A stretch of DNA of 64,000 nucleotides from Macrocystis pyrifera (taxonomy: Eukaryota > Sar > Phaeophyceae > Laminariales > Laminariaceae). The stretch lies in NCBI GenBank assembly GCA_031763025.1, contig JASSKH010000040.1, forward strand, positions 819,001-883,000, given 5' to 3'. Positions 1 to 64,000 of the stretch are shown here, piece after piece. Numbering within the stretch: position 1 is the first letter of the stretch; each line of letters opens with the position of its first letter. The notes beneath the pieces were generated by a model. The model ran no database searches, was not told where the DNA came from, and was given only the letters and a program-made list of their open reading frames with translations. The translations under genes were made by a program, and so were the position numbers.

Positions 1-659
1 AACTTCGTTCTTACCAGGTACCAGGCACAGAGTAGTGCAAATTTTACGAATACACTGGCCACCTGTGCAGCTCTTATTCCAATCACACCATCTTCATCAA
101 GGGTACCTGTAGAATCCAAATGACTTAAAACATGGAAGGTGTTATCAATCGACAACCAGACTTGATTACTTGAGGGGGGGGGGGGGAATAGCAATAACGC
201 AGTCTCCCTTTGAGTGACCCTATATATCTCATACTGACTCCTGACTCTCACCGACGCATCACTCAAACTTGAAAGGGTGACGTTGGTGGCGTTTAAAAAA
301 AAACATCCGGGCGACCGAAATACCAGCCTTGACAAATAAAACCCGCATCCTGAACAAAGTAGGCTGACGGTGTCTGCACAGATGTGGAGGCTTCAACCGC
401 CCTCAACACACCTGAACAGGGGGCGCAGTATATCGTCTCCTCCTCCTCCCCCCCCCCCCCCGATTCTGCGTACGCTTCCGCGGAAAGAACACCCATCTAT
501 ATTGAGGGACCATCCCTGAGTAGGGCGGTCACCGATTAAAATTGCAGGTTTCAGGCCGTTTCCTATGCGGTTCGATTTCGATCTTCAGATTTGTATTTTT
601 CGATCTCAAAATCGAATGACCCTACTTATGCAGTCCGATTATGCAAAATCCGACCGGAA

Positions 660-755
660 ATTTTTCGATTTGAGATTCCGATGACCCAAGTCGTCGGATT
701 TTGGCCCAAGCCAAAATCCGACGACCTGGGTCATCAGATTTTCAAATCGAAAAAT
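660..755. repeat. Long imperfect hairpin, about 46-bp arms
   Basis: The left arm (660-705) reads ATTTTTCGATTTGAGA and on through GATGACCCAAGTCGTC. The right arm (710-755) is its near-perfect reverse complement, with a 4-base loop. It lies inside the 564-1497 element. Confidence 0.75.
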
Positions 756-1261
756 GACATGCTCTCTAAATTCAAGATAATATCCACGACAGCAAACAGC
801 AGCGGAACGATCGATGAGTTGGATGGTGATACAGCTGTATAGCGAAGTTGCTTCGCGCCCGACGCGCGGACGGCGCATCCCTCCGTGGCTAGACTACAGT
901 CGGCTGGCGCGGGCTCGGGCCTAGAGACCAAGAGAAGAGCACCCGGCACGCGCCTCTCCGTGGATACGTACTCGTAGACTACACTGCAGCTGTACAGCAG
1001 CAGCAGCAGCAAGTCAAGTCACAAAATCAAACACAAAATACCAAGACAGGTTGACTCTAGCGCACTCGCCACATCTCTTCGCCACCAGACTAGAGGCAGT
1101 CAGCGTGGGCTCGGACGCTTGGGTCCTACGCGCAGGGCAGCGCACCCAGCGCGTCTCTTCGCGGCGCCAAATCACAAAAACAGCAGTTGGTCTCGGCGTT
1201 TGCTCGAGTCTCTACACGCACAATAAATCTGATTTTTCCGCATAGGAAGGCCCTTTCGATT

Positions 1262-1411
1262 TTATAAATCACAATAATTGTAAAATTAGGTAAAAATGGA
1301 ATATAGACGAGGCGTATTACGCAGCTTGCAAAATTGAGTATCAACTATTTAATCAGTCCAACTCACAGCTGACGTATTTCAAAATTTTATAAAAAAAAAA
1401 AAATTGAAATA
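1262..1411 (+). mobile_element. A-tailed short retroposon copy with target duplication
   Basis: A copy of a dispersed unit (others at 2475-2704, 2705-2773 plus 4661-4742, and 4743-4975) ending in an A-rich stretch near 1390-1402. The 14-bp word GGCCCTTTCGATTT occurs directly before (1248-1261) and directly after (1412-1425) the copy, as expected of a target-site duplication. No reading frame. The A-rich end and long duplication argue for LINE-type retroposition; the copy is 5'-truncated relative to 4743-4975. Confidence 0.55.
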
Positions 1412-1616
1412 CGGCCCTTTCGATTTGTCAAGCTCAAATCCATGTATCTGAAAATGCCATCGGGTCAAAATCTGAAGCTCAAAAATCGAACCGCATACGT
1501 GGCAAGAGATTCCTACCGCCTTATCGTTGGCGGACACACATGCACAAGGTATAGCCGTACTGCTGGATACTGCTGTGTACGACTACCACTACTGCTGCCT
1601 GTGCAATGTACGATAC

Positions 1617-1754
1617 CTTGGTCTAGAAGCTGCTGGAGGGCAGGGGAGACGGCCCCGGTGTCCCACATATCGCCCTTTTTGAGGCCGCCCGACCAGTACT
1701 CCTCCCATCGAGGAGACGCGCCAACTTCTTCGGAAAGGCTGCTCGTCGTGCTCA

Positions 1755-1791
<37 letters not shown>

Positions 1792-2052
1792 AGCGGCGGC
1801 GGCTTGGTCAACAGGTGATCGTAGAAATAATAGCGATAGATGTGGCGAAAAATGTCGCGACAACCGCACGAAAGCACCTTCGTCGTGGAACAGCGGCGGT
1901 GGTGATGATGTTCTTGGTTGGTGCTGCTGCTTCTGCTGCGCTGAGGGTACTGCTGCGAAAGAGAAGGCTCGAACTGCCACGAAAGAAAAGGCTAGCTGCG
2001 AGAGGAATGGAAGAGTAAGGCAGCTTTTGAGAAGAGAGATGCCGTGAAACAT
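1617..2052 (-). CDS. TPMT-family (thiol/halide methyltransferase-like) protein, first exon
   Basis: The exon starts at an ATG (2050-2052) and ends at a donor CAAG|GTATCG, giving about 145 residues in phase 1. The N-terminus has a hydrophobic segment (residues about 8-28) followed by VRAFSFAAVPSA, which resembles a heterokont bipartite plastid-targeting signal with its Ala-Phe cleavage motif. A low-complexity linker with an 11-Ser run follows. The last 40 residues contain PRWEEYWSGGLKKGDMWDTG and then SPALQQLLDQG. This matches the start of the S-adenosylmethionine-dependent TPMT/HOL fold (W..xW..G...WD.G..SP.L..LL..G), just upstream of the expected SAM-binding glycine motif. That motif and the rest of the enzyme are not in the window, so the next exon must lie left of position 1. 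A captured gene fragment inside a repeat nest is the alternative, because repeat copies lie on both sides. Compartment and substrate are inference. Confidence 0.6.
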
Positions 2053-2474
2053 AGTCGTGGACTTGGGAGCACGCGCTTGAGGTCGGCGTATGTTGGTGCC
2101 CCGAAAAGGGCTTGGTCGTAGACCCGTAGACACGCCGAAACGCGGGAAGTTTGCGGGGCATTCGATGGAGGTGACGTCATGTGCGGCGGGATTCCAACTT
2201 TTAAAATTCGAAGCGACTCATACATGTTCCGTTTCGAGTTTCGAAGTTTGGAATTTTGAAGGACGATCGACAAACGGCGAACAACCCGAACGAGTTGCAA
2301 CGACGTTCCAACGCACAGCTAGCTATACAATTGGAGCCTGTCCTGTGACCACGGACTCGAGTTTGGCGAGGAAACAACAACAAAATGACGACAACGAGGC
2401 AATGAACTTCCCTTGGTCTCTCCTTGGCTCTTCTTCTTCACACTCTACTATTATATCAGTGCGCAGAATAATTA

Positions 2475-2704
2475 TTTTTTTTATAAATTTTGAAATACGT
2501 CAGCTGTGAGTTCGACTGATTAAATAGTTGATACTCAACTTTGCAAGCTGCGTAATACGCCTCGTCTATATTCCATTTTTAGCTAATTTTACAAGTATTG
2601 TGATAAACCGAGCGCGCGTATTCTATATGTGATTCCTTGTCAAAGATATAGGCCAGCGGCTCCCCTGGATGCTGCCCGGGTCAACAGGACAATTTTAAAT
2701 AATC
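2475..2704 (-). mobile_element. A-tailed retroposon, near full-length copy
   Basis: A 230-bp non-coding unit whose A-rich (here T-rich) end lies at 2468-2484. It shares GAAATACGTCAGCTGTGAGT, GCAAGCTGCGTAATACG and ATGCTGCCCGGGTCA with the inverted copy at 4743-4975. Three head-or-tail related copies cluster here, so the family targets or accumulates at this site. Confidence 0.55.
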
Positions 2705-4742
2705 ATTTATTTTATAATTTTTTAAATACGTCAGCTGTGAGTTCGACTGATTAAATAGTTGATACTCAACTTTGCACACCTCGGATAACGTAACACTCGG
2801 ATAACACTTATGTACGTTATGGGGTCTAACACAGGAACGTGGTAACGTACTAACATAGTGTTAGCACTACAGGAGCGATCACGGTAACGCGGTAACACAG
2901 TGTTAACTGGAAACCCACGAACGAGCACGAGCCTTAACGTTATGTTGCTGCTCGGTCTTGTCCAGCTCTGGCACAGTAACATTATGTTATGCCGTGATCA
3001 GTCCTTGAACTAACACCGTGACACAGTGTTAGGCTTTGACCAAACACGTACGTTATCACTGTAACATGCCCAGATCGATATCCGCATGTTTACTGACACG
3101 ATAAAATAATGTTATTGTCGACGCGGCGTTAGACGTAATACAATAACATTATGTTACCGTTACCATGTTCGCCAGCACTACTAACACATAACATTGTGTT
3201 ACAGATAACCCACCAACGTAACAAAACGCAATGACCAGCACTACGAACACTACGTTGTCTGGACCCCCCATCTGATTGCCTTAGGGTCGGATAACGTAAC
3301 ACTTAACGTACGTTAGATACGTTACAGTCTTAGCCGGCCCATGCGTAACGTTATGTTAGGATGTTAGCCTAAACGCGGAAGTCTCTGTAACATTATGTTA
3401 CGGTGTTACCGTCAGTAAATATCTGATGGTAACATTCCGTTACGGTGTTACCATAAAAACCAATCCGGGTCTAACTTTATGTTACTGAGTTACCGTTGGG
3501 GCCGAAGTCATTCTAACGTAATGTTACTACGTTACCCTTTGGATCTTCCCGAGATCTAACATATGTTACCTGTGATGGTGGTAAAGCGGGCGTGTAGGAG
3601 TAACATAGCGTAGCCGTGTTATCCAATTTCGCCGACATCCCTGTAGGGGATACCTACAAAATATCCCCGGGGGGGAGGATAGCATGTCATTCCCGGTAAA
3701 AACGCCTCCATATTTCCCAACCCCAAAACAGGGAATATTTAGGAGGATCCCCGCAAAAAAAACGCCTCAGTTTTTTGTGGAAACCCCGCCAGTACGTTAT
3801 CCATGTATAACACATTACGTTATCCATCTATATAACGTAATCTGCACACTCGCACGTGCGAGTTAACACGGCAGTAACATATTGTTGGCTTTAGATTGGG
3901 GGTTTACGTTATGTACTATTAATAACTTGTGTCACTAAATACATTGCATACAAGTTAACAACATTACAATAATTTAATAGTGTTTTATCGATCATGTACG
4001 TTCGGTTCCCGTTTGACATATGTTCTGTTATGGTATTAATAGCAAGACTTCCGTAATACCCTCACATAACGTCGCTCGAAACGGACTGCTGCTGCGGCTG
4101 ATACGGTAACATAATGTTAACGTTGTATTGACCATATACGTCATCCCTCTAACGTGTTTTATGATAGCCCCTAGGAATTTCACTAACAATCTAACATAGT
4201 GTTATGTACGCGTTTATTTGGCCGTGTACGTTGTCCGTCGAAAGGGTGTTACGGTAGCACGAAGAATCCCGCTGACACACTAACATAACGTTACTCCCTA
4301 CGGGCTGATGCCGCTAACACGGTATCATAATGTTAACGTTTAATGGACCATGTACGTTATCCCTTCAACGTGTGTTACGATAGCCACCAGGAATTCCGCT
4401 AACACGCTAACATAGTGTTACTCGCTATGGGCTGCATACCCTAACACCGTAACACATATACTGCGATCAGTACGAGACCTAGGTAACACTCTAACATAAT
4501 GTTACGCGATCGCCCGCCAATATCATAACACACCAACACTATGTTATCACAAAATCCAGAAAGTAGTTAACGTAGTAACGTAATATTACTCTTTTTTTTC
4601 GCTGACGCCTAACATTAACATAAGACGTTAAGTGTTACGTTATCCGAGGTGTGCAACTTTGCAAGCTGCGTAATACGTCTCTTCTATATTCCATTTTTAC
4701 CGAATTTTACAAGTATTGTGATAAACCGAACGCGCGTATTCT
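2705..4742 (-). mobile_element. Retroposon copy split by a later insertion
   Basis: The first part of the unit (2705-2773) and its continuation (4661-4742) are separated by the 1.9-kb palindrome-rich element. Across the junction the unit resumes exactly where it stopped once the duplicated AACTTT is removed, so the inner element is the younger insertion. Confidence 0.65.
2774..4654. mobile_element. Non-autonomous inverted-repeat transposon built of short palindromes
   Basis: The termini are perfect inverted repeats of 24 bp beginning GCACACCTCGGATAACGTAA. A 6-bp target duplication AACTTT flanks it (2768-2773 and 4655-4660). The interior has no gene. It is an irregular array of more than 20 copies of a degenerate palindrome (for example GTAACATTATGTTAC, CTAACATAGTGTTAG, CTAACATATGTTAC), spaced roughly every 50-90 bp, often as pairs with a second half-site such as GGTGTTACC. 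The palindrome resembles a dyad protein-binding site, so the array could be repeated transposase or host-factor sites; this is inference. No superfamily is assigned. Confidence 0.75.
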
Positions 4743-4975
4743 GATTATTTAAAATTGTCCTACTGACCCGGGCAGCATCCAGGGGAGCCGCTGGCCTATA
4801 TCTTTGACAAGGAATCACATATAGAATACGCGCGTTCGGTTTATCACAATACTTGTAAAATTCGGTAAAAATGGAATATAGACGAGACGTATTACGCAGC
4901 TTGCAAAGTTGAGTATCAACTGTTTAATCAGTCGAACTCACAGCTGACGTATTTCAAAATTTGTAAAATAATACT
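4743..4975 (+). mobile_element. A-tailed retroposon, inverted copy
   Basis: Reverse-orientation copy of the 2475-2704 unit, ending in TTTCAAAATTTGTAAAATAA. With the split copy beside it, it forms a large inverted repeat that could be mistaken for the ends of one transposon. Confidence 0.55.
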
Positions 4976-5116
4976 ACGAGCAGTAGTACGTAAGTATATC
5001 CCCAACCCAGCCGGAAAGGAATGCGGTTTCAGATTACGACAGGATTATTAAGAAACGAGCGTAGCGACAGCCGTCGACGCAAAGTCGACTAACTAAAGGT
5101 TTCTGTTAGATATCGT

Positions 5117-5280
5117 AATCTGGAACAGAAAAGAGGGGACGCCAGCAGGGTGGATCCCTTTTCGGGAAAGCCTCATTGTTGTATGGGGAGACAGTGATTG
5201 AGTATCACCTCGTGAGCGATATCGCAGCTCTACAACAGCACGACAAACAAACAAAGTAGAAAGAGGCTAGGAAAAAACAG
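5117..5280 (-). repeat. Dispersed 160-bp repeat
   Basis: Matches 43112-43263 in inverse orientation over its whole length, sharing GAGGCTTTCCCGAAAAGG-type sequence and a CTAGGCTCTTTCTACCTTG-type end. A shorter related piece (GAGGGGACGCCAGCA) lies near 28263-28277. Non-coding; family not recognised. Confidence 0.6.
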
Positions 5281-5644
5281 ACCTGGCGACTAATGTGACG
5301 AGTCGCGGCGTAATCCCACTTTCATGTATACAGTTAGAATATACATACCGGTATATAGCGGCAAAATAATATAAAATAAGAAGTACATGTCGTATACATG
5401 CGAGTCCTCGAGCGCATACGCAAACACGTTGACACACGCGCAGAAAAACAGCGAGCGCACGAACCAGTATATTTTGCATCCGTGACACTTATTTTTGACC
5501 GATCAAGTCTATTATATCACATATAATCGACAACTGTTTCACGTCTATACCCACTTGGTAGAAACTGTACGGAATATAAATATATGTATTTCTCTATCTT
5601 TACTGACAATATTTGGTCCTATTTACTATGGTTCCGTAATACAT

Positions 5645-5732
5645 TAGTAGTAGTAGTAGTAGTAGTAGGAGTAGTAGTAGGAGGAGGAGGAGGAGGAGGA
5701 GGAGGAGGAGGAGGAGGAGGAGGAGGAGGAGA
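5645..5732. repeat. TAG then AGG trinucleotide microsatellite
   Basis: About 13 TAG-type units run into about 16 GGA units. It replaces the 5' part of the adjacent C-tailed repeat copy. Confidence 0.85.
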
Positions 5733-5749
5733 GGTTTTTAGCATTTACC

Positions 5750-6150
5750 ACGGCTGGCGGTCGAGCTAGATCATTTTTGTGCGGGGGAAACTTTTACTCC
5801 GCACAAGGGGGATGATCGTATCACGTAGTGTGTATAAGGCGAGGCACCCACGAGGCAGTTGCATAATAAACGCATTACTGTCTCTGGAAGTGGCCACACC
5901 AGAAATAAATCAAATAATTAATGCTGTCATCCACATGCAAGAAAATCCGCCTCTAAAGCGGTTCTTATAGTAGGATGCAGCTCACCCTTCATGCAACTCG
6001 CCCAACACCTCACGGCGCTTCACGCTTGTTGCAAGCAATGTATGCCTGGTCGGTGAAAACCCGACGTGCTCCGTCCCGGCATTGTAGGGATGCGAGGGTC
6101 TATGCTCATACGACTACGGCCACGCATGATAGTGAGTACACCCCCCCCCC
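5750..6150 (+). mobile_element. C-tailed dispersed repeat, copy 1
   Basis: About 390 bp of non-coding sequence shared with 50510-50973, 30840-31360 (inverted) and, in its 3' half, 60816-61020. Landmarks are GGGGGATGATCGTATCAC, GAAGTGGCCACACCAGA, TAGGATGCAGCTCACCC and CCGACGTGCTCCGTCCCGGC, ending GAGTACACC followed by a C run. No tRNA-type A or B box is visible. Confidence 0.65.
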
Positions 6151-7826
6151 CCGTGTTTTGGCGGCTGCGGAAGGAGTCGACAGAGCGCACGCGGAGGCAA
6201 AGAATCACCCAAAAGCTGTGTAGACATACTGTAGACTGACTGCGAGCGAAGTGATAGAGACCGAGTACTGATTCCTAAAAGACTTTTTTTTTGTCGATAT
6301 GGTAAGCTCGCACCGACGCTCATAAAAAGATCGTCTGTGTGAGACAACTACGTACAGCAGTACAGTAATACCCGAGAGGGGGAACAAAAGAGTAAACTTC
6401 TCAGGAAATGGCCCGGCCTCGACATGATGGCTGAAACATTCCACCCTTATCTAGTCGGTGATATAGTACCCGTTTGGCATCCGATTTGAGTACCAAGTGG
6501 TTCTTATATTCACGGTCAGAGTGGTGCTTGGCTTGAAATAAATCCCAGCGCTGGCCCGATCGCCTGGAATCTTTCTCGGAACGATGTTATGTGGAAGGAG
6601 TTAATGTAGACTGTCAAACATTTCGCCGAAACCACCCGGGCCCGGTGGTAACTCTATCAATAGTACTACTGGAAGCAGAGGAGGACACTATGAGCTCGGG
6701 AAAATGTCGTAGGAGGCACTTGTAGGAGCCAGGGCGGCGGAGTGGTGGGTTAGAGCATCGATCAAGCCATATACCTGCTGCTTCTAACAATGAATGGGAG
6801 GGTCAAAGCCGGGGGCTGGAGGCAACGGAAAGGAACACAGCAACGCCGACTGCTCTTAGACCGGTGTGGCTCGTACAAACAAGAGAGGTTTGATTACCCA
6901 AGAAAAAATCGATAGCTTGTCATTTTCATGGTCTCCATGGGGGACTACTTGACGAACACGAGGGCAATCTGTTTTGATGATTGCCGAAAGGATGAGCGAG
7001 CCCATCGTATCTGAAGACGATCTGATCAGGATGGCAGGCGTGCAGACATATTGTAACCGAAAGGAGGATAAACCAGGAAGGCAAGGTTATGGGAGTCGAC
7101 AAGCGACCAAAGAGAGGAAAGGTGCTATTCTGGTCCGGACGCAAGGAGAGCGGCACATGCTGGGAAGGGAGGGAGCGGTACGAGTAGAGGCAGTAAGGTA
7201 TTCCCGTAGAGCCGATGGCATCTGTATTGTCACAGAAAGCTCCGCTGTAACACTCTGTTATGTCGTAGAAATCCTCCTGTTTCATTTTGTGTAGATTACA
7301 ATGCGCCTAAAAAATGGATATTTTCCTGTAGGTCTTGAGGTACTCTAACCAATTTTCACAGATGCCTAACTATTAAACCGTTCATGGCCGGCGTGCCTAC
7401 ATCCCAACGTTCCAAATCCCTATCCCGGTATACCTCAAGAAATTCGATCTAGTTTAAAATTAACAAAAAGGGCGAAACATACCGCTCTACCTGCTCATGC
7501 AACAAGCAAACGCGAAATAGGCAATGCGGTATCTCCCGCAGCATCTGACCGGGGCGATACAGCTACGCAACGTACTACTACTGTGCCACGTAAGGCGCCT
7601 TTCCTGAGAAGGCAAAAAACACGAAGTGGGATCCCCTGAGTTCACACAAGCGCCGCGTTCGCTCCAGAAAAAGTGCGCTCTGGCTGCTTTTTCCTTCGAC
7701 TGCTCGCGGCTGGCCAAACGAAATCCTCCAACCGGCCGTCGGCGACACACCGGTGCCCCTCCCCAAGACGCCTTGAACGTACCACGAAAACAAATGCTGG
7801 TAGTTTCACGAGAAGCTCGTCGAACC

Positions 7827-8150
7827 CTATCTACCTCTCATGATGCCTATCCCGCCGTCCCCCTGCGGTAAAGACGCTATCTTCCCGTAAGCGAGAGCGG
7901 GCGAAACTCGCGCCCCCATATCGAGTGTTGCCAGCGCCGCCCCGCGCTTTTCTCCCCCGCTCCCCGAACCAAAACCCTTCCTACCGCTACTAATTCCACC
8001 GCTACTGATTCCACCGCTACCGCCACCGCCGCCGCTGCTGAATCCTTCCGCAAGGACTGAAGCTACATTGCGCGGCCCGCCTCGGCTTATGGACACCCCC
8101 CGCTCGTCTTCGCTCGCAGGAGTTGTAGACAAGTTCATGGACGTCAGCTT
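7827..8150 (-). CDS. LRRC9-type gene, possible exon 26 (last)
   Basis: Open frame ending in a TAG at 7827, reading STTPASEDERGVSISRGG, then a Gly/Ser-rich stretch and ARVSPALAYGKIASLPQGD. Base use matches the low-complexity exons of this gene. The acceptor is unresolved; AG before 8122 would fit the phase left by exon 25. No similarity to vertebrate LRRC9 ends is evident, so it could instead belong to a separate small gene. Confidence 0.35.
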   Translation of the reverse strand, partial: KLTSMNLSTTPASEDERGVSISRGGPRNVASVLAEGFSSGGGGGSGGISSGGISSGRKGFGSGSGGEKRGAALATLDMGARVSPALAYGKIASLPQGDGGIGIMRGR

Positions 8151-11100
8151 GAGCAGTCTTTTGGGGCCACCTGAGATATAGGGCCGATTCGCGCGAGCGC
8201 GGGTGTAGACAGGGCACAGCGTGTGCAAGGGTGGTGGTGCTGGCTTGTTGTTTGTGCTCGTGATTCGGCAGGTGATCAAGATGTGTGCACGCGAAGAGAG
8301 GTAGAATCGACCGGGGGAGTGTCGCGGCTGAGCGAAAAACAAAAAGGCGCGCCTCGTGTCAAGAGGTCGCTGGAACAGTGCTAAGGCATATCAGTAGACA
8401 AGTTGATTGACCGCCGGTGGAGAGGTATCCCAATCACGAAACCAAAACTGAACGATGAAGGTAGCACGCTGTCTGAACCGCTGCGTATCAGGGCACGGAC
8501 GTTCCTCGCCGCAAAACTGACAGGAATTCGACAACGACATAACAAGGGAGCATACTGCTCAAGCCCCCCCCTCCCTCCCCATCTTGTTTCCCGTTAATTC
8601 ACGATTCACGGGGCCTGTGGTGTTCCACACGTTTCTTAATGCACGTTTTCTGGCCCAATAATGTTGTGTGGAGACAACTGAGTGCATACCGGGCAACCCT
8701 CCGGCGACCTCAACCCTTGTGCTACTTCACAAACAAAAATACGTAAATCTCCGAGCAATTTGTCGCCAAAACACTGTGTGCAGCAAGTTCTGCAAGGGTT
8801 ATCAGGTAGATCACGCTCAAACGTGGCCATCTAAAACCGGAAGTCCTCACCTCCTGCGCTCATACGCCGTGAGCTCGAAAGGGCCCCCCACTTCGAGCTT
8901 CCCTGGTGGGGTTGCAAACCACCACGATTTTTTCCCCCGGACGCCGCACTCCCCCCGCCGCCGCCGCTACCACCGCCGCCGTCCATCGCCGGTGTCCTAG
9001 GAGAAGAAAAGTCGGCTTTCGATGTCAGAGACGCCGCTTGCGCGAAAGATTCGTCTCCGGCCGCCGAAAACCTTCCCCCGCGATCGCCAAAGAAGGCCCC
9101 GCTTCTGCTGTTGTTTTGGAACGGGCAGGAAAAGGTCGAGACGCGTGAGTGGGAGGCTATAACTGTAGCAGGAAAAAAGGGCAATGATCATGAGTGGTTT
9201 ACTGTAGTCGGGCGATGACACGTCTGTTCTCTCGACTCCTAGTCTATACGTACGCTACACTTAGCTTTCATTTTAGGGACCCACATACATAGCGATTGAA
9301 AAGCAATGAGAAGTAAATGCGGTTTTATTAAGCCGGCTAGTAGAGTGGGCGGGCGCACAGCAGAATAGATCAGGATCATATATCATGCTGCGCGCGTACA
9401 TATCGCACCACGCCTTGCCTACTACTACTGAGTTGGGTGACTAAACGTCGCCAGCTATAATAGGCATGAGTTGGCTAGGTATAATAGTTAGTTGCAGCAG
9501 TACCAACTTATCCGACTTTTTGGGTTTCCTTGTATATGGAAGGCGTATTTGCTACGGGGTGCCCATTTTCCCGTGAGACCACTCGCTCAGAGAGGGAGAA
9601 GAGGGAGAGAGCTGAGAGGCCTACCGCATCTCATGGCGCATCACAACGAATTACCCATTGACGTCGCCGGTGCCGCTGGCAGTGCCAAAGGCTATTGGAG
9701 TATTTTGCATCACGTTATTGGTGTGCAAAACGCAACCACATAGCGCCGGCCGACTGGTCAACTAAAGTCATTACGTTGGCTGGGTTCGTCAATCTACTAG
9801 CCGGGAAGTCCAGCCAACTCACAGCCCTCTCAATTATTTATGTGTGGCCAATGCTGTAAACACCGTTTTCCTTTGTTCATTCTCCCCTGGCCTCAAAAAG
9901 AGAAGAACGGGTGGTGGGTGTTTCCTGTTTTATGACAAGTCGAAACGCAATCCTTCACTTCTTACCTTGAATTGCCCCCGGAAACACTGTTCGGTGGGGG
10001 TAGACTGTCGTGCGGCCTGAAAGGAATGAAAGCTTGGGCGGCCGATCCCGTGGTGTACCTGGCTTGTCATCCAGTTTAATAAGAAGACGAACCAAAATAG
10101 GAAGCGGCAACGGTGCGGCGCCAGATCAGCAGATATTTCAGCAAGCAGGTCTGTCAACGGAAACCGGAGCAGCGCCAGAGTAGTAGCAAGTGCGGTACGT
10201 CAGTGGACAGGTCTGTCACTAGAAAAAATAACTGGCACTACCAAGGGCATAGGGCCAAGTGATCTACACTGGCACCTATGGCACTAGGTTCAGTTTCCTG
10301 GCATCGTTGAAGTGCAGAGAGTTCTTTGCGTCGACATTGGCGCGCTTTTTTGGTAAATCTCACGGAGCGCTAGCGGCTTAAGAGGGTCACGCCACGGTTA
10401 GCTCCGCCGTGTCCGCTGACTGTTGTTTAACAGCTCGGTTCCAACAACAAGGTAGGCTTGCTAGCTTTGCCCGTCGTCTATATGAGCAGCGTGCAATCCG
10501 AAGCTTGTCACTATAGAGGGCAGCTTACCACTTGTTCGAGAAAATGGTTGAGGGTTACTGTCTGTGTGCAAGACGAATACAACTATCCCCAACCCTGATT
10601 ATAACCCTAAGCCGATCAGACCCAACCAACCATTGATCAGCATCATTCCCTCTGCCCCGTACACAGTGTGCTTCGTCCATGCTGTCGAGCATTTGGTATA
10701 ATCACCAAGTCACGTCATCAACGGTCTTGGTCAATATTTACGACTTGCTAGATCTACCTAACTAACTCCTTAACCCGTTTACCGCTGCACTGTACATAAG
10801 CCAAAAATTGACTCTAATTCCTAGTGGTTTGTCCCCTAAACTGGAGTGCAGTCCTAAATAAGGGGTTGAGCTCCTAGCCGACCTCGCTCTGCTCCGTATG
10901 CACACCAGTCCGGTCGCGAAACGGAGGCTGGACCTTGCCAGTCCGCTGTTAAGTGCCGAACCTCGCACGGGAGTCTCATCCGTAGCACGTTCATACGGTC
11001 CGTCGACATGGGGGTAATAATCGATCACAAACATGCGACATAGAACCATACGGCCTATCGAGACATTGGAGTATACGGATGAGAACGAAGCATACGGGAC

Positions 11101-14100
11101 GTAAACAACCTCACCCTCCCACACCGCCACCCTTTGTCCCTCCCGCTCCCTTCCGGCCGCCGCCCCCGATGTTCCCCGCCGTAAAATGATCGCGACGGTA
11201 GCTTCCCCCCACCGACGAAGCGCCTCCTGCGCCCCTCGCAGCACAGCTTCCACCGCCGCTGTTACCGCTACCTCCGGCCGCAACGCCCCCCCCGCCACCA
11301 CCACCACCACCACCACTGCCACCGCCGCCACCCCCGCTGCCGCTGCCGCTACTGTTGAGGTTGGTGGTGGCGGCGGCGCTGGTGGTGTCGGCATTCCCGC
11401 CAGCGATGGTCTTTGACATGCGCTTCTCTTCTGGGGTGATGTCGGTCGAGTCGACCGCGGCTAGTGAAGGGAAGAGGGTCAGGAGCGCTAGTCGGCTGTA
11501 CGGCCTCCTGCTGAAGTTGGGCATAAAGGAGATAATTTCCCCACGAATTTATTCAGAGAACGAGGGACGGATTTGGGATACTTACATAAGACTAAACTGA
11601 ACTTCTGATAAGGTGGACATGTGATGTATGCGGTTCGTTATGAATAGCCTGAATGAAGGCACCTATCCTCGTGATTTTTTTTGCGGCCGGTAGACGGTTA
11701 CGTTGACTCCGTCGATGTTTCTGGCGCGAAAAAAACAAAAGTTTTCTCCAACAAAGTTTTCTACCCTTAAGCGGCGGCAGTCGCCGTGAAGAATGGTGGA
11801 TCTGTATCGTGTAGAGCTAAACATATCATCATACAGACAGAAATGAAACACGCCGTAGACCGTGCTACCATCCTTTCCTCTCTCACACACACCTAGTCAT
11901 AGGATTGCCGCAAACGCTGAGCTCCATCAAGTTAGGCAGCACGCCGAGACGGTCCAGCTCCGACGAGTCAGAGATGCGGTTTTGCGCGAGACTGAGGCTC
12001 ATCAGCGCCGGTGTCGATGCTGCAAGGCCCGGAGAGAGGGTTCTCAGGCCGTTGTACTCCAGGCGAAGCTTGCGGAGGTTGCTCAGACCGCTGAACAATG
12101 AAGAGGGGCCCAGCTGCCGTATTTTGTTGCCATCGAGGTTGACCTCAACGAGGGTTCGGCAGCGATTAAGCCCTCGCAGGTTCCCGATGTTGTTGCCCTG
12201 GGAAAAGTGACGCGTGGCGTTCTTTCAGATCATGTTTGCCGTTCGACAATGTGCAGTAGAAAAATAAAAATGTTTTTTTATCAAACAAAGCCGGTGATGA
12301 AAGCCGACAAGCGCGTGGGCGAGGGTCTTCGATACTCGCATATTAGGGGTCGTGCCAGAACCAGTTGGCATGTTTTCGCATTTCGAGCGATATTTTCCGT
12401 AAGAGTCGACAAACGAAATGTATTCACAATGATCTGTGCTAGGACCCTTGGGACGAATCGATTAATCACCACTCTGATTCGCGCACGCGTTAGGTTCAAA
12501 ACGAACGACCGCACTGCAACCACAGTAGCGCTGCTACCACGGCCTCTCTGCAGCAAAGTCCCAAGTATAGTAGTACTCCCTGTAAGGTGGCTGAATATAG
12601 GCCGCCGATCAGTTGCTAGCTGTAGCTACAATGGGTACTACAGTCACCTGGTAATTGCGTGCGGTAATTTTGCGGAGGAGTTCTGTGTCTTTGTGTCTGG
12701 CTGCCGCGTTTGCGGCTCGAATTGTGTTTTTGTTGTTGTAAAGAAATTTCCCAAGTTAGTTAGTTGGATTACTTCGCCCCCCGACTAACAGTTATAGCCA
12801 CCAAGCAGTCCAGCTAGGGCACTGACTGAGTAGTAGCTCAGTGGTTTAACCTAAACGTTTCCAACGAAAGAAGTCCGGGGTTTGAGTCCCGCCAGACGTG
12901 GTAGTATCGTTTTTTTTCGCCATGGGTAGAAAAAGGGAAATCAAGTGGGGAGAACCACTGTAAAAGAACACTCGACCAGAGAGTCGAAAGTGGAGTGAAC
13001 CACTCATGTAAAAGAACACACGACTGCGGACGGGGACAACATGAAGGACAAAGCAGGCGCTGATTAGGGGCCTGATCAACCCCGGAGGATGTTATCGACG
13101 GGAGGCTGTATCGAGCCAAAGGTACTTCATGTGTTCGAAATATGAAGGTTAAACCACTGAGCTACTCAGTCAGCGCTGACTGAGTAGCTCAGTGGTCCAC
13201 CCTTTATGTTTCGAACAAGCCCGCTGACTGAGTAGCTCAGTGGTCCACCCTTTATGTTTCGAACAAGCCTTACCCGAACAGACATCCTCATTGGTTGCAA
13301 TACTGCTTACAACGCCCTTCAGTTGTAGCGGGTGAGTTTTCTACTTCTGCAAACAAGAAATCGGGACGTTTACGGACGGCTGCGTCAACCCGGACCCTGT
13401 GTCATGTTGATACGAGTCTCCCGTCGCAATGTCACCGTGCCAGAACGGTGAACGATAGCACCGAGGGCCTACCATCGTATGATACTTGAATTGATTTTTT
13501 ATCAACCGCTTCATAATTATTGGAGCCTGTCGTTTAACGCAGGCTTAGACTATGGCGATGAGTTAGCGTGAGAACAACAATATCCGTTTGTTGGGGTATC
13601 ATGTCCTTCCGATTCTTCCTCGTACGACTGATCCTCTTTTCGGCTTTCCACCCCACGTGTGTGGATGGAGAGAGATTCGCTTCATTCTCGCAGTGAGCTG
13701 TGCTGCCGTAAGGGTTTGCACTTTTGAGGCCAAATTTTCTCGCTGACGGAGCCTCCCTCCCTCCCTCCCGCCCTCCTACCCTCCCTCCCCCAGGTCCCCA
13801 GCTGAGGAGTGGCCCCGTGTCTTTGGAAGCGATACTTCAGTGCCGTAGTTACCGTTTGGTCATGTGTTTCGTTAGGCATCTAATCTAGCCCATGGGAATG
13901 GTGTGTATCGGTCTTACCTCACAATTTCTCTAGTAATCGATTGCTTGCCTCAGGCAAGGAACTCCTTATGCGATTAACCTCATAAAACAAATGAGGTCGC
14001 TACCCCTGCTGCAGTACACGTCTACATAACAGCAGTAGTGCCGCGCTATATATATATATGTATATATATTGACCAGCGGAGCTCTCGGCGGGAAGCAGCC

Positions 14101-17100
14101 TCAAGGTGCGAAATACCTGCAAGTCCACCGCCAGAAGGTGAGGCATGCGCTCCAAGCTTAGAGCCGCGATGTCAGTTATCCGGTTGAACCCCAAATATAG
14201 TACCTGGTGATGATGGGGGTGACCCCAAAGGTCAGCGGGAAAAGGTGAGGCAGAAGAAGCAGATGGTTACAACATGTTTTTAATTTTGCATTTCCTACGT
14301 ACGTATGGTTTTTCTTTACCTTAATCGTCACTTTCTTTTTTTCCGAGTCGAGTGAAAAAGACGCATGCTACAAAAAGTAGGGGGGGGTGCATGCACCAAA
14401 ACAAAATCTGGGGGCCCTCCTTCCTCACGTGGGGCATCTCTCTGCTCCTCATGCAAAAAAAAACTGTTTTTTGTTTACAACAACCAGACGAAACGTGCAA
14501 CAGCCTGATGTGCAGTCGCTCCCATCATGGCCTCGGTATACGAACGAACAATGTTGTATAAACGCAAAAGGTCACTCCGACGATAAGGCGTGCCTTTTGG
14601 GGCATGCAACTCCCAAGTTCAGAAGCCCCCGTCAGTCTTAGTGACAGGTTTTGCGAAACGTGCTATACGGTAGCACACATCTTGCGTTCGATTCTATCGA
14701 ACATATGGCAGCGAAGATAGATCACTCCTACGCTGGGGAGGGGGGGGAGGGTACTCGATATCATGCATGGCCGTAGTCGTGTGACCACATAGACTGGCGC
14801 ATTCCTACAGTGCCAGGACGGAACACATCGGGTTTTCACCGAGGGGGGGGAAAGGAGCAAACGTTGGTTGATCCATGTCCCTCATTGTTGATTGGGAGCC
14901 GTGGGCAGGGGGGCGGGGGGGGGGGGGGTCTGGTGCCCCCCGAAGTTCATATGACCCTCACGATTAGACGAGAACGAGGACTCACTCACCTCCAACCGAA
15001 TAAAAGCGGAATCTTCGCCAGACACCGCAGAACTCGTGTCAGAGGGGTCTTTTTCGACCTGTCCCATCTGCGACCAAGCAGAAGCGACCGTAAGTCAAAG
15101 AGCACATTAAACTATATAGGACCGTACTCCCATTTAGAATCAATTCACTTGGGATTAGAACCAGGTATATGTTTACGTACGGTGCAGTAGTGTGAGACAT
15201 AAAAAAGCAGGTACGTAGCTGTCGAAACAATGAAGGATGTTTGGGGGGGGAGTTTAAGGAATCGTGCATAGGTTGGGTGTTCCTTTTTGGAGGGTGTTTC
15301 TTTCCCTTGTTTTTTTTCCCCCTGGGATGTTTTTAGGGGTGATCGACATTGAAAGCTTATGCTGCTGCACAGCCGTGGCGTCGGATGGCAAACGTAATAA
15401 ATTATCCATGTGTTCGAGATTTTTGCTACGGTGGAATCGGTGGAAGAATATGCTGTAAATGGGGAAAAGCAGTCGCAGGAGGAGCTCTGTGGGTGTTTGA
15501 AAGCCGAACGAGCTACGGCCTGCGCCCTGAAACGTGTTTTAACATCCACACTTTGACCTGCTATGTTTCATCCGCGACCAATTTTCCGTTTTGCTTCTAT
15601 TTTTTCCGAAAGTTGACGTCATGATACCGCTGCAGCTACACGGTCGAAGGGGTCTTTGGAGGGGTCGAGAACTATGATCGCACACATTGTGGGCTTGTCT
15701 CGATGGCCGACCTTCATCACGAAAAGGAAAAATCCGCTTTCATCGAACGGTGTGACTCTGCAGTCGTAGTAGCACTAAGCGGTGCTTGCTCATGGTGCAA
15801 AGACCGCACGAAGGGCCTACCGAAAAAAAAAAAAAAAAAACGCATGCAGCAAGAAGTATCACGGCGAAGAATGATTTCCGTAAAGATGGGAAAAAAAATG
15901 TGAGATTGTGTTTCTCCTATCACAACCAAACTGCCGTCGAAGTCACCCTGAGTACGAACGTAGTGACCGGTGGCCGCCGTCCGTCCGTCCGTCCGTCCGT
16001 CTGTCCGAGGTGTATACATGTATGTATATCATATATAGAGAGATATTTACAGACGAGATCGCGCGCCAGCATTTTTTCGTATGCAATAACTTCGCCGCAC
16101 TCGCTCTGTAGCGGTGATTTTTCCCGTGTGGTGATACCGGTGCCTTCACGCCTTCGCGTGCTACGGCGTATACATAGGGGCAGCGGCAACATTCACTGTA
16201 GCCCTTTTCGTCTGGAACGTATCTGACCAGTTGGAAGCCCGCTATGATGGAGGCAGCAGTTTTTGGATGAAATTAGTTCTGACTGGTCGGGCCTTTAGGA
16301 CTGCAGTCCCGTTATTGGGGGGGGCAGCCCGCTCAAATTGTATGTAGTGTGTCCCCGAAACGTGACTGCAGTCCTAAAAAGGGTGAACCCAATATCGATG
16401 GAATGCGGTTAGTGTTTTACGATATTGTTCATGGTTATACCTATTGTATATAGGCTGCATGGGATTGTTCATCGCCTACATATATTATCAAAGGTCAGTT
16501 TCTGGGGTGAGGTATAGAGAGCTTCTTAAGGCCAAGTAAAGAGCATGAGAAAAACGTAAAAGGTACACCCCTATCGTACCATGCGTCACCTGATGGAGGA
16601 TCCTCCCCTGAGGGCCTAGCTCCCCAATAAGGCACGCCTTAACGTTGGGTCGCCGTTTTTTTTGCTTCACAGTTGTATTACCGGTCTGATCGGAAATATG
16701 AGGTACACTCCGACTGCCACAATAGGTGCAAAAGTAGGTTATATTTCCGATCAGACTGATAGTTACATGCCTAGGCTGTGGGGTTGGTTGATTGGTACTT
16801 TCGCGTTTTCTCTCAAAAGTCAGTTTTTGGGTGAGTTTTGGAGCTCGTCAAGCGAAGTGAACAAGGAGCCTTTAAAAAATGGGGTGTGCTGAACCTCCAC
16901 AGCAGTGGCATGCGTCCCTTCCAGTGCTGGCTGCGGCGTAGTCGATGTTTTTTTAACGGCCAAGCCCCTACATTATCTCAATCGAGACTGCTGTATCTTG
17001 AACAGGACGCAATTTCCGCGGCGGGACTTATACACGGTAAGTCACGAGGGCCACCACAGTTTGAGGCTTGAAACCGCGCACCAACGTCGCATGCGCTTTC

Positions 17101-19589
17101 AACTTCCAAGAGAGCGTGAAAGCACGTTTAAAAAAATGCGCGTACTTATGTAAAAGCACAACCGCAAAAAAAAAATGCTCGAGCCGCTCCTTTTTGTGCG
17201 CAAGGCGAAAGAAATAATCAAAAGCAGTAAGTAGTGTCCCGAGCTCACGCAAGGCTTACCACAGAAATACGGAACGGTCGAGCAAGAATTTCTTATCACA
17301 CCGGGAGGGGGGCATTTACAGTATGTATACAGCAACAAGAAGCGAACACCTAATCCGAGCAAGCCTTAGACTGTTATTGCCGCGCCATATTTACTTACCC
17401 TTGAGCAAAAAGGCCTATGGTGTGCCTTTCGTATCCAGTACGATGACATGGCATTGCATTGTCTACTCTGTTTACTGCATATTTGCGTTGTGCACTCTGC
17501 TTGCTGAATAACAATGTAGAATATCTGTGTCGTACTTTTGTGACCACAGACCTAGTATCTCTCTAGGATTGAAGAATCAGCACGGACGCTGGGTGTGCCG
17601 GATGAATGTCGACGGGTAGAAATGTGAAGAACACACACATATACTTATTGTATACCTGGTAGTATTTAGCGCAGTGCTCGCCGCTGAGCACTTTTTGTTT
17701 ACTCTAATTGTCGTGAGATCCCTCCAAAACGAAAGTGAGCCTAATGTTCTTATTGGGGGACTGTTTCATTTTCGTGGAACTGTACAGTATTGGACCTCTC
17801 CGGCGTGAATACAATCGAGAGCACCACGGGGAAGACGGCGCAATAATTCCGAGAAAAACATGTCAGTCAACCTTACGAAGTGCACCCTACATTGTACTCG
17901 AGCAGTCGAATAAAGACAGAACGGGAATAAAAACACCATCTCGGTCTCACCGACTCTATTCTGTTGTAACTGAGCCTGAGCACGCCAAGCGAGCGCAGAC
18001 CACCAAGCGCGGCAAAATTCACGAGCAAGTTGTGGTCAAGATTAAGCTCTTGCAGGGAATGGAAAGGAAACGTGGGCAGAACCTGGGGAGGAAATGGAGG
18101 GCGAGGGGGGAGGGGGGAAGGGGGAAGGGGGAAGGGCGTCATCGCGTGCAATGACTTCTTAGCGCAAGCATGGAGCATCTACAGAGGCTGGGATAGGAGG
18201 ACCCAAGGGGATCGAACATCACACAAAACTGAAAAAAAAAAGGGTTATCAAGCATCGCTACCACTAGCTCACCACGCGGCCGTCCCCTAGAAACTCCATT
18301 CCCACCCGAACAGTTCATTTATTTCTTGTTGAAAACTTTTCACCTCCACGGATCGCCACTTGCTCTTGCTTAAATCGAGGTACTTGAGGGTCTCCACCTT
18401 GTTTGCGTCGTACTTGTTCCGGATCACCTCCGCCGTCAACTGCTCCAACGGGGCGTGCGGGCGCAGGGAGAACGTGGGAGGCGGCGGGGTGGTGGTGGTG
18501 GTGGGGGGGGTGGTTGCCTTGTTTAATGCTTTGAATTGGTGCCTCGACTTACGCTATGTGCATGGACGAAGGCACGTGGGGTGGCGATGATCGTGCACCT
18601 TGGGAGAAAGTTTACGTTGCTTTAGCTTTTTCCGGCGGGCTGGTGAAAAATAACCATCCTTGCACCTTTCCAAATACATGTCGTGTGCCAATCTAACCCG
18701 TCGCTCCCGTTGAAACAGCAGAACCAGCTGCTGCTGCCGCTGCTGCGGCTGCTGCTGCTGCTACCTAGGGCGCGTGAGCACGTTGACCCGACCGACCTGA
18801 TCCACGCGAGGGGTGGGTGCGGTGGAGACGGCCACCTGGGGGAATCGCCTCTTCCGGGTAGTGTGGTTGGGCCAGTACGCACGCGTTTCTCGAGCATGGG
18901 GAGGTAGTGTAATACCCACTGACAGGATACATACTACCGTAGGGGGGGGGAGAGGTGGGGACGGGGAACACTACATTTTTTTCCTCTCCCATTCGACGGA
19001 AGCTCTCGAGCGCCGCAACTCTTACCCTTCGCGCTCCCTAAAGCTATTTGTTCAGCGAGCTCACGTTAGTTGACCCTTTGAAATTGTGATATGTAACGCC
19101 ACTGTAATAGACGGTTGTCCGGGCATACTGCCTGCAAACGACATATACTGCTTGTTGTGATGGGGTACTGAAAAACATATTTATCCCGACAGTTCGTACT
19201 GTTTTGTAAAAGTTGTGCACGTATTGCGTACGATGATGCAGTACGTGAGAGGCGTTCTGCGATAGAGGTTCACCCGAAAAATTCTGAGGCTCCTAACTTG
19301 AGGGGCTCCACACCTCACCCGAAAACTGACTTCAGCAAAAATCAAATTGCATCCCGATGAATAATCCCATCGCCAAAGTATAAAATTGCGTCATTTTTCG
19401 AAACGAGGTTGACAAATCCGACGAATTTTTGGGTTAAGGAGCCCCGTCATTCAGAAAATATTGTAGCGGAAATGTGCTACCTCTATCGTAGAACGCGTCG
19501 TAGACTGTTGAACAAAAACAATAGTCCGGGCAATCCCTAGTGCCTGACAAAAATGCGTGTATTGCCTACTACGATACAGTAGACAGTAC

Positions 19590-19622
<33 letters not shown>

Positions 19623-19623
19623 G

Positions 19624-19657
<34 letters not shown>

Positions 19658-22600
19658 GGACAGTAGACAGTGGACAATAAGGGTGTTTAACGTACAAAAG
19701 TCTGGAGATAGGCAAATAGGGCGCAACAGCGTACGCACACCTTGCCGATGAATTTAAACTTAGCCTCAGCCTTCTCTGTTCCTCCGACCCCAACGCCGTC
19801 CAAAACCTGGCAGAAGACATCACATCAATAATGCTGTCAGTGCGTTATATAATCGGACGCGAGTCAACGAGGGAAGAAAAGGCTGGAGTCTTCTCACGAT
19901 AAAGTGCAAGGCGCGAACCGTAGTGGGGAGGGGCGGGGAGAGCCTGACATGTGATCCACTCCGAATATGCGCTACGACTATTAATAAGAGGGAGATACAA
20001 AAAGAAGGGCGGAGATAACAAATGGGATGGGAAAAAAAGTGACGAGAAAAAAAAAAAGAAAAACACAAACCGCGGTTTTGGTGCACGCGAGAAAAAGGGT
20101 CAACAAAGAAGGTCGTCACCATATGTACAGTAGCAGTGGCGCTTCAGCACCGACACGGTAGAGAAAACGCACAAAAGCAATGAAGCACGTGTGAAGTTGT
20201 GTGTACAGAGATGCAGCGATGGCTGGTGAGATGCACTAGCTAAGGTGATCTACGGGAAGAAGAGGGAGTATACAGAGTGGGCGCTACCACCCCGGCCAAG
20301 TCCTCCAGAGAAAATTCTCGACGAAAACGACTTGGATTCTCACGCACACAGCGCAGAACGGCGCAGCACGGCGCAGTCTAGGAGAAACGGCGCACCGTTG
20401 TTTATTTGCTGGTGACAGCTAATGGCACAAAAGGGGGGTGGGGTATAGTGTCAGAGGCGTGAGATACTCCACCCTCGTTGACACCGGTTTATACCCAGGG
20501 GTATTCACGGGTAAGGGTGACTCGACCCGACCTGTGAGAAATCGAAAAGCTCTTGGTCCGACCCGACCAGACCCGACCAGACCCGACCCGAACCGAACCG
20601 AACCGAACCGAACCCAACCAAACCCAACCGAACCAAACCCAACCGAACCGAACCGAACCCAACCGAACCGAACCCAACCGAACCCAACCGAACCCAACCG
20701 AACCCAACCGAACCGAACCGAACCCAACCGAACCGAACCCAACCGAACCCAACCAAACCCAACCGAACCGAACCGAACCGAACCAAACCGAATCGAACCC
20801 AACCCAACCGAACCCAACCGAACCGAGCCGAACCGAACCCAACCGAACCCAACCGAACCGAATCCAACCGAACCCAACCCAACCCAACCCAACCCAACCG
20901 AAACGAACCGAAACGAACCGAAACGAACCGAACCGAACCGTGAAATTGAAAAGTTTCTGATCCGACCCGCAGGTCGGGTCGGGTCATGACCCTTATTGTA
21001 TCTACGTTAATTGTCGATGGTTATCAATACCAGGTATCTGTATGTATGCATAGGCCTGCACTGTGCCGTGTTTCCTTCAGCGCATGACGAGCGATCGATG
21101 TTGAAGGTCATGCTGCCTGCACTTCGTCGGATGGCAAAAAAAAACGATTGAAAATAAAAATCTTATTTACAGCAGAAACACGACCGAGCAGCCCGAACGA
21201 GGCGGTAGGGCCCCACACACCTTAAGTGTCGAGATCTTGAAAAGTACCAGCAGCCTAAAGTGCTGCGACGAGCACATGGGATTTCCCGATGTGTCTAGGA
21301 TTATCAGCCGCGATAGAGACTTCAACCGGTCCAACTCCGGGGAGGGGGGGGCGAGGGGGGCGGGACGGCGGCAACGACAGAGACATCAATTTTTAATTTC
21401 AGGAGTGGGATATGCCACGTGACATTTATACTACCGTAGTCTGAGCGTCAACCGTCGTAATGTTCGCTTTTTGAAAAAAATCAAAAGGCACGTCAGCTGT
21501 GAGATACAACAAAATGTCGAAACTCATCTTTGCGAAGCTGCGTGTAACGCTTGCAATTCCGCGTGCTACTTACGGGGTGGCCTGTTTCTTAGTCGTGGAT
21601 GGGCGTGGCGGCAGTCAGCGAGCGCCTTCAAGACGCGAATGAACCGAAAAAGGAACGCAGGGTGTCTTCGTGGATTACAGCATCGTACACAAGAATGCAG
21701 GAATACCACAGCCCAAACTTCTGATGGATGGATCCCCGAAAAACAGCTCCGCCGCTCATCCGACGGATGTACCCGGAACAAGCGACCAATTATTGCTCTA
21801 TTTCTCTTCACGTCAAACAGACAACGCCGCGACTACCACAACGTACGGGGCATGGATTTTGTTTTTACTATCACGACAACAAAATGTAGACCGAGGCTAC
21901 AGCTGGCTCACCGTGAAGACTGGGCTGTGTATCCGAAGAATACGTTGTGCGAGGGTCGAGTTTAGACCACGCCTAATAATAAAGAGGAACCCAACAACGC
22001 ATACAAGTTGACGACAGTTGCGAATATCTTGCTCGCGCGAGTTTCTGGATATACAGCTGTTACACGTATACCCTATTCATTCCGTGGAACAGGTTTGGTC
22101 TCGCAGGGTCGGAATGTTGCTATCAATAATAACAGCCTCCCTGAGGCGGTGTCCAATCGAGAAAGAGGAGACCGCGAGTGCTTTCCAAATACACGCCGAG
22201 CCCTTGCGGAGTGCTACCAGGCCACCACAGCGTACATACCTCGGACGGGGCGGTGATGTCGTTGTTGCCACAGTAGAGCTCCATCAGACTCGCTAACTTG
22301 GTCAAGCCGCGCAGACTTTTCACACGTTCCAAAGTCGTTGTAAGGCAGTCGGACACGCATGCAGGTGGTGTGTAGATTGGTTGGACATTGAAGTAGGCTT
22401 GTACGACAGGAAAGTGATTGCAGACGGAGCGCCCGGAGTCAGTGCGATGCATACGAACCAGTAGGTAACGAGCCTCACAAACCATAGAGATCCAATCCAG
22501 CAAAAGCTATCCAAACCATATTGTCCGGAACGATATGTACGATAGTGCGCACCTTTTCTTCTACGTCTGCTTTCTGTCTGCCGCATCTCGCCCGCTTCTT

Positions 22601-25600
22601 TATACACTTCGACCTACCGTAGTTGAGTTTTTCTATATATGATACTTCGTTGTGGCGAGTGCTGGGTGCTGCTCGAACGCTTGTCGCCAGATCTTTTTTT
22701 TTTATCATATTTGACGTGATCATAGTGGTGACAGGAGCAATGGACATCGCCCAGGTCCATTGGAGACAGCCAACGCTGAGAGAAGCCACGACACTAAAAA
22801 AAAAGGCAGAATAACTATTAATACGAATACAGACACAATCATTGTGTCTAAGTCACGCGAGGCGCAGTGAAAGCACATACTATACATATGTCTGAAGTTC
22901 TGGCATTCTGCCAGGGTGTTCTTTCCCATGACTGCTGTCACTGGGCCCAAGCAGATGCGCGGTAAGTGAGGGTGCTTTGAAACCCAAGCGCTGCCAGCTG
23001 ACGAGGCCGTAGCACTCAACTGACGGACTACCCAATACACCTATTGAACCACCCGATACACCTACTGAACTACCCAATACACCTACTTAACTCCCTCATA
23101 CACCTACTGAACTATCCAACACACCTACTTTACTACCCAATATATTTGCTATTTCGTTTGTGTGATGCATCTGTTTTCCTCATATGTATAAATGTATATG
23201 TGCCGGTCATGGGGCTCCGAGTTCCGAGTGAATTTTTTTCCCCGCGTAAGTTATAGGGTGTGATACGCGTCGAGTTTCTTGAGCCAACCGTCTCAGAAGC
23301 GAACTGACGTAGCATGCGTCGACTTGTGCTTATCGAATCACAGACAGCAATTCCCAATCGTTTTTTGCAAAAGGCCTATGTTCGTGCTGCCATGCACAAC
23401 CTTTTGGGGCTCTAGGTATAACCTGAAGCCCTGTACCTTACGAAATATCTCTGATTTCTCACTTGTGCAGCAGGTTGCTCTCGAGGGACAGCTGGCTCAA
23501 CCCGGTAAGCCCGCAGAGGGGGTGGAGGTCGGAGATCTGGTTATAGCCTAGGTCGAGCTTCACGAGACGCCGCAAACCCATGAGTCCCCTGAGTCCGGCG
23601 GTCGTTAGCTCGTTTCCTTCAAGATTCAGTTCCTGTTTTGTTTTTCCAAACAAAAAGTTGTCAGTACGTGGCGGGCGTTTCGAGGGCGTGCAGGCAATCG
23701 ATGGAGCTCACTGTATGTACGTGCCCAGAGGCAGGGGCTACAACGGCGTGAACGCTTGAGGTTGTCGATGTATTGTGGACAAGCAAGCGAACACACTTGA
23801 CCGAGGCGATATCGTGGCGAGGTTGGGGTGGCCAGGGGGAGGGGGGGGCGGTAGAGGCTGCTCGCGCCCATAACTGTAGCTCTTTATAGAACGTCTCACC
23901 AAGACTTTAGGCGTGACTTCGACCCATTGGCTGGCATAATCGAGAATCATATGTGCAAGCTGCCTATTTGAAAGCATGGTTGCATTATTTACTCAACTTT
24001 TATGGTTCAACTGAGGTGTGGTAACCCTTACAAGGGGGGACGAAGCGTGAGCAGTAAGCCCCTCACCCCTCCCTCCCCCCCCAATACAATTTTCGTTTAG
24101 TCGCGCCACGAATTCACTGCTCTAACCCCATTCACCCCTGCCAAAAACAAACGGCTTGCCGGTTGGTCAGCGTGAAAAAAGCGCGCTGCTGTTACCCGGT
24201 ACAAGCCGGCTCCACACGCTCGAAAGCAGAGGAATATGGTCGCCCACGACGCGTGCTCCGGCGGGGGTAGCTCCTGAATTTTCTGAGAAACTTCTGAGAC
24301 TCCTTACTTGAGGAGCTCTCTATCTGAGTATACCCCCCTAAAGCTGACAAAACAAAAATCAAGATGACCAATTCCTGGCTCAAATATGCATACAACGAAA
24401 CTATATAGTAAAAATGCGAATGCCGTTCCCAGTAGCATTGGGCAGTTTCTTCAGATATTAGGAACCGCGTCAGTAAGAAACGTCTTCGCCAAAAAGTGCT
24501 ACTCGTACTTCTGTCGTAGCACGGGTTCCACCTTACGTATGCGTGGGGTTAGAAACACCGGCAAGAGCCGTGCGCTACGGGCTACGGTGGGTATTGCGGT
24601 TTCACCTTCGTTTATAATAGGCCAATCACTGCTTCAACCATTTTGCAACTGGAAAACTACTACTCAACCCACATTATCCTCGGAATCCGACGCCGTATTG
24701 TCGCAATTTTTCTTCACATTATTCGATATATATCGTGTGGCGTCGGAGGACAAATGAACATCTTCTACGTGCTGCAGCATAAATTCATTAGTCTCACACT
24801 TAGTACCTACTGATATAAAATAAAACAAACACATGGTAGTGATTCCTTTACTGACCACACGTATTAATAGTACATGTACCATGATTGTAGACATATGTAT
24901 TATATACCAGGTAATATATATACCTGCTAGCTAGGGCTGTGACTTAGCTGAACTTTAGCCGAATGACTGACTTTAGTTGACTAGTCAGCTAGCGCTATTT
25001 CGGGTTAGGTATTTTGCTTCATTTTACATAACACAACGTATCATAAAATAAGCGCCAACGGCCTTCGGCACTGCCATCGGCACCGACACCGTCGATGGCG
25101 ATGGGCTATGATGCGCTATATATAAGGTGCAGTCGACCTCTCAGCTCTCTCTCTCCCTCTCTCAGCGAGCAGTCTGGAGGGGAAATTCGCACCCCGTACG
25201 AAGCAAATAAACGTTGCATACACAAGGAAATCCAAAACATTGGATAGCTGGCATCGCCGCTACTCGCTATAATACCTGGTATCCGGTATCTATTAATCTA
25301 GCCAACTAACAATACCTAGCTGGCGACTTATTGCCATCCAACCCACAGCTCTACTATTGTCCCATGCGATTTGCATCAAACTGAGCTTGCGTTTGTTCTG
25401 TACAAATTTATATGTTTTTCGGTGGGGTTGTAGAGGTCATCGTGTGAAGAGGAACCCCATAAATATTGTAGTAGGTGCTATACTGACGTATACCTCTACC
25501 GTCCAAGTACGCGTCGCAAGCCGATCTCAGACCGAAACGCACCTCGAGACAGGCGCACGACCGCAGAGGCGCCGTATCGTGCAACTCATTCCCGGACAGG

Positions 25601-28600
25601 TCGGCCACCCTCAGGCGGATAAGCTTCTCCATGCCCTCCAGTTTGTGCAAGGACAGGTTGTGAAGGTTGACGAGCTCGATGTCCTCCAGCAAAAGCCCCT
25701 GGCAGGAGGAGGAGGAGAACGGGGAGGTATACACCTCTCCATCAGCCCCGCTGCCACGGTCGCTGCCGCTCTCAGCGCCAGGAATAATACGATCTCGTTG
25801 CATGACAACGTCGATTGGGATCCCCCCCGAACCTTGTGCCGAGGAGGCCGAGATCGTCCGGCTGGTTTTCACTTCTGTAGCGGTGGCACCGCTACCCTTA
25901 TCGTCACGGTTGGGCGTCATCGCCGCCGCCACTGCCGCCGCCGTCGTTGAATCCTCGATTGGCCTATTTCCTTCCTTTCTCCTCTCGGCAATTTCGGTGG
26001 CCTGCTCTCCGTACTCTGCCCCAGCCATGTGAGTAAGGTGCGATGTCTCCCTGATTCCATTGACACTACTATCACTACTACCCTGTCCGTCCTCGCTTTG
26101 GCCTTTGGGCACGTCTTTTTCTCCTTCCTCTGCTGCTGCTTCTTCTCCAGTTTCTTGCCGGAGGAGGTGGCTGTCTTGCTGCTGGTCCCCGTCGCCGTTG
26201 TCGTCGTTAGCGCCACCGCCCAGAACGCTTCTGCTTCGCTTGATGCTGCCGCCCCTGCTGCTGCCGCTGCTACTGCCGCCGCCGCTGCTACTGCCGCCGC
26301 CGCTGCTGCTGCTGCTGCTGCCGCCGCCGCCGCCGTTGCTGCTCCCGCTGCTGCTGCTGCTGTTACTTCGCTTGGTAAGACAGTGCTCTTCTGCATCCTC
26401 GTTGTTATTCTCCCGGCCAATCGATTGACACCGGTGGCCTTCCTCCCCCCCAGGGGTGGTGTCGTCGTCGTCGTCGGTCATAGCGGTGCCGATGGAGGCG
26501 CAGCCGTCGTGAACAGTGCGGTGAGGCGCTGAGCGAGGCGCTTTTCTTCGTCCGTTGCGACGAAGCATGTCCAGCGTAAGACTGATATTTCATGGTCACC
26601 CAACAAAACAAGTTAGGGGGAAGGGGGAAACAAGTTCGGAAGTCCCATCATTTTGGTCGACCAGCTAGAAAGTATCAGTGCTGGTTCAAAAAATAAAAAT
26701 GGCCAGCAAAAGATAGGGGAGAAAGTTCGGAAGTCCGAAATGTTCGGCCCAATGCAATATAGCCGATTGGAGTCAGGGAGGGACATAGCGCATCCAGATG
26801 CAACAACAACCAAAAAAGCTGACTGAAGTCAGGGGAGGACGAAGAGCATCTTTCAATCTTCGCGGGGAACATATTCTGTATGTTCCCTGCGCTACACGTA
26901 CTTTGAAGACCTAGTTTTGTTTTAGCCGTCGAAGAACACACCCACACACCATTTTACCCACCCTTAAGGAGGTTTTGCTTTCACAGCAAGCGGTGGTTTA
27001 TCGACACGCGCCGGCCGCTCTTGTGACATTTGTCTTCGTTGCAAGCGCTTGTTTCGTGGTTTTCCAGCTCGGTCAAGTAATTTTAAGTGAATGAAGTTCA
27101 AAAAGCGTTTCGACCTTTCCGTAACCATAGTAAAGCACAGTACCCCTAATACCGTAAAGACGTGCTACGGTAGGGGTACTGTACGTTTTCCTGGGCCAAA
27201 ATATTTCTGACTTCACGAGGCTCCTCCTCGGCTTAGGAAAAAAACTAAGATAGTGTACCAGTACCAAATATCGCTGGAATTATGCCATTGTTGGTGTTTT
27301 CACGTACCCTGTTGGTTGTTGTAGATATCTTCTTTTGTCGATCGGGTTTCACCTTCATTGTTCTCTCTCGCGCGTGGGGATGAGTCTCTCGGGAAAAAAT
27401 AAGTACACCCAAATCGTATACAGCATGCATCTCTAACGTCTGTCATATTTACGACCAGACTGGTATATCACACCTGACGCGTGCTAATACGATAGGGGTT
27501 TCAATTCAGTAGAGAGCCTGTTGCCAATTATGCGAGATTTGGTCTAATTGGCTCAGGGACAGAGCTAGGGTCATTCTGGTTGGCTCAGGGCTCGGGTTGG
27601 GCTTAGTTCTATTCGTCTTGCGCACAGTGTGGTTCAACCATTCTCTCGAATAAGTGATAAGCAACCGTCTTGCAATTAGGGGTAGAACGTTTTGGCCGAA
27701 ACATTTCTAACTAGCGGAGCTTCTCAATCGAGGAGGAACTAACTATTGAGGGGTATCCCATTTATTTGCGTTGCAGAAAAGTATTCGTAATTCCATCAAC
27801 TACGTCTAGGCCACATGGGCTTAGTCACCGAGTGAGTTAACCCTACCGTCTTTCTCTCAAGAATCAGTTTTGGGCGGAAGATACGTATGGAGCTTAAGCA
27901 GCGGACGTTCAGAAAAAAATAGGAGTTACGGCGTACTCGTATCGTAGCACGCACTACTTTAAGGCTGGTCTATGTAGCAAATATAAGCGAGTGCGCTCGA
28001 GAGAATACGCCTCACCTCCGACAGGCGTGATGCAAGGAGGCTTCCTTACGAGTGACGGGTCGACCGTCCAGTAACTCGAGACCGGGGATACCCCTGGGGG
28101 GGTAGCGAATCACATGAGTGGGTCGGAAAAGGTTGTGGTCGAGGTGTTTGCACTGGACGCAGAGGGCGTGGAAGGACAGGGACTAAGATTTACGCGCGTT
28201 GGCCTGGCTCGCCGCTACACGGCCTCGGTGCGAGGCTTGCCGAGTGATCCTAATTATAAAAAGAGGGGACGCCAGCACGGCGTCCCCCTGTCAGAAAATC
28301 CCACACGCTCCTCGGACGACAGCGCACCACTACAACAGCACGACGAAAGCAGCGATACTGATCCCACACATTCCACCCAAAAATTGGGTTCAGGAGGTTG
28401 TTTACTGACTGAGGCGTGGACATCGTCGAACAAGACATTACAGCAGTACATATCAGTCCCAAACTGCCTCCCTTCCTCTGCTCCCCCCGGAAGAATGAAG
28501 TCAAGACCTGGCAAGAGTCGTGCTACTATGGTAGGAGTATATAAATACCTACTTAAATGTTCTGAGAATTTTCTGATGCTCCTCACTTGGGGAGCTCTAT

Positions 28601-31600
28601 ACCTTCACCCACAAACTCGTTTTGAGAAAAGCAAAAAAAAATTCAACCCGATAAGCACTCCCGAAGGCTAGGTTTGCTATCGGATATCGTAACACGATTT
28701 TTTTTGTAAAATACTTACGGAATTACTGTGATTCTATCGATATTCGGTTAAGGAGTTAAGGAGCCCGGTGTCGGTGGGATTTGTTTTGTTTGGTCAATAA
28801 AAAAAAGTCCTACCCCGATCATACTATTAATAGCACCTATAAAGCGCAACACTAACGCTATCGTGGCCTGCAGCCTTTCTGTCTGTCTGCCGAGAGATAC
28901 CTGATGGCGGCCCCGCGGTAGGTCCGCGCCGACCGAAGAGGATTCGCCCTCATGTCAAGCACGGTCAACGACGGGGCGATTCGCCAAAGCGCCTGCACAG
29001 TGGTTGTTTTGTGAACGGAACATCAAGTGAGGCGCACGGTATGTGAAGAGCCAAGGACCGATAGGCGAAGGAAGTTAGGCGAGAAGCCCCAGATCCCTTA
29101 TTTTTTACTGTACCAACTACACCGTGATGTGTTTTTTCGTTATCACGGAGATGGTGAAACAAAGCCAGCAAATACCTTGCACTTGAAGGGCATATGATTT
29201 TTTAGTCAATCCAGTTAGACCACTTCACTGTACATCCACCTTTTTGGGGAACAAGCATTGTAGTCGGCTGATTTTAGCAGTTCGAGTAGCGAAAAGGGAT
29301 ATTTAAGCCTGGGGAAGGTTGCCAAGCGGGAATACCAGCAAAACATCGAATCAAGGACGCCGAGGAACCGTTGACTAGAACAGCCGAGAACCTCGCCGAC
29401 CGCCGACCTATTGTATGTCCTTCACAAGATGCATACAACCTCGTATTGGTAGCATACCCAGCTTTTGCATGGATTAGTTCCGACGAAAAAAGCGATCCCA
29501 CAGCCGAGGCGTTTTTTTTCAACGTTTATTATATAAAAAACCCCGTACACCTGTGTGAAGAAGAACCGCGGTCCTCCTGCTCACCTTCAAGTCGTCCAGA
29601 TTGTGTATGATGTTGTTGTTCAGATCCAGTCGGGTCAAAGAAGCCAAGACGAACTCTGCGGTCGCGGTTGTGGCCGCCACAACTGCAGATTGAGGCTTTC
29701 CCCCAGTCCCCTCGCCCCCACCACTACCCCTTCCCCCGTCCCCGGCGGCGACACCGCCTGACGCCCCCGGGCTACCGCTACCACTACGGGTAGGAAGCCT
29801 GCCGCTAGGTCTCGCTAGATCATGCCCATGTCGAGAAGACTCCTCCGCGGCTACGGTGGTACTGATTCTTCTCGCGATCGAACTGCTGGCGGGGTCGGGA
29901 GCGTCGGAAGGCGTGTTGCACCGCTGCACGCCTTCGATGATGTTGTAACCCAGGTCGAGGTGTTGAAGCTGGTTGAGACCGGCGAGTCCGTCGAAGTGAG
30001 ATATCTCGTTGAAGCTCAGGATCTGTAGCGCGCGTACGCGGGGGGGTTTTGTTCGACACAAGGTCTCTAAGAATAACAGAGGATCGACATGCAGAGGGGT
30101 TGCTCTCTAGGTATATATATATACACAGAAGATTCATATTTTTTCGTAGAATGAGGCCGGCAGGCAGGCAGGCAAGCAGGTAGAAAGGGGAAGGGAGAGC
30201 TTGGGCAGGGAGGTGACAACGATGGATTTTCGTGAAGTGATGCGTCCTTGCTTCTAAGGCCGACCCTGTTTGAGCTATTTACGTATAGAAGCGCACAGCA
30301 GGGTCAATTTAGTTCGCCGCGGAGAAGCTAGTGCGTTGGGAAGAGAAAGGAGGCGCGAGTGCGGAACCTAGTCGATGCTTGGCTTATAGAGTGGTCATAC
30401 TTTGTATTTCTTGAGCGAGTAGATTCAGTTACAGCAGTTACAAACTGGCCAAGGTTCTCAGACGATTGCCGCGCGGTTGCCACGCCTACGGTTGCGTATG
30501 TACGTGTAACCACACAAGCCAAGTGGAAACCTGCACGTGGAGACAGAGAACCTGCTCTGCGTGCCTTGATTCGATCAGGCATATTAGGCATCGCACTCGA
30601 AAACAGAACGATATAAGCGTCAGCCGTAATATCACTCATCCTGGCGAGGAATGGGATGGGAGGCGCGAAAACGATGGGTGATAACGACAGACCAACCTTT
30701 ATAACCTTCACATCGACTCCTTTCGCTCTGAATGATGGCTAAAAAAAGGTATGGATAGATGGGTTCAAATCCGCCAAAAGAACGAACGGTAGCCGCAGCA
30801 CCATTTGCCAACTTGATCTAAAGAAGAGATGAGGTGGGAGCGGGTAGGGGGAGGGTACTCATGTCATGCATGGCCACAGTCGTATGATAATAGACCCTCT
30901 CATCCCTAAAATGCCAGGGAGGAGCACGCCAGGCTTTCTCGGGGGGGGGGGGGGAGGGTACTCATTTCCATGCATGGCCGTAGTCGTATGACCATAGACC
31001 CTCGCATCCCTACAATGCCAGGACGGACCACGTCGGGTTTTCACCGACCAGGCAGACATTCCTTGCACCAAGCGCGAAGTGTCGTGAGGTGTTGAGTGAG
31101 TCGCATGAAGGGTGAGCTGATCCTACTAAGAACCGATCTTGACGCGGATTTTCTTGCATATGGATGACAGCGTCAATGAATTGATTTATTTTCTGGTAAT
31201 GGCCACGTCTAGAGACAGTAATGGGTTTAGTATCTCACTGCCTCGCGGGAGTCTTACCATATACACACTACGTGATACGTTCACCCCCTTGGGCGTAGTT
31301 AAGGTTCTCCCCGCACAAGAATGATCTAACTTCACCGCCAGCCGTGGTGACCGCCAAAAAAAAAAACGGTACCGTGACTGTCTGACTCTCACGCAGTGAG
31401 AGGCGTGTTTTACAGCGTTGTCGCCAACTGACGCCAACCCAACTTATCTGCATACGAGGTATATAATTTAGGGGGGGGGGGCTTTTACAAGTGTTCAGAT
31501 TCGATTTACTACAATGATATCTTGCCGTAGACGGCTAGCCCTATGATAAAACATGTCGCCACAAGAAACGGTACCGTGACTGTCTGGCTCTCACGCAGTG

Positions 31601-34600
31601 AGAGGCGTGTTTTACAGCGTTGTCGCCAACTGACGCCAACCCAACTTATCTGCATACGAGGTATATAATTTAGGGGGGGGGGGGCTTTTACAAGTGTTCA
31701 GATTCGATTTACTACAATGATATCTTGCCGTAGACGGCTAGCCCTATGATAAAACATGTCGCCACAAGAAGTTCCTCACCAACACTTTGAGGTTATGGCA
31801 CGCTTCGAGCCCTTCGATCGCTCGCACCCCCTGTCCGTGAAGGCTAAGACGAGTGAGCAGGTGGCCGGACCCAACCGCGCTAGCCCAGGCCGGTATGCTT
31901 CTTTCGCGCGCTACGACTTGGCCGTCGCTGCCGAACCCCGCCCCACACCCCTTGCCGTTTTTCGAGGAGGGAGGGGTGCCTAGCGCGGGGGCCGAGGGTT
32001 GCATCCGAAGCGCCTTTGATATTCCAGTTTCGTACCTAACGCCAAAGCCGTTTCAACAATTGGAGATGAAGGAGAAGGAGGACGAGGACGGGGGGGGGGG
32101 GGGGGGGGGGGGGGGGAGGAGGAGGAGGAGGCGAAAAATAAAGTGCCCTCGCAAACCAATTTTAATGGTGACGGTCTTTAGTTTGGTCAATCGATGGGAA
32201 TCATCACGTGAAATCTCCACCGTCTACACCCGACACGCTCGTGCTTCTTTGATTGACAGCAATGCCTTTCAAAGAGCGGACGCAGATCGTCCCGCCGTCA
32301 AACGAGGACGCAATTGTACTGATGTAGGCTGCTTTGGAAAAACACTCATTCTCTCTACGGCTGACGGGCTGGAGACTTTACTGGCATCGCAGGCGTACGG
32401 TATACGGAGTGAGGTGCTAAGACGACCGCGGTTGTGGAAAGGTAGAACGCACGGAGCGTGTAGTCGACACCGATGGACCTCGACCGCCCTGATACTGTAC
32501 GGTGTGGAATTGAAGACACCGTGACTAGGCAATGCATGTCGTACTGCCGAACAACCTCTATCATTTACAATGTACCACCGTAGCAGAGCACGGTGTCAAA
32601 CGTTCCTGATTTCTCATACCGTCCGCAAGTCTCCACCTTTTCCAGCTGCGAAATGAGCGACGCCCCCGCACAACTTCCAAGCTCAGCATCGCGCCCCCAC
32701 TTGCTAGAAACGCACGAGGAGGACCTCTTACGGATGGAAACCAACCCCATGATATCAGCAGGCGCGGAAATTGACGACACCTCGTCAATGTATATTTCCC
32801 ACTAGGCCTGCACAGCCTGTAACCTTGACAACGTGCCACCACCGCACGACCCTTTACCGTAACGCTACTGCTCAAATCTGCGGTATGCTAATACAGCGAC
32901 AAGAGACGTCGTGCAGCGTTCCACTCCATGGCTGACGTGGGGTAGTACGATCGATGCGCACCTCGCTATATACCTGATGTCGGGTGTGCATGAGGGAGCC
33001 CACGCCCATCGTCAGAGTTCCCAAGCAAATATATGGCATTTTTACACCATGCTACAGTATGGGTCCGCCAACAAGCAAGACCTAATCTTGGCAAGCCTGA
33101 GATTCTTATTGGAGCGCCATCTCCCCACAACCTTGAGCATAGGCTGTTATATAGGATTTAGTGTAGATTTTACCACTGAGCCGTTTCTATTAACCCAATT
33201 TTCTTAGCGTTCTACAAAAAGTAAGCATTATGTTCTTACTGGGCACTTTCTTATTGGCGGGCCTATAGTGTACATACACAGGGCGCATTGAACATAATGA
33301 TCTTCAACTTTGACGCATGGCCGAGGCGCGTGCCTTACGATCGCGACCCTCGTTTTTCCCTTTTGTTCTGTCCCCTGAGGAAGGATCCCGACTACTCGCG
33401 AAGGTTTAATATCACGAATCGACGTGCTGTCACGTCGGTCTGGCATGAAGCGTTTTGGGGAATGGGACGAAAAACACCTCCTGTAGAGGTCCTTACGGTG
33501 TGCTTACGTAATGCTGTGGGGCAGTCAGTATATTCCACCGTACCGGCTAACTCACTCGGTGAGCGCTCAGCATGGGTTCGAACGGCTTCGAGACACAGTA
33601 TGTATATGGCGTCAACTTGTTCTCACGTGAAAACTACAACAAATGTAAATGTCAGAATGTTGCGTTCATCGCGGCTAGGTCTCCCAAACATAGCCCTCTC
33701 GGCGCCGCCGACTTTGCCACTCATGGCGTAAGACTCACCTCGCAGAATAGGAAGCCGCGTCTATCTCGAGTTGTCGCGCCAGTCGCGCGAGGGGGATCAA
33801 GAAAGGTAGGACGTCTGTTCCTCCCCCCGCCCGCCCACCGCTTCCACCGCCGCCACCGGGTGACGCGGCTATTGCCGCTGATGCTGATGTATTTGAAGGC
33901 GGAGCCGCTCTGAGAGAAGAAGGCGAAGGAGTGCCCGAAGTAAGCGATGAAGATCGGGAGGAGGGGGCGAGCTCGTGCCTCCACTGGTTGACGCGCTGAC
34001 GCACGCCGTCTTTGATGGCTTGCCCATCCTTCAAGTGGGAAAGAGGTGAGGAGGGGAGAGGGCGTGAAGCGATATGCAGGTAGAGACACAAGGAAGGTCA
34101 AAAAGACGCGGGCGAGATGGGTGTCAAGGGCGGCAGGACGCGAAAGAGAACCGCAGTATAATAAAATAGACCCTCAAGTGGAGGCAAATGTGGAAACAGG
34201 AACAAAGAACACTGAGGGGACCAAGGACGGAGGAAGACCAAACGACCAAGGAACAGCAACGGGACCAAGGACGAAGTGAACGCAGCATTTTCTAGTTATC
34301 GTCTATCCTACGTAGACGGGGAAGAGATGAACAGGGGAGAGGGCGGGAAGCGATGCAGTGGGGTAGAGAGATAAAAGTCGGGTCGAAGACGTGAGGGCGG
34401 GGGGGGGGGTGGGGAGGGCACGAGGAACATAACAATTGGAACAGAAAATAGGCGAAACATTGGCGGCAAACGTGGGGGCAGGAATACAATGATGGCTATC
34501 GATTGACATTGCGCGTAATTGGAGAACAACTATCCTGAGGCAGGTTGAGTTTGTGTCATCATGAAATTTTCTTCTGATGCCGAAGTTCCCGAGCGATCCC

Positions 34601-37600
34601 AGCCGACCGACGTATACATCGTTTCGCAGCGTTAATTTGGTGCCACGCGTAAAACAAGCATGTTCCCCCCCCACGGAAACAGGCCGTGGTAATGCATACG
34701 ACGCAGACACAAATCCAAAAAAAACACCCAACCACTGCCTTCGATGACACGCTGAATTGTTACAGTCGATATGATGCTACTAGCAGGTGATGTTGGAAAC
34801 ATATATGGTGCCCGACCGCTGCCTTCGATTCGTCGCCGCATTGTTATAGTCGGTGCGATACTAGGTTGATGTCATAATCTATCACGCGATATATCGCTTT
34901 GACCCTATTTGCGGCAAGGTGTGGGCGGCTAGTCTGAGCATAGGCGTGCATCACTCGAGGTACCACACTCCACCCTCAAAACTTTCCTGCACGATATTGT
35001 CGCTACTCTTTTACGGTTCCGCGCACATCGAGAAATTAGTTGTCACCTTTCCCATCTCGGGTGAAATGTCGAACTCGATAATATATTCCGGCAGAGCCAG
35101 CGCGCCATCCAGCACGTGCCATTCCTTCAAAATTTTTTTGTGTAAGTTACGTCGCGGAAAGTGGAGCAACCAGAACATCGGGTTCGGTTACGATGCTCTC
35201 GAACTTCCACGCATTCACAGAGAACAGCATGGGTTTATCGTTTTTCTGCCACCTTGCTGGCAGGTGCCAGTTGAAGAAGTAATCTACAGTAGCCTCAAAG
35301 AAGCTGTTTCTGCAACGTCAAAAAACGTCTCCGGCATGAAACTATATCAGGTACGTACCAGAGGTGTATAGCTCGTCATGGTACCGCCTGTCTTTTCGTG
35401 CTTCAACCCAAGTTCACCTGGTACGAAGGCGAAGCGTTCACGCCACCAACACCGCTAGCGCCGCCGCCGCCACCACCACCAGCGCCCCTGCCCCCATCGC
35501 CACCACCACTGCTCCCATCCCCTCCGCTCCCCTCCCCCTTTCCAGCGGAAGAAATGCACACTGACTTGAAGCCGGTCGCCCAGGTCTCCCTCAGAACATT
35601 CACAGGTGGAGTCGCACCGCTACGACCATTGCCACCGTCCGATCGTGGTGCCTGTAAACGCCGAGTTCGGCCGGTGTACACCTTCACCACGAGCACCCTA
35701 CACACGGGCGACACTATGCTTCCGTTCCCCATCCCGACCGAGGCCGGTGGTGCCACGCCCGCGTTCCTTTTTCTCGTCCTCGCCGCAACAGTAGCTGTCT
35801 CTTCGCCGTTTATCCCGGGGATGTCCGCTTCGTTCAGGTGCGTGGATAGCACGACCGTTTGAGGCAAGCGGGAAGGGCACCCCTCTTCTCCGCTTTCGGC
35901 TGCCACCGCCACCGCCACCGCTTGGGCTTCCGCGCCGGCACCCATCGACTGAGAAAGCGGAGGATTAATTGGCTTGGTGTTTGACGATGAAGACCCTGCG
36001 TTTTCCCCCACCCCTCCCCATTCAGCACCCGCGTCAGTTTCGGCCCAGCCGGGCAGATGGAACCCATCCTCGGCGAGCTTAAGGAGATCCGGCTGAATGG
36101 CTCTGCTGCTGCGGCTGCTGCGGCTGTTGCTGCTGCTGCACCCGCTCTCGCTTGCTCCGCTCTTACCCCAATCGTCGACGGCTCTGTTCATGCTGAACTC
36201 GAACCCGGCCGTCCTTCCTCTCCTTCCCGTATAAAAGAGGTACTCTACGCTTCGCGCCCGTGATGGGTTCAAGCGTTTGCCGGGTTTTTTTTTGCCCTCG
36301 GCGCTAGACTTATTACCACCGTTAGTGCTGGGATCCTTGCCGCCACCGGTGCCCACTTCCGACCCGGCAGGCTGATCACGGTGCACTCTTTCGCGTGTGT
36401 CCGCCAAACTTTCGGTTGTCGTACTGTCATCACTTTCGTTGGTCGTGCCGTTAGGTCGATCCCCCCCCTCGGTGGAGTCGTGCTGCTGGCTACGAGTTTG
36501 CGTGACCGCCCCTCGTCTGTTCGGCGCCGCTCCTGTTGCTCCTGTGTCCCTGCCACCTACGCTGCCGTCGTTCTCGAAGCCCTGAACTGCACCCATTTCC
36601 TGATTGCACCAAGCGTCTCCACCCGTCAAGGCTCCCGACACTAGGCTACATGCTTCCCCGGCAGCTTGGGGGTCCGAAGCTCCGCCTTCGAGGTGGGCTC
36701 CACCCCCCGGGGCTGAAGAGGACTCGTCGGTACGTTCTGAACCAAGCGAGGGCGTAGAAGAGAAGGAGCGCCCCTCGCAGGAAACGCTTGGTTCCACGAC
36801 CACGACGCTCGGGCCCGCTACGGTAATTGCCGTGGAACATATGGAAGTATCAACGCTGCCGCTACCGCCGCGGCCGCCGCTGCTGCCGCTGCCGCTGCTG
36901 CCGCCAGCAGGTTGAGCTAACGCCACACTAGGAGGAACAATATCCCCTTCGCGCACGCCATCCTTATCAGCAGTGACTTCTCGAACGCATTGGTCGAAAC
37001 GATTTTTCAGGAACCGATTGTGGATGCGGATTACGCGCGATACCTTGACGCCAGGGGCGGCCCCTAGTCTCGATACCGTGCTCTGCGTTTCACACCAAAA
37101 ATGCAGGTAGAGTGTTGTGTCCAATGTATGTATATACGTATGCACGAAGTATGTACTTATATTTGTTCAGACCAGTTCTTCATTTCAGATAGTGCGGGAT
37201 TAATTATGATGAGAGTACCTCCGGCGACTGGTGCTAACACCTCGCTCCCTTACAATACAGGTCCGCACAGTACAGTGTTGCGACTGCTCCTTGCTTTTGT
37301 CGTGTACTACTGTTTCTTAATTTCTTCCCAGAACTCATTGAGCGAAAGAGAGATGTATGGTCCATTTCTTACGTGCGGTCAATTTAGGAAGCAGCAGGTA
37401 CCATTCTGACAAAAAATATACCAGGTATGACACTACGGGGCGAGGGTAAACTGAACCATGGCGCGGGTTTTCGAGGGTAATTGCCTAGTGTATGTATAAT
37501 AGTTCATGTCGTGTCCGGACGAGAACTTCACACCAATAGGTTTCGGTTTCGAAAAAAACGAACAATACGTGCGGCCCGCGTCAGTCTTCACGATATCAGA

Positions 37601-40600
37601 TACTCCGATATCTCACCACGCGCGACTTGACGAGATCGGCGCACGACGAGAACCAGACATCTCCCGGGCGACCCTCTTCGAAGCGGACGTTACCCCCGGT
37701 GTCGAACTCGAGCATCAGCTCCGAGACGGCCCGCTTGCAAGCACGCCCCACGTCCTCCTTAAACATGCCCAGCTGTTTTCATTGATAAAAACCAAATTGG
37801 AAGGAAGCGCAGGATGACGACATTGAAACAGCTGGAATTGGCTATTGTAAGCGGACGGATTAAAGGGAAGGTGAGCTGTAAAAGTTTGGATTGGGACGAG
37901 CGAAACCCGTAAGCGCGATTTCTTCCTGAAGTTTTTTCTCATTGAACATGCCCCAAATGTTTCGGAAGAACACACAGGAGACGTGTTTACGAAAAGGAAA
38001 TCGCGGGACGAGGAAAGACGAAGCACTGAAACGATTAAACCTGATTCACGGAAGACAAGAAGATATAGAAATGCAAGTGAGCTGTAGTAGTATGGGGTTG
38101 GAACGAGCGCAGTCAATGGGCGTGATTTTCTTGATTGCGCCCCCTTGTCGTAATCACGGAAGAGTTTGGAAATGACCGCGGAAGGTAAAGTAGACGGACA
38201 CCTTTTTTTTCTTCCGCAGCAACATATTGTGCTGCGAAAACAACGCTTCTAAAGTCTTCATTATTAAGCTCTTTAAAAATGCAAACACCATCCCACACTA
38301 ATTCCAAGAAGTGTGTTCTCTAAAACAACGACGCTGCAGCTCTTCAGGGGTGAAGCCCGGCCGGGTATTCTCGCCTGCTCCTCCATTTTGTTTAGCACGC
38401 CCTCCACAACCACCATTGCGCGGGCGAGTTCCTGCCCTTTAGCCTCCAACCGCAGTACTTCCAGTCTGTCGGGCCCCCCTCTGGGGCAAGAAGCAAGGGT
38501 TGTCGCTGCAGTGGCCGCCGCTAGCACACTCTCGGATCCCGCTCGCTTCCGACGATCCCTTGTTCCTTGGCATACACTTTGGTCGGTGGTGACTGCAGCG
38601 GAAGTACCGGCCGAGGAGCTCGCGGCAGGAGCGGTGGCGACCCCCCTAAAGGATTCTTCGCTGACGTTGTCGTCGGCGGCGGCGGCGGTAGCGGCGTTGG
38701 AGATCTCTCGAGACGCGCGCTCGACCATGAGACGCTGCTCGACGTGCTTGCTCTGCCACTGCAGGTGTATGAAAGTGGTCTGCAGGTTTGCCGCCTTCTC
38801 CCCGCATAGTTCTGTCGCCTGTATGCCTCACGATGACGATTACGTGCGCAAGCACATGGGGCGATGTTTTCGACAAAAGTTGGCGCTGGGTAAATCGTTG
38901 GACTATGCGGTACCCGACGTTTATGCACATGTGAGCAAGGCAGGGGGGGAGAAAGACCCAAAAGCGCGCCACAAAGGCCATCTACTACGTGCCACAGCAC
39001 TATGCTCGATACAATCGATAAAAAAAACACCACAAAGACGAGGGGCCGCGAGCTCGTCGATCCCGATGCACGTCCGGCTGAGTCGCGATGTGTTGTACTT
39101 ACCGCTTGAAACCAGCGAGATCCATACGTTGTGGCACCCTCAGGTCGAAGTTTCTGTCAATAGTTCACGCTTGTCGTTTGCGAGGTGATATATTTCTACA
39201 AGTCGACGATGAGCTGTCTTTGTCACAGGCGACACCATATGCGCGGCTCCGCTGTTTTTATGTGTTCACCTTTCGGATCACGTGCCCAGCGTGTCTCTTG
39301 ACGATCCGTGAGCGCATGTTGTAGTACATACTCTTCTTGAGGAAGACCGTGTTGGCGAAGGCCTTCGATTCTTCGGACACCACGTTCATATCCAATGACG
39401 CCAGCTGCGGGTGTTGGTGTTCCAAGTGGAGCGAAACCCCCATGTTTCTGTCAATAATAGTTTGTCTGTTCGAGCTGTTTGCGCGCGATGTTTCCTGCAA
39501 ACTTGTGAGGCACGCGGATATCTTGGTTCTGCTTGTTCGCGCCTACCAAGACGACATGCATGCGACTGCATCGAACACGAGACAACAAGACCTCCTCCCT
39601 GAAAAAAACAAACATCCCTGCTGACGTCGACCTCAATTTTATGCCCCCCATGCATCGACATCCGCGTCACTCAATTTCAAGTACGCTGTATATCACCTGC
39701 GTCAAGTGGTACGCGACGTAGGTCTTGTAGTTGGACAACCCGCACACCGGATTATCCCCGAAGTGCAGGTCTTGAAGAGTCAAGTGCCGGAGCCCCTCGA
39801 GCGGGGCGAGCTTGAGAAGTTCTTTGAAACACCCTAGCCGGTTGTCGGCGAGGTTTATCTCGCGTAAGGTCCTACCGAGAGGCAGGCCGTTCCCAATCTC
39901 GGTCAGCCGGTTGCGGCACAGCCACAACTCTTCCAGAGCCTCCAGGGCTGACAGTCCGTCCATCTGGGTCAGCGAGCGAAGCGATTACACCCGAGAATAT
40001 GAGGGGGAATGAGTGGACACTCAGTGCTAGGTTGTGTGAGCCGTGGTGAGGTTGGATGGCTACAGCTTTGTCGACCTCATCCGAACAAGGCACGGCGCCT
40101 GAATGCGGTCACACGTTCGTGGACGAGTCCTGCGCCCTACACTACGACGCTGCGAGTACGACATTACAGCTCTATCCTCGTGCGCGCGATGTTCCACCGC
40201 CCTTCCTCCCCCCCTGCCCTCGCGTGAAATCTGTATCCTGTGCATGTGTGAGTTTTCATTGGTATTCGTCCGCCCTGCTCACCGATGTGATACGGTTATC
40301 GTTGGCCCACAGCTTCCTCAGTCGCGTCATCCCCCTCAATGCATCCAGAGACTGCAAGTGGTTGCTTGACAAGTGTAGCGCCGTAAGACCGGTCAATCCC
40401 TCTAGCCCCTTCGTGTCCTTTAGACTGCACTCGGTAATGCTGAGAGTTTCCAGGCCTGAACGAGTGGTTATCGCGGCAGTTCGGTTGAATGGCATGGCAG
40501 GCGAGCACGAGTAGATGACAGAGCAATGCGTACAAGAGGGGAATTTCGGTGGACAGCAGGACGTAACCGATTTGAGAATCGCATCCGCTCGCAATACAAC

Positions 40601-41181
40601 CTCGTGAAAGCAAGCGACCCAATCCCCTGCAGGCGCGGGCGGTACTACTACGATTGCTGTGTTCCTCGCTGCGCCGTAAACTTCAGAAAGCCGCAAACAA
40701 GCTGTGCAGGGAGCACGAGACTTGTATCACACCGGTGACAGAATCGCACTGGGCGCAAAGCGAAGAAAACCCTGTCACGAAAAGGAAAACAACATCAACA
40801 ACGACACAACGACAACCACACCGCTACTGACACTTTACCAGGGCAGCAGCCGTCCAACGCCGAGACGGAGGTGACGTTGGGTACGTTGATGAAGCAGATT
40901 GCCGTCAGACCCCCAAAATGGCTGAGGCAGCTCAGGTCCTGCAGGGTGCTCATGAACAGGTCCAAGGAGGGCAGCAGGTGGGCCTCGCGGGCGAAGACGT
41001 TCTCCGTGAGGCCATTCGCCTCGCAAATCTCACGTACACCGGCGTCCTCGCTGTCGGATACAGCCAGATGCACCCAGAGAACGAAAGAAGGATGTCGAGT
41101 GTGGGGTGGGATGGGGGTCGTTGGGGTGGAGGGCGTACTTATTTGTTGCTTGCCTTCGTCATTTGACCATTGATCACGCAT
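7827..41181 (-). CDS. LRRC9: LRRC9-type leucine-rich-repeat protein, about 26 exons
   Basis: The whole gene runs right to left. It encodes SDS22-like LRRs at the N-terminus (exons 1-4), a helical/charged middle (5-9), a second LRR array (10-12), a long low-complexity insert plus more LRRs (14-16), and a third array (19-24). The order and spacing match vertebrate LRRC9 as I remember it: REICEANGL at the start, NPVCGLSNYKTYVAYHL then KKSMYYNMR after the first array, ALPEYIIEF in the middle, and ELDRLGVLPNLMELSVCGNP near the end. Every exon boundary from exon 1 to 24 joins in frame. The predicted length is about 2,480 residues against about 1,450 in vertebrates, the excess being Ser/Gly/Ala-rich inserts. 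LRRC9 is poorly characterised. Its presence mainly in organisms with motile cilia suggests a flagellar role (inference). The start is uncertain: ATG at 41181, or an upstream exon spliced at 41050. The end is uncertain: stop at 11111, or exons 25-26. Confidence 0.85.
8851..9107 (-). CDS. LRRC9-type gene, possible exon 25
   Basis: Frame with RSGAFFGDRGGRFSAAGDES, a Gly-rich run and SSKWGALSSSRRMSAGG. The acceptor AACAACAG|C and donor GGAG|GTGAGG give phases compatible with exon 24 (entering with one base). The coding character is good, but it has no recognisable domain. Confidence 0.45.
10520..10630 (+). repeat. Dispersed CCCTAA-containing repeat, copy 1
   Basis: Shares the order GCTTACCACTT, GAGAAAATGGTTG, an ACGAA core, then AACCCT/ACCCTAA words and CAGACCCAA with copies at 46345-46535 and, inverted, 27515-27675 and 56690-56830. 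The telomere-like words are only part of the unit. Non-coding. Confidence 0.5.
11115..11510 (-). CDS. LRRC9: LRRC9-type gene, exon 24
   Basis: Completes the last LRR cap: SRRPYSRLALLTLFPSLAAV then DSTDITPEEKRMSKTIAGG, matching the LRRcap after the final LRR in LRRC9 (HMLIFRLPNLQMLDG...SDDRAKAE). A Ser/Gly-rich tail follows. The acceptor is CTTCAG|CAG (CAGCAG tandem acceptor, so one residue is ambiguous). Either a donor GGGAGG|GTGAGG ends the exon at 11115, or the frame runs 4 bases further to a TGA at 11111 and the protein stops here. Confidence 0.8.
11893..12197 (-). CDS. LRRC9: LRRC9-type gene, exon 23 (last full LRRs)
   Basis: About 101 residues with four LRRs: CRTLVEVNLDGNKIRQL, SNLRKLRLEYNGLRTL, PALMSLSLAQNRISDSSELD and LPNLMELSVCGNP. 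This is the best-conserved segment relative to vertebrate LRRC9. Acceptor TTTTCCCAG|GGC, donor ACTAG|GTGTGT, exit phase 2. Confidence 0.92.
12820..13269 (+). mobile_element. tRNA-derived SINE-like repeat with a tandem head
   Basis: The start (about 12826) has a Pol III A-box-like GTAGCTCAGTGGTTTA and, 50 bp on, a B-box-like GGGTTTGAGTCCCG, as in tRNA-derived SINEs. The far end repeats the head in inverse orientation (13130-13174), then twice more in direct orientation as a 48-bp tandem (13174-13221 and 13222-13269), each with TAGCTCAGTGG and GTTTCGAAC. It lies in intron 22. No intact tRNA cloverleaf is present. Confidence 0.6.
14117..14203 (-). CDS. LRRC9: LRRC9-type gene, exon 22
   Basis: A 29-residue, phase 0/0 LRR module, VLYLGFNRITDIAALSLERM then PHLLAVDLQ. 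It corresponds to [20 protein letters not shown] in vertebrate LRRC9. Acceptor CACCAG|GTA, donor TTGCAG|GTATTT. Confidence 0.88.
14663..14850 (-). repeat. C-tailed dispersed repeat, 3' fragment (copy 2)
   Basis: Contains GGAGGGTACTCGATATCATG, CATGGCCGTAGTCGTGTGACC and CAGGACGGAACACATCGGGT in inverse orientation to 5975-6150. The G run at its left is the tail. Confidence 0.5.
14990..15067 (-). CDS. LRRC9: LRRC9-type gene, exon 21
   Basis: A 26-residue linker, phase 0/0, including DTSSAVSGEDSAFIRLE. It fills the same place as the SSENLPPIMHSLE linker between two LRR blocks of vertebrate LRRC9. Acceptor GGTCGCAG|ATG, donor TTGGAG|GTGAGT. Confidence 0.82.
15068..17950. other. Intron 20 of the LRRC9-type gene (largest, 2.9 kb)
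   Basis: Holds an A run (15823-15840), a CCGT tetranucleotide run (15975-16005), a dispersed GCAGTCCTAAA repeat (16280-16390, related to 10830-10880), a stem-loop (16683-16757) and pieces of the GAGGAGCTC repeat family (16490-16640, 16800-16880). No coding exon is needed here: exons 20 and 21 join in frame. Confidence 0.6.
16683..16757. repeat. Stem-loop with 16-bp arms
   Basis: GTCTGATCGGAAATAT near 16683-16698 is the reverse complement of ATATTTCCGATCAGAC near 16741-16756, around a 42-base loop. It may be a very short MITE. Confidence 0.6.
17951..18082 (-). CDS. LRRC9: LRRC9-type gene, exon 20
   Basis: 44 residues, phase 0/0: SLQELNLDHNLLVNFAALGG, then LRSLGVLRLSYNRIES. This equals CNVNLQNNHLTSF...VKVLCLNYNHIES in vertebrate LRRC9. 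Acceptor CTCCCCAG|GTT, donor GAGTCG|GTGAGA. Confidence 0.9.
18344..18442 (-). CDS. LRRC9: LRRC9-type gene, exon 19
   Basis: 33 residues, QLTAEVIRNKYDANKVETLK then YLDLSKSKWRSVE, equal to GGRLTSDMIAERQG...QELNWTSSSIRTV of vertebrate LRRC9. GAG|CAG| leaves the acceptor ambiguous by one codon (18442 or 18439). Donor GTGGAG|GTGAAA. Confidence 0.85.
19265..19445 (+). repeat. GAGGAGCTC dispersed repeat family
   Basis: Starts TTCTGAGGCTCCTAACTTGA and continues with CACCCGAAAACTGACTT. Related stretches lie at 24270-24400, 27690-27960, 28555-28765, 16490-16640 and 16800-16880, all within introns. Diverged and non-coding; boundaries uncertain. Confidence 0.4.
19573..19676. repeat. ACAGTAG 7-bp minisatellite
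   Basis: About 14 tandem copies of ACAGTAG with occasional ACAGTGG variants, in intron 18, 65 bp from exon 18. Confidence 0.9.
19741..19806 (-). CDS. LRRC9: LRRC9-type gene, exon 18
   Basis: 22 residues, phase 0/0, VLDGVGVGGTEKAEAKFKFI then GK. It is the LRRcap after the second array ([20 protein letters not shown] in vertebrates). Acceptor TCTGCCAG|GTT, donor GGCAAG|GTGTGC. Confidence 0.87.
20517..20992. repeat. AACCG/AACCC pentanucleotide satellite enclosed by inverted repeats
   Basis: From about 20572 to 20940 the sequence is almost entirely AACCG and AACCC units, with AACGA variants at the right. Both edges carry an inverted GACCCGACCCGACCTG-type repeat (left about 20517-20560, right about 20945-20992), so the array may be the interior of a short inverted-repeat element. 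The pentamer pattern makes several frames open on both strands; these are not genes. It lies in intron 17. Confidence 0.85.
21221..21334 (-). CDS. LRRC9: LRRC9-type gene, exon 17
   Basis: 38 residues, phase 0/0, LDRLKSLSRLIILDTSGNPM then CSSQHFRLLVLFKISTLK. It parallels NLKGLCNLVILDMCGNI...NYRLFVIFHLPELK in vertebrate LRRC9. Acceptor CCGGAG|TTG, donor CTTAAG|GTGTGT. Confidence 0.9.
22240..22315 (-). CDS. LRRC9: LRRC9-type gene, exon 16
   Basis: 25 codons plus one base, LRGLTKLASLMELYCGNNDI then TAPSE. Entering with one base, it completes an LRR begun in exon 15 (LSQLSLESNLLHN). Acceptor GAAAAG|T, donor TCCGAG|GTATGT. Confidence 0.88.
23027..23150. repeat. About 20-bp minisatellite, ACACCTACTGAACTACCCAAT type
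   Basis: Six to seven degenerate tandem copies of a CCCAATACACCTACTGAACT-like unit, in intron 15. Confidence 0.85.
23463..23632 (-). CDS. LRRC9: LRRC9-type gene, exon 15
   Basis: 56 codons plus two bases: ELNLEGNELTTAGLRGLMGL, RRLVKLDLGYNQISDLHPLC and GLSQLSLESNLLH. Three LRRs match EELTLDGNCISKIEG...LTRLSINNNLLTG of vertebrate LRRC9. Acceptor AAACAG|GAA, donor CACAA|GTGAGA (phase 2). Confidence 0.9.
25543..26581 (-). CDS. LRRC9: LRRC9-type gene, exon 14 (low-complexity insert plus LRRs)
   Basis: 346 codons after one entering base. It opens with LTLDMLRRNGRRKAPRSAPH (the ITQLSLLRHSSTKEERPR region of vertebrates). About 220 residues of Asp, Ser, Gly and Glu-rich sequence follow, including long Ser/Gly runs from GCT/GCC repeats. 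It ends with IELVNLHNLSLHKLEGMEKL, IRLRVADLSGNELHDT and LRSCACLE. Both flanking segments are conserved, so the low-complexity stretch is an expansion within one exon. Acceptor ATATCAG|T, donor CTCGAG|GTGCGT. Confidence 0.88.
27515..27675 (-). repeat. Dispersed CCCTAA-containing repeat, copy 2
   Basis: Inverse-orientation copy of the 10520-10630 unit: GGTTGGCTCAGGGCTCGGGT, CACAGTGTGGTTCAACCATT and AAGTGATAAGCAACC. It lies in intron 13. Confidence 0.5.
28016..28093 (-). CDS. LRRC9: LRRC9-type gene, exon 13
   Basis: 25 codons with one entering and two leaving bases: GIPGLELLDGRPVTRKEASL then HHACR. LRRcap of the middle array ([20 protein letters not shown] in vertebrates). Acceptor after a C run, CCCCCAG|GGG; donor CGGAG|GTGAGG. 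Confidence 0.88.
28901..28992 (-). CDS. LRRC9: LRRC9-type gene, exon 12
   Basis: 30 codons plus two bases: ALWRIAPSLTVLDMRANPLR then SARTYRGAAI. It parallels [20 protein letters not shown] of vertebrate LRRC9. Acceptor TGTGCAG|GCG, donor ATCAG|GTATCT (phase 2). Confidence 0.88.
29585..30022 (-). CDS. LRRC9: LRRC9-type gene, exon 11
   Basis: 146 residues, phase 0/0. LRRs ILSFNEISHFDGLAGLNQLQ and HLDLGYNIIEGVQ come first, then about 75 residues of Ser/Gly/Arg-rich insert, then LASLTRLDLNNNIIHNLDDL. The insert splits two adjacent LRRs that are contiguous in vertebrate LRRC9. Acceptor GCTACAG|ATC, donor TTGAAG|GTGAGC. Confidence 0.9.
30840..31360 (-). mobile_element. C-tailed dispersed repeat, copy 3 with duplicated tail
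   Basis: Inverse-orientation copy in intron 10. The tail end occurs twice, each with a G run then GGGTACTCAT and a CATGGCC..GTCGTATGA block (about 30850-30920 and 30945-31030), so a second partial copy or tail duplication is present. The 5' part continues through GGATGACAGCGTCAATGAAT and GTGGTGACCGCC. Confidence 0.65.
31366..31769. repeat. Two-unit tandem duplication, 202-bp period
   Basis: Units 31366-31567 and 31568-31769 are nearly identical: ACGGTACCGTGACTGTCTG at the start, a G run after GTATATAATTTAG, and CATGTCGCCACAAGAA at the end. The first 100 bp are the 5' part of the C-tailed repeat (also at 50415-50520). The duplication stops 10 bp short of the exon 10 donor, leaving it intact. 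Confidence 0.85.
31780..31927 (-). CDS. LRRC9: LRRC9-type gene, exon 10
   Basis: 49 codons after one entering base, ending SGHLLTRLSLHGQGVRAIEG then LEACHNLKVL. It opens the middle LRR array ([20 protein letters not shown] in vertebrates). Donor GTGTTG|GTGAGG. The right edge uses TTCGGCAG|C, which fits the phase; other AGs up to about 32004 are possible. Confidence 0.8.
33739..34028 (-). CDS. LRRC9: LRRC9-type gene, exon 9
   Basis: 96 codons plus two bases: DGQAIKDGVRQRVNQWRHEL, a Ser/Gly/Ala-rich stretch, then LARQLEIDAASYSA. A strong pyrimidine tract precedes CTTGAAG|GAT, and the donor is GCGAG|GTGAGT. Similarity to vertebrates is weak here; placement rests on splice sites and phase. Confidence 0.75.
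35047..35124 (-). CDS. LRRC9: LRRC9-type gene, exon 8
   Basis: 26 residues, phase 0/0: EWHVLDGALALPEYIIEFDI then SPEMGK. Equals [20 protein letters not shown] of vertebrate LRRC9 with identical spacing. Acceptor TTGAAG|GAA, donor GGAAAG|GTGACA. Confidence 0.9.
35418..37082 (-). CDS. LRRC9: LRRC9-type gene, exon 7 (555 residues, expanded)
   Basis: A single 1,665-bp, phase 0/0 exon. Conserved islands appear in the vertebrate order: GAAPGVKVSRVIRIHNRFL near the start (GITGVKVKRIIKVNNRIL), RSVEYLFYTGRRGRT (ECLFYVFD), CRVLVVKVYTGR (LLITKVFLGQ) and FKSVCISSAGKG. Between them are Ser, Gly, Ala and Glu-rich linkers that account for most of the extra length of this protein. Acceptor AACGCAG|AGC, donor TACCAG|GTGAAC. 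Confidence 0.88.
37617..37772 (-). CDS. LRRC9: LRRC9-type gene, exon 6
   Basis: 52 residues, phase 0/0: VSELMLEFDTGGNVRFEEGR then PGDVWFSSCADLVKSRV. Equals [20 protein letters not shown] of vertebrate LRRC9. Acceptor AAAACAG|CTG, donor GCGTG|GTGAGA. Confidence 0.9.
38375..38818 (-). CDS. LRRC9: LRRC9-type gene, exon 5 (helical region, GC donor)
   Basis: 148 residues, phase 0/0. ATELCGEKAANLQTTFIHLQ then WQSKHVEQRLMVERASREIS begins a likely coiled coil; an Ala/Thr-rich stretch and ELARAMVVVEGVLNKMEEQ follow. The 3' boundary is placed at CAG|GCGAGA, a GC donor: it restores exactly the vertebrate spacing (36 residues) to the conserved GGN of exon 6, and no good in-phase GT donor is nearby. Acceptor ATACAG|GCG. 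Confidence 0.75.
39270..39404 (-). CDS. LRRC9: LRRC9-type gene, exon 4
   Basis: 45 residues, phase 0/0: LASLDMNVVSEESKAFANTV then FLKKSMYYNMRSRIVKRHAG. Contains the MYYNMR signature that follows the first LRR array in LRRC9. Acceptor CCCGCAG|CTG, donor CGAAAG|GTGAAC. Confidence 0.93.
39697..39963 (-). CDS. LRRC9: LRRC9-type gene, exon 3
   Basis: 89 residues, phase 0/0. LRRs ALEELWLCRNRLTEIGNGL and TLREINLADNRLGCFKELLK come first, then DLHFGDNPVCGLSNYKTYVA and YHLTQ. The NPVC.L.NY.T.V.YHL cap is diagnostic of LRRC9. Acceptor GACCCAG|ATG, donor ACGCAG|GTGATA. Confidence 0.94.
40283..40455 (-). CDS. LRRC9: LRRC9-type gene, exon 2
   Basis: 57 codons after two entering bases: LETLSITECSLKDTKGLEGL, TALHLSSNHLQSLDALRG and LRKLWANDNRITS. 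Matches LKELWIAECCIEKIEGLQ...LEVLWLNHNMIKN. Acceptor GTTCAG|GCC, donor ACATCG|GTGAGC. Confidence 0.93.
40839..41181 (-). CDS. LRRC9: LRRC9-type gene, exon 1
   Basis: 114 codons plus one base if the ATG at 41179-41181 is used. GVREICEANGLTENVFAREA then FMSTLQDLSCLSHFGGLTAI reproduces the LRRC9 N-terminus (DICQANGLSYEKI...). That ATG gives a 45-residue extension before the conserved part. An acceptor CGACAG|CGAGG at 41050 leaves open an unseen upstream first exon. Donor CCCTG|GTAAAG. Confidence 0.85.
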
Positions 41182-42522
41182 CCCTTTCGAGACAGAGCGG
41201 GGGGGGGATGGGGGGGGGGGGTGGGAGTGATGGCTTGGACGATGGTGGTGGGGTTGGTCTTGGTGATCGTGGGCGTAGTGTTAATAAGAATATAATAGTT
41301 GTTGTACTGTTGTCGTAGTTGCTCCGGTTCTTGTTGTCTCATTGTTGTTGTTTTCGTTGTCGGCGTTGATGTTGAGGGAGGGGGCGCCCGGAGGACGGAA
41401 GGGGGGGACGCGTAGAACGCGAGGTGCAGCGGAACGGCCATATCGTCGCAGGTTGCTCATGAAATCTAGACTAGCCGATAGAGCCATGCACGAGATGCGA
41501 GGAAACAAAAAACCTGAACATAACACGAGGGTTGTTGCACCGTGTGGTGGTGGGACGCGGCGTCCTTGGAGACAACCACACAATATCGCTCCCGTGAGAA
41601 GGTACAATGTCAACTCCTTTTGGAGTGAGAGTGGATACACTTAGTAGAAAAAGTCAAAAATAGACAATACCGACACGTCTTAGATCTGTGTATAGCGCAC
41701 TATGGAGTGGAAGCGGTATGTGGTTCCTCTGGAGGTAACCTGAGGAAGGAGATAAATGAGCAACATCGAGTGTTCGATCTCGCCACGGTAAGATGATCTC
41801 GGCTGGACTCCCCCCCTCCTCCTCGAACCGAATTTGGAACACCTGTCGAAGTGAATATGATGTTTCACTCGTTGTAGCATAACATAGTACCATGGATATT
41901 TTCGTGGTTTTGTTTGGTTTGCAAGTGGCACGGGGATGGTATACCATAGCCCGTGATACCGTTCCCTTGCGTACTGATACCTGCGGTGCACGTTTTTTTG
42001 GTGCTTGGTTTCTTTCTTTGCCTGTTTTTGTGACCACGGGCTAGGTTTGTTTTACTCAGGGAAATTAGCTAGTGTGAGAATATCATCACCAATCATCATC
42101 GTCATCATCTTAAATCAACATCGCCATCATCATTATCAACACCATCATTAATCATCGTCATAAAACAGTCTCTCACAAGACCACCGCGCGTCTTACCGAA
42201 AAGCGCCGTGTCGTACGGTCACCGAGCAGCGCTCGGCATCGCCTCGAATTCCTTGGGGAATGTCACCAGAGATGATCGGCCTGCCGCAACGTGGCGTGTC
42301 GCAAAATAAGATGTGGGCATGGCGCTAGGTGACATATTCCACTTTCCCCTCACATGAAAAGTTGTTGTTGTGCCCTGCGTTTACGCAACACAAATGAAGC
42401 CAAGTGCCCGGAGGGGAAGGAGCAAAACCTTCGACCACGGCTTTTGTCCAGGAGCCAGCTGAGGGTAAAATCTCCCACGAGTTGAGATGGAGAGCTAAAG
42501 TGGATAGCCGTAAAAAAACAGT

Positions 42523-43335
42523 GTTGTAACATTGTGTCGTAGGTTAATTCGTGTTTAGTTTGGGATCAATGACGCCTCCTGCTGCGACCAGCCGGAGACT
42601 CTCACCCAGAGAGATACTGCTCCCGCGTTAATTGTCTGGTAACCAACTCGGCACCTCATCGCAGAGGGTGGTTACCCCGGTAAAAAAAACTAATAAAACC
42701 GATCTGAGGACCAACGCCGCAACGGGTAGGGTGGACCGTAACTGGACCAAGTCCGGCGGGAAAGCCTCATAGCCTCGGTTTTTGTTAGTGGGTGAGCTCG
42801 CGCAAATCCCTCACTACCCGGAAGAGATGACTCTCCCGGGTGGCTATCTCCACCGCACCTGCTCCTCTCGGGGGTCAGGTTGGGTGAACGTGCCCAAACT
42901 CCAGTGGTAACAGGAGCCTGCTCTGCTGTTGCAACAGGAGCTATGAGCTAAATTGACACACGGCACGAAATTGGAACGTGCAAGTGTGTGGTAAGCTCAA
43001 GCTTTATTTTTACCAATCCGCCGGAGGATAAAAAAAAAAAAAAAAACGAAACGAGACTGACGTCGTTGTCGACGGTACACCTCGCTATCAACGATGGGCG
43101 GGCGGAATGGTCTGTTTTTTCCTAGGCTCTTTCTACCTTGTCGTGCCGTTGTAGAGCTGCGATATCGCTCACGTAGTGATGCTTAATCACTGTATCCCAT
43201 TACAACAATGAGGCTTTCCCGAAAAGGTATCCACCCTGCGGGCGTCTCCTCTGTGCTGTTTCAGGCTACTGCTGTTACATTGCGTCGTCAGTTAATTCGT
43301 ATGTAGCTTGGGATCAATGAGGCCTCCCTGTTGCG
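42523..43335 (+). mobile_element. Short element bounded by 65-bp direct repeats
   Basis: Similar 65-bp sequences with GTTAATTCGT and TGGGATCAATGA lie at 42523-42586 and 43271-43335 in direct orientation. The interior is non-coding, has an A17-type run near 43030, and near its end carries the same 150-bp unit seen inverted at 5117-5280. A miniature terminal-repeat retroelement fossil or a composite of two repeats would both fit. Confidence 0.4.
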
Positions 43336-46300
43336 GTATAAGATCACACCCATACTTGTTGTCCTTCCTCTTATCTCAATGTCGTCGCTCGTTTGACTCT
43401 TATCCTTTCTGTGTGTTCCTTATCTTCCTTACTGCCCCCAAACTTCTACGTGGTCTAGCTGATTAGGGGTTTTGCTACCGTTGGTTGTCCCGTGAGAACG
43501 TCGTGTACGATTTTCCAAACCCTTTCGGCAATGATAACGCGCTGTGCGATTCCGGTGTGATGCACCCGGGAACGCGTCTAGTCGGCACGGAGCCTTTCGT
43601 GGCGTGCCTCCGTGCTGTTCTTCCGGAACTGACACACGTTCACGTTGTGCTTGAGGGACGACAGTCACGGAGCTTTTATGTGAATGGTCTCCCAACACTA
43701 CATTTTCCCAGATACCGCAGCCCGCAACCCACCGCAGTTACCATGCGCTTCGCCTAACGAATCACGTACTTTGAATGGAGAGAGGAGCACATACATACGC
43801 TGTTCTTACAGCAGGCCCGTATACAATGTAGTGCAGCCGGTGTTTCCTATGTACTTGCCTTCGTTTTGGCAGGACATATATATAGTAGATGATTGGAGAC
43901 TATCGGGAAGTTTGAGTGAGGTATTAGGCCCCCGCCTGTGATCGAGATGGGAGCTTACAGAAGATCTACAATATTTATGTGCTCAAATGAACAACACAGC
44001 GACACAGATAATCAGAGAGTCCGTGCGACGCCTATCTTCGTTTTTACGCGAACACCATGCCACATCGACGCGAAAGCAACTGCTGCAAGGACCTGTGCAA
44101 GATACAGTACCTCGTGCCAGACCTGGTACCAGATACCGGCACACGTACTACCGATACGTACTTATGCACTATACCTCTTATTGTGCTGTTGTTTGTACCG
44201 CAGTACTGCACTGTAGTACCTGCATGATATACGTGCGTAAATGCAACAAGTCGACCACCGTACACTAGTAGAACCACAAAGTACAATCCACCTTTACTCT
44301 TCAAGACACTTTTTTCATGCTCTACGCCGAGCAAGCCGACGAGCACGATCGACCGCTGTCAGGCGCCGTACATAGCACTCACTATCCTATTAATTCGTAG
44401 TAGGCACGTAATGTGCAAACATGCTGCACTGACGCGCACATACGTAAGGTGCTTGCTTACTGCGGCCAAACCACAGTCCAAGTACTACAGCAATACGTCT
44501 TGTGGTTGCATTTGTATGCGTCTCCCGTCTCCCCTACAGGTATGGTGAGGGGTAAAAGGGACACATATTTACACATATCCATGTTCTGTGTCTTCTTTCT
44601 ACTGTACTGTACAGTACCCATTGACATACGGGCTGATTCTTCACGCTATGCGTAGAGATGAAAACCAGTATATATTCGTATCGTATCGTATCGTATCGTA
44701 CGAGTACTCCTAGCAGCTGTGTGGTCACACACGATTTAATGAATACGAGTCAGAGATAACACGCCGGAGATAAATATGTATATCAACCTGGTACATCGCA
44801 CTATTAATAGTACTGACAAACCACACCGAGCTGAATGCGTCGTATGAAGAGTATGATAGTCGATCTCACCCAGAGGCCGACCGCCTTGTTTTCGTCATGC
44901 TCTGTGCAAAATAAGTGGGTCCGCACGGGAGTCGCAGCCGGGTTTCATCCCACAGCGGAGCACCATCGCTGCAAGAGGCTGCGCATGATAGATGCCAGCA
45001 TCGCCGAGGACAAAAGAGCGAGTGAACGGAGGTACGTACGTACCAAAAGTCAACTTGTAGTCGGCATGATTGGTTACGCTTCGCTCACGAGGAAATGAAA
45101 CGTCAACGAAATCGACTCGTCGAACAGAAACTAAATTTGTCGTACCGTCGTGGGGTCAACGCTCTGTTATTAATACGTCTTAATAGCTGTATCTTGTGAA
45201 CTCAGTCCAGAGCAACTTGGGCGTACAAAATACAGTGAGAGTAATTGGTACGTACAGAGTACACATTGTAACCAGGTAACAAACAAACTATTAATAAGCT
45301 ATTATCCATAGGGGTATCATGAGTGAAGTCTGATAGAGACACTTCGACATTTTCGTTCTTTCGATCTGTCCTATGGACTTTCTATGTCGAGCGTTCTCTC
45401 ACACGGAGACGGCTTTGATATGATACTGCTGTCAGTGGAAGGATAATATGCGAGGGCTCGCTAGCGAGTTCGGGTCATGGCACTCTGATGAGGAATCGCT
45501 CGAGCCACCTCAGCCCCAGCCTGGGAGAACGCATGGAAAACACAACAACGCCAGGTATACTACTGCTGTCAGCACTTGTTGTATGTGTACTACGTACGAG
45601 GTATATACTCGTACGAACAGCAAGCGGTATTTTTAATTTTTTGCTTCTTGTTCTGCCTCCCATCTATTATTTTCGCCCTACATTTCTCTCTCCCTGCTAT
45701 TAATAGTCGTGACTCAGATCCGGGGTCACATAGTGGTATAGGTTCTCTCTCCCCACCACGGTTAGTGCCTTCTTTTTTTTACCGCGAGACGGCAGGCCCC
45801 ATCAGCCCTTTCTTCCCTCGTCGACTCGCGTCGAATAACGCCTACCTACCCACGCTAGGCGCTCTCATCAGCGGTTAATTCTTTTTTTTTATTTTAGATA
45901 ATAAATACTCCACTACAGTACGTACTCCCGTATGTCCTGCTCTACCGCCTTATATACGTAGTATCGATCAAACCGCACGCACGGCGCACTCAACTAACTG
46001 CACTGAGTGATGACTCCTTAACCACGCAGGTTTATCCCGTACTACATACTCTGTAACCACCCTGCTGCTCACTGCTGTATCGTACGTACCAGTATGTATA
46101 GTAGTTTAGACAGGCAGGTATTTCGGTATGATTCATCGTACATTTATTGGAATTACTTACTCACTTCTTGTCATGCATGTTAATCATGCAATGGTGGCAC
46201 CTACGTAGTTAAATGCGTGCATCCTGCATCGTGGAGCATATCCACCACCCGAACGTTTTCGCGTATGAATACGTACGCTCGCCACCCAACGCGGTACGAA

Positions 46301-46344
46301 TACGTTGCCTGGCTCCCGCGTACTCTTCAAGTATGGTAGCGCAA

Positions 46345-46535
46345 TGGAGGGTAGCTTACCACTTACTTTTCATCCGAGAAAATGGTTGTCACGCCCTGTA
46401 TACGGGACGAACAAGACTAACAACCCTAAAACGTAATCCTACCTCTAACCCTGCCCCTAACCCTAAGTCAGCCAGACCCAATAAAAAAATGGTTAGGGTT
46501 CAACCTATTCGTTTCGTACACAGGGTGTGACGAAA
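46345..46535 (+). repeat. Dispersed CCCTAA-containing repeat, copy 3
   Basis: AGCTTACCACTTACTTTTCA, GAGAAAATGGTTGTCACGCC, ACGGGACGAACAAGACTAAC and CCCCTAACCCTAAGTCAGCC follow the same order as in 10520-10630. Confidence 0.55.
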
Positions 46536-47177
46536 CCTTTTTCTCGAATATGTGGTAGGCTCTACTGGCGCGATGGGGGGGCAAGACGTCAGAAGCGAGG
46601 CCCCTGACGAACGACCGACTCCCGAGCTTACCGGTGGCCGTTCGTCGCAGAATCCCCGCACCGATACGTAGCAACCTCGATCGGATAAATTTTCACTTAT
46701 CGCAGTCGTTCGACGCCCATCTCCATCCACACTTTTTTTTCTGATATATCATACATCACTGACATGCTAAATCTGTGTTCACTGTTCTCTAAAGCTTTGC
46801 CCGCGGCACTTCTGTGACTGATACCTTCATCCTACGTACGTACGTACGGTGCCACCGTTCCGAGGGGAAGATACTGCCGTTAAGAGACCTCTGCCCTGGC
46901 GCTACGAATATTTTACGCAAGAACGGTTTTTCTTAGAGCTGAAAGTGGTGTAAATTTTCACATACAATAATTAGAGCCTGGTCCAGAATAAGTACATGCC
47001 AGGTACGGCATGTTGGGGTAACTCTTCGTGGATAATACTAGGTACCAATCCGGACCGAAATATATGGAGCCTTTGAATATTAATGATATTAACAAATGAT
47101 CCTTACATTTCCGCCCAGAGTGGTACCGTGTAACACGTGTGATAAGACAACGCACAACACACCCCTACCAGGTATGT

Positions 47178-47533
47178 TACAAGGCTTAGATTGGGTAGGC
47201 GACTGGTTAAACCTTCTACCAATATAGCCCAACGGACTGAGACCTTTTCATGTGGCGTCGTCGGCAGGACGTGGGTCGTTGGTCGTGAGTTCGAATCTCA
47301 CGTCCACCATGAAAAACGCTTTGTAAAGAAAAACGATTTTCCTCATGTTAGGAATCTGATAAAACACTCTTCCTGGGTCCGCAGAGATTGTGAAGAACTG
47401 CGGACTAGGCACGTACGGCCCCATACGAAGACCAAGGACCCCGCTGTTCCGAAGGGGGGGGAGAGTGTTGTAAGGCTTAGATTGGGTAGGCGATTGGTTA
47501 ACATTTTACCAATAGCCCAACGGATTAAGACCT
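47178..47533 (+). mobile_element. tRNA-like SINE head repeated at a 291-bp interval
   Basis: AAGGCTTAGATTGGGTAGGC, an A-box-like GGTAGGCGACTGGTTA and AGCCCAACGGA occur at 47178 and again at 47467. The first copy is followed by a T-arm-like GTGAGTTCGAATCTCACG and CACCA. The 5' and 3' acceptor strands do not pair, so it is not a functional tRNA. The arrangement fits a tRNA-derived SINE with a second truncated copy. Confidence 0.5.
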
Positions 47534-49227
47534 CAACACCTATGGGACAGAGATTCCGAGCCGATTTTCTCCAAAGCAAAGGGGGGGCAGCGGGCCGACC
47601 GGGCTCAGGCGATGAGGCGGCCATGAAGAACGGAAGGAGGACGGCACACGAAGACCCATGACCGGCGCGCACACCATCACGAGAGAAGCAGTCATCGTTT
47701 TTTTTTTCTGGTTTTATTTTTCACGAGGCAGTATTAGTAGTATGTACCTGTTATTTACGTCACTGGTCTTTGTAGTGTTGGCGAGTTGTATACCCTTCAT
47801 GTGGAATGACCCCCGCAATTATCAGGGACGTGGTATCATAGCTGTGCTGCGCCTTTTTATCAGACAGTCCGGGAAGAGATGGCGATCGTTGATACTTGTG
47901 TGGTGGTTTTTGGTTCGATTGCTCCTTTTTCACTGCATGTCCGCGAGTCGTCACTCTGACAGCACCCCAGACAGCAGGCGTGTTCCTCTCTGTGTTCACG
48001 ACTACCGTGCGTTTGGTATGGTGCAGGCAGCACGCCAGACAGCAACCGCTGTAGTCAGTAGCCACGAGTTGGTTAGTTGTGGGAACGGAGGGAACTCTAT
48101 GCTGTAGTTGAGAGGATATACCCGCGGCCATGTTAGTTCAGTTTGCACATTGATTTCATCTTGTGTGCGCCTTCTTCGCCTCGTGTATTTTTAGGCGGCC
48201 GAATTCCGTTTTTTTTATGGTGTTTCGGATGTTCCTGAGGCTCCAGCACCTTTGTGTGACCACGGACTCCTTTATTTGAGAGTTAATGTGAGAACAACAA
48301 CAAACAACAACACACACGACCAAAAAGTTGTCTTTCGGAAAGATATCGACGAGATGCCTTGCCATACAGATGCATCGCTCGGCGCTTGCACCTTCTCCCC
48401 GCTGTCGAGAGATGAACAGTCACTTCGAAGTTCGTCCGGAAGGGCGTTTGTTATCATATCACCTTATGACACGTGTTATACGGTACCATGGTGAGTCTGT
48501 GGCTCTAATTTTCAAGGTTACAGTGTTAATAGTACTGCTATTGATACGTGTCAGATATACACCAGAACCACTTAGCTCAAGGGGCAGTCAGCGCTGACTG
48601 CCATTCACAACTCAGCGATCACGACGTATAACCTGGTACCCAGGGTATCTACCAAAAGCACAGTCGGGGGGGGGGGGGGGGAGGGCGTGCTTGTACATCT
48701 AACAATTCTATAATACAACCGTAAACTACTGTATGTGCCAGCAGGTACACACAACATTTGCATTTTTACCGTGTCGTCTTTCCATGTCGACTATTCTTGC
48801 ACGACAACAGTAATGACAGCGGAACTGGCCCGGCGGTGGGAAGCCAGAATGCTGCTCGTCGGCGGCCGGTGTCGGCGACAGTTCGCGTGCCGTACATGCC
48901 CTCGCACCTCCAGGGAGGACAAAAAAGGCAAGTATTCGTTGTCTCTGGGGATGAACGACACCATGCGTGCGCAACGAGACGAACATCCTTACCTGCAGCT
49001 CTTCTGGGTTTCCGACACCCATACAGAAGCAGTATTTACAATATTGCCGTAGTGGTAGTGTTACTAGTGTTGGTAGTATTTACCGCTCTCCCCGGTATAT
49101 AAGGACCGTATAGAGATATAGGTTATACTAGAAAAAGCTTCTTAAATTTACGGACATGGCAAAAATTATTCAGAAAGGCTGCTACTGCTGTACGTCCACG
49201 GTATGATATTTGATACGGTATTATTAG

Positions 49228-50072
49228 ACACATATAAAACTCGAGAATATCGCGATATTTGACCTTTAGAGCCAAATTATGTGCCTGACGAGTTTTATAC
49301 GGACGTCGGGTGTAGGCGATATTTTCGCTATACGTGGTCCGCAACACACAAATATATGCTTGGGGTATTTTTACCCCAAGCATATATTTGTGTTCTCTTT
49401 TTTGTTGGTAGAGCCGAATTTTGTAGACAAGATTGGACACACCTCAGACATAGCCTGTCTCCTGTACTCGGTCATCCGATCATCACGACGCCGCCATGAG
49501 CAACAATAGCGGCGGTGGACGCGACGACTTGGTTGAATGCATAGGGCAGACAGGTTTCTCCCGTGGTCGGGGACGGGCGGATGCCCGGGATGCCCGGGTT
49601 TAGCGACACCAGTCCAGAACCCAGTGTTCCGGCTAGGCGTCTCGACGATGGAGTCGCCCCAAATCCATGCCCCCAACAAGCCGTGCCACCCACCCTATCC
49701 GGCAACAAGCGAGTAGCGGTCGGCGCGCCGGATGCCCGGACAGGAGGAGGAGCCGCTTGGCGGCCACTTCATGTCGGCGCCATCGCCGTAACATGGGTTC
49801 TGGTGTGAACTCTACCTACCACAGCAGCAGCAGCAGCAGCCACGTCCTCTAGCCCATGTGATGTACATACGTGCTTGACTTGCTGGAGGATGACGTGGAC
49901 TGTCACCTAATTAATCAGACTCTTCATAATACACCCTAGTTTTATATCTCAGGTGCTTCTGGCAAAAAAGGCGATATTGAGTTTTATATCGAGGGATTTG
50001 CCAATACGGAAATCGCGATATTGAATTTGACGTAAAGATTCGAAATATCGCCCTCTCTTGAGTTTTATATAT
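49228..50072. mobile_element. MITE-like element with 36-bp inverted ends
   Basis: ACATATAAAACTCGAGA then ATATCGCGATATTTGA (49229-49263) is mirrored by TCGAAATATCGCCC and TTGAGTTTTATATATGTA (50038-50072). No transposase frame. A second strong hairpin lies inside at 49347-49395. Confidence 0.5.
49347..49395. repeat. Perfect hairpin with 20-bp arms
   Basis: ACACAAATATATGCTTGGGG and its exact reverse complement CCCCAAGCATATATTTGTGT around a short AT-rich loop. Confidence 0.85.
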
Positions 50073-50414
50073 GTATATTATGACGCGCATTCGCCATCAG
50101 ATAGAGATATTGTAACGTCGATCATTCACAAAAAGCTATCCATAATTACACGAGATTTCAGCAGTAGAAAACTCACGGAAACCGCGGTGATTAATGCTCG
50201 TATACTATCCATCAGCATGGTACAGTGTAGCAATAACCTTCCCACAGCTCGCACCCCCCGCGCTTTGACGTTGAAGTTGTTTTTTCTGAGTGTGGTCGGA
50301 TGACAAACAGTATTAGCAGCGTACGGCCGACGTAGTCGCATTTGTCGAACGGTAAGCACATACAGTACGCAAAGTCTACAACATCCCACAAACCTTCCCC
50401 CTCCTCCCCTATAT

Positions 50415-50973
50415 TATATACCTGGTAGATATAGGTTGGGTTGGCGTAGGTTGGCGACGACGCTGTAAAACACGACTCTCACTATGTGAGCTAGACAGCC
50501 AAGGTACCGTTCGTTATTTTTTATTTTGGCGGTCACCAGGGCTGGCGGTCGAGTCAGATCATTTTTGTGTGGGGGAACCCTTCCCTCCGTACAAGGGGGA
50601 TGATCGTATCACCTAGTGTGTATATGATAAGGCACCCACGAGGCAGTGACATAGTAAACCCATTGCTGTCTCTGGAAGTGGCCACACCAGAACGTTTAAG
50701 TCAATTCATTGACGCTGTCATCCATATGAAATAAAGTCCGCTTCAAAAGAGGTTCTTAGTAGGATGCAGCTCACCCCTCATGCGACTCGCGGAACACCTC
50801 ACGGCGCTTCGCGTTGGTGCAAGCAATGTCTGCCTGATCGGTGAAAACCCGACGTGCTCCGTCCCGGCATTGTAGGGATGCGATGGTCTATGATCACACG
50901 ACTGCGACCATGAATGATAATGAGCACACCCCTCTCTCCTTTCTCCCCCCCCCCCCCCCCCCCCCCCCCCCCC
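50415..50973 (+). mobile_element. C-tailed dispersed repeat, longest copy
   Basis: Includes the 5' block GGTTGGGTTGGCGTAGGTTG and TGTAAAACACGACTCTCAC, the middle block seen at 5750-5975, and the 3' block GGATGCAGCTCACCCCTCAT, ending GAGCACACCCC followed by about 30 C. It lies directly upstream of the probable plus-strand gene. Confidence 0.7.
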
Positions 50974-51018
50974 GCGCGCCCCCCCAATACCTCTGTCGGT
51001 ATCCATTTCCAACGCCAG

Positions 51019-51443
51019 ACCTAAACCGCGACCTCGACCTCAAAGCGCGGCGTCGCCCTACGCGCGACCTGCCCCTTCTCCTTCTGCTTCTGTCGCCGAG
51101 GTCGAGAGCGCCCCCCCGCTAGGCCGCCCGCTGCGCCTCGCCTCTCGCGAGCCGCGGCACCACCCGCGGGGGTACACTCGGCAGCCTACGAGCGCACACT
51201 TGGAAAGCGGGGCGAAGTACGTCCTGCAACAACAACAGGAGGACTTGCGTTCGGACAGGGTACAACATGAGGAAGAGAAGGAAGAGAGCTTGCATTTGGG
51301 CACGGACGGGCGTGGGGTTGTTGCGTCTCGATCGACGCCTCGCCGCGTGCCAGGTTTCGGCGTGAGGACGGTGGGGGGAGGAGGAGCTCCGGCGGCGGCG
51401 CGGGCGGGAGCGAGCGACCAGGCAAACACGATCAATCACATGG
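51019..51443 (+). CDS. Probable exon of a plus-strand gene of unknown function
   Basis: An open frame with coding-like composition: PAPSPSASVAEVESAPPLGR, then GAKYVLQQQQEDLRSDRVQH, EEEKEESLHLGTDGRG and STPRRVPGFGVRTV. It ends at a near-ideal donor ATGG|GTGAGT; a possible acceptor is AACGCCAG at 51017-51018. Exit phase is 1, which does not match the next segment at 52846, so at least one exon between them is missing from this model. No domain recognised. Confidence 0.45.
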
Positions 51444-52845
51444 GTGAGTTCCGGTTTCGAAGCCAAAGCGCGGTTTCCCTTCTCGACTAGGAGAGGCAAG
51501 AGGACTGACCGCCTGCCGATCCACCGATCGATTTTCGGCCTCCTGAGTAGAGCTGAGCTGTCCCATCGCTTCACGACCGAACGTTTTTTTCGGATTGTGA
51601 TGCGTAGCTTTGAAGCCGTTATGGCTGCCCGGGGCCACCTGTGACACGCTATGGATGTATGCGGCACAGCGTAGTGAGAGGAAAAAGGGGGAAGTGCTAT
51701 GTGCTGCACGTTCCTCCCAACCCCTCTCCGTAACATCGATCGGAAAACTTGGCAAAAATCAAGTGCCAGGGTGGTGATGTTAAAATTATAGCGACGGCCA
51801 CACGCACGAATTGGTGTGTGCTGCTGCCCCCCCCCCCTTCTGGGTGAACGGAAGGGAAAAGTGCGACGAAAACAAACCATTAGACTCGTTCAATATTTTG
51901 GCGACTAGAGCATCGGCCGTACGCGCTGTGGCGCTGGCGAGTCAGGGAATGGGGGTGGTGCCTGCATTGAGGAGTGTACACAAATTACATGGCGAATAGG
52001 TTGCACAACAATATAGCAAGCATGACATCGGTAATGGTTGTGGTACAGATCGCCGACCCTATCATGGACGGCTGGTGATACCACGCTTCATTCTAACCTT
52101 TCGCTCGATGTAACCAGGTCCCAAACGTAGCACCATTGCTACCTACCAGGCATTCGGTACACCAGCGTGTTCGGTACTCCTCTGGATTGATGGGGCAGAC
52201 CGGGACAGGTTTATATGCAGGCGCGCATGGTGGTATGTATGGCACAGCAGGTGGTAGAGTTTTGACCTATCATACCGTGAAGTGTAGGCACCTCCCTGCC
52301 CGAGACACACGAAAATGTCTCGGGGGGTGAAACATGCCACTCTTGCCTACGTACCCCTCAGACCGTCACACCACCATTTCCTACGCCGAACAACGAACAC
52401 TACCTTCCGTAATGCTGAGCCTACCTACCTATAACACGCAAGATGACACATACCCTCGGAAGGCTTTCGAAGTTGACTTTTTGGACAACGGGAACAGCGC
52501 AACTGCTCAGCGAGATGCATGGAAAGGTCTCGATTTTTTCCCCAAAGCCACCATCTCCGTTGTGCGTACGCCCCTTCGTTCGGAGAAAATCGGCTCGGGA
52601 AATTATCCCAGGGGGTGCGTTATCTTATCACCTGTGCGATACGGTATGCTGTCATACGAAGGCAAATCGTTGACCCTATAATCATAATAATATAATAAAC
52701 AATATTATGAACGAGACCGCGCTTCAATTCAAGGTGCCGGTCGCAGGTACGCGGCGCCCGAAATAGTTATCTCGTTATATTATACCATTGCTACCTTTTG
52801 CAACTCTGACTTGTTTCATGCTGAACCCTATGCTGCCCTCCGCAG

Positions 52846-54097
52846 GCGAAGCATAAGGCGCCCGGCGAGCGCACCAGTTCGATTCTTCGGCCAGCGCCCC
52901 GAAACTTCCCCCGGTTACGAAACGCCTCCCGCGATCGTGGCAAGAAGGGGGCGTCCTCTCATAGATGGAAAACAAAGGGGGGAGGGACCAGCTTCGGGGT
53001 GTCCTAACCTCGAAGACGTACGTTCTAACCTTCAGGATCCTCAGCTCGCACAACCGCCTGCAGCGTGGGGCGTTAGATGCGCCGCCGCCACCGCCGCCGC
53101 CACCACCGCCACTGTCGCCAACAAGGCTGCTAAGCCGTGTCCCCTCGTGTCACTACACCACGAAGAGGTTGTGACTGTTCACGGCAACGCGGGCGTGAGG
53201 AAAGGCTCGGTCGCACGCCAGCATCGCAACGCGCTCGACGAGAAACGCTGGTACTGGTCCAGCCCCGAGCACCATCACCGCCACAGTGGTGAAGAAGACC
53301 TCGGCAGTAACAGCCGTGACAGACATAAGAGGGAGAAGAGCCGCGGCGGTGGCAGCGGCAGCGGCGGCATGTGGCTCGGGCTCTTCGAAGGGCCAAGCGC
53401 AGCGCAGCGGGGCGGGGGCGCGCTTGTTGAGGTCAGTGCCGGCGGTAGTCCGCTAGGTCTCGCCATCAGCCCATCTCCCTGGGGGGGCTTTTTGAGTGGA
53501 CAATCGGACGCAAGGGCGTCAGGTAGCGTCGACAGGAAAATGCGGTGTAGCGCTCGTCATCCAGCTTTGAGCGCAAGCGCCCTGGCGAGGAGCGCAGATC
53601 ATGCCCGGGCTCGACCGAGGTCGGCGCACGCGGTAGCCCCTTCGGTCACCCCAGACGCTGTGGTAATTAGTAGAATCCAGGGTGGGGGCAGAAAAGGAGG
53701 CGGAAGCAGTAGCGGTAGCGGTAGCAGGAGCGACATTGGCGTTGACGTTGGTGTTGGTGTTGGTGCTGGCGGTGGAGGTGGAGGTGGCGGCGGCGGAAGA
53801 GGTAGTGGCGGCAGCGGAAGCGGCAGCTATGGCGCAAGGAGTGGTGGGGACTGCTCGGGTATCAAACACGTGCGATCAACAGAAAAGCTTGTGCAGGGTG
53901 GTGACGTGCGTCGAGGGTCCCGCGGATTGCCGCCGCCGTCGGTAGATAGAACGATGACGCAGGTAAGAGGAGTTGATCGGGCCGCGACGCGACAAGGACA
54001 TGGTAGAGAAAGAATGACCAGGGGACACTCAGAGCATTCGGATTTCGAGCTTGCTGTGGTCGCGGAGCAAATCCAGCCGAACCGAGGCCTCTCGAAG
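52846..54097 (+). CDS. Probable large exon, low-complexity protein of unknown function
   Basis: 417 codons after one entering base, behind acceptor CCTCCGCAG|GCG. It reads RRSIRRPASAPVRFFGQRPE, later ALDEKRWYWSSPEHHHRHSG, MWLGLFEGPSAAQRGGG and a Gly/Ser-rich tract, then HSDFELAVVAEQIQPNRGLS before donor TCGAAG|GTGGGT. If unspliced the frame stops at 54331. The strand choice rests on long open, compositionally typical sequence. No known domain; function unknown. Confidence 0.5.
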
Positions 54098-54601
54098 GTG
54101 GGTTCGGAGGTGGTTGGCGTCGAGCCACAAACTGCACTGAGCCTCACGAGGGGATGGTGTCGGCAGCCGGATTCAAGGCCTGGAAACGAGACACGTAGAT
54201 ACGCATCCCTCGCAGAACCGGACACGGCATGCGACGAACGTCGACCAGACAGGAGTTGGTATTTTTCGTGTTTCCTGAAAACCGGGCTGTGTCGCGGTCC
54301 GTTCGTTCTGTGTGATTGTCGCACAGTGTGAAAAGGGGCTCAAAAAGTGCTCTGCTTTGTACATGCACGAGCGCACAAACAAAAGTTTTGTTTCTGGGAT
54401 TCTAAGAAATACCATCCCTTGCAGCGTTGTTTGGTTTCTGCGCGACTTGCTTGGTCCGTTCGCGTGCCCCCTCTTCTACGCAGACACACCCTATGTCCGA
54501 CGGTTATGAGTTATGAAGTAGGTTTATTTTGGCAAAAAGAAAGGTTCGGCTGCTTCACTCCCTCGGCCTTCTTTCTCCTTGTTGAACACAATTGCTCACA
54601 G

Positions 54602-55393
54602 ACACGGCATTGCCTTTGTCGTCATCGACCCTCCTCCGTGCCCCCCCGCCCTCCTACCCGCGGACGCTTCGTTGTGAACAAGGGAGACCACTACCACAAC
54701 TTCACCTTCAACAACCACAACAAAAAAATCGGCACGAGGTACAAAGTCGGCATGCCGACGGCTCCCGCATTTTGGCCTCGCCTCACCGCCGGAGCGACAA
54801 CAACTCCTATCACCTCCGCCACGCCTCCAACGCATTCGCCACCTTCGCCAACACCACCACCACCACCGCCACTACCGCCGTCGCTGCCACCACCTCCCTC
54901 ATCTCCTTCGCCATCGACAGGCACCGATAGCGCCCCCGGTCCCCTCGAGTGCGTGAAGCCCCACGCCTTGGCGGGGAGCGCGACGGGACAGCCCCGAGAC
55001 AGGAGCAAGCAGCCTGCCTGTCAGCATCAGCACGCGACAGCCGTCGCCGCGCAGAGTCCTGAATGGCGATCGGTTTCATCGCAGCGCGGCGGCGTGGAGC
55101 GCAGTGCCGCGAGATGCCCGCTGCAGCAGCAACAGCAACAGCACCAGTGGCAGCAGCGGCAGCAGTACCCTCCGCTTGTATTAGATGCGAGGGTCTCTTC
55201 GGGTGGGGTGCGGGAAGCGGAAGATGAAGCAGAAGCAGCCACGGAGGCGGCAGCAGTAGCGGGGGGGGGCGCGGGCGAGGAGCGGGGAGGTAAACGGAGG
55301 GTGCATACGGAATGGGTGGGTTGGGAAGGCGCTGTCCGTGCCGAAGTACAATGTGCGACGAAATCACTACGATCACGACCATCGTCGTCATGA
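54602..55393 (+). CDS. Probable last exon of the plus-strand gene
   Basis: In phase 0 with the previous segment behind acceptor GCTCACAG|ACA. GRFVVNKGDHYHNFTFNNHN and KKIGTRYKVGMPTAPAFWPR are followed by a Pro-rich tract, a Gln run and GKRRVHTEWVGWEGAVRAEV, ending at a TGA (55391-55393). The join to 54097 is plausible but unproven; AG at 54683-54684 is another in-phase acceptor. Confidence 0.4.
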   Translation, partial: TRHCLCRHRPSSVPPRPPTRGRFVVNKGDHYHNFTFNNHNKKIGTRYKVGMPTAPAFWPRLTAGATTTPITSATPPTHSPPSPTPPPPPPLPPSLPPPPSSPSPSTGTDSAPGPLECVKPHALAGSATGQPRDRSKQPACQHQHATAVAAQSPEWRSVSSQRGGVERSAARCPLQQQQQQHQWQQRQQYPPLVLDARVSSGGVREAEDEAEAATEAAAVAGGGAGEERGGKRRVHTEWVGWEGAVRAEVQCATKSLRSRPSSS

Positions 55394-56149
55394 TGAGGCG
55401 AATTCGAGGGTAAACGACGGCCGCCGGGGCTTACGGCGAAGTTTTTGTCGCTTGACGGAGGGCCAAAGGCGGTCTTCGGTGGGCAAAAGGCGCCCTTGTT
55501 CCCAGCAACAATAATAATTATGTTCAGTTTACTAGTACTATTATATTTCCTACCTGGTGGAGTAGTTCATATATATTGCGCGCCGACTTAGTCATTAGTC
55601 ATCATGCACGTCCTCTACAGAGTTGGTTTATTGTTGTGGCAGTTGACGACAGACGATGTCGAGGTGACATATATATTGAAAGAAGCGAGACAACAAAAAA
55701 TACGTATTCATAATATTTATTATGTTATCTATTTTATCTTGAAGACAACAGCTAGCTGCTACTGTTGAGAAGGACAGGGTCGTACGTATCTATCTCACAT
55801 CTTCGAACACGCACACATGGAAAAACAGGAACAAAAGAACCTGCTGGTACCAGAAGATCTCGGGTCGCATGCGGTCTGCCGTCTTTGACGGGGTTGACCG
55901 GTCCTCGGGTCAATCCAACTGAACGTTCACAGGGTCCAATTAATTGGTGACTTCTACAGGAAGCCCACGGTACCAGACTGTTCATAGTAATTGATATCTC
56001 CTTGTCACATCTGAAAGAAGAAACTTCGCTCGGCTCACGTCTGCCATAAAGACGCCTACTCGGGACCACCGCTTCAAGGATCCACCAAGGCGACATGTTC
56101 GCGACCTCATCACTCCCTCCGGCACAAGGCTAGGCTTCGGCACACGGCT

Positions 56150-56240
56150 AGGCTAGGCTAGGCTTCATATTGGTGACCACTGTGGGATTCGAACCCACGA
56201 CACCGAAGACCATGACGTCCTGAACGCCAGGCTTCATAGT
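56150..56240 (-). repeat. tRNA-like sequence, not a functional tRNA
   Basis: On the minus strand GTGGGTTCGAATCCCAC forms a perfect T arm and is followed by AGTGGTCACCA. The 48 bases upstream provide no 5' strand complementary to AGTGGTC, so no cloverleaf closes. It resembles the 47178 repeat head. TAGGC repeats adjoin it on the left. Confidence 0.5.
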
Positions 56241-56689
56241 GTAAACTAGTAATATACGTACGATAGATATTGTTACCGTTATTATAAATACACGCCTGGG
56301 ATCCTTACTACATGATACGCTTCGGTAAGTGATGATGGCGTCCTTTAGGGCATATATTTGCAACTATTTATAGTGTATTTCTTGGATTTGGACACCCGGC
56401 AAGGCATCGACTCTCCCGAGCGCCACTCGACTTCCCGCGGCCGAGCGACTGTGCCACGCACAGCTCCCCCACCCAGCAGCCCTCGATACTCCCGGCGAAA
56501 CAAGAGGCGCCGCCGCCAAACTCAGCGAGCAGCGAAACGCAGCTTAGGGGATATAGGTTTTCGTGTCCCTACCGGGGATGGGTTGCTTGAGTCCCCGGGA
56601 TGGGCGTTCCCAACAATGTTGTAGGCGTTTATCATCAATCAGCACGACCGACAAACCCGTCACGTACACAGTAGAGCACACCACTCATT

Positions 56690-56830
56690 CGAGATTTGGT
56701 CTGGTTGGCTCAGGGCAAGGGTTGGGGTTGTTCTGCTTGGCTTGGGCGTAGGGTTACGGTTACCCTTAGTTCTACTCGTCTCGTACGCAGTGTGTGTTGA
56801 CCATTTTATCGACAATTAGTAAGCAACCTT
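56690..56830 (-). repeat. Dispersed CCCTAA-containing repeat, copy 4
   Basis: TTGGCTCAGGGCAAGGGTTG, TAGGGTTACGGTTACCCTTA and GTACGCAGTGTGTGTTGACC, inverse to copy 10520-10630. Confidence 0.55.
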
Positions 56831-57406
56831 CCACATACACATAACAAGTTCATTTTTTTTCGTCAAAAAATATATTATTCATCTCTCCTCTCCCACTCTT
56901 CCGTGCAGCTGGCATGCGCTCTCCAAAAAAAAACAAAAATCACTACAAAAACAGGCAACCTCTACAGCTCATAATTATTTTACCCGATACATCAGTACTA
57001 GAGATACTAGACTACTTCTGCTGCGGACACATCCAAACCAACGTATGCCGGGCCCGTAACTCTCAATTCACTATATATTGTTTAACGCATACCAGGGGCA
57101 CCCTGATACCGTACCATATACCATAACATATACCATACCATACCGTTACCTACCTGGAATATAAATAATAGACTAGTACCTAATCAAAACTCTCAACAAC
57201 TAACACTTCTTCTCTGTGGCTCTTTCCTCTCTTCTTCCTCTTCTCCCCCCGTTCTCACACCACTACAACCACCACTACTTCATCAGCCCACCAACAAATG
57301 TAATATCAACCATAGTACCCGCTCACGCCGCCTGTCTACAATCGATCGATATCGTTACCGCGAGTGGTGTTATTAGTCAGTACGTACGTAAGGTAATAAT
57401 AAGGAG

Positions 57407-57411
57407 GGGAA

Positions 57412-57494
<83 letters not shown>
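57407..57494. repeat. Poly-G tract of about 88 bases
   Basis: Uninterrupted G run. About 120 bases further right lies a 52-base C run (57614-57665). Run lengths may be assembly-limited. Confidence 0.9.
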
Positions 57495-57611
57495 CGTAAT
57501 ACACTAAACATGGTCTTGCAACAAGCGGTGGCATGGACTTCATGGTTCGTGCAGGCTCTAAAATTACTCCTTTTTCCCGCTTGAGCAATACAAAAACAAT
57601 AGCACGCCCTA

Positions 57612-57613
<2 letters not shown>

Positions 57614-57665
<52 letters not shown>
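57614..57665. repeat. Poly-C tract of about 52 bases
   Basis: Uninterrupted C run, complementary to the 57407-57494 G tract across a 119-base spacer. Confidence 0.9.
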
Positions 57666-57666
<1 letters not shown>

Positions 57667-59740
57667 TGCCCGAGAATCGGTGACTTTACTGCAACAGTTT
57701 TGTGGTATCTTTGCCCCATGACCCACCCAATACAGACCGCGACGATGGCCGATCGCATGCTAAATTTTGCAACACCACACGTAAAGATCCACGCGATAAG
57801 CCAAAAAAACAGTTCTAAGCGATGGTTGGTGTGTGTGAGCTCGTTGCTACTCTCTACTTACTTGACTCCCCTCTCTCCCCCATGAACGCCTCCGTTGTAC
57901 CACCCCCCCCAAAACCTCTACCCCCCGGCAACAGCCATTGCGGGGGGCCGAGAGGGGGGGGGGGGGGGGTGGAGGGAGAGGGATCGGCCTAACCATGGCG
58001 CGCAACACAAAAAAAAGACCGAAGACTCCGCTTCTAGACTAAAAAATCTTCCCTCGAGATGGACCGCGCGATAACCGCGCGCGCGCCTCAAGGTAAGGTG
58101 AAACTCTCTACCTCTCTCCGCCGCTCCGAGGACATACATGCGTGTCCCGCGCTGCAACACCGAAGCTTTCCCTTTGGTCGACCAGGGATTTCCAATCAAC
58201 CAGAAATTTCCTCTGCGACGTCGAAGGTTTCCTATTGGTCGACCAGATATTATGCGCCAGTCATCGAGCAGAAATTTTCCACCAGTCAGAAATTTCGTTT
58301 GGGAGAAATTGACAAATCGGAAAAAAAAAACTGCCGCCACTCGTATATACCGGCATGGAATCACGATCATGATCATAATCAAGGTCAGGATTCAGCAGCA
58401 GCTGCAGCAGCAAATTATACTCGTACAGGCGGACCAGGTGAGCACATGTGCACGAACGACGGAGACGACGATGATGACGACCTACTTTCCCCCCCTCCCC
58501 ATAAAGTTCCTTACGATACCTACAACAACACCCGTTAGATCTACTGTTTCCTACTCCTTTACTTCTTTACAACCTCCTGCTGGTTCCGCTTCCGCTGCCG
58601 CTGTTTGCTGCTGCTGCTTACTACTGCTTACTATTGCTGCAGTTTGTAGCAACTCGATCTCGTATGTTATCGAGGCGCCACTGGCATCGATGACATACAA
58701 ACAAATGCTGGGGGGAGTACTCGATATCATGCATTGCCGTAGTCGTCTGACCATGGGGGAGCAGGGGCGACGTAGAAGACGATGGGGAAAAGGGGAGAGC
58801 ATTCAAGCACTCAAGTGATCCTAGGTACTATAAGTCGCCCCGGCGCTTCGCCCATTTCGTCTAAAAAAAACTCGAGAGAAGAATCAACAGGAGGAAAGAA
58901 AAACATGTCAGCCCCAGCAACCAAAAAAAAAGCGACGCAAACCATAAAAAAAGGAAACTTGAAGGGGAAAAAAAGAGAAGGAAAAAGCAGAACGGGAACA
59001 GCGCGCTCAACCATTTCACACAATCTAAGAAGGGCGGACAAAAAAAAAACTACGGTAAAATTTGGGCGCGGGGGGGCAGGGCGGCCTTTTGGCATCAATC
59101 AATAATGACAATGATAGCAAGTAGCGCTGTCACATCTGTGTCTCTATCCGTCTGTCTGTCCCCACCCAACCCCGGTCTTTCGTGCCAATAAAAAAAGGAA
59201 AACAAAAAATCAACAAAAAATTCAGGTAAACGATCTTGACTCAAAACGATCAAACACCAACAACGGGGACGAGCTGTCCCCACTCTGCCCCCCACCCCAT
59301 GGTTACAACACGCCACACTCCTTTATTCCCGGAGCAACGCCCCCTCCGAACCCCCCCCCCCCCCTCCTTTTGCCTCTCTAGCAAAACAGAAGACACGGGG
59401 ACCCTTCTGCCAATGGGCACGCGACAATACGGCGGACGAACACACAACTTACCGACGCTTGCTTGATTGCATGCACACCGCGAGGTGGCGCCGGGAGGGG
59501 GGGGGGGGGGTGGTGTGGGGAGAGGGGGGTAAAAAAAAAATAAGGCACTTGCGGCCCTTCATACTCTTTACAACACCAAAGGAAAAAAAGGCACCGTTTG
59601 CACACTAAAAAATGCGGAAGGTAGGTACAGGTAGACATAGATAGTCGGGTAGGGACGGAAGGAACAAGAGATCAGCATGCGCACCATCCTCGAACGAGAT
59701 GGAGAACTCGGCCTATCCCCGTAAATCGCCCCAGCCCTAC

Positions 59741-59790
59741 CCCCCCCCCCCCCCCCCCCCCCCCCCCCACCCCCCCCCGCCCCCCCCCCC

Positions 59791-59831
<41 letters not shown>
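59741..59831. repeat. Poly-C tract with two A and one G interruption
   Basis: About 90 bases, nearly all C; another 30-base C run lies at 59965-59994. Confidence 0.9.
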
Positions 59832-59834
<3 letters not shown>

Positions 59835-59961
59835 CCAGATCCCTAGTCCCAATCTCCTAATAAAGCGAAACCCTGCCCTGAACATTCTTGATGGTTTTTC
59901 GTCACGAGTCTGTCTAAACATCGAAGACTTTGACAAAGGATAGAAGAACGCACGGCACTCG

Positions 59962-59994
<33 letters not shown>

Positions 59995-60815
59995 ACGCCC
60001 CCTCTCCGACCCCCTAAGGTTCCCGCGCCCCCCTTTCGCGTAGCGTCGCCAGCAAAAATGTGTTATGGTAACAACGCGTCGACGGCCGCTACCGATGCCC
60101 ACCGTTTCGCCCGGCAAGCGCTGGTCTTCCCACCGCTTACATATGAGGAAGGCGAGTTTTCCCTTTCTTTTCTGGTCCTTTGGTGACTAAAAAACACAGG
60201 AAACGGCTCCGGACCACGGAACCTCCCCCTCCCACATTAGTTTTTTTTTTTAGGCCCGTCCATTTCCATGACGTCCTACAGCCCTCACAATCTACAACTT
60301 GCTGCCCTCCCCCCCCCGTACACTCCTGTCTCTGGCCCACCCATCCACCCACCCATCCACTCCCGCCCGAAAAAAGCGACCCCCCCTCCCCCCGCGCCGT
60401 ATTTCTCCCCCTGCTCGACCTCTCCCTCCACTGCTGGTCTCACATGCCCGCCTGTAAATGTGTCTATAACGCGCCATATCTCAAGACCGTGTGCGGGAGT
60501 GCTGCGCCCCCCGCCCCTCGCTCCGCCCACTTCCAGGAACCAAAACGCTTAAAACATGCAATCCGCCTCTACCAAGAAAAACAAGGTGTTTGTAAGTGTA
60601 CAGGGGATATATATGGGGGGGGGGTTAGGGGTAGCCGACCAAGGCACGTCGAAAGGCTAACCTACCCCACCCCACCTGTCTACACCACCGCCCTCTCTGC
60701 TATCCATGTATGCAACTCACACTCTCCTCCCCGTCTCCCGCTCTCCTGAAACCGCCTCGGAGCACGCCCCGCTCTCTCTATAACCCCCCCGCGCGCACTT
60801 CTTTTATTCTTTGTA

Positions 60816-61020
60816 GGATGCAGCTCACCCTTCATGCGGCGACTCGCCGGACACCTCACGGCGGTTCGCGCTTGGTGCAAGCATTTTCTGCCCGGTCGGT
60901 GAAAACCCAACATGCTCCGTCCCGGCATTGTAGGGATGCGAGGGTCTATGTTCATACGACTACGGCCATGCATGGGATCGAGTACATTTCTCCTATCGAG
61001 TACACCCCCCCCCCCTCCCC
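60816..61020 (+). mobile_element. C-tailed dispersed repeat, 3' half copy
   Basis: Begins TAGGATGCAGCTCACCCTTC and runs through TCCGTCCCGGCATTGTAGGG to GAGTACACC and a C run. It lacks the 5' half present at 5750 and 50415, so the family has 5'-truncated members. Confidence 0.65.
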
Positions 61021-61292
61021 ACATATCAACGCTCTCGGCTTGAAGTCGGCGCCAAATACTGGGGGACTAGCTCAACTGGGCACACTCACTCTTCTCCCTT
61101 CCCGTCCCCACGTGTTCATGGCAGGCCGCTTGCATGATCGCAACACGGCGTAGTCTCGCACAGCACAGCGAAGCGAAGCTATAGCGTAGAGCCAACTACC
61201 GTCCACCCACTCACACCCACCCGCCCTCAACAACAAAAAAAAAGAAGCTTAAAAAAATCTTACAAGGTCTGGTGCTTGCTTGCTCGCTCCAT

Positions 61293-62159
61293 TCAACTGA
61301 AACGAACAGCGGCGCGCCACCACTTCCATCTGCACTCGTCTAGCCGAGGGCTAAGGCGCCGTGCAACAGCCCGGTGCCTCATCTCCTCCTCCTGATGCTG
61401 TTGATCCTGACCATCCGCGGCGGCATTTGTGCGCCCTTCTGAAGCCGCCGAAGAGGCAGAAGCAGAGGCAGAGGAAGCCACCTCGAGGGCGCGACCGAGC
61501 CGACATGCCGCGTACCGGCAGAAGACGCGCAGGAGCTTCGCGCCGTCCTGCGCCCCCATCGGCGGCGGGGTCTCCATCACCGCCACTGCCGCTGCCGCCG
61601 ACGCCGCCGCTGTCGCCGCCGCCGCGTTCGTCGAGAGCGTCTCCGACCCCTCATGCTTCGGTTCTGGCGTTATCGGGTCCGCCACCGTCTCCGCCAACTC
61701 CTTCGCCTTTCTTTTCTTCAGGGAGGGCTTCGTGCCGCCGGTGACAACAACGTCCACCGCGGCTGGGTCCAGCGCCTCAGCGTAGATGCGGAGGTCTTCC
61801 GCGACGTCCCCCTCCGCCTGCAAGAACGAGGCCACCAGGCGGGCCAGCGACGCCGGCGGGGCCACGTCGGGGGCCTGGCCGGCCGGCCCCGCGCAGAACA
61901 CCGCCATCTCGCGGAGACCCCCGTCGTTGCTGTTGGTCACCGTCGCGAGAAAAACCGACTCCGATGCGTTACTGTTATCGTTGTTGCTCGCGCAAAACTG
62001 GGCGAACATGGCGCCGATGCCCTCCAGGCCCACTGCCGCTTCCGCCTCGATGTCGGCTTCCAGGTCTCTTGGCCGGGGGGGGCAGGCCGGAAGGGTATGG
62101 GGACCGGGGGTACCGCTGATCGCGGAGGTACACGCGGATGAGGCCTGGCGAGGCTGCTG
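61293..62159 (-). CDS. Unknown protein, last exon
   Basis: 288 codons and a stop. After QQPRQASSACTSAISG it contains LEADIEAEAAVGLEGIGAMF, AQFCASNNDNSNASESVFLA, SLARLVASFLQAEGDVAEDL and RIYAEALDPAAVDVVVTGG. A basic KPSLKKRKAKEL, a possible nuclear localisation signal, follows, then an Ala run and LLRVFCRYAACRLGRALEVA. Acceptor ACGCGCAG|CAG keeps phase 0 with the exon at 62510. The family is not recognised. Confidence 0.6.
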   Translation of the reverse strand, partial: QQPRQASSACTSAISGTPGPHTLPACPPRPRDLEADIEAEAAVGLEGIGAMFAQFCASNNDNSNASESVFLATVTNSNDGGLREMAVFCAGPAGQAPDVAPPASLARLVASFLQAEGDVAEDLRIYAEALDPAAVDVVVTGGTKPSLKKRKAKELAETVADPITPEPKHEGSETLSTNAAAATAAASAAAAVAVMETPPPMGAQDGAKLLRVFCRYAACRLGRALEVASSASASASSAASEGRTNAAADGQDQQHQEEEMRHRAVARRLSPRLDECRWKWWRAAVRFS

Positions 62160-62509
62160 CTGCGCGTTGGGCATTAGGTAGGAGCCGCGGCGGGGGGGGG
62201 GGGGGGGGAGGAGGAGGAGGAAATATAGAGAGAAGGAGGTGTCGTTTAGACAGGGGGAGGGGGGGGATCATACGCTGTACTTCGCGGCTAATATCACGCT
62301 TCGTTAATATTTCTACCATGGTGCTGTGGTGTCGGTTCGTCAAGCTTTGCACGCTTTACACGATCAAGACTAGCACCGTGACGTTCAACCGCATGGAGAG
62401 GTGGAGGGGAAGCGGAGGGGAGGACATCGGACGGGGAAGCAATAGACACGCCACCCCTCCCTGCGCCAGACAGCAGTGAAGCGCTTCAGTAGCATTACAT
62501 GGCACCCAC

Positions 62510-63106
62510 CTCGCCAGAAGCAGCAGCAGCAGCAGCAACATCTCTTCCATGCACCTCCTTGGCGCCGCACATCGTCTCGTGGTCCTCCTCATCATCCATG
62601 TCTTCCCCTTCCGTCTTGCTCGACTCCTCGTCCTCTTCCACCTCCATCTCGAACCCTTCGGCACCGCCGCCTTGACTCGCCGCTGCCGCCCCCCTCCCCT
62701 CCCCGTGCCGCTCACCGCGACGGTCGACAAACGACCCGGGAAGCCTGATCGCCGGCTCGCACGCTGCCCTACCCCAGTCCCACGTGGGACAGAAGACACC
62801 CCTGCTGCCGCTCGTAGTATACGGAGCGACCCCAGCACCGCTCGTCGACGTCGATCCTTCCCCCTGCTGTTGCTGGTCATCGTCATCACCGTCGCCGCTC
62901 TCGAGAGAGGCGATCACAACACCGTCGTGGTCGAGGTCGGGGCTGCTGCCACTGCCGTGCCTCGGGCTGCCACCGCCCCGCGCGCTGTTGCTGCCGCTAC
63001 TGTTGCTGCTCCTGCTGCTGCCGCAGCTGCTGCTACTGGGACTGCGGCTGTGGAGGGAGGCGCTCGAGTCGTCGCGCTCCGCGCTCGTGATGCCATCCTC
63101 CTCGCC
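62510..63106 (-). CDS. Unknown protein, penultimate exon
   Basis: 199 codons, phase 0/0. A long pyrimidine tract ends in TCTTCCAG|GGC, and the donor is GGCGAG|GTGGGT. The sequence is acidic and Ser/Gly-rich: GEEDGITSAERDDSSASLHS, SGDGDDDDQQQQGEG, DWGRAACEPAIRLPGSFVDR and FEMEVEEDEESSKTEGEDMD. It is probably disordered. Confidence 0.6.
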
Positions 63107-63384
63107 CTGGAAGAAAGAAGAAAAAAAAAAGAAAAAGGTTACCACGCAAAAAGCCGAAACCCGAAAACAAGAGGGAAAGGGAGGGGGGAGCGAGTGCTCC
63201 GTGAGTGGAAGGCGACGTCTGGGTGACAACAAATCCAACAAAAAAACTTCATAAAAATAACAATTCTTGCCTTAAACGTGCGCACCACGTACCAGGTTAT
63301 ATCTGGTGCTCCGTAACGAAAGGAATTTGTGAGTCAATGGCCGAACGACTAAGGCAAGCAACAAACGAGTACCCTCCCCCTCAC

Positions 63385-64000
63385 CCACCACCCGGCCGCA
63401 ATCAAACTCGCCTCATCCTCTTCAGAAGACCCCTCCCCGTGGCGACCACCGCCGTCGCCGGCGGAGCTCCACCCTCGCCTCATCACCCCCACCTCATCCG
63501 CAACGCACTGGCGCTTCGGCTGCCGGCCCTCGCTCTCCAACGCGGACCGGCCGCCGCGGATACCTTCTCTCGTCTCCTCGTCCGCTGGTTCCTCAGTGGC
63601 GGACGCTACCTGGCACAGCGCAGATAAACCCCACAGGGCCGAGGCATGATCTCGACCGGTTGAGTTGGTGCCGGCGCCTGCGGCGCTCGTCGCGGCGGCG
63701 ATGGTGGCGGCGGCGGCCGTACGCTTGACACCGTGTCGGCCGCCATCGTCGTTGTCGTTACCGTCGTGGTCTTCGCCGCCCCCCGTGTCGCCCATCGCCG
63801 GGCCCTGGCGGTACCCGTGAGAAGGAGCCACCCCCCCCTCCCCCGCCGCCGCGACCTCCGCCGCCCTGTGAGAGGAAGACTCACCACCGTCACCACCACC
63901 GCTGCCGTGCTGGCTATTGCTGCGGATGTGGTGTTGGCTGGGGTGGTGGTTGTTGCTGTGATTGTGTTGGTTGTGGCCGTCGCGGTGGCCTGTCGCCGTC
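63385..64000 (-). CDS. Unknown protein, exon cut by the window edge
   Basis: The frame is open to position 64000. It reads an His/Asn/Gln-rich stretch (HRDGHNQHNHSNNHH), then GYRQGPAMGDTGGGEDHDGN, RDHASALWGLSALCQVASAT and SALESEGRQPKRQCVADEVG, which carries a possible nuclear signal. Donor GGTGG|GTGAGG joins in phase 0 to the next exon. The start of the gene lies beyond the window. Confidence 0.55.

Follow-up and report, generated by a model that had tools for sequence, protein, structure and literature searches.

The element at positions 2775–4653 of the window—the whole 64,000-nucleotide stretch of Macrocystis pyrifera DNA that was analyzed—is a non-autonomous DNA transposon of 1,879 bp, whose body carries short palindromes (dyads) mostly set at a pitch of 42 bp. 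It features terminal inverted repeats (TIRs), a target duplication of fixed length, no coding capacity, and many copies, and, hence, belongs to the class II non-autonomous TIR transposons. It is probably a cut-and-paste element with two subterminal arrays of predicted transposase sites, which remain from a larger ancestor after an internal deletion. The element would be moved in trans by a transposase encoded elsewhere. The two arrays of approximately 0.85 kb each would have been joined by loss of the ancestor's coding middle—which we infer from the two-array layout with a dyad-free stretch in it. The transposase, or a partner DNA-binding protein, would bind the dyads and the three-part sites built on them. 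Since neighboring sites are mostly 42 bp apart, the bound molecules would lie on one face of the DNA, may load cooperatively, and would pass the ends on to the active site at the TIRs, where the same half-site words are found.

The TIRs of the window element match perfectly (23/23; CACACC..GGTGTG), and the end sequence of the family is CACACCTCGGATAACG. The earlier note had described perfect inverted ends of 24 bp and a target duplication of 6 bp. The ends are indeed perfect, at a length of 23 bp (2775–4653), the apparent 24th base being a chance G/C of the target duplication; the latter measures 8 bp (CAACTTTG, at 2767–2774 and 4654–4661). The longest stop-free stretch in the element has 85 codons, in line with the gene-free body described before. 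The surrounding repeat holds the target site in unoccupied, paralogous form (ACTCAACTTTGCAAGC) at 2533 (+) and 4899 (−), so that the insertion is shown directly. The parts of the element are as follows.

2767–2774, unstranded: left target site duplication, 8 bp, CAACTTTG; paralogous empty sites at 2533 (+) and 4899 (−)
2775–2797, plus strand: left TIR, 23 bp, CACACCTCGGATAACGTAACACT; matched 1,310 times in the genome with 2 mismatches allowed, the reversed-pattern control 0 times
2798–3625, unstranded: left dyad array, placed by motif and phasing, right boundary estimated; cores start at about 2851, 2893, 2935, 2977, 3019, 3102, 3144, and 3189, and further cores, with the third half-site on the opposite side, at about 3346, 3388, 3430, 3472, and 3514
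3287–3309, plus strand: copy of the inner TIR inside the element, TCGGATAACGTAACACTTAACGT, 100% complementary to 4625–4647
3626–3790, unstranded: dyad-free stretch, probable junction of left and right array, boundaries estimated
3791–4630, unstranded: right dyad array, its cores interspersed with TACGTTATCC, the TIR word in reverse complement; cores start at about 3875, 4107, 4192, 4281, 4323, 4408, 4492, 4534, and 4576
4631–4653, minus strand: right TIR, 23 bp, perfect match to the left TIR
4654–4661, unstranded: right target site duplication, 8 bp, CAACTTTG

The element sits within another repeat, whose inverted arms (2479–2774 and 4654–4971) are 94–97% identical; this host repeat is present somewhere in 7 of the 64 loci compared. 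At locus L070 on contig C133, two copies of the family are adjacent, with CAAAGTTG between and before them. The surroundings there resemble the host repeat of the window element (88% over 100 bases), i.e., the insertions use the same CAACTTTG site, which suggests a favored target. A scan of window positions 2400–5000 against Rfam gave no match, and promoter and terminator scans, run with models made for bacteria, remained near shuffled levels.

The window copy contains 10 exact occurrences of the dyad TAACANNNTGTTA and the family consensus 15, against a mean of 0.01 in 200 dinucleotide shuffles. With one mismatch allowed, the window copy has 20 dyads, compared with a shuffle mean of 0.31, and with two mismatches allowed the consensus has 27. 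Per kb, the half-sites TAAC and GTTA number 54 inside the element and 4.1 in the remainder of the window. The dyads thus fill the interior, as had been proposed, at a frequency far above that of the shuffles and not at that expected from base composition. Many are part of a three-part site of 21 bp, TAAC[A/G]CnnTAACATAATGTTA, in which a third half-site accompanies the 13-bp palindromic core. The third TAAC is complete in 18 of 26 aligned sites and lies 8 bp from the half-site of the core. These 26 sites were picked by hand, by dropping two of the 27 consensus dyads (at 23 and 1247) and adding one at 826; each was then oriented for the better third half-site, a choice that leans toward the three-part reading. 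The third half-site is nevertheless real and not a product of this orienting, as judged by plain offsets from TAAC to TAAC, of which 14 fall at 8 bp and 28 at 42 bp, compared with a mean of 2.6. It stands on one side of the core at the left end, on the other at consensus positions 615–826, and on the first again at the right end. The remaining positions of the 42-bp unit hold little information in the 26 aligned sites.

Words of the TIR recur in the interior, as the earlier note had observed. The TIR word GGATAACGTA is found 12 times in the consensus at up to one mismatch, 10 of these being internal and 6 of the internal ones exact, against a shuffle mean of 0.13. Matches elsewhere number 7 in subfamily B, 7 in the distant relative L079, 4 in L077, and 2 in L068; the internal copy is exact in L068 too and is found at the corresponding place of L079 with one mismatch. 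The TIR lacks the dyad core; common to TIR and interior are only the half-site and the GGATAACGTA word. With the same words in ends and interior, the transposase is the natural candidate for the binding protein. In IMG/VR, the TIR pattern has 0 matches and the 21-bp motif one, which is taken as chance.

The spacing of the dyads, described before as irregular, has a common pitch of 42 bp. In the consensus, 19 of 26 gaps between dyads (up to two mismatches) equal a multiple of 42 bp within 2 bp, which none of 20,000 uniform random placements reached, and 42 is the best among pitches of 15 to 99. At up to one mismatch 17 of 23 gaps are phased (0 of 20,000 placements as good), and at up to three mismatches, where chance sites enter, 12 of 49. 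A core-free gap of 366 bp splits the left array from the right one (consensus, up to two mismatches). The phasing is also found in distant relatives: at up to two mismatches, 8 of 14 gaps are phased in L077, 7 of 12 in L079, and 5 of 11 in L068, with 2, 3, and 100 of 20,000 placements as good, respectively. At up to one mismatch it is retained in L079 (5 of 8 gaps; 22 of 20,000 placements as good) and not seen in L077 or L068, each with 1 phased gap out of 5. Four helical turns of 10.5 bp make up 42 bp, and, hence, the sites face the same side of the DNA.

The element belongs to a family dispersed over the genome searched (Macrocystis pyrifera, 537 Mb, 223 contigs); the giant kelp assembly is described as 35 scaffolds plus 188 contigs with 537 MB (PMC10498591). 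The 23-bp end has 639 + 671 = 1,310 matches genome-wide at up to two mismatches and 0 for the reversed control, and judged from this count the copy number is some hundreds. A DNA search for the element gave at least 52 matching stretches from the best 40 of 1,534 candidates. Two-ended copies, with ends at up to 3 mismatches in 16 bases, number 35, the window's included. The two flanking 8-mers agree fully in 19 of these copies, differ by one base in 5, and by more in 11, this last group including L010 and L012, which were scored with an inner end, and some copies that by eye look like 7-bp duplications shifted by one. The 24 copies with no or one difference have duplications rich in A and T, with A at position 2 in 20 and T at position 7 in 21. 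The consensus of subfamily A (1,912 bp) was built from 31 copies—the 35 two-ended ones minus L030, L031, L033, and L040—each of which lies 1.5–5.5% from it; the median pairwise difference among copies is 5.3%. Other copies, which the earlier note had proposed to look for, thus exist in number. Together, perfect TIRs, the 8-bp duplication, the empty paralogous site, the 1,310 TIR matches, and the 31 aligned copies bear out the mobile element it had proposed. Judged by the low divergence of its copies, the spread of the family is a fairly recent burst, and the element represents a family of giant kelp transposons with recent activity. Cut-and-paste mobility, with enzymes supplied in trans, is shown by the ends, the duplications, and the youth of the copies.

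For subfamily B (L058–L063 and L065), 7 copies yield a consensus of 1,594 bp. The subfamily lacks some array stretches that hold sites, and its half-sites are fewer (53 versus 65 per kb). Five similar 1.6-kb copies of this subfamily (L058–L062) lie within approximately 0.3 Mb of contig C126 (2.92–3.24 Mb), perhaps by local transposition or segmental duplication. More distant relatives have the same layout. Both ends are present in L077 (5 and 2 mismatches) and L079 (1 and 6 mismatches), and an exact left end alone was seen in L066 and L068. Copies of the family also insert into each other, with three such events among the 35 two-ended copies, in a family that makes up approximately 0.2% of the genome as estimated from the TIR count. 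L031 (about 994–2933) is a clean nested insertion of one family copy into another; L010 and L012 form one composite, a partial copy joined to a full one, with GACGTTTT on both sides of the whole; and L030 looks by eye like a nested pair with an inversion ending at the TIRs, where the script for nested copies gave no flag.

Resident copies decay evenly. Half-site bases are changed at 426 of 14,836 positions (2.87%), compared with 1,225 of 43,852 (2.79%) for other bases; the TIR ends are changed at 1.6%, but the copies were chosen by their ends. The array thus shows no sign of constraint where it resides, in keeping with a function in transposition rather than a host function of the resident copies. 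Over longer distances the half-sites persist: those of the consensus are 76–78% identical in L068, L077, and L079, compared with 55–59% elsewhere. In the comparisons of A with these three relatives TAAC ranks first or second among the 4-mers tested. Over eleven comparisons its ranks are 9, 3, 6, 8, 3, 2, 1, 2, 2, 6, and 1, and among the three relatives themselves they go from 2nd of 56 down to 9th of 30, TAAC being no better than its own anagrams in the comparison of L079 to L068. In the closer relative L066 the difference is small (82.5% for half-sites, 79.0% elsewhere). Since an aligner may favor recurring words in such identity comparisons, it is safer to rely on the dyad counts, which with one mismatch allowed come to 6 in L077, 9 in L079, and 6 in L068, with plain shuffle means of 0 to 0.1. 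The words common to TIR and interior, together with persistence in distant members and not in residents, suggest that the transposition machinery recognizes them. Half-sites show no conservation between subfamilies A and B, with 24 of 384 half-site bases of A changed and 62 of 1,075 other bases. Among alignable half-sites, 20 of the 97 in A are absent from B and 6 of the 83 in B are absent from A; substitutions strike 20 half-sites of A (23.3 expected) and 5 of B (17.8 expected). By these counts, the difference between the subfamilies consists mostly of half-sites present in A and missing in B, through either loss in B or gain in A.

The earlier note had proposed that the element grew by multiplication of a binding site. 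As a recent expansion and main origin of the array this is rejected, since the array is already present in relatives of 55–59% identity outside the half-sites and the linkers of the forward blocks are alike at chance level (mean of 0.265 between neighbors versus 0.244; 253 of 1,000 shuffles as good). Partial copying stands. Neighboring linkers of the reversed block are more alike (0.369 versus 0.244; 3 of 1,000 shuffles as good), and a cruder first cut over all linkers gave 0.366 versus 0.244, an excess carried by the reversed block and partly by way of the third half-site. Local duplications are few, with one of 117 bp at 83% in the right array, and the cores are identical between units to 0.84. 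From the linker likeness of the reversed block and the local duplications, it follows that at least part of the array grew by copying of units long ago, most linkers having since drifted apart.

An autonomous partner or a transposase linked to the family ends was found in none of the genome loci examined. Locus L052, a pair of ends 5.76 kb apart around a frame of 1,245 aa, the longest in any retrieved copy, was rejected as the partner: the frame matches Pfam RVT_1 and Exo_endo_phos. This open endonuclease/reverse-transcriptase frame (584–4321) represents a non-LTR-type retrotransposon inside a family copy. L068 has an exact left TIR and approximately 1.2 kb of left array, followed by unrelated DNA. 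Ten of its open stretches carry no Pfam transposase, one giving a subthreshold match to PilI; 20 kb of its sequence contained no right end, even with 6 mismatches allowed; and beyond base ~1,207 there is one partial match (70%, query 2351–2561) among the matches listed. Rather than an autonomous element, L068 is probably a truncated copy. The profile PF05699 (hAT dimerization domain) has at least 150 matches in the genome (150 of 150 scored, the best 150 of 317 candidates), some of them in open frames of 400–629 aa. A by-eye comparison with the places listed by the DNA searches and for 100 of the 1,310 TIR matches found none of them within a family element, and a hAT-like frame near the copy at L080 was rejected as its transposase because it lies outside the element. 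The KDZ profile PF18758 has 0 matches in this genome, 14 control genomes being likewise silent.

As for the superfamily, the 8-bp duplication, as made by Zisupton, and the CA..TG ends, as stated for Kyakuja, suit KDZ. The duplication also has a length found in hAT elements and in MULEs (8–9 bp). The ends of hAT elements are typically YARNG, and the CACACC ends, beginning with CACAC, fit this motif poorly. Membership in CACTA/EnSpm, with its CACTA ends and duplications of 2–3 bp, is excluded by ends and duplication length. The TIR is followed by A or G at 12 places.

Three other explanations of the array were weighed against transposase recognition. The sites may belong to a host DNA-binding protein—of chromatin or replication, or a transcription factor—that the element exploits, for instance, for reaching open chromatin or for retention in the nucleus, while the transposase needs the ends only. 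The lack of the dyad core in the TIR speaks for such a protein, as does an array that extends far past the 150–200 bp needed by Tol2 (PMC10368747). We nonetheless hold it to be unlikely, in view of the recurrence of the TIR word inside the element, a frequency of TAAC/GTTA 13 times lower in the rest of the window, and the even decay of resident copies. Somewhat more doubtful still is a sponge for transposase, i.e., a parasite that multiplied sites and thereby titrates the enzyme, lowering its activity or competing for it. Twenty dyads per window copy (up to one mismatch) times some hundreds of copies would make a large reservoir of sites, but the array is older than the family and, hence, not the expansion of a recent parasite. 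In addition, subfamily B spread as well with its lower density of half-sites, and no autonomous element was found in the loci examined.

A satellite or minisatellite with a 42-bp unit, captured by or made inside a transposon and without binding function, would account for the regular pitch, the linker likeness of the reversed block, the few local duplications, and losses close to a unit in size (37 bp in the window copy, 42 bp in L038, and 43 bp in L023), which occur among other loss sizes. However, in the forward blocks the motif alone recurs, and the third half-site switches side in the block at consensus 615–826, which makes this origin very improbable. A more far-reaching form of the transposase reading, which we put forward as a tentative and rather doubtful idea, takes the element as a transposon stripped down to a scaffold on which transposase assembles in order. 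With a site every four turns on the same helical face, in either arm, a cooperative filament or cluster of transposase might nucleate, draw the ends together across the full length of the element, and give it an edge over its autonomous parent. If so, this lineage would have been selected for transposase sites that keep helical phase along the entire body.

Many transposons require more than their tips, a need for which subterminal binding sites account, and the sources cited below describe such repeats for the end regions of elements. With approximately two dozen near-identical phased sites along nearly all of its body, the kelp element offers a ready test of whether number and helical phase of sites set the efficiency of transposition, and of the competition between non-autonomous elements and their parents.

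Among known systems, hAT elements such as Hermes and Tol2 usually make 8-bp duplications (PMC12730594). Hermes has short subterminal repeats in its ends, 17 in one and 14 in the other; a pair of these makes up a quasi-palindrome, to which two BED domains of the transposase bind (PMC10368747). The kelp element shares the duplication length, the multitude of repeats, and the palindromic arrangement, but its sites are 13-bp dyads, many of them extended to three-part sites of 21 bp, at a pitch of mostly 42 bp over almost 1.9 kb; its CACACC termini depart from the hAT end motif, and no hAT transposase is linked to it. In the CACTA elements Spm/En and soybean Tgm, reiterated subterminal motifs are bound by an element-encoded protein, TNPA in Spm, and deletion derivatives are mobilized in trans (PMC2613891), whereas the ends are CACTA and the duplication is 3 bp, compared with CACACC and 8 bp here. 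The MULE Muta1 of Aedes aegypti resembles the kelp element in its duplications of 8 or 9 bp, its subterminal tandem repeats, and its more than 300 non-autonomous derivatives (PMC5225508). However, its repeats are 12 bp long with spacers of 3–4 bp and lie inside TIRs of 145 bp, whereas the kelp element combines TIRs of 23 bp with an array as long as its body.

The KDZ (Kyakuja-Dileera-Zisupton) elements include Zisupton with 8-bp duplications and Kyakuja with CA..TG ends (PMC12730594), and the brown alga Ectocarpus has giant members of the group (PMC12477816). Kyakuja differs from the kelp element in having 7-bp duplications and no TIRs (PMC12730594), in place of 8 bp and TIRs of 23 bp. The coral MITEs termed CMITE, apparently related to piggyBac, are likewise non-autonomous with a conserved internal region (PMC2872659), whereas a dyad array goes unmentioned in the abstract of that source. 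The statement that no described family is like this one was too strong, given subterminal repeats bound by a transposase or partner protein in Hermes and Spm/En and tandem ones in Muta1. Searches of the accessible literature on subterminal arrays, kelp elements, and palindromic tandem subterminal repeats turned up no paper recognized as a description of this family. The array is a known kind of part, and what is unusual and new in the kelp element is the extent of the array and its 42-bp phasing.
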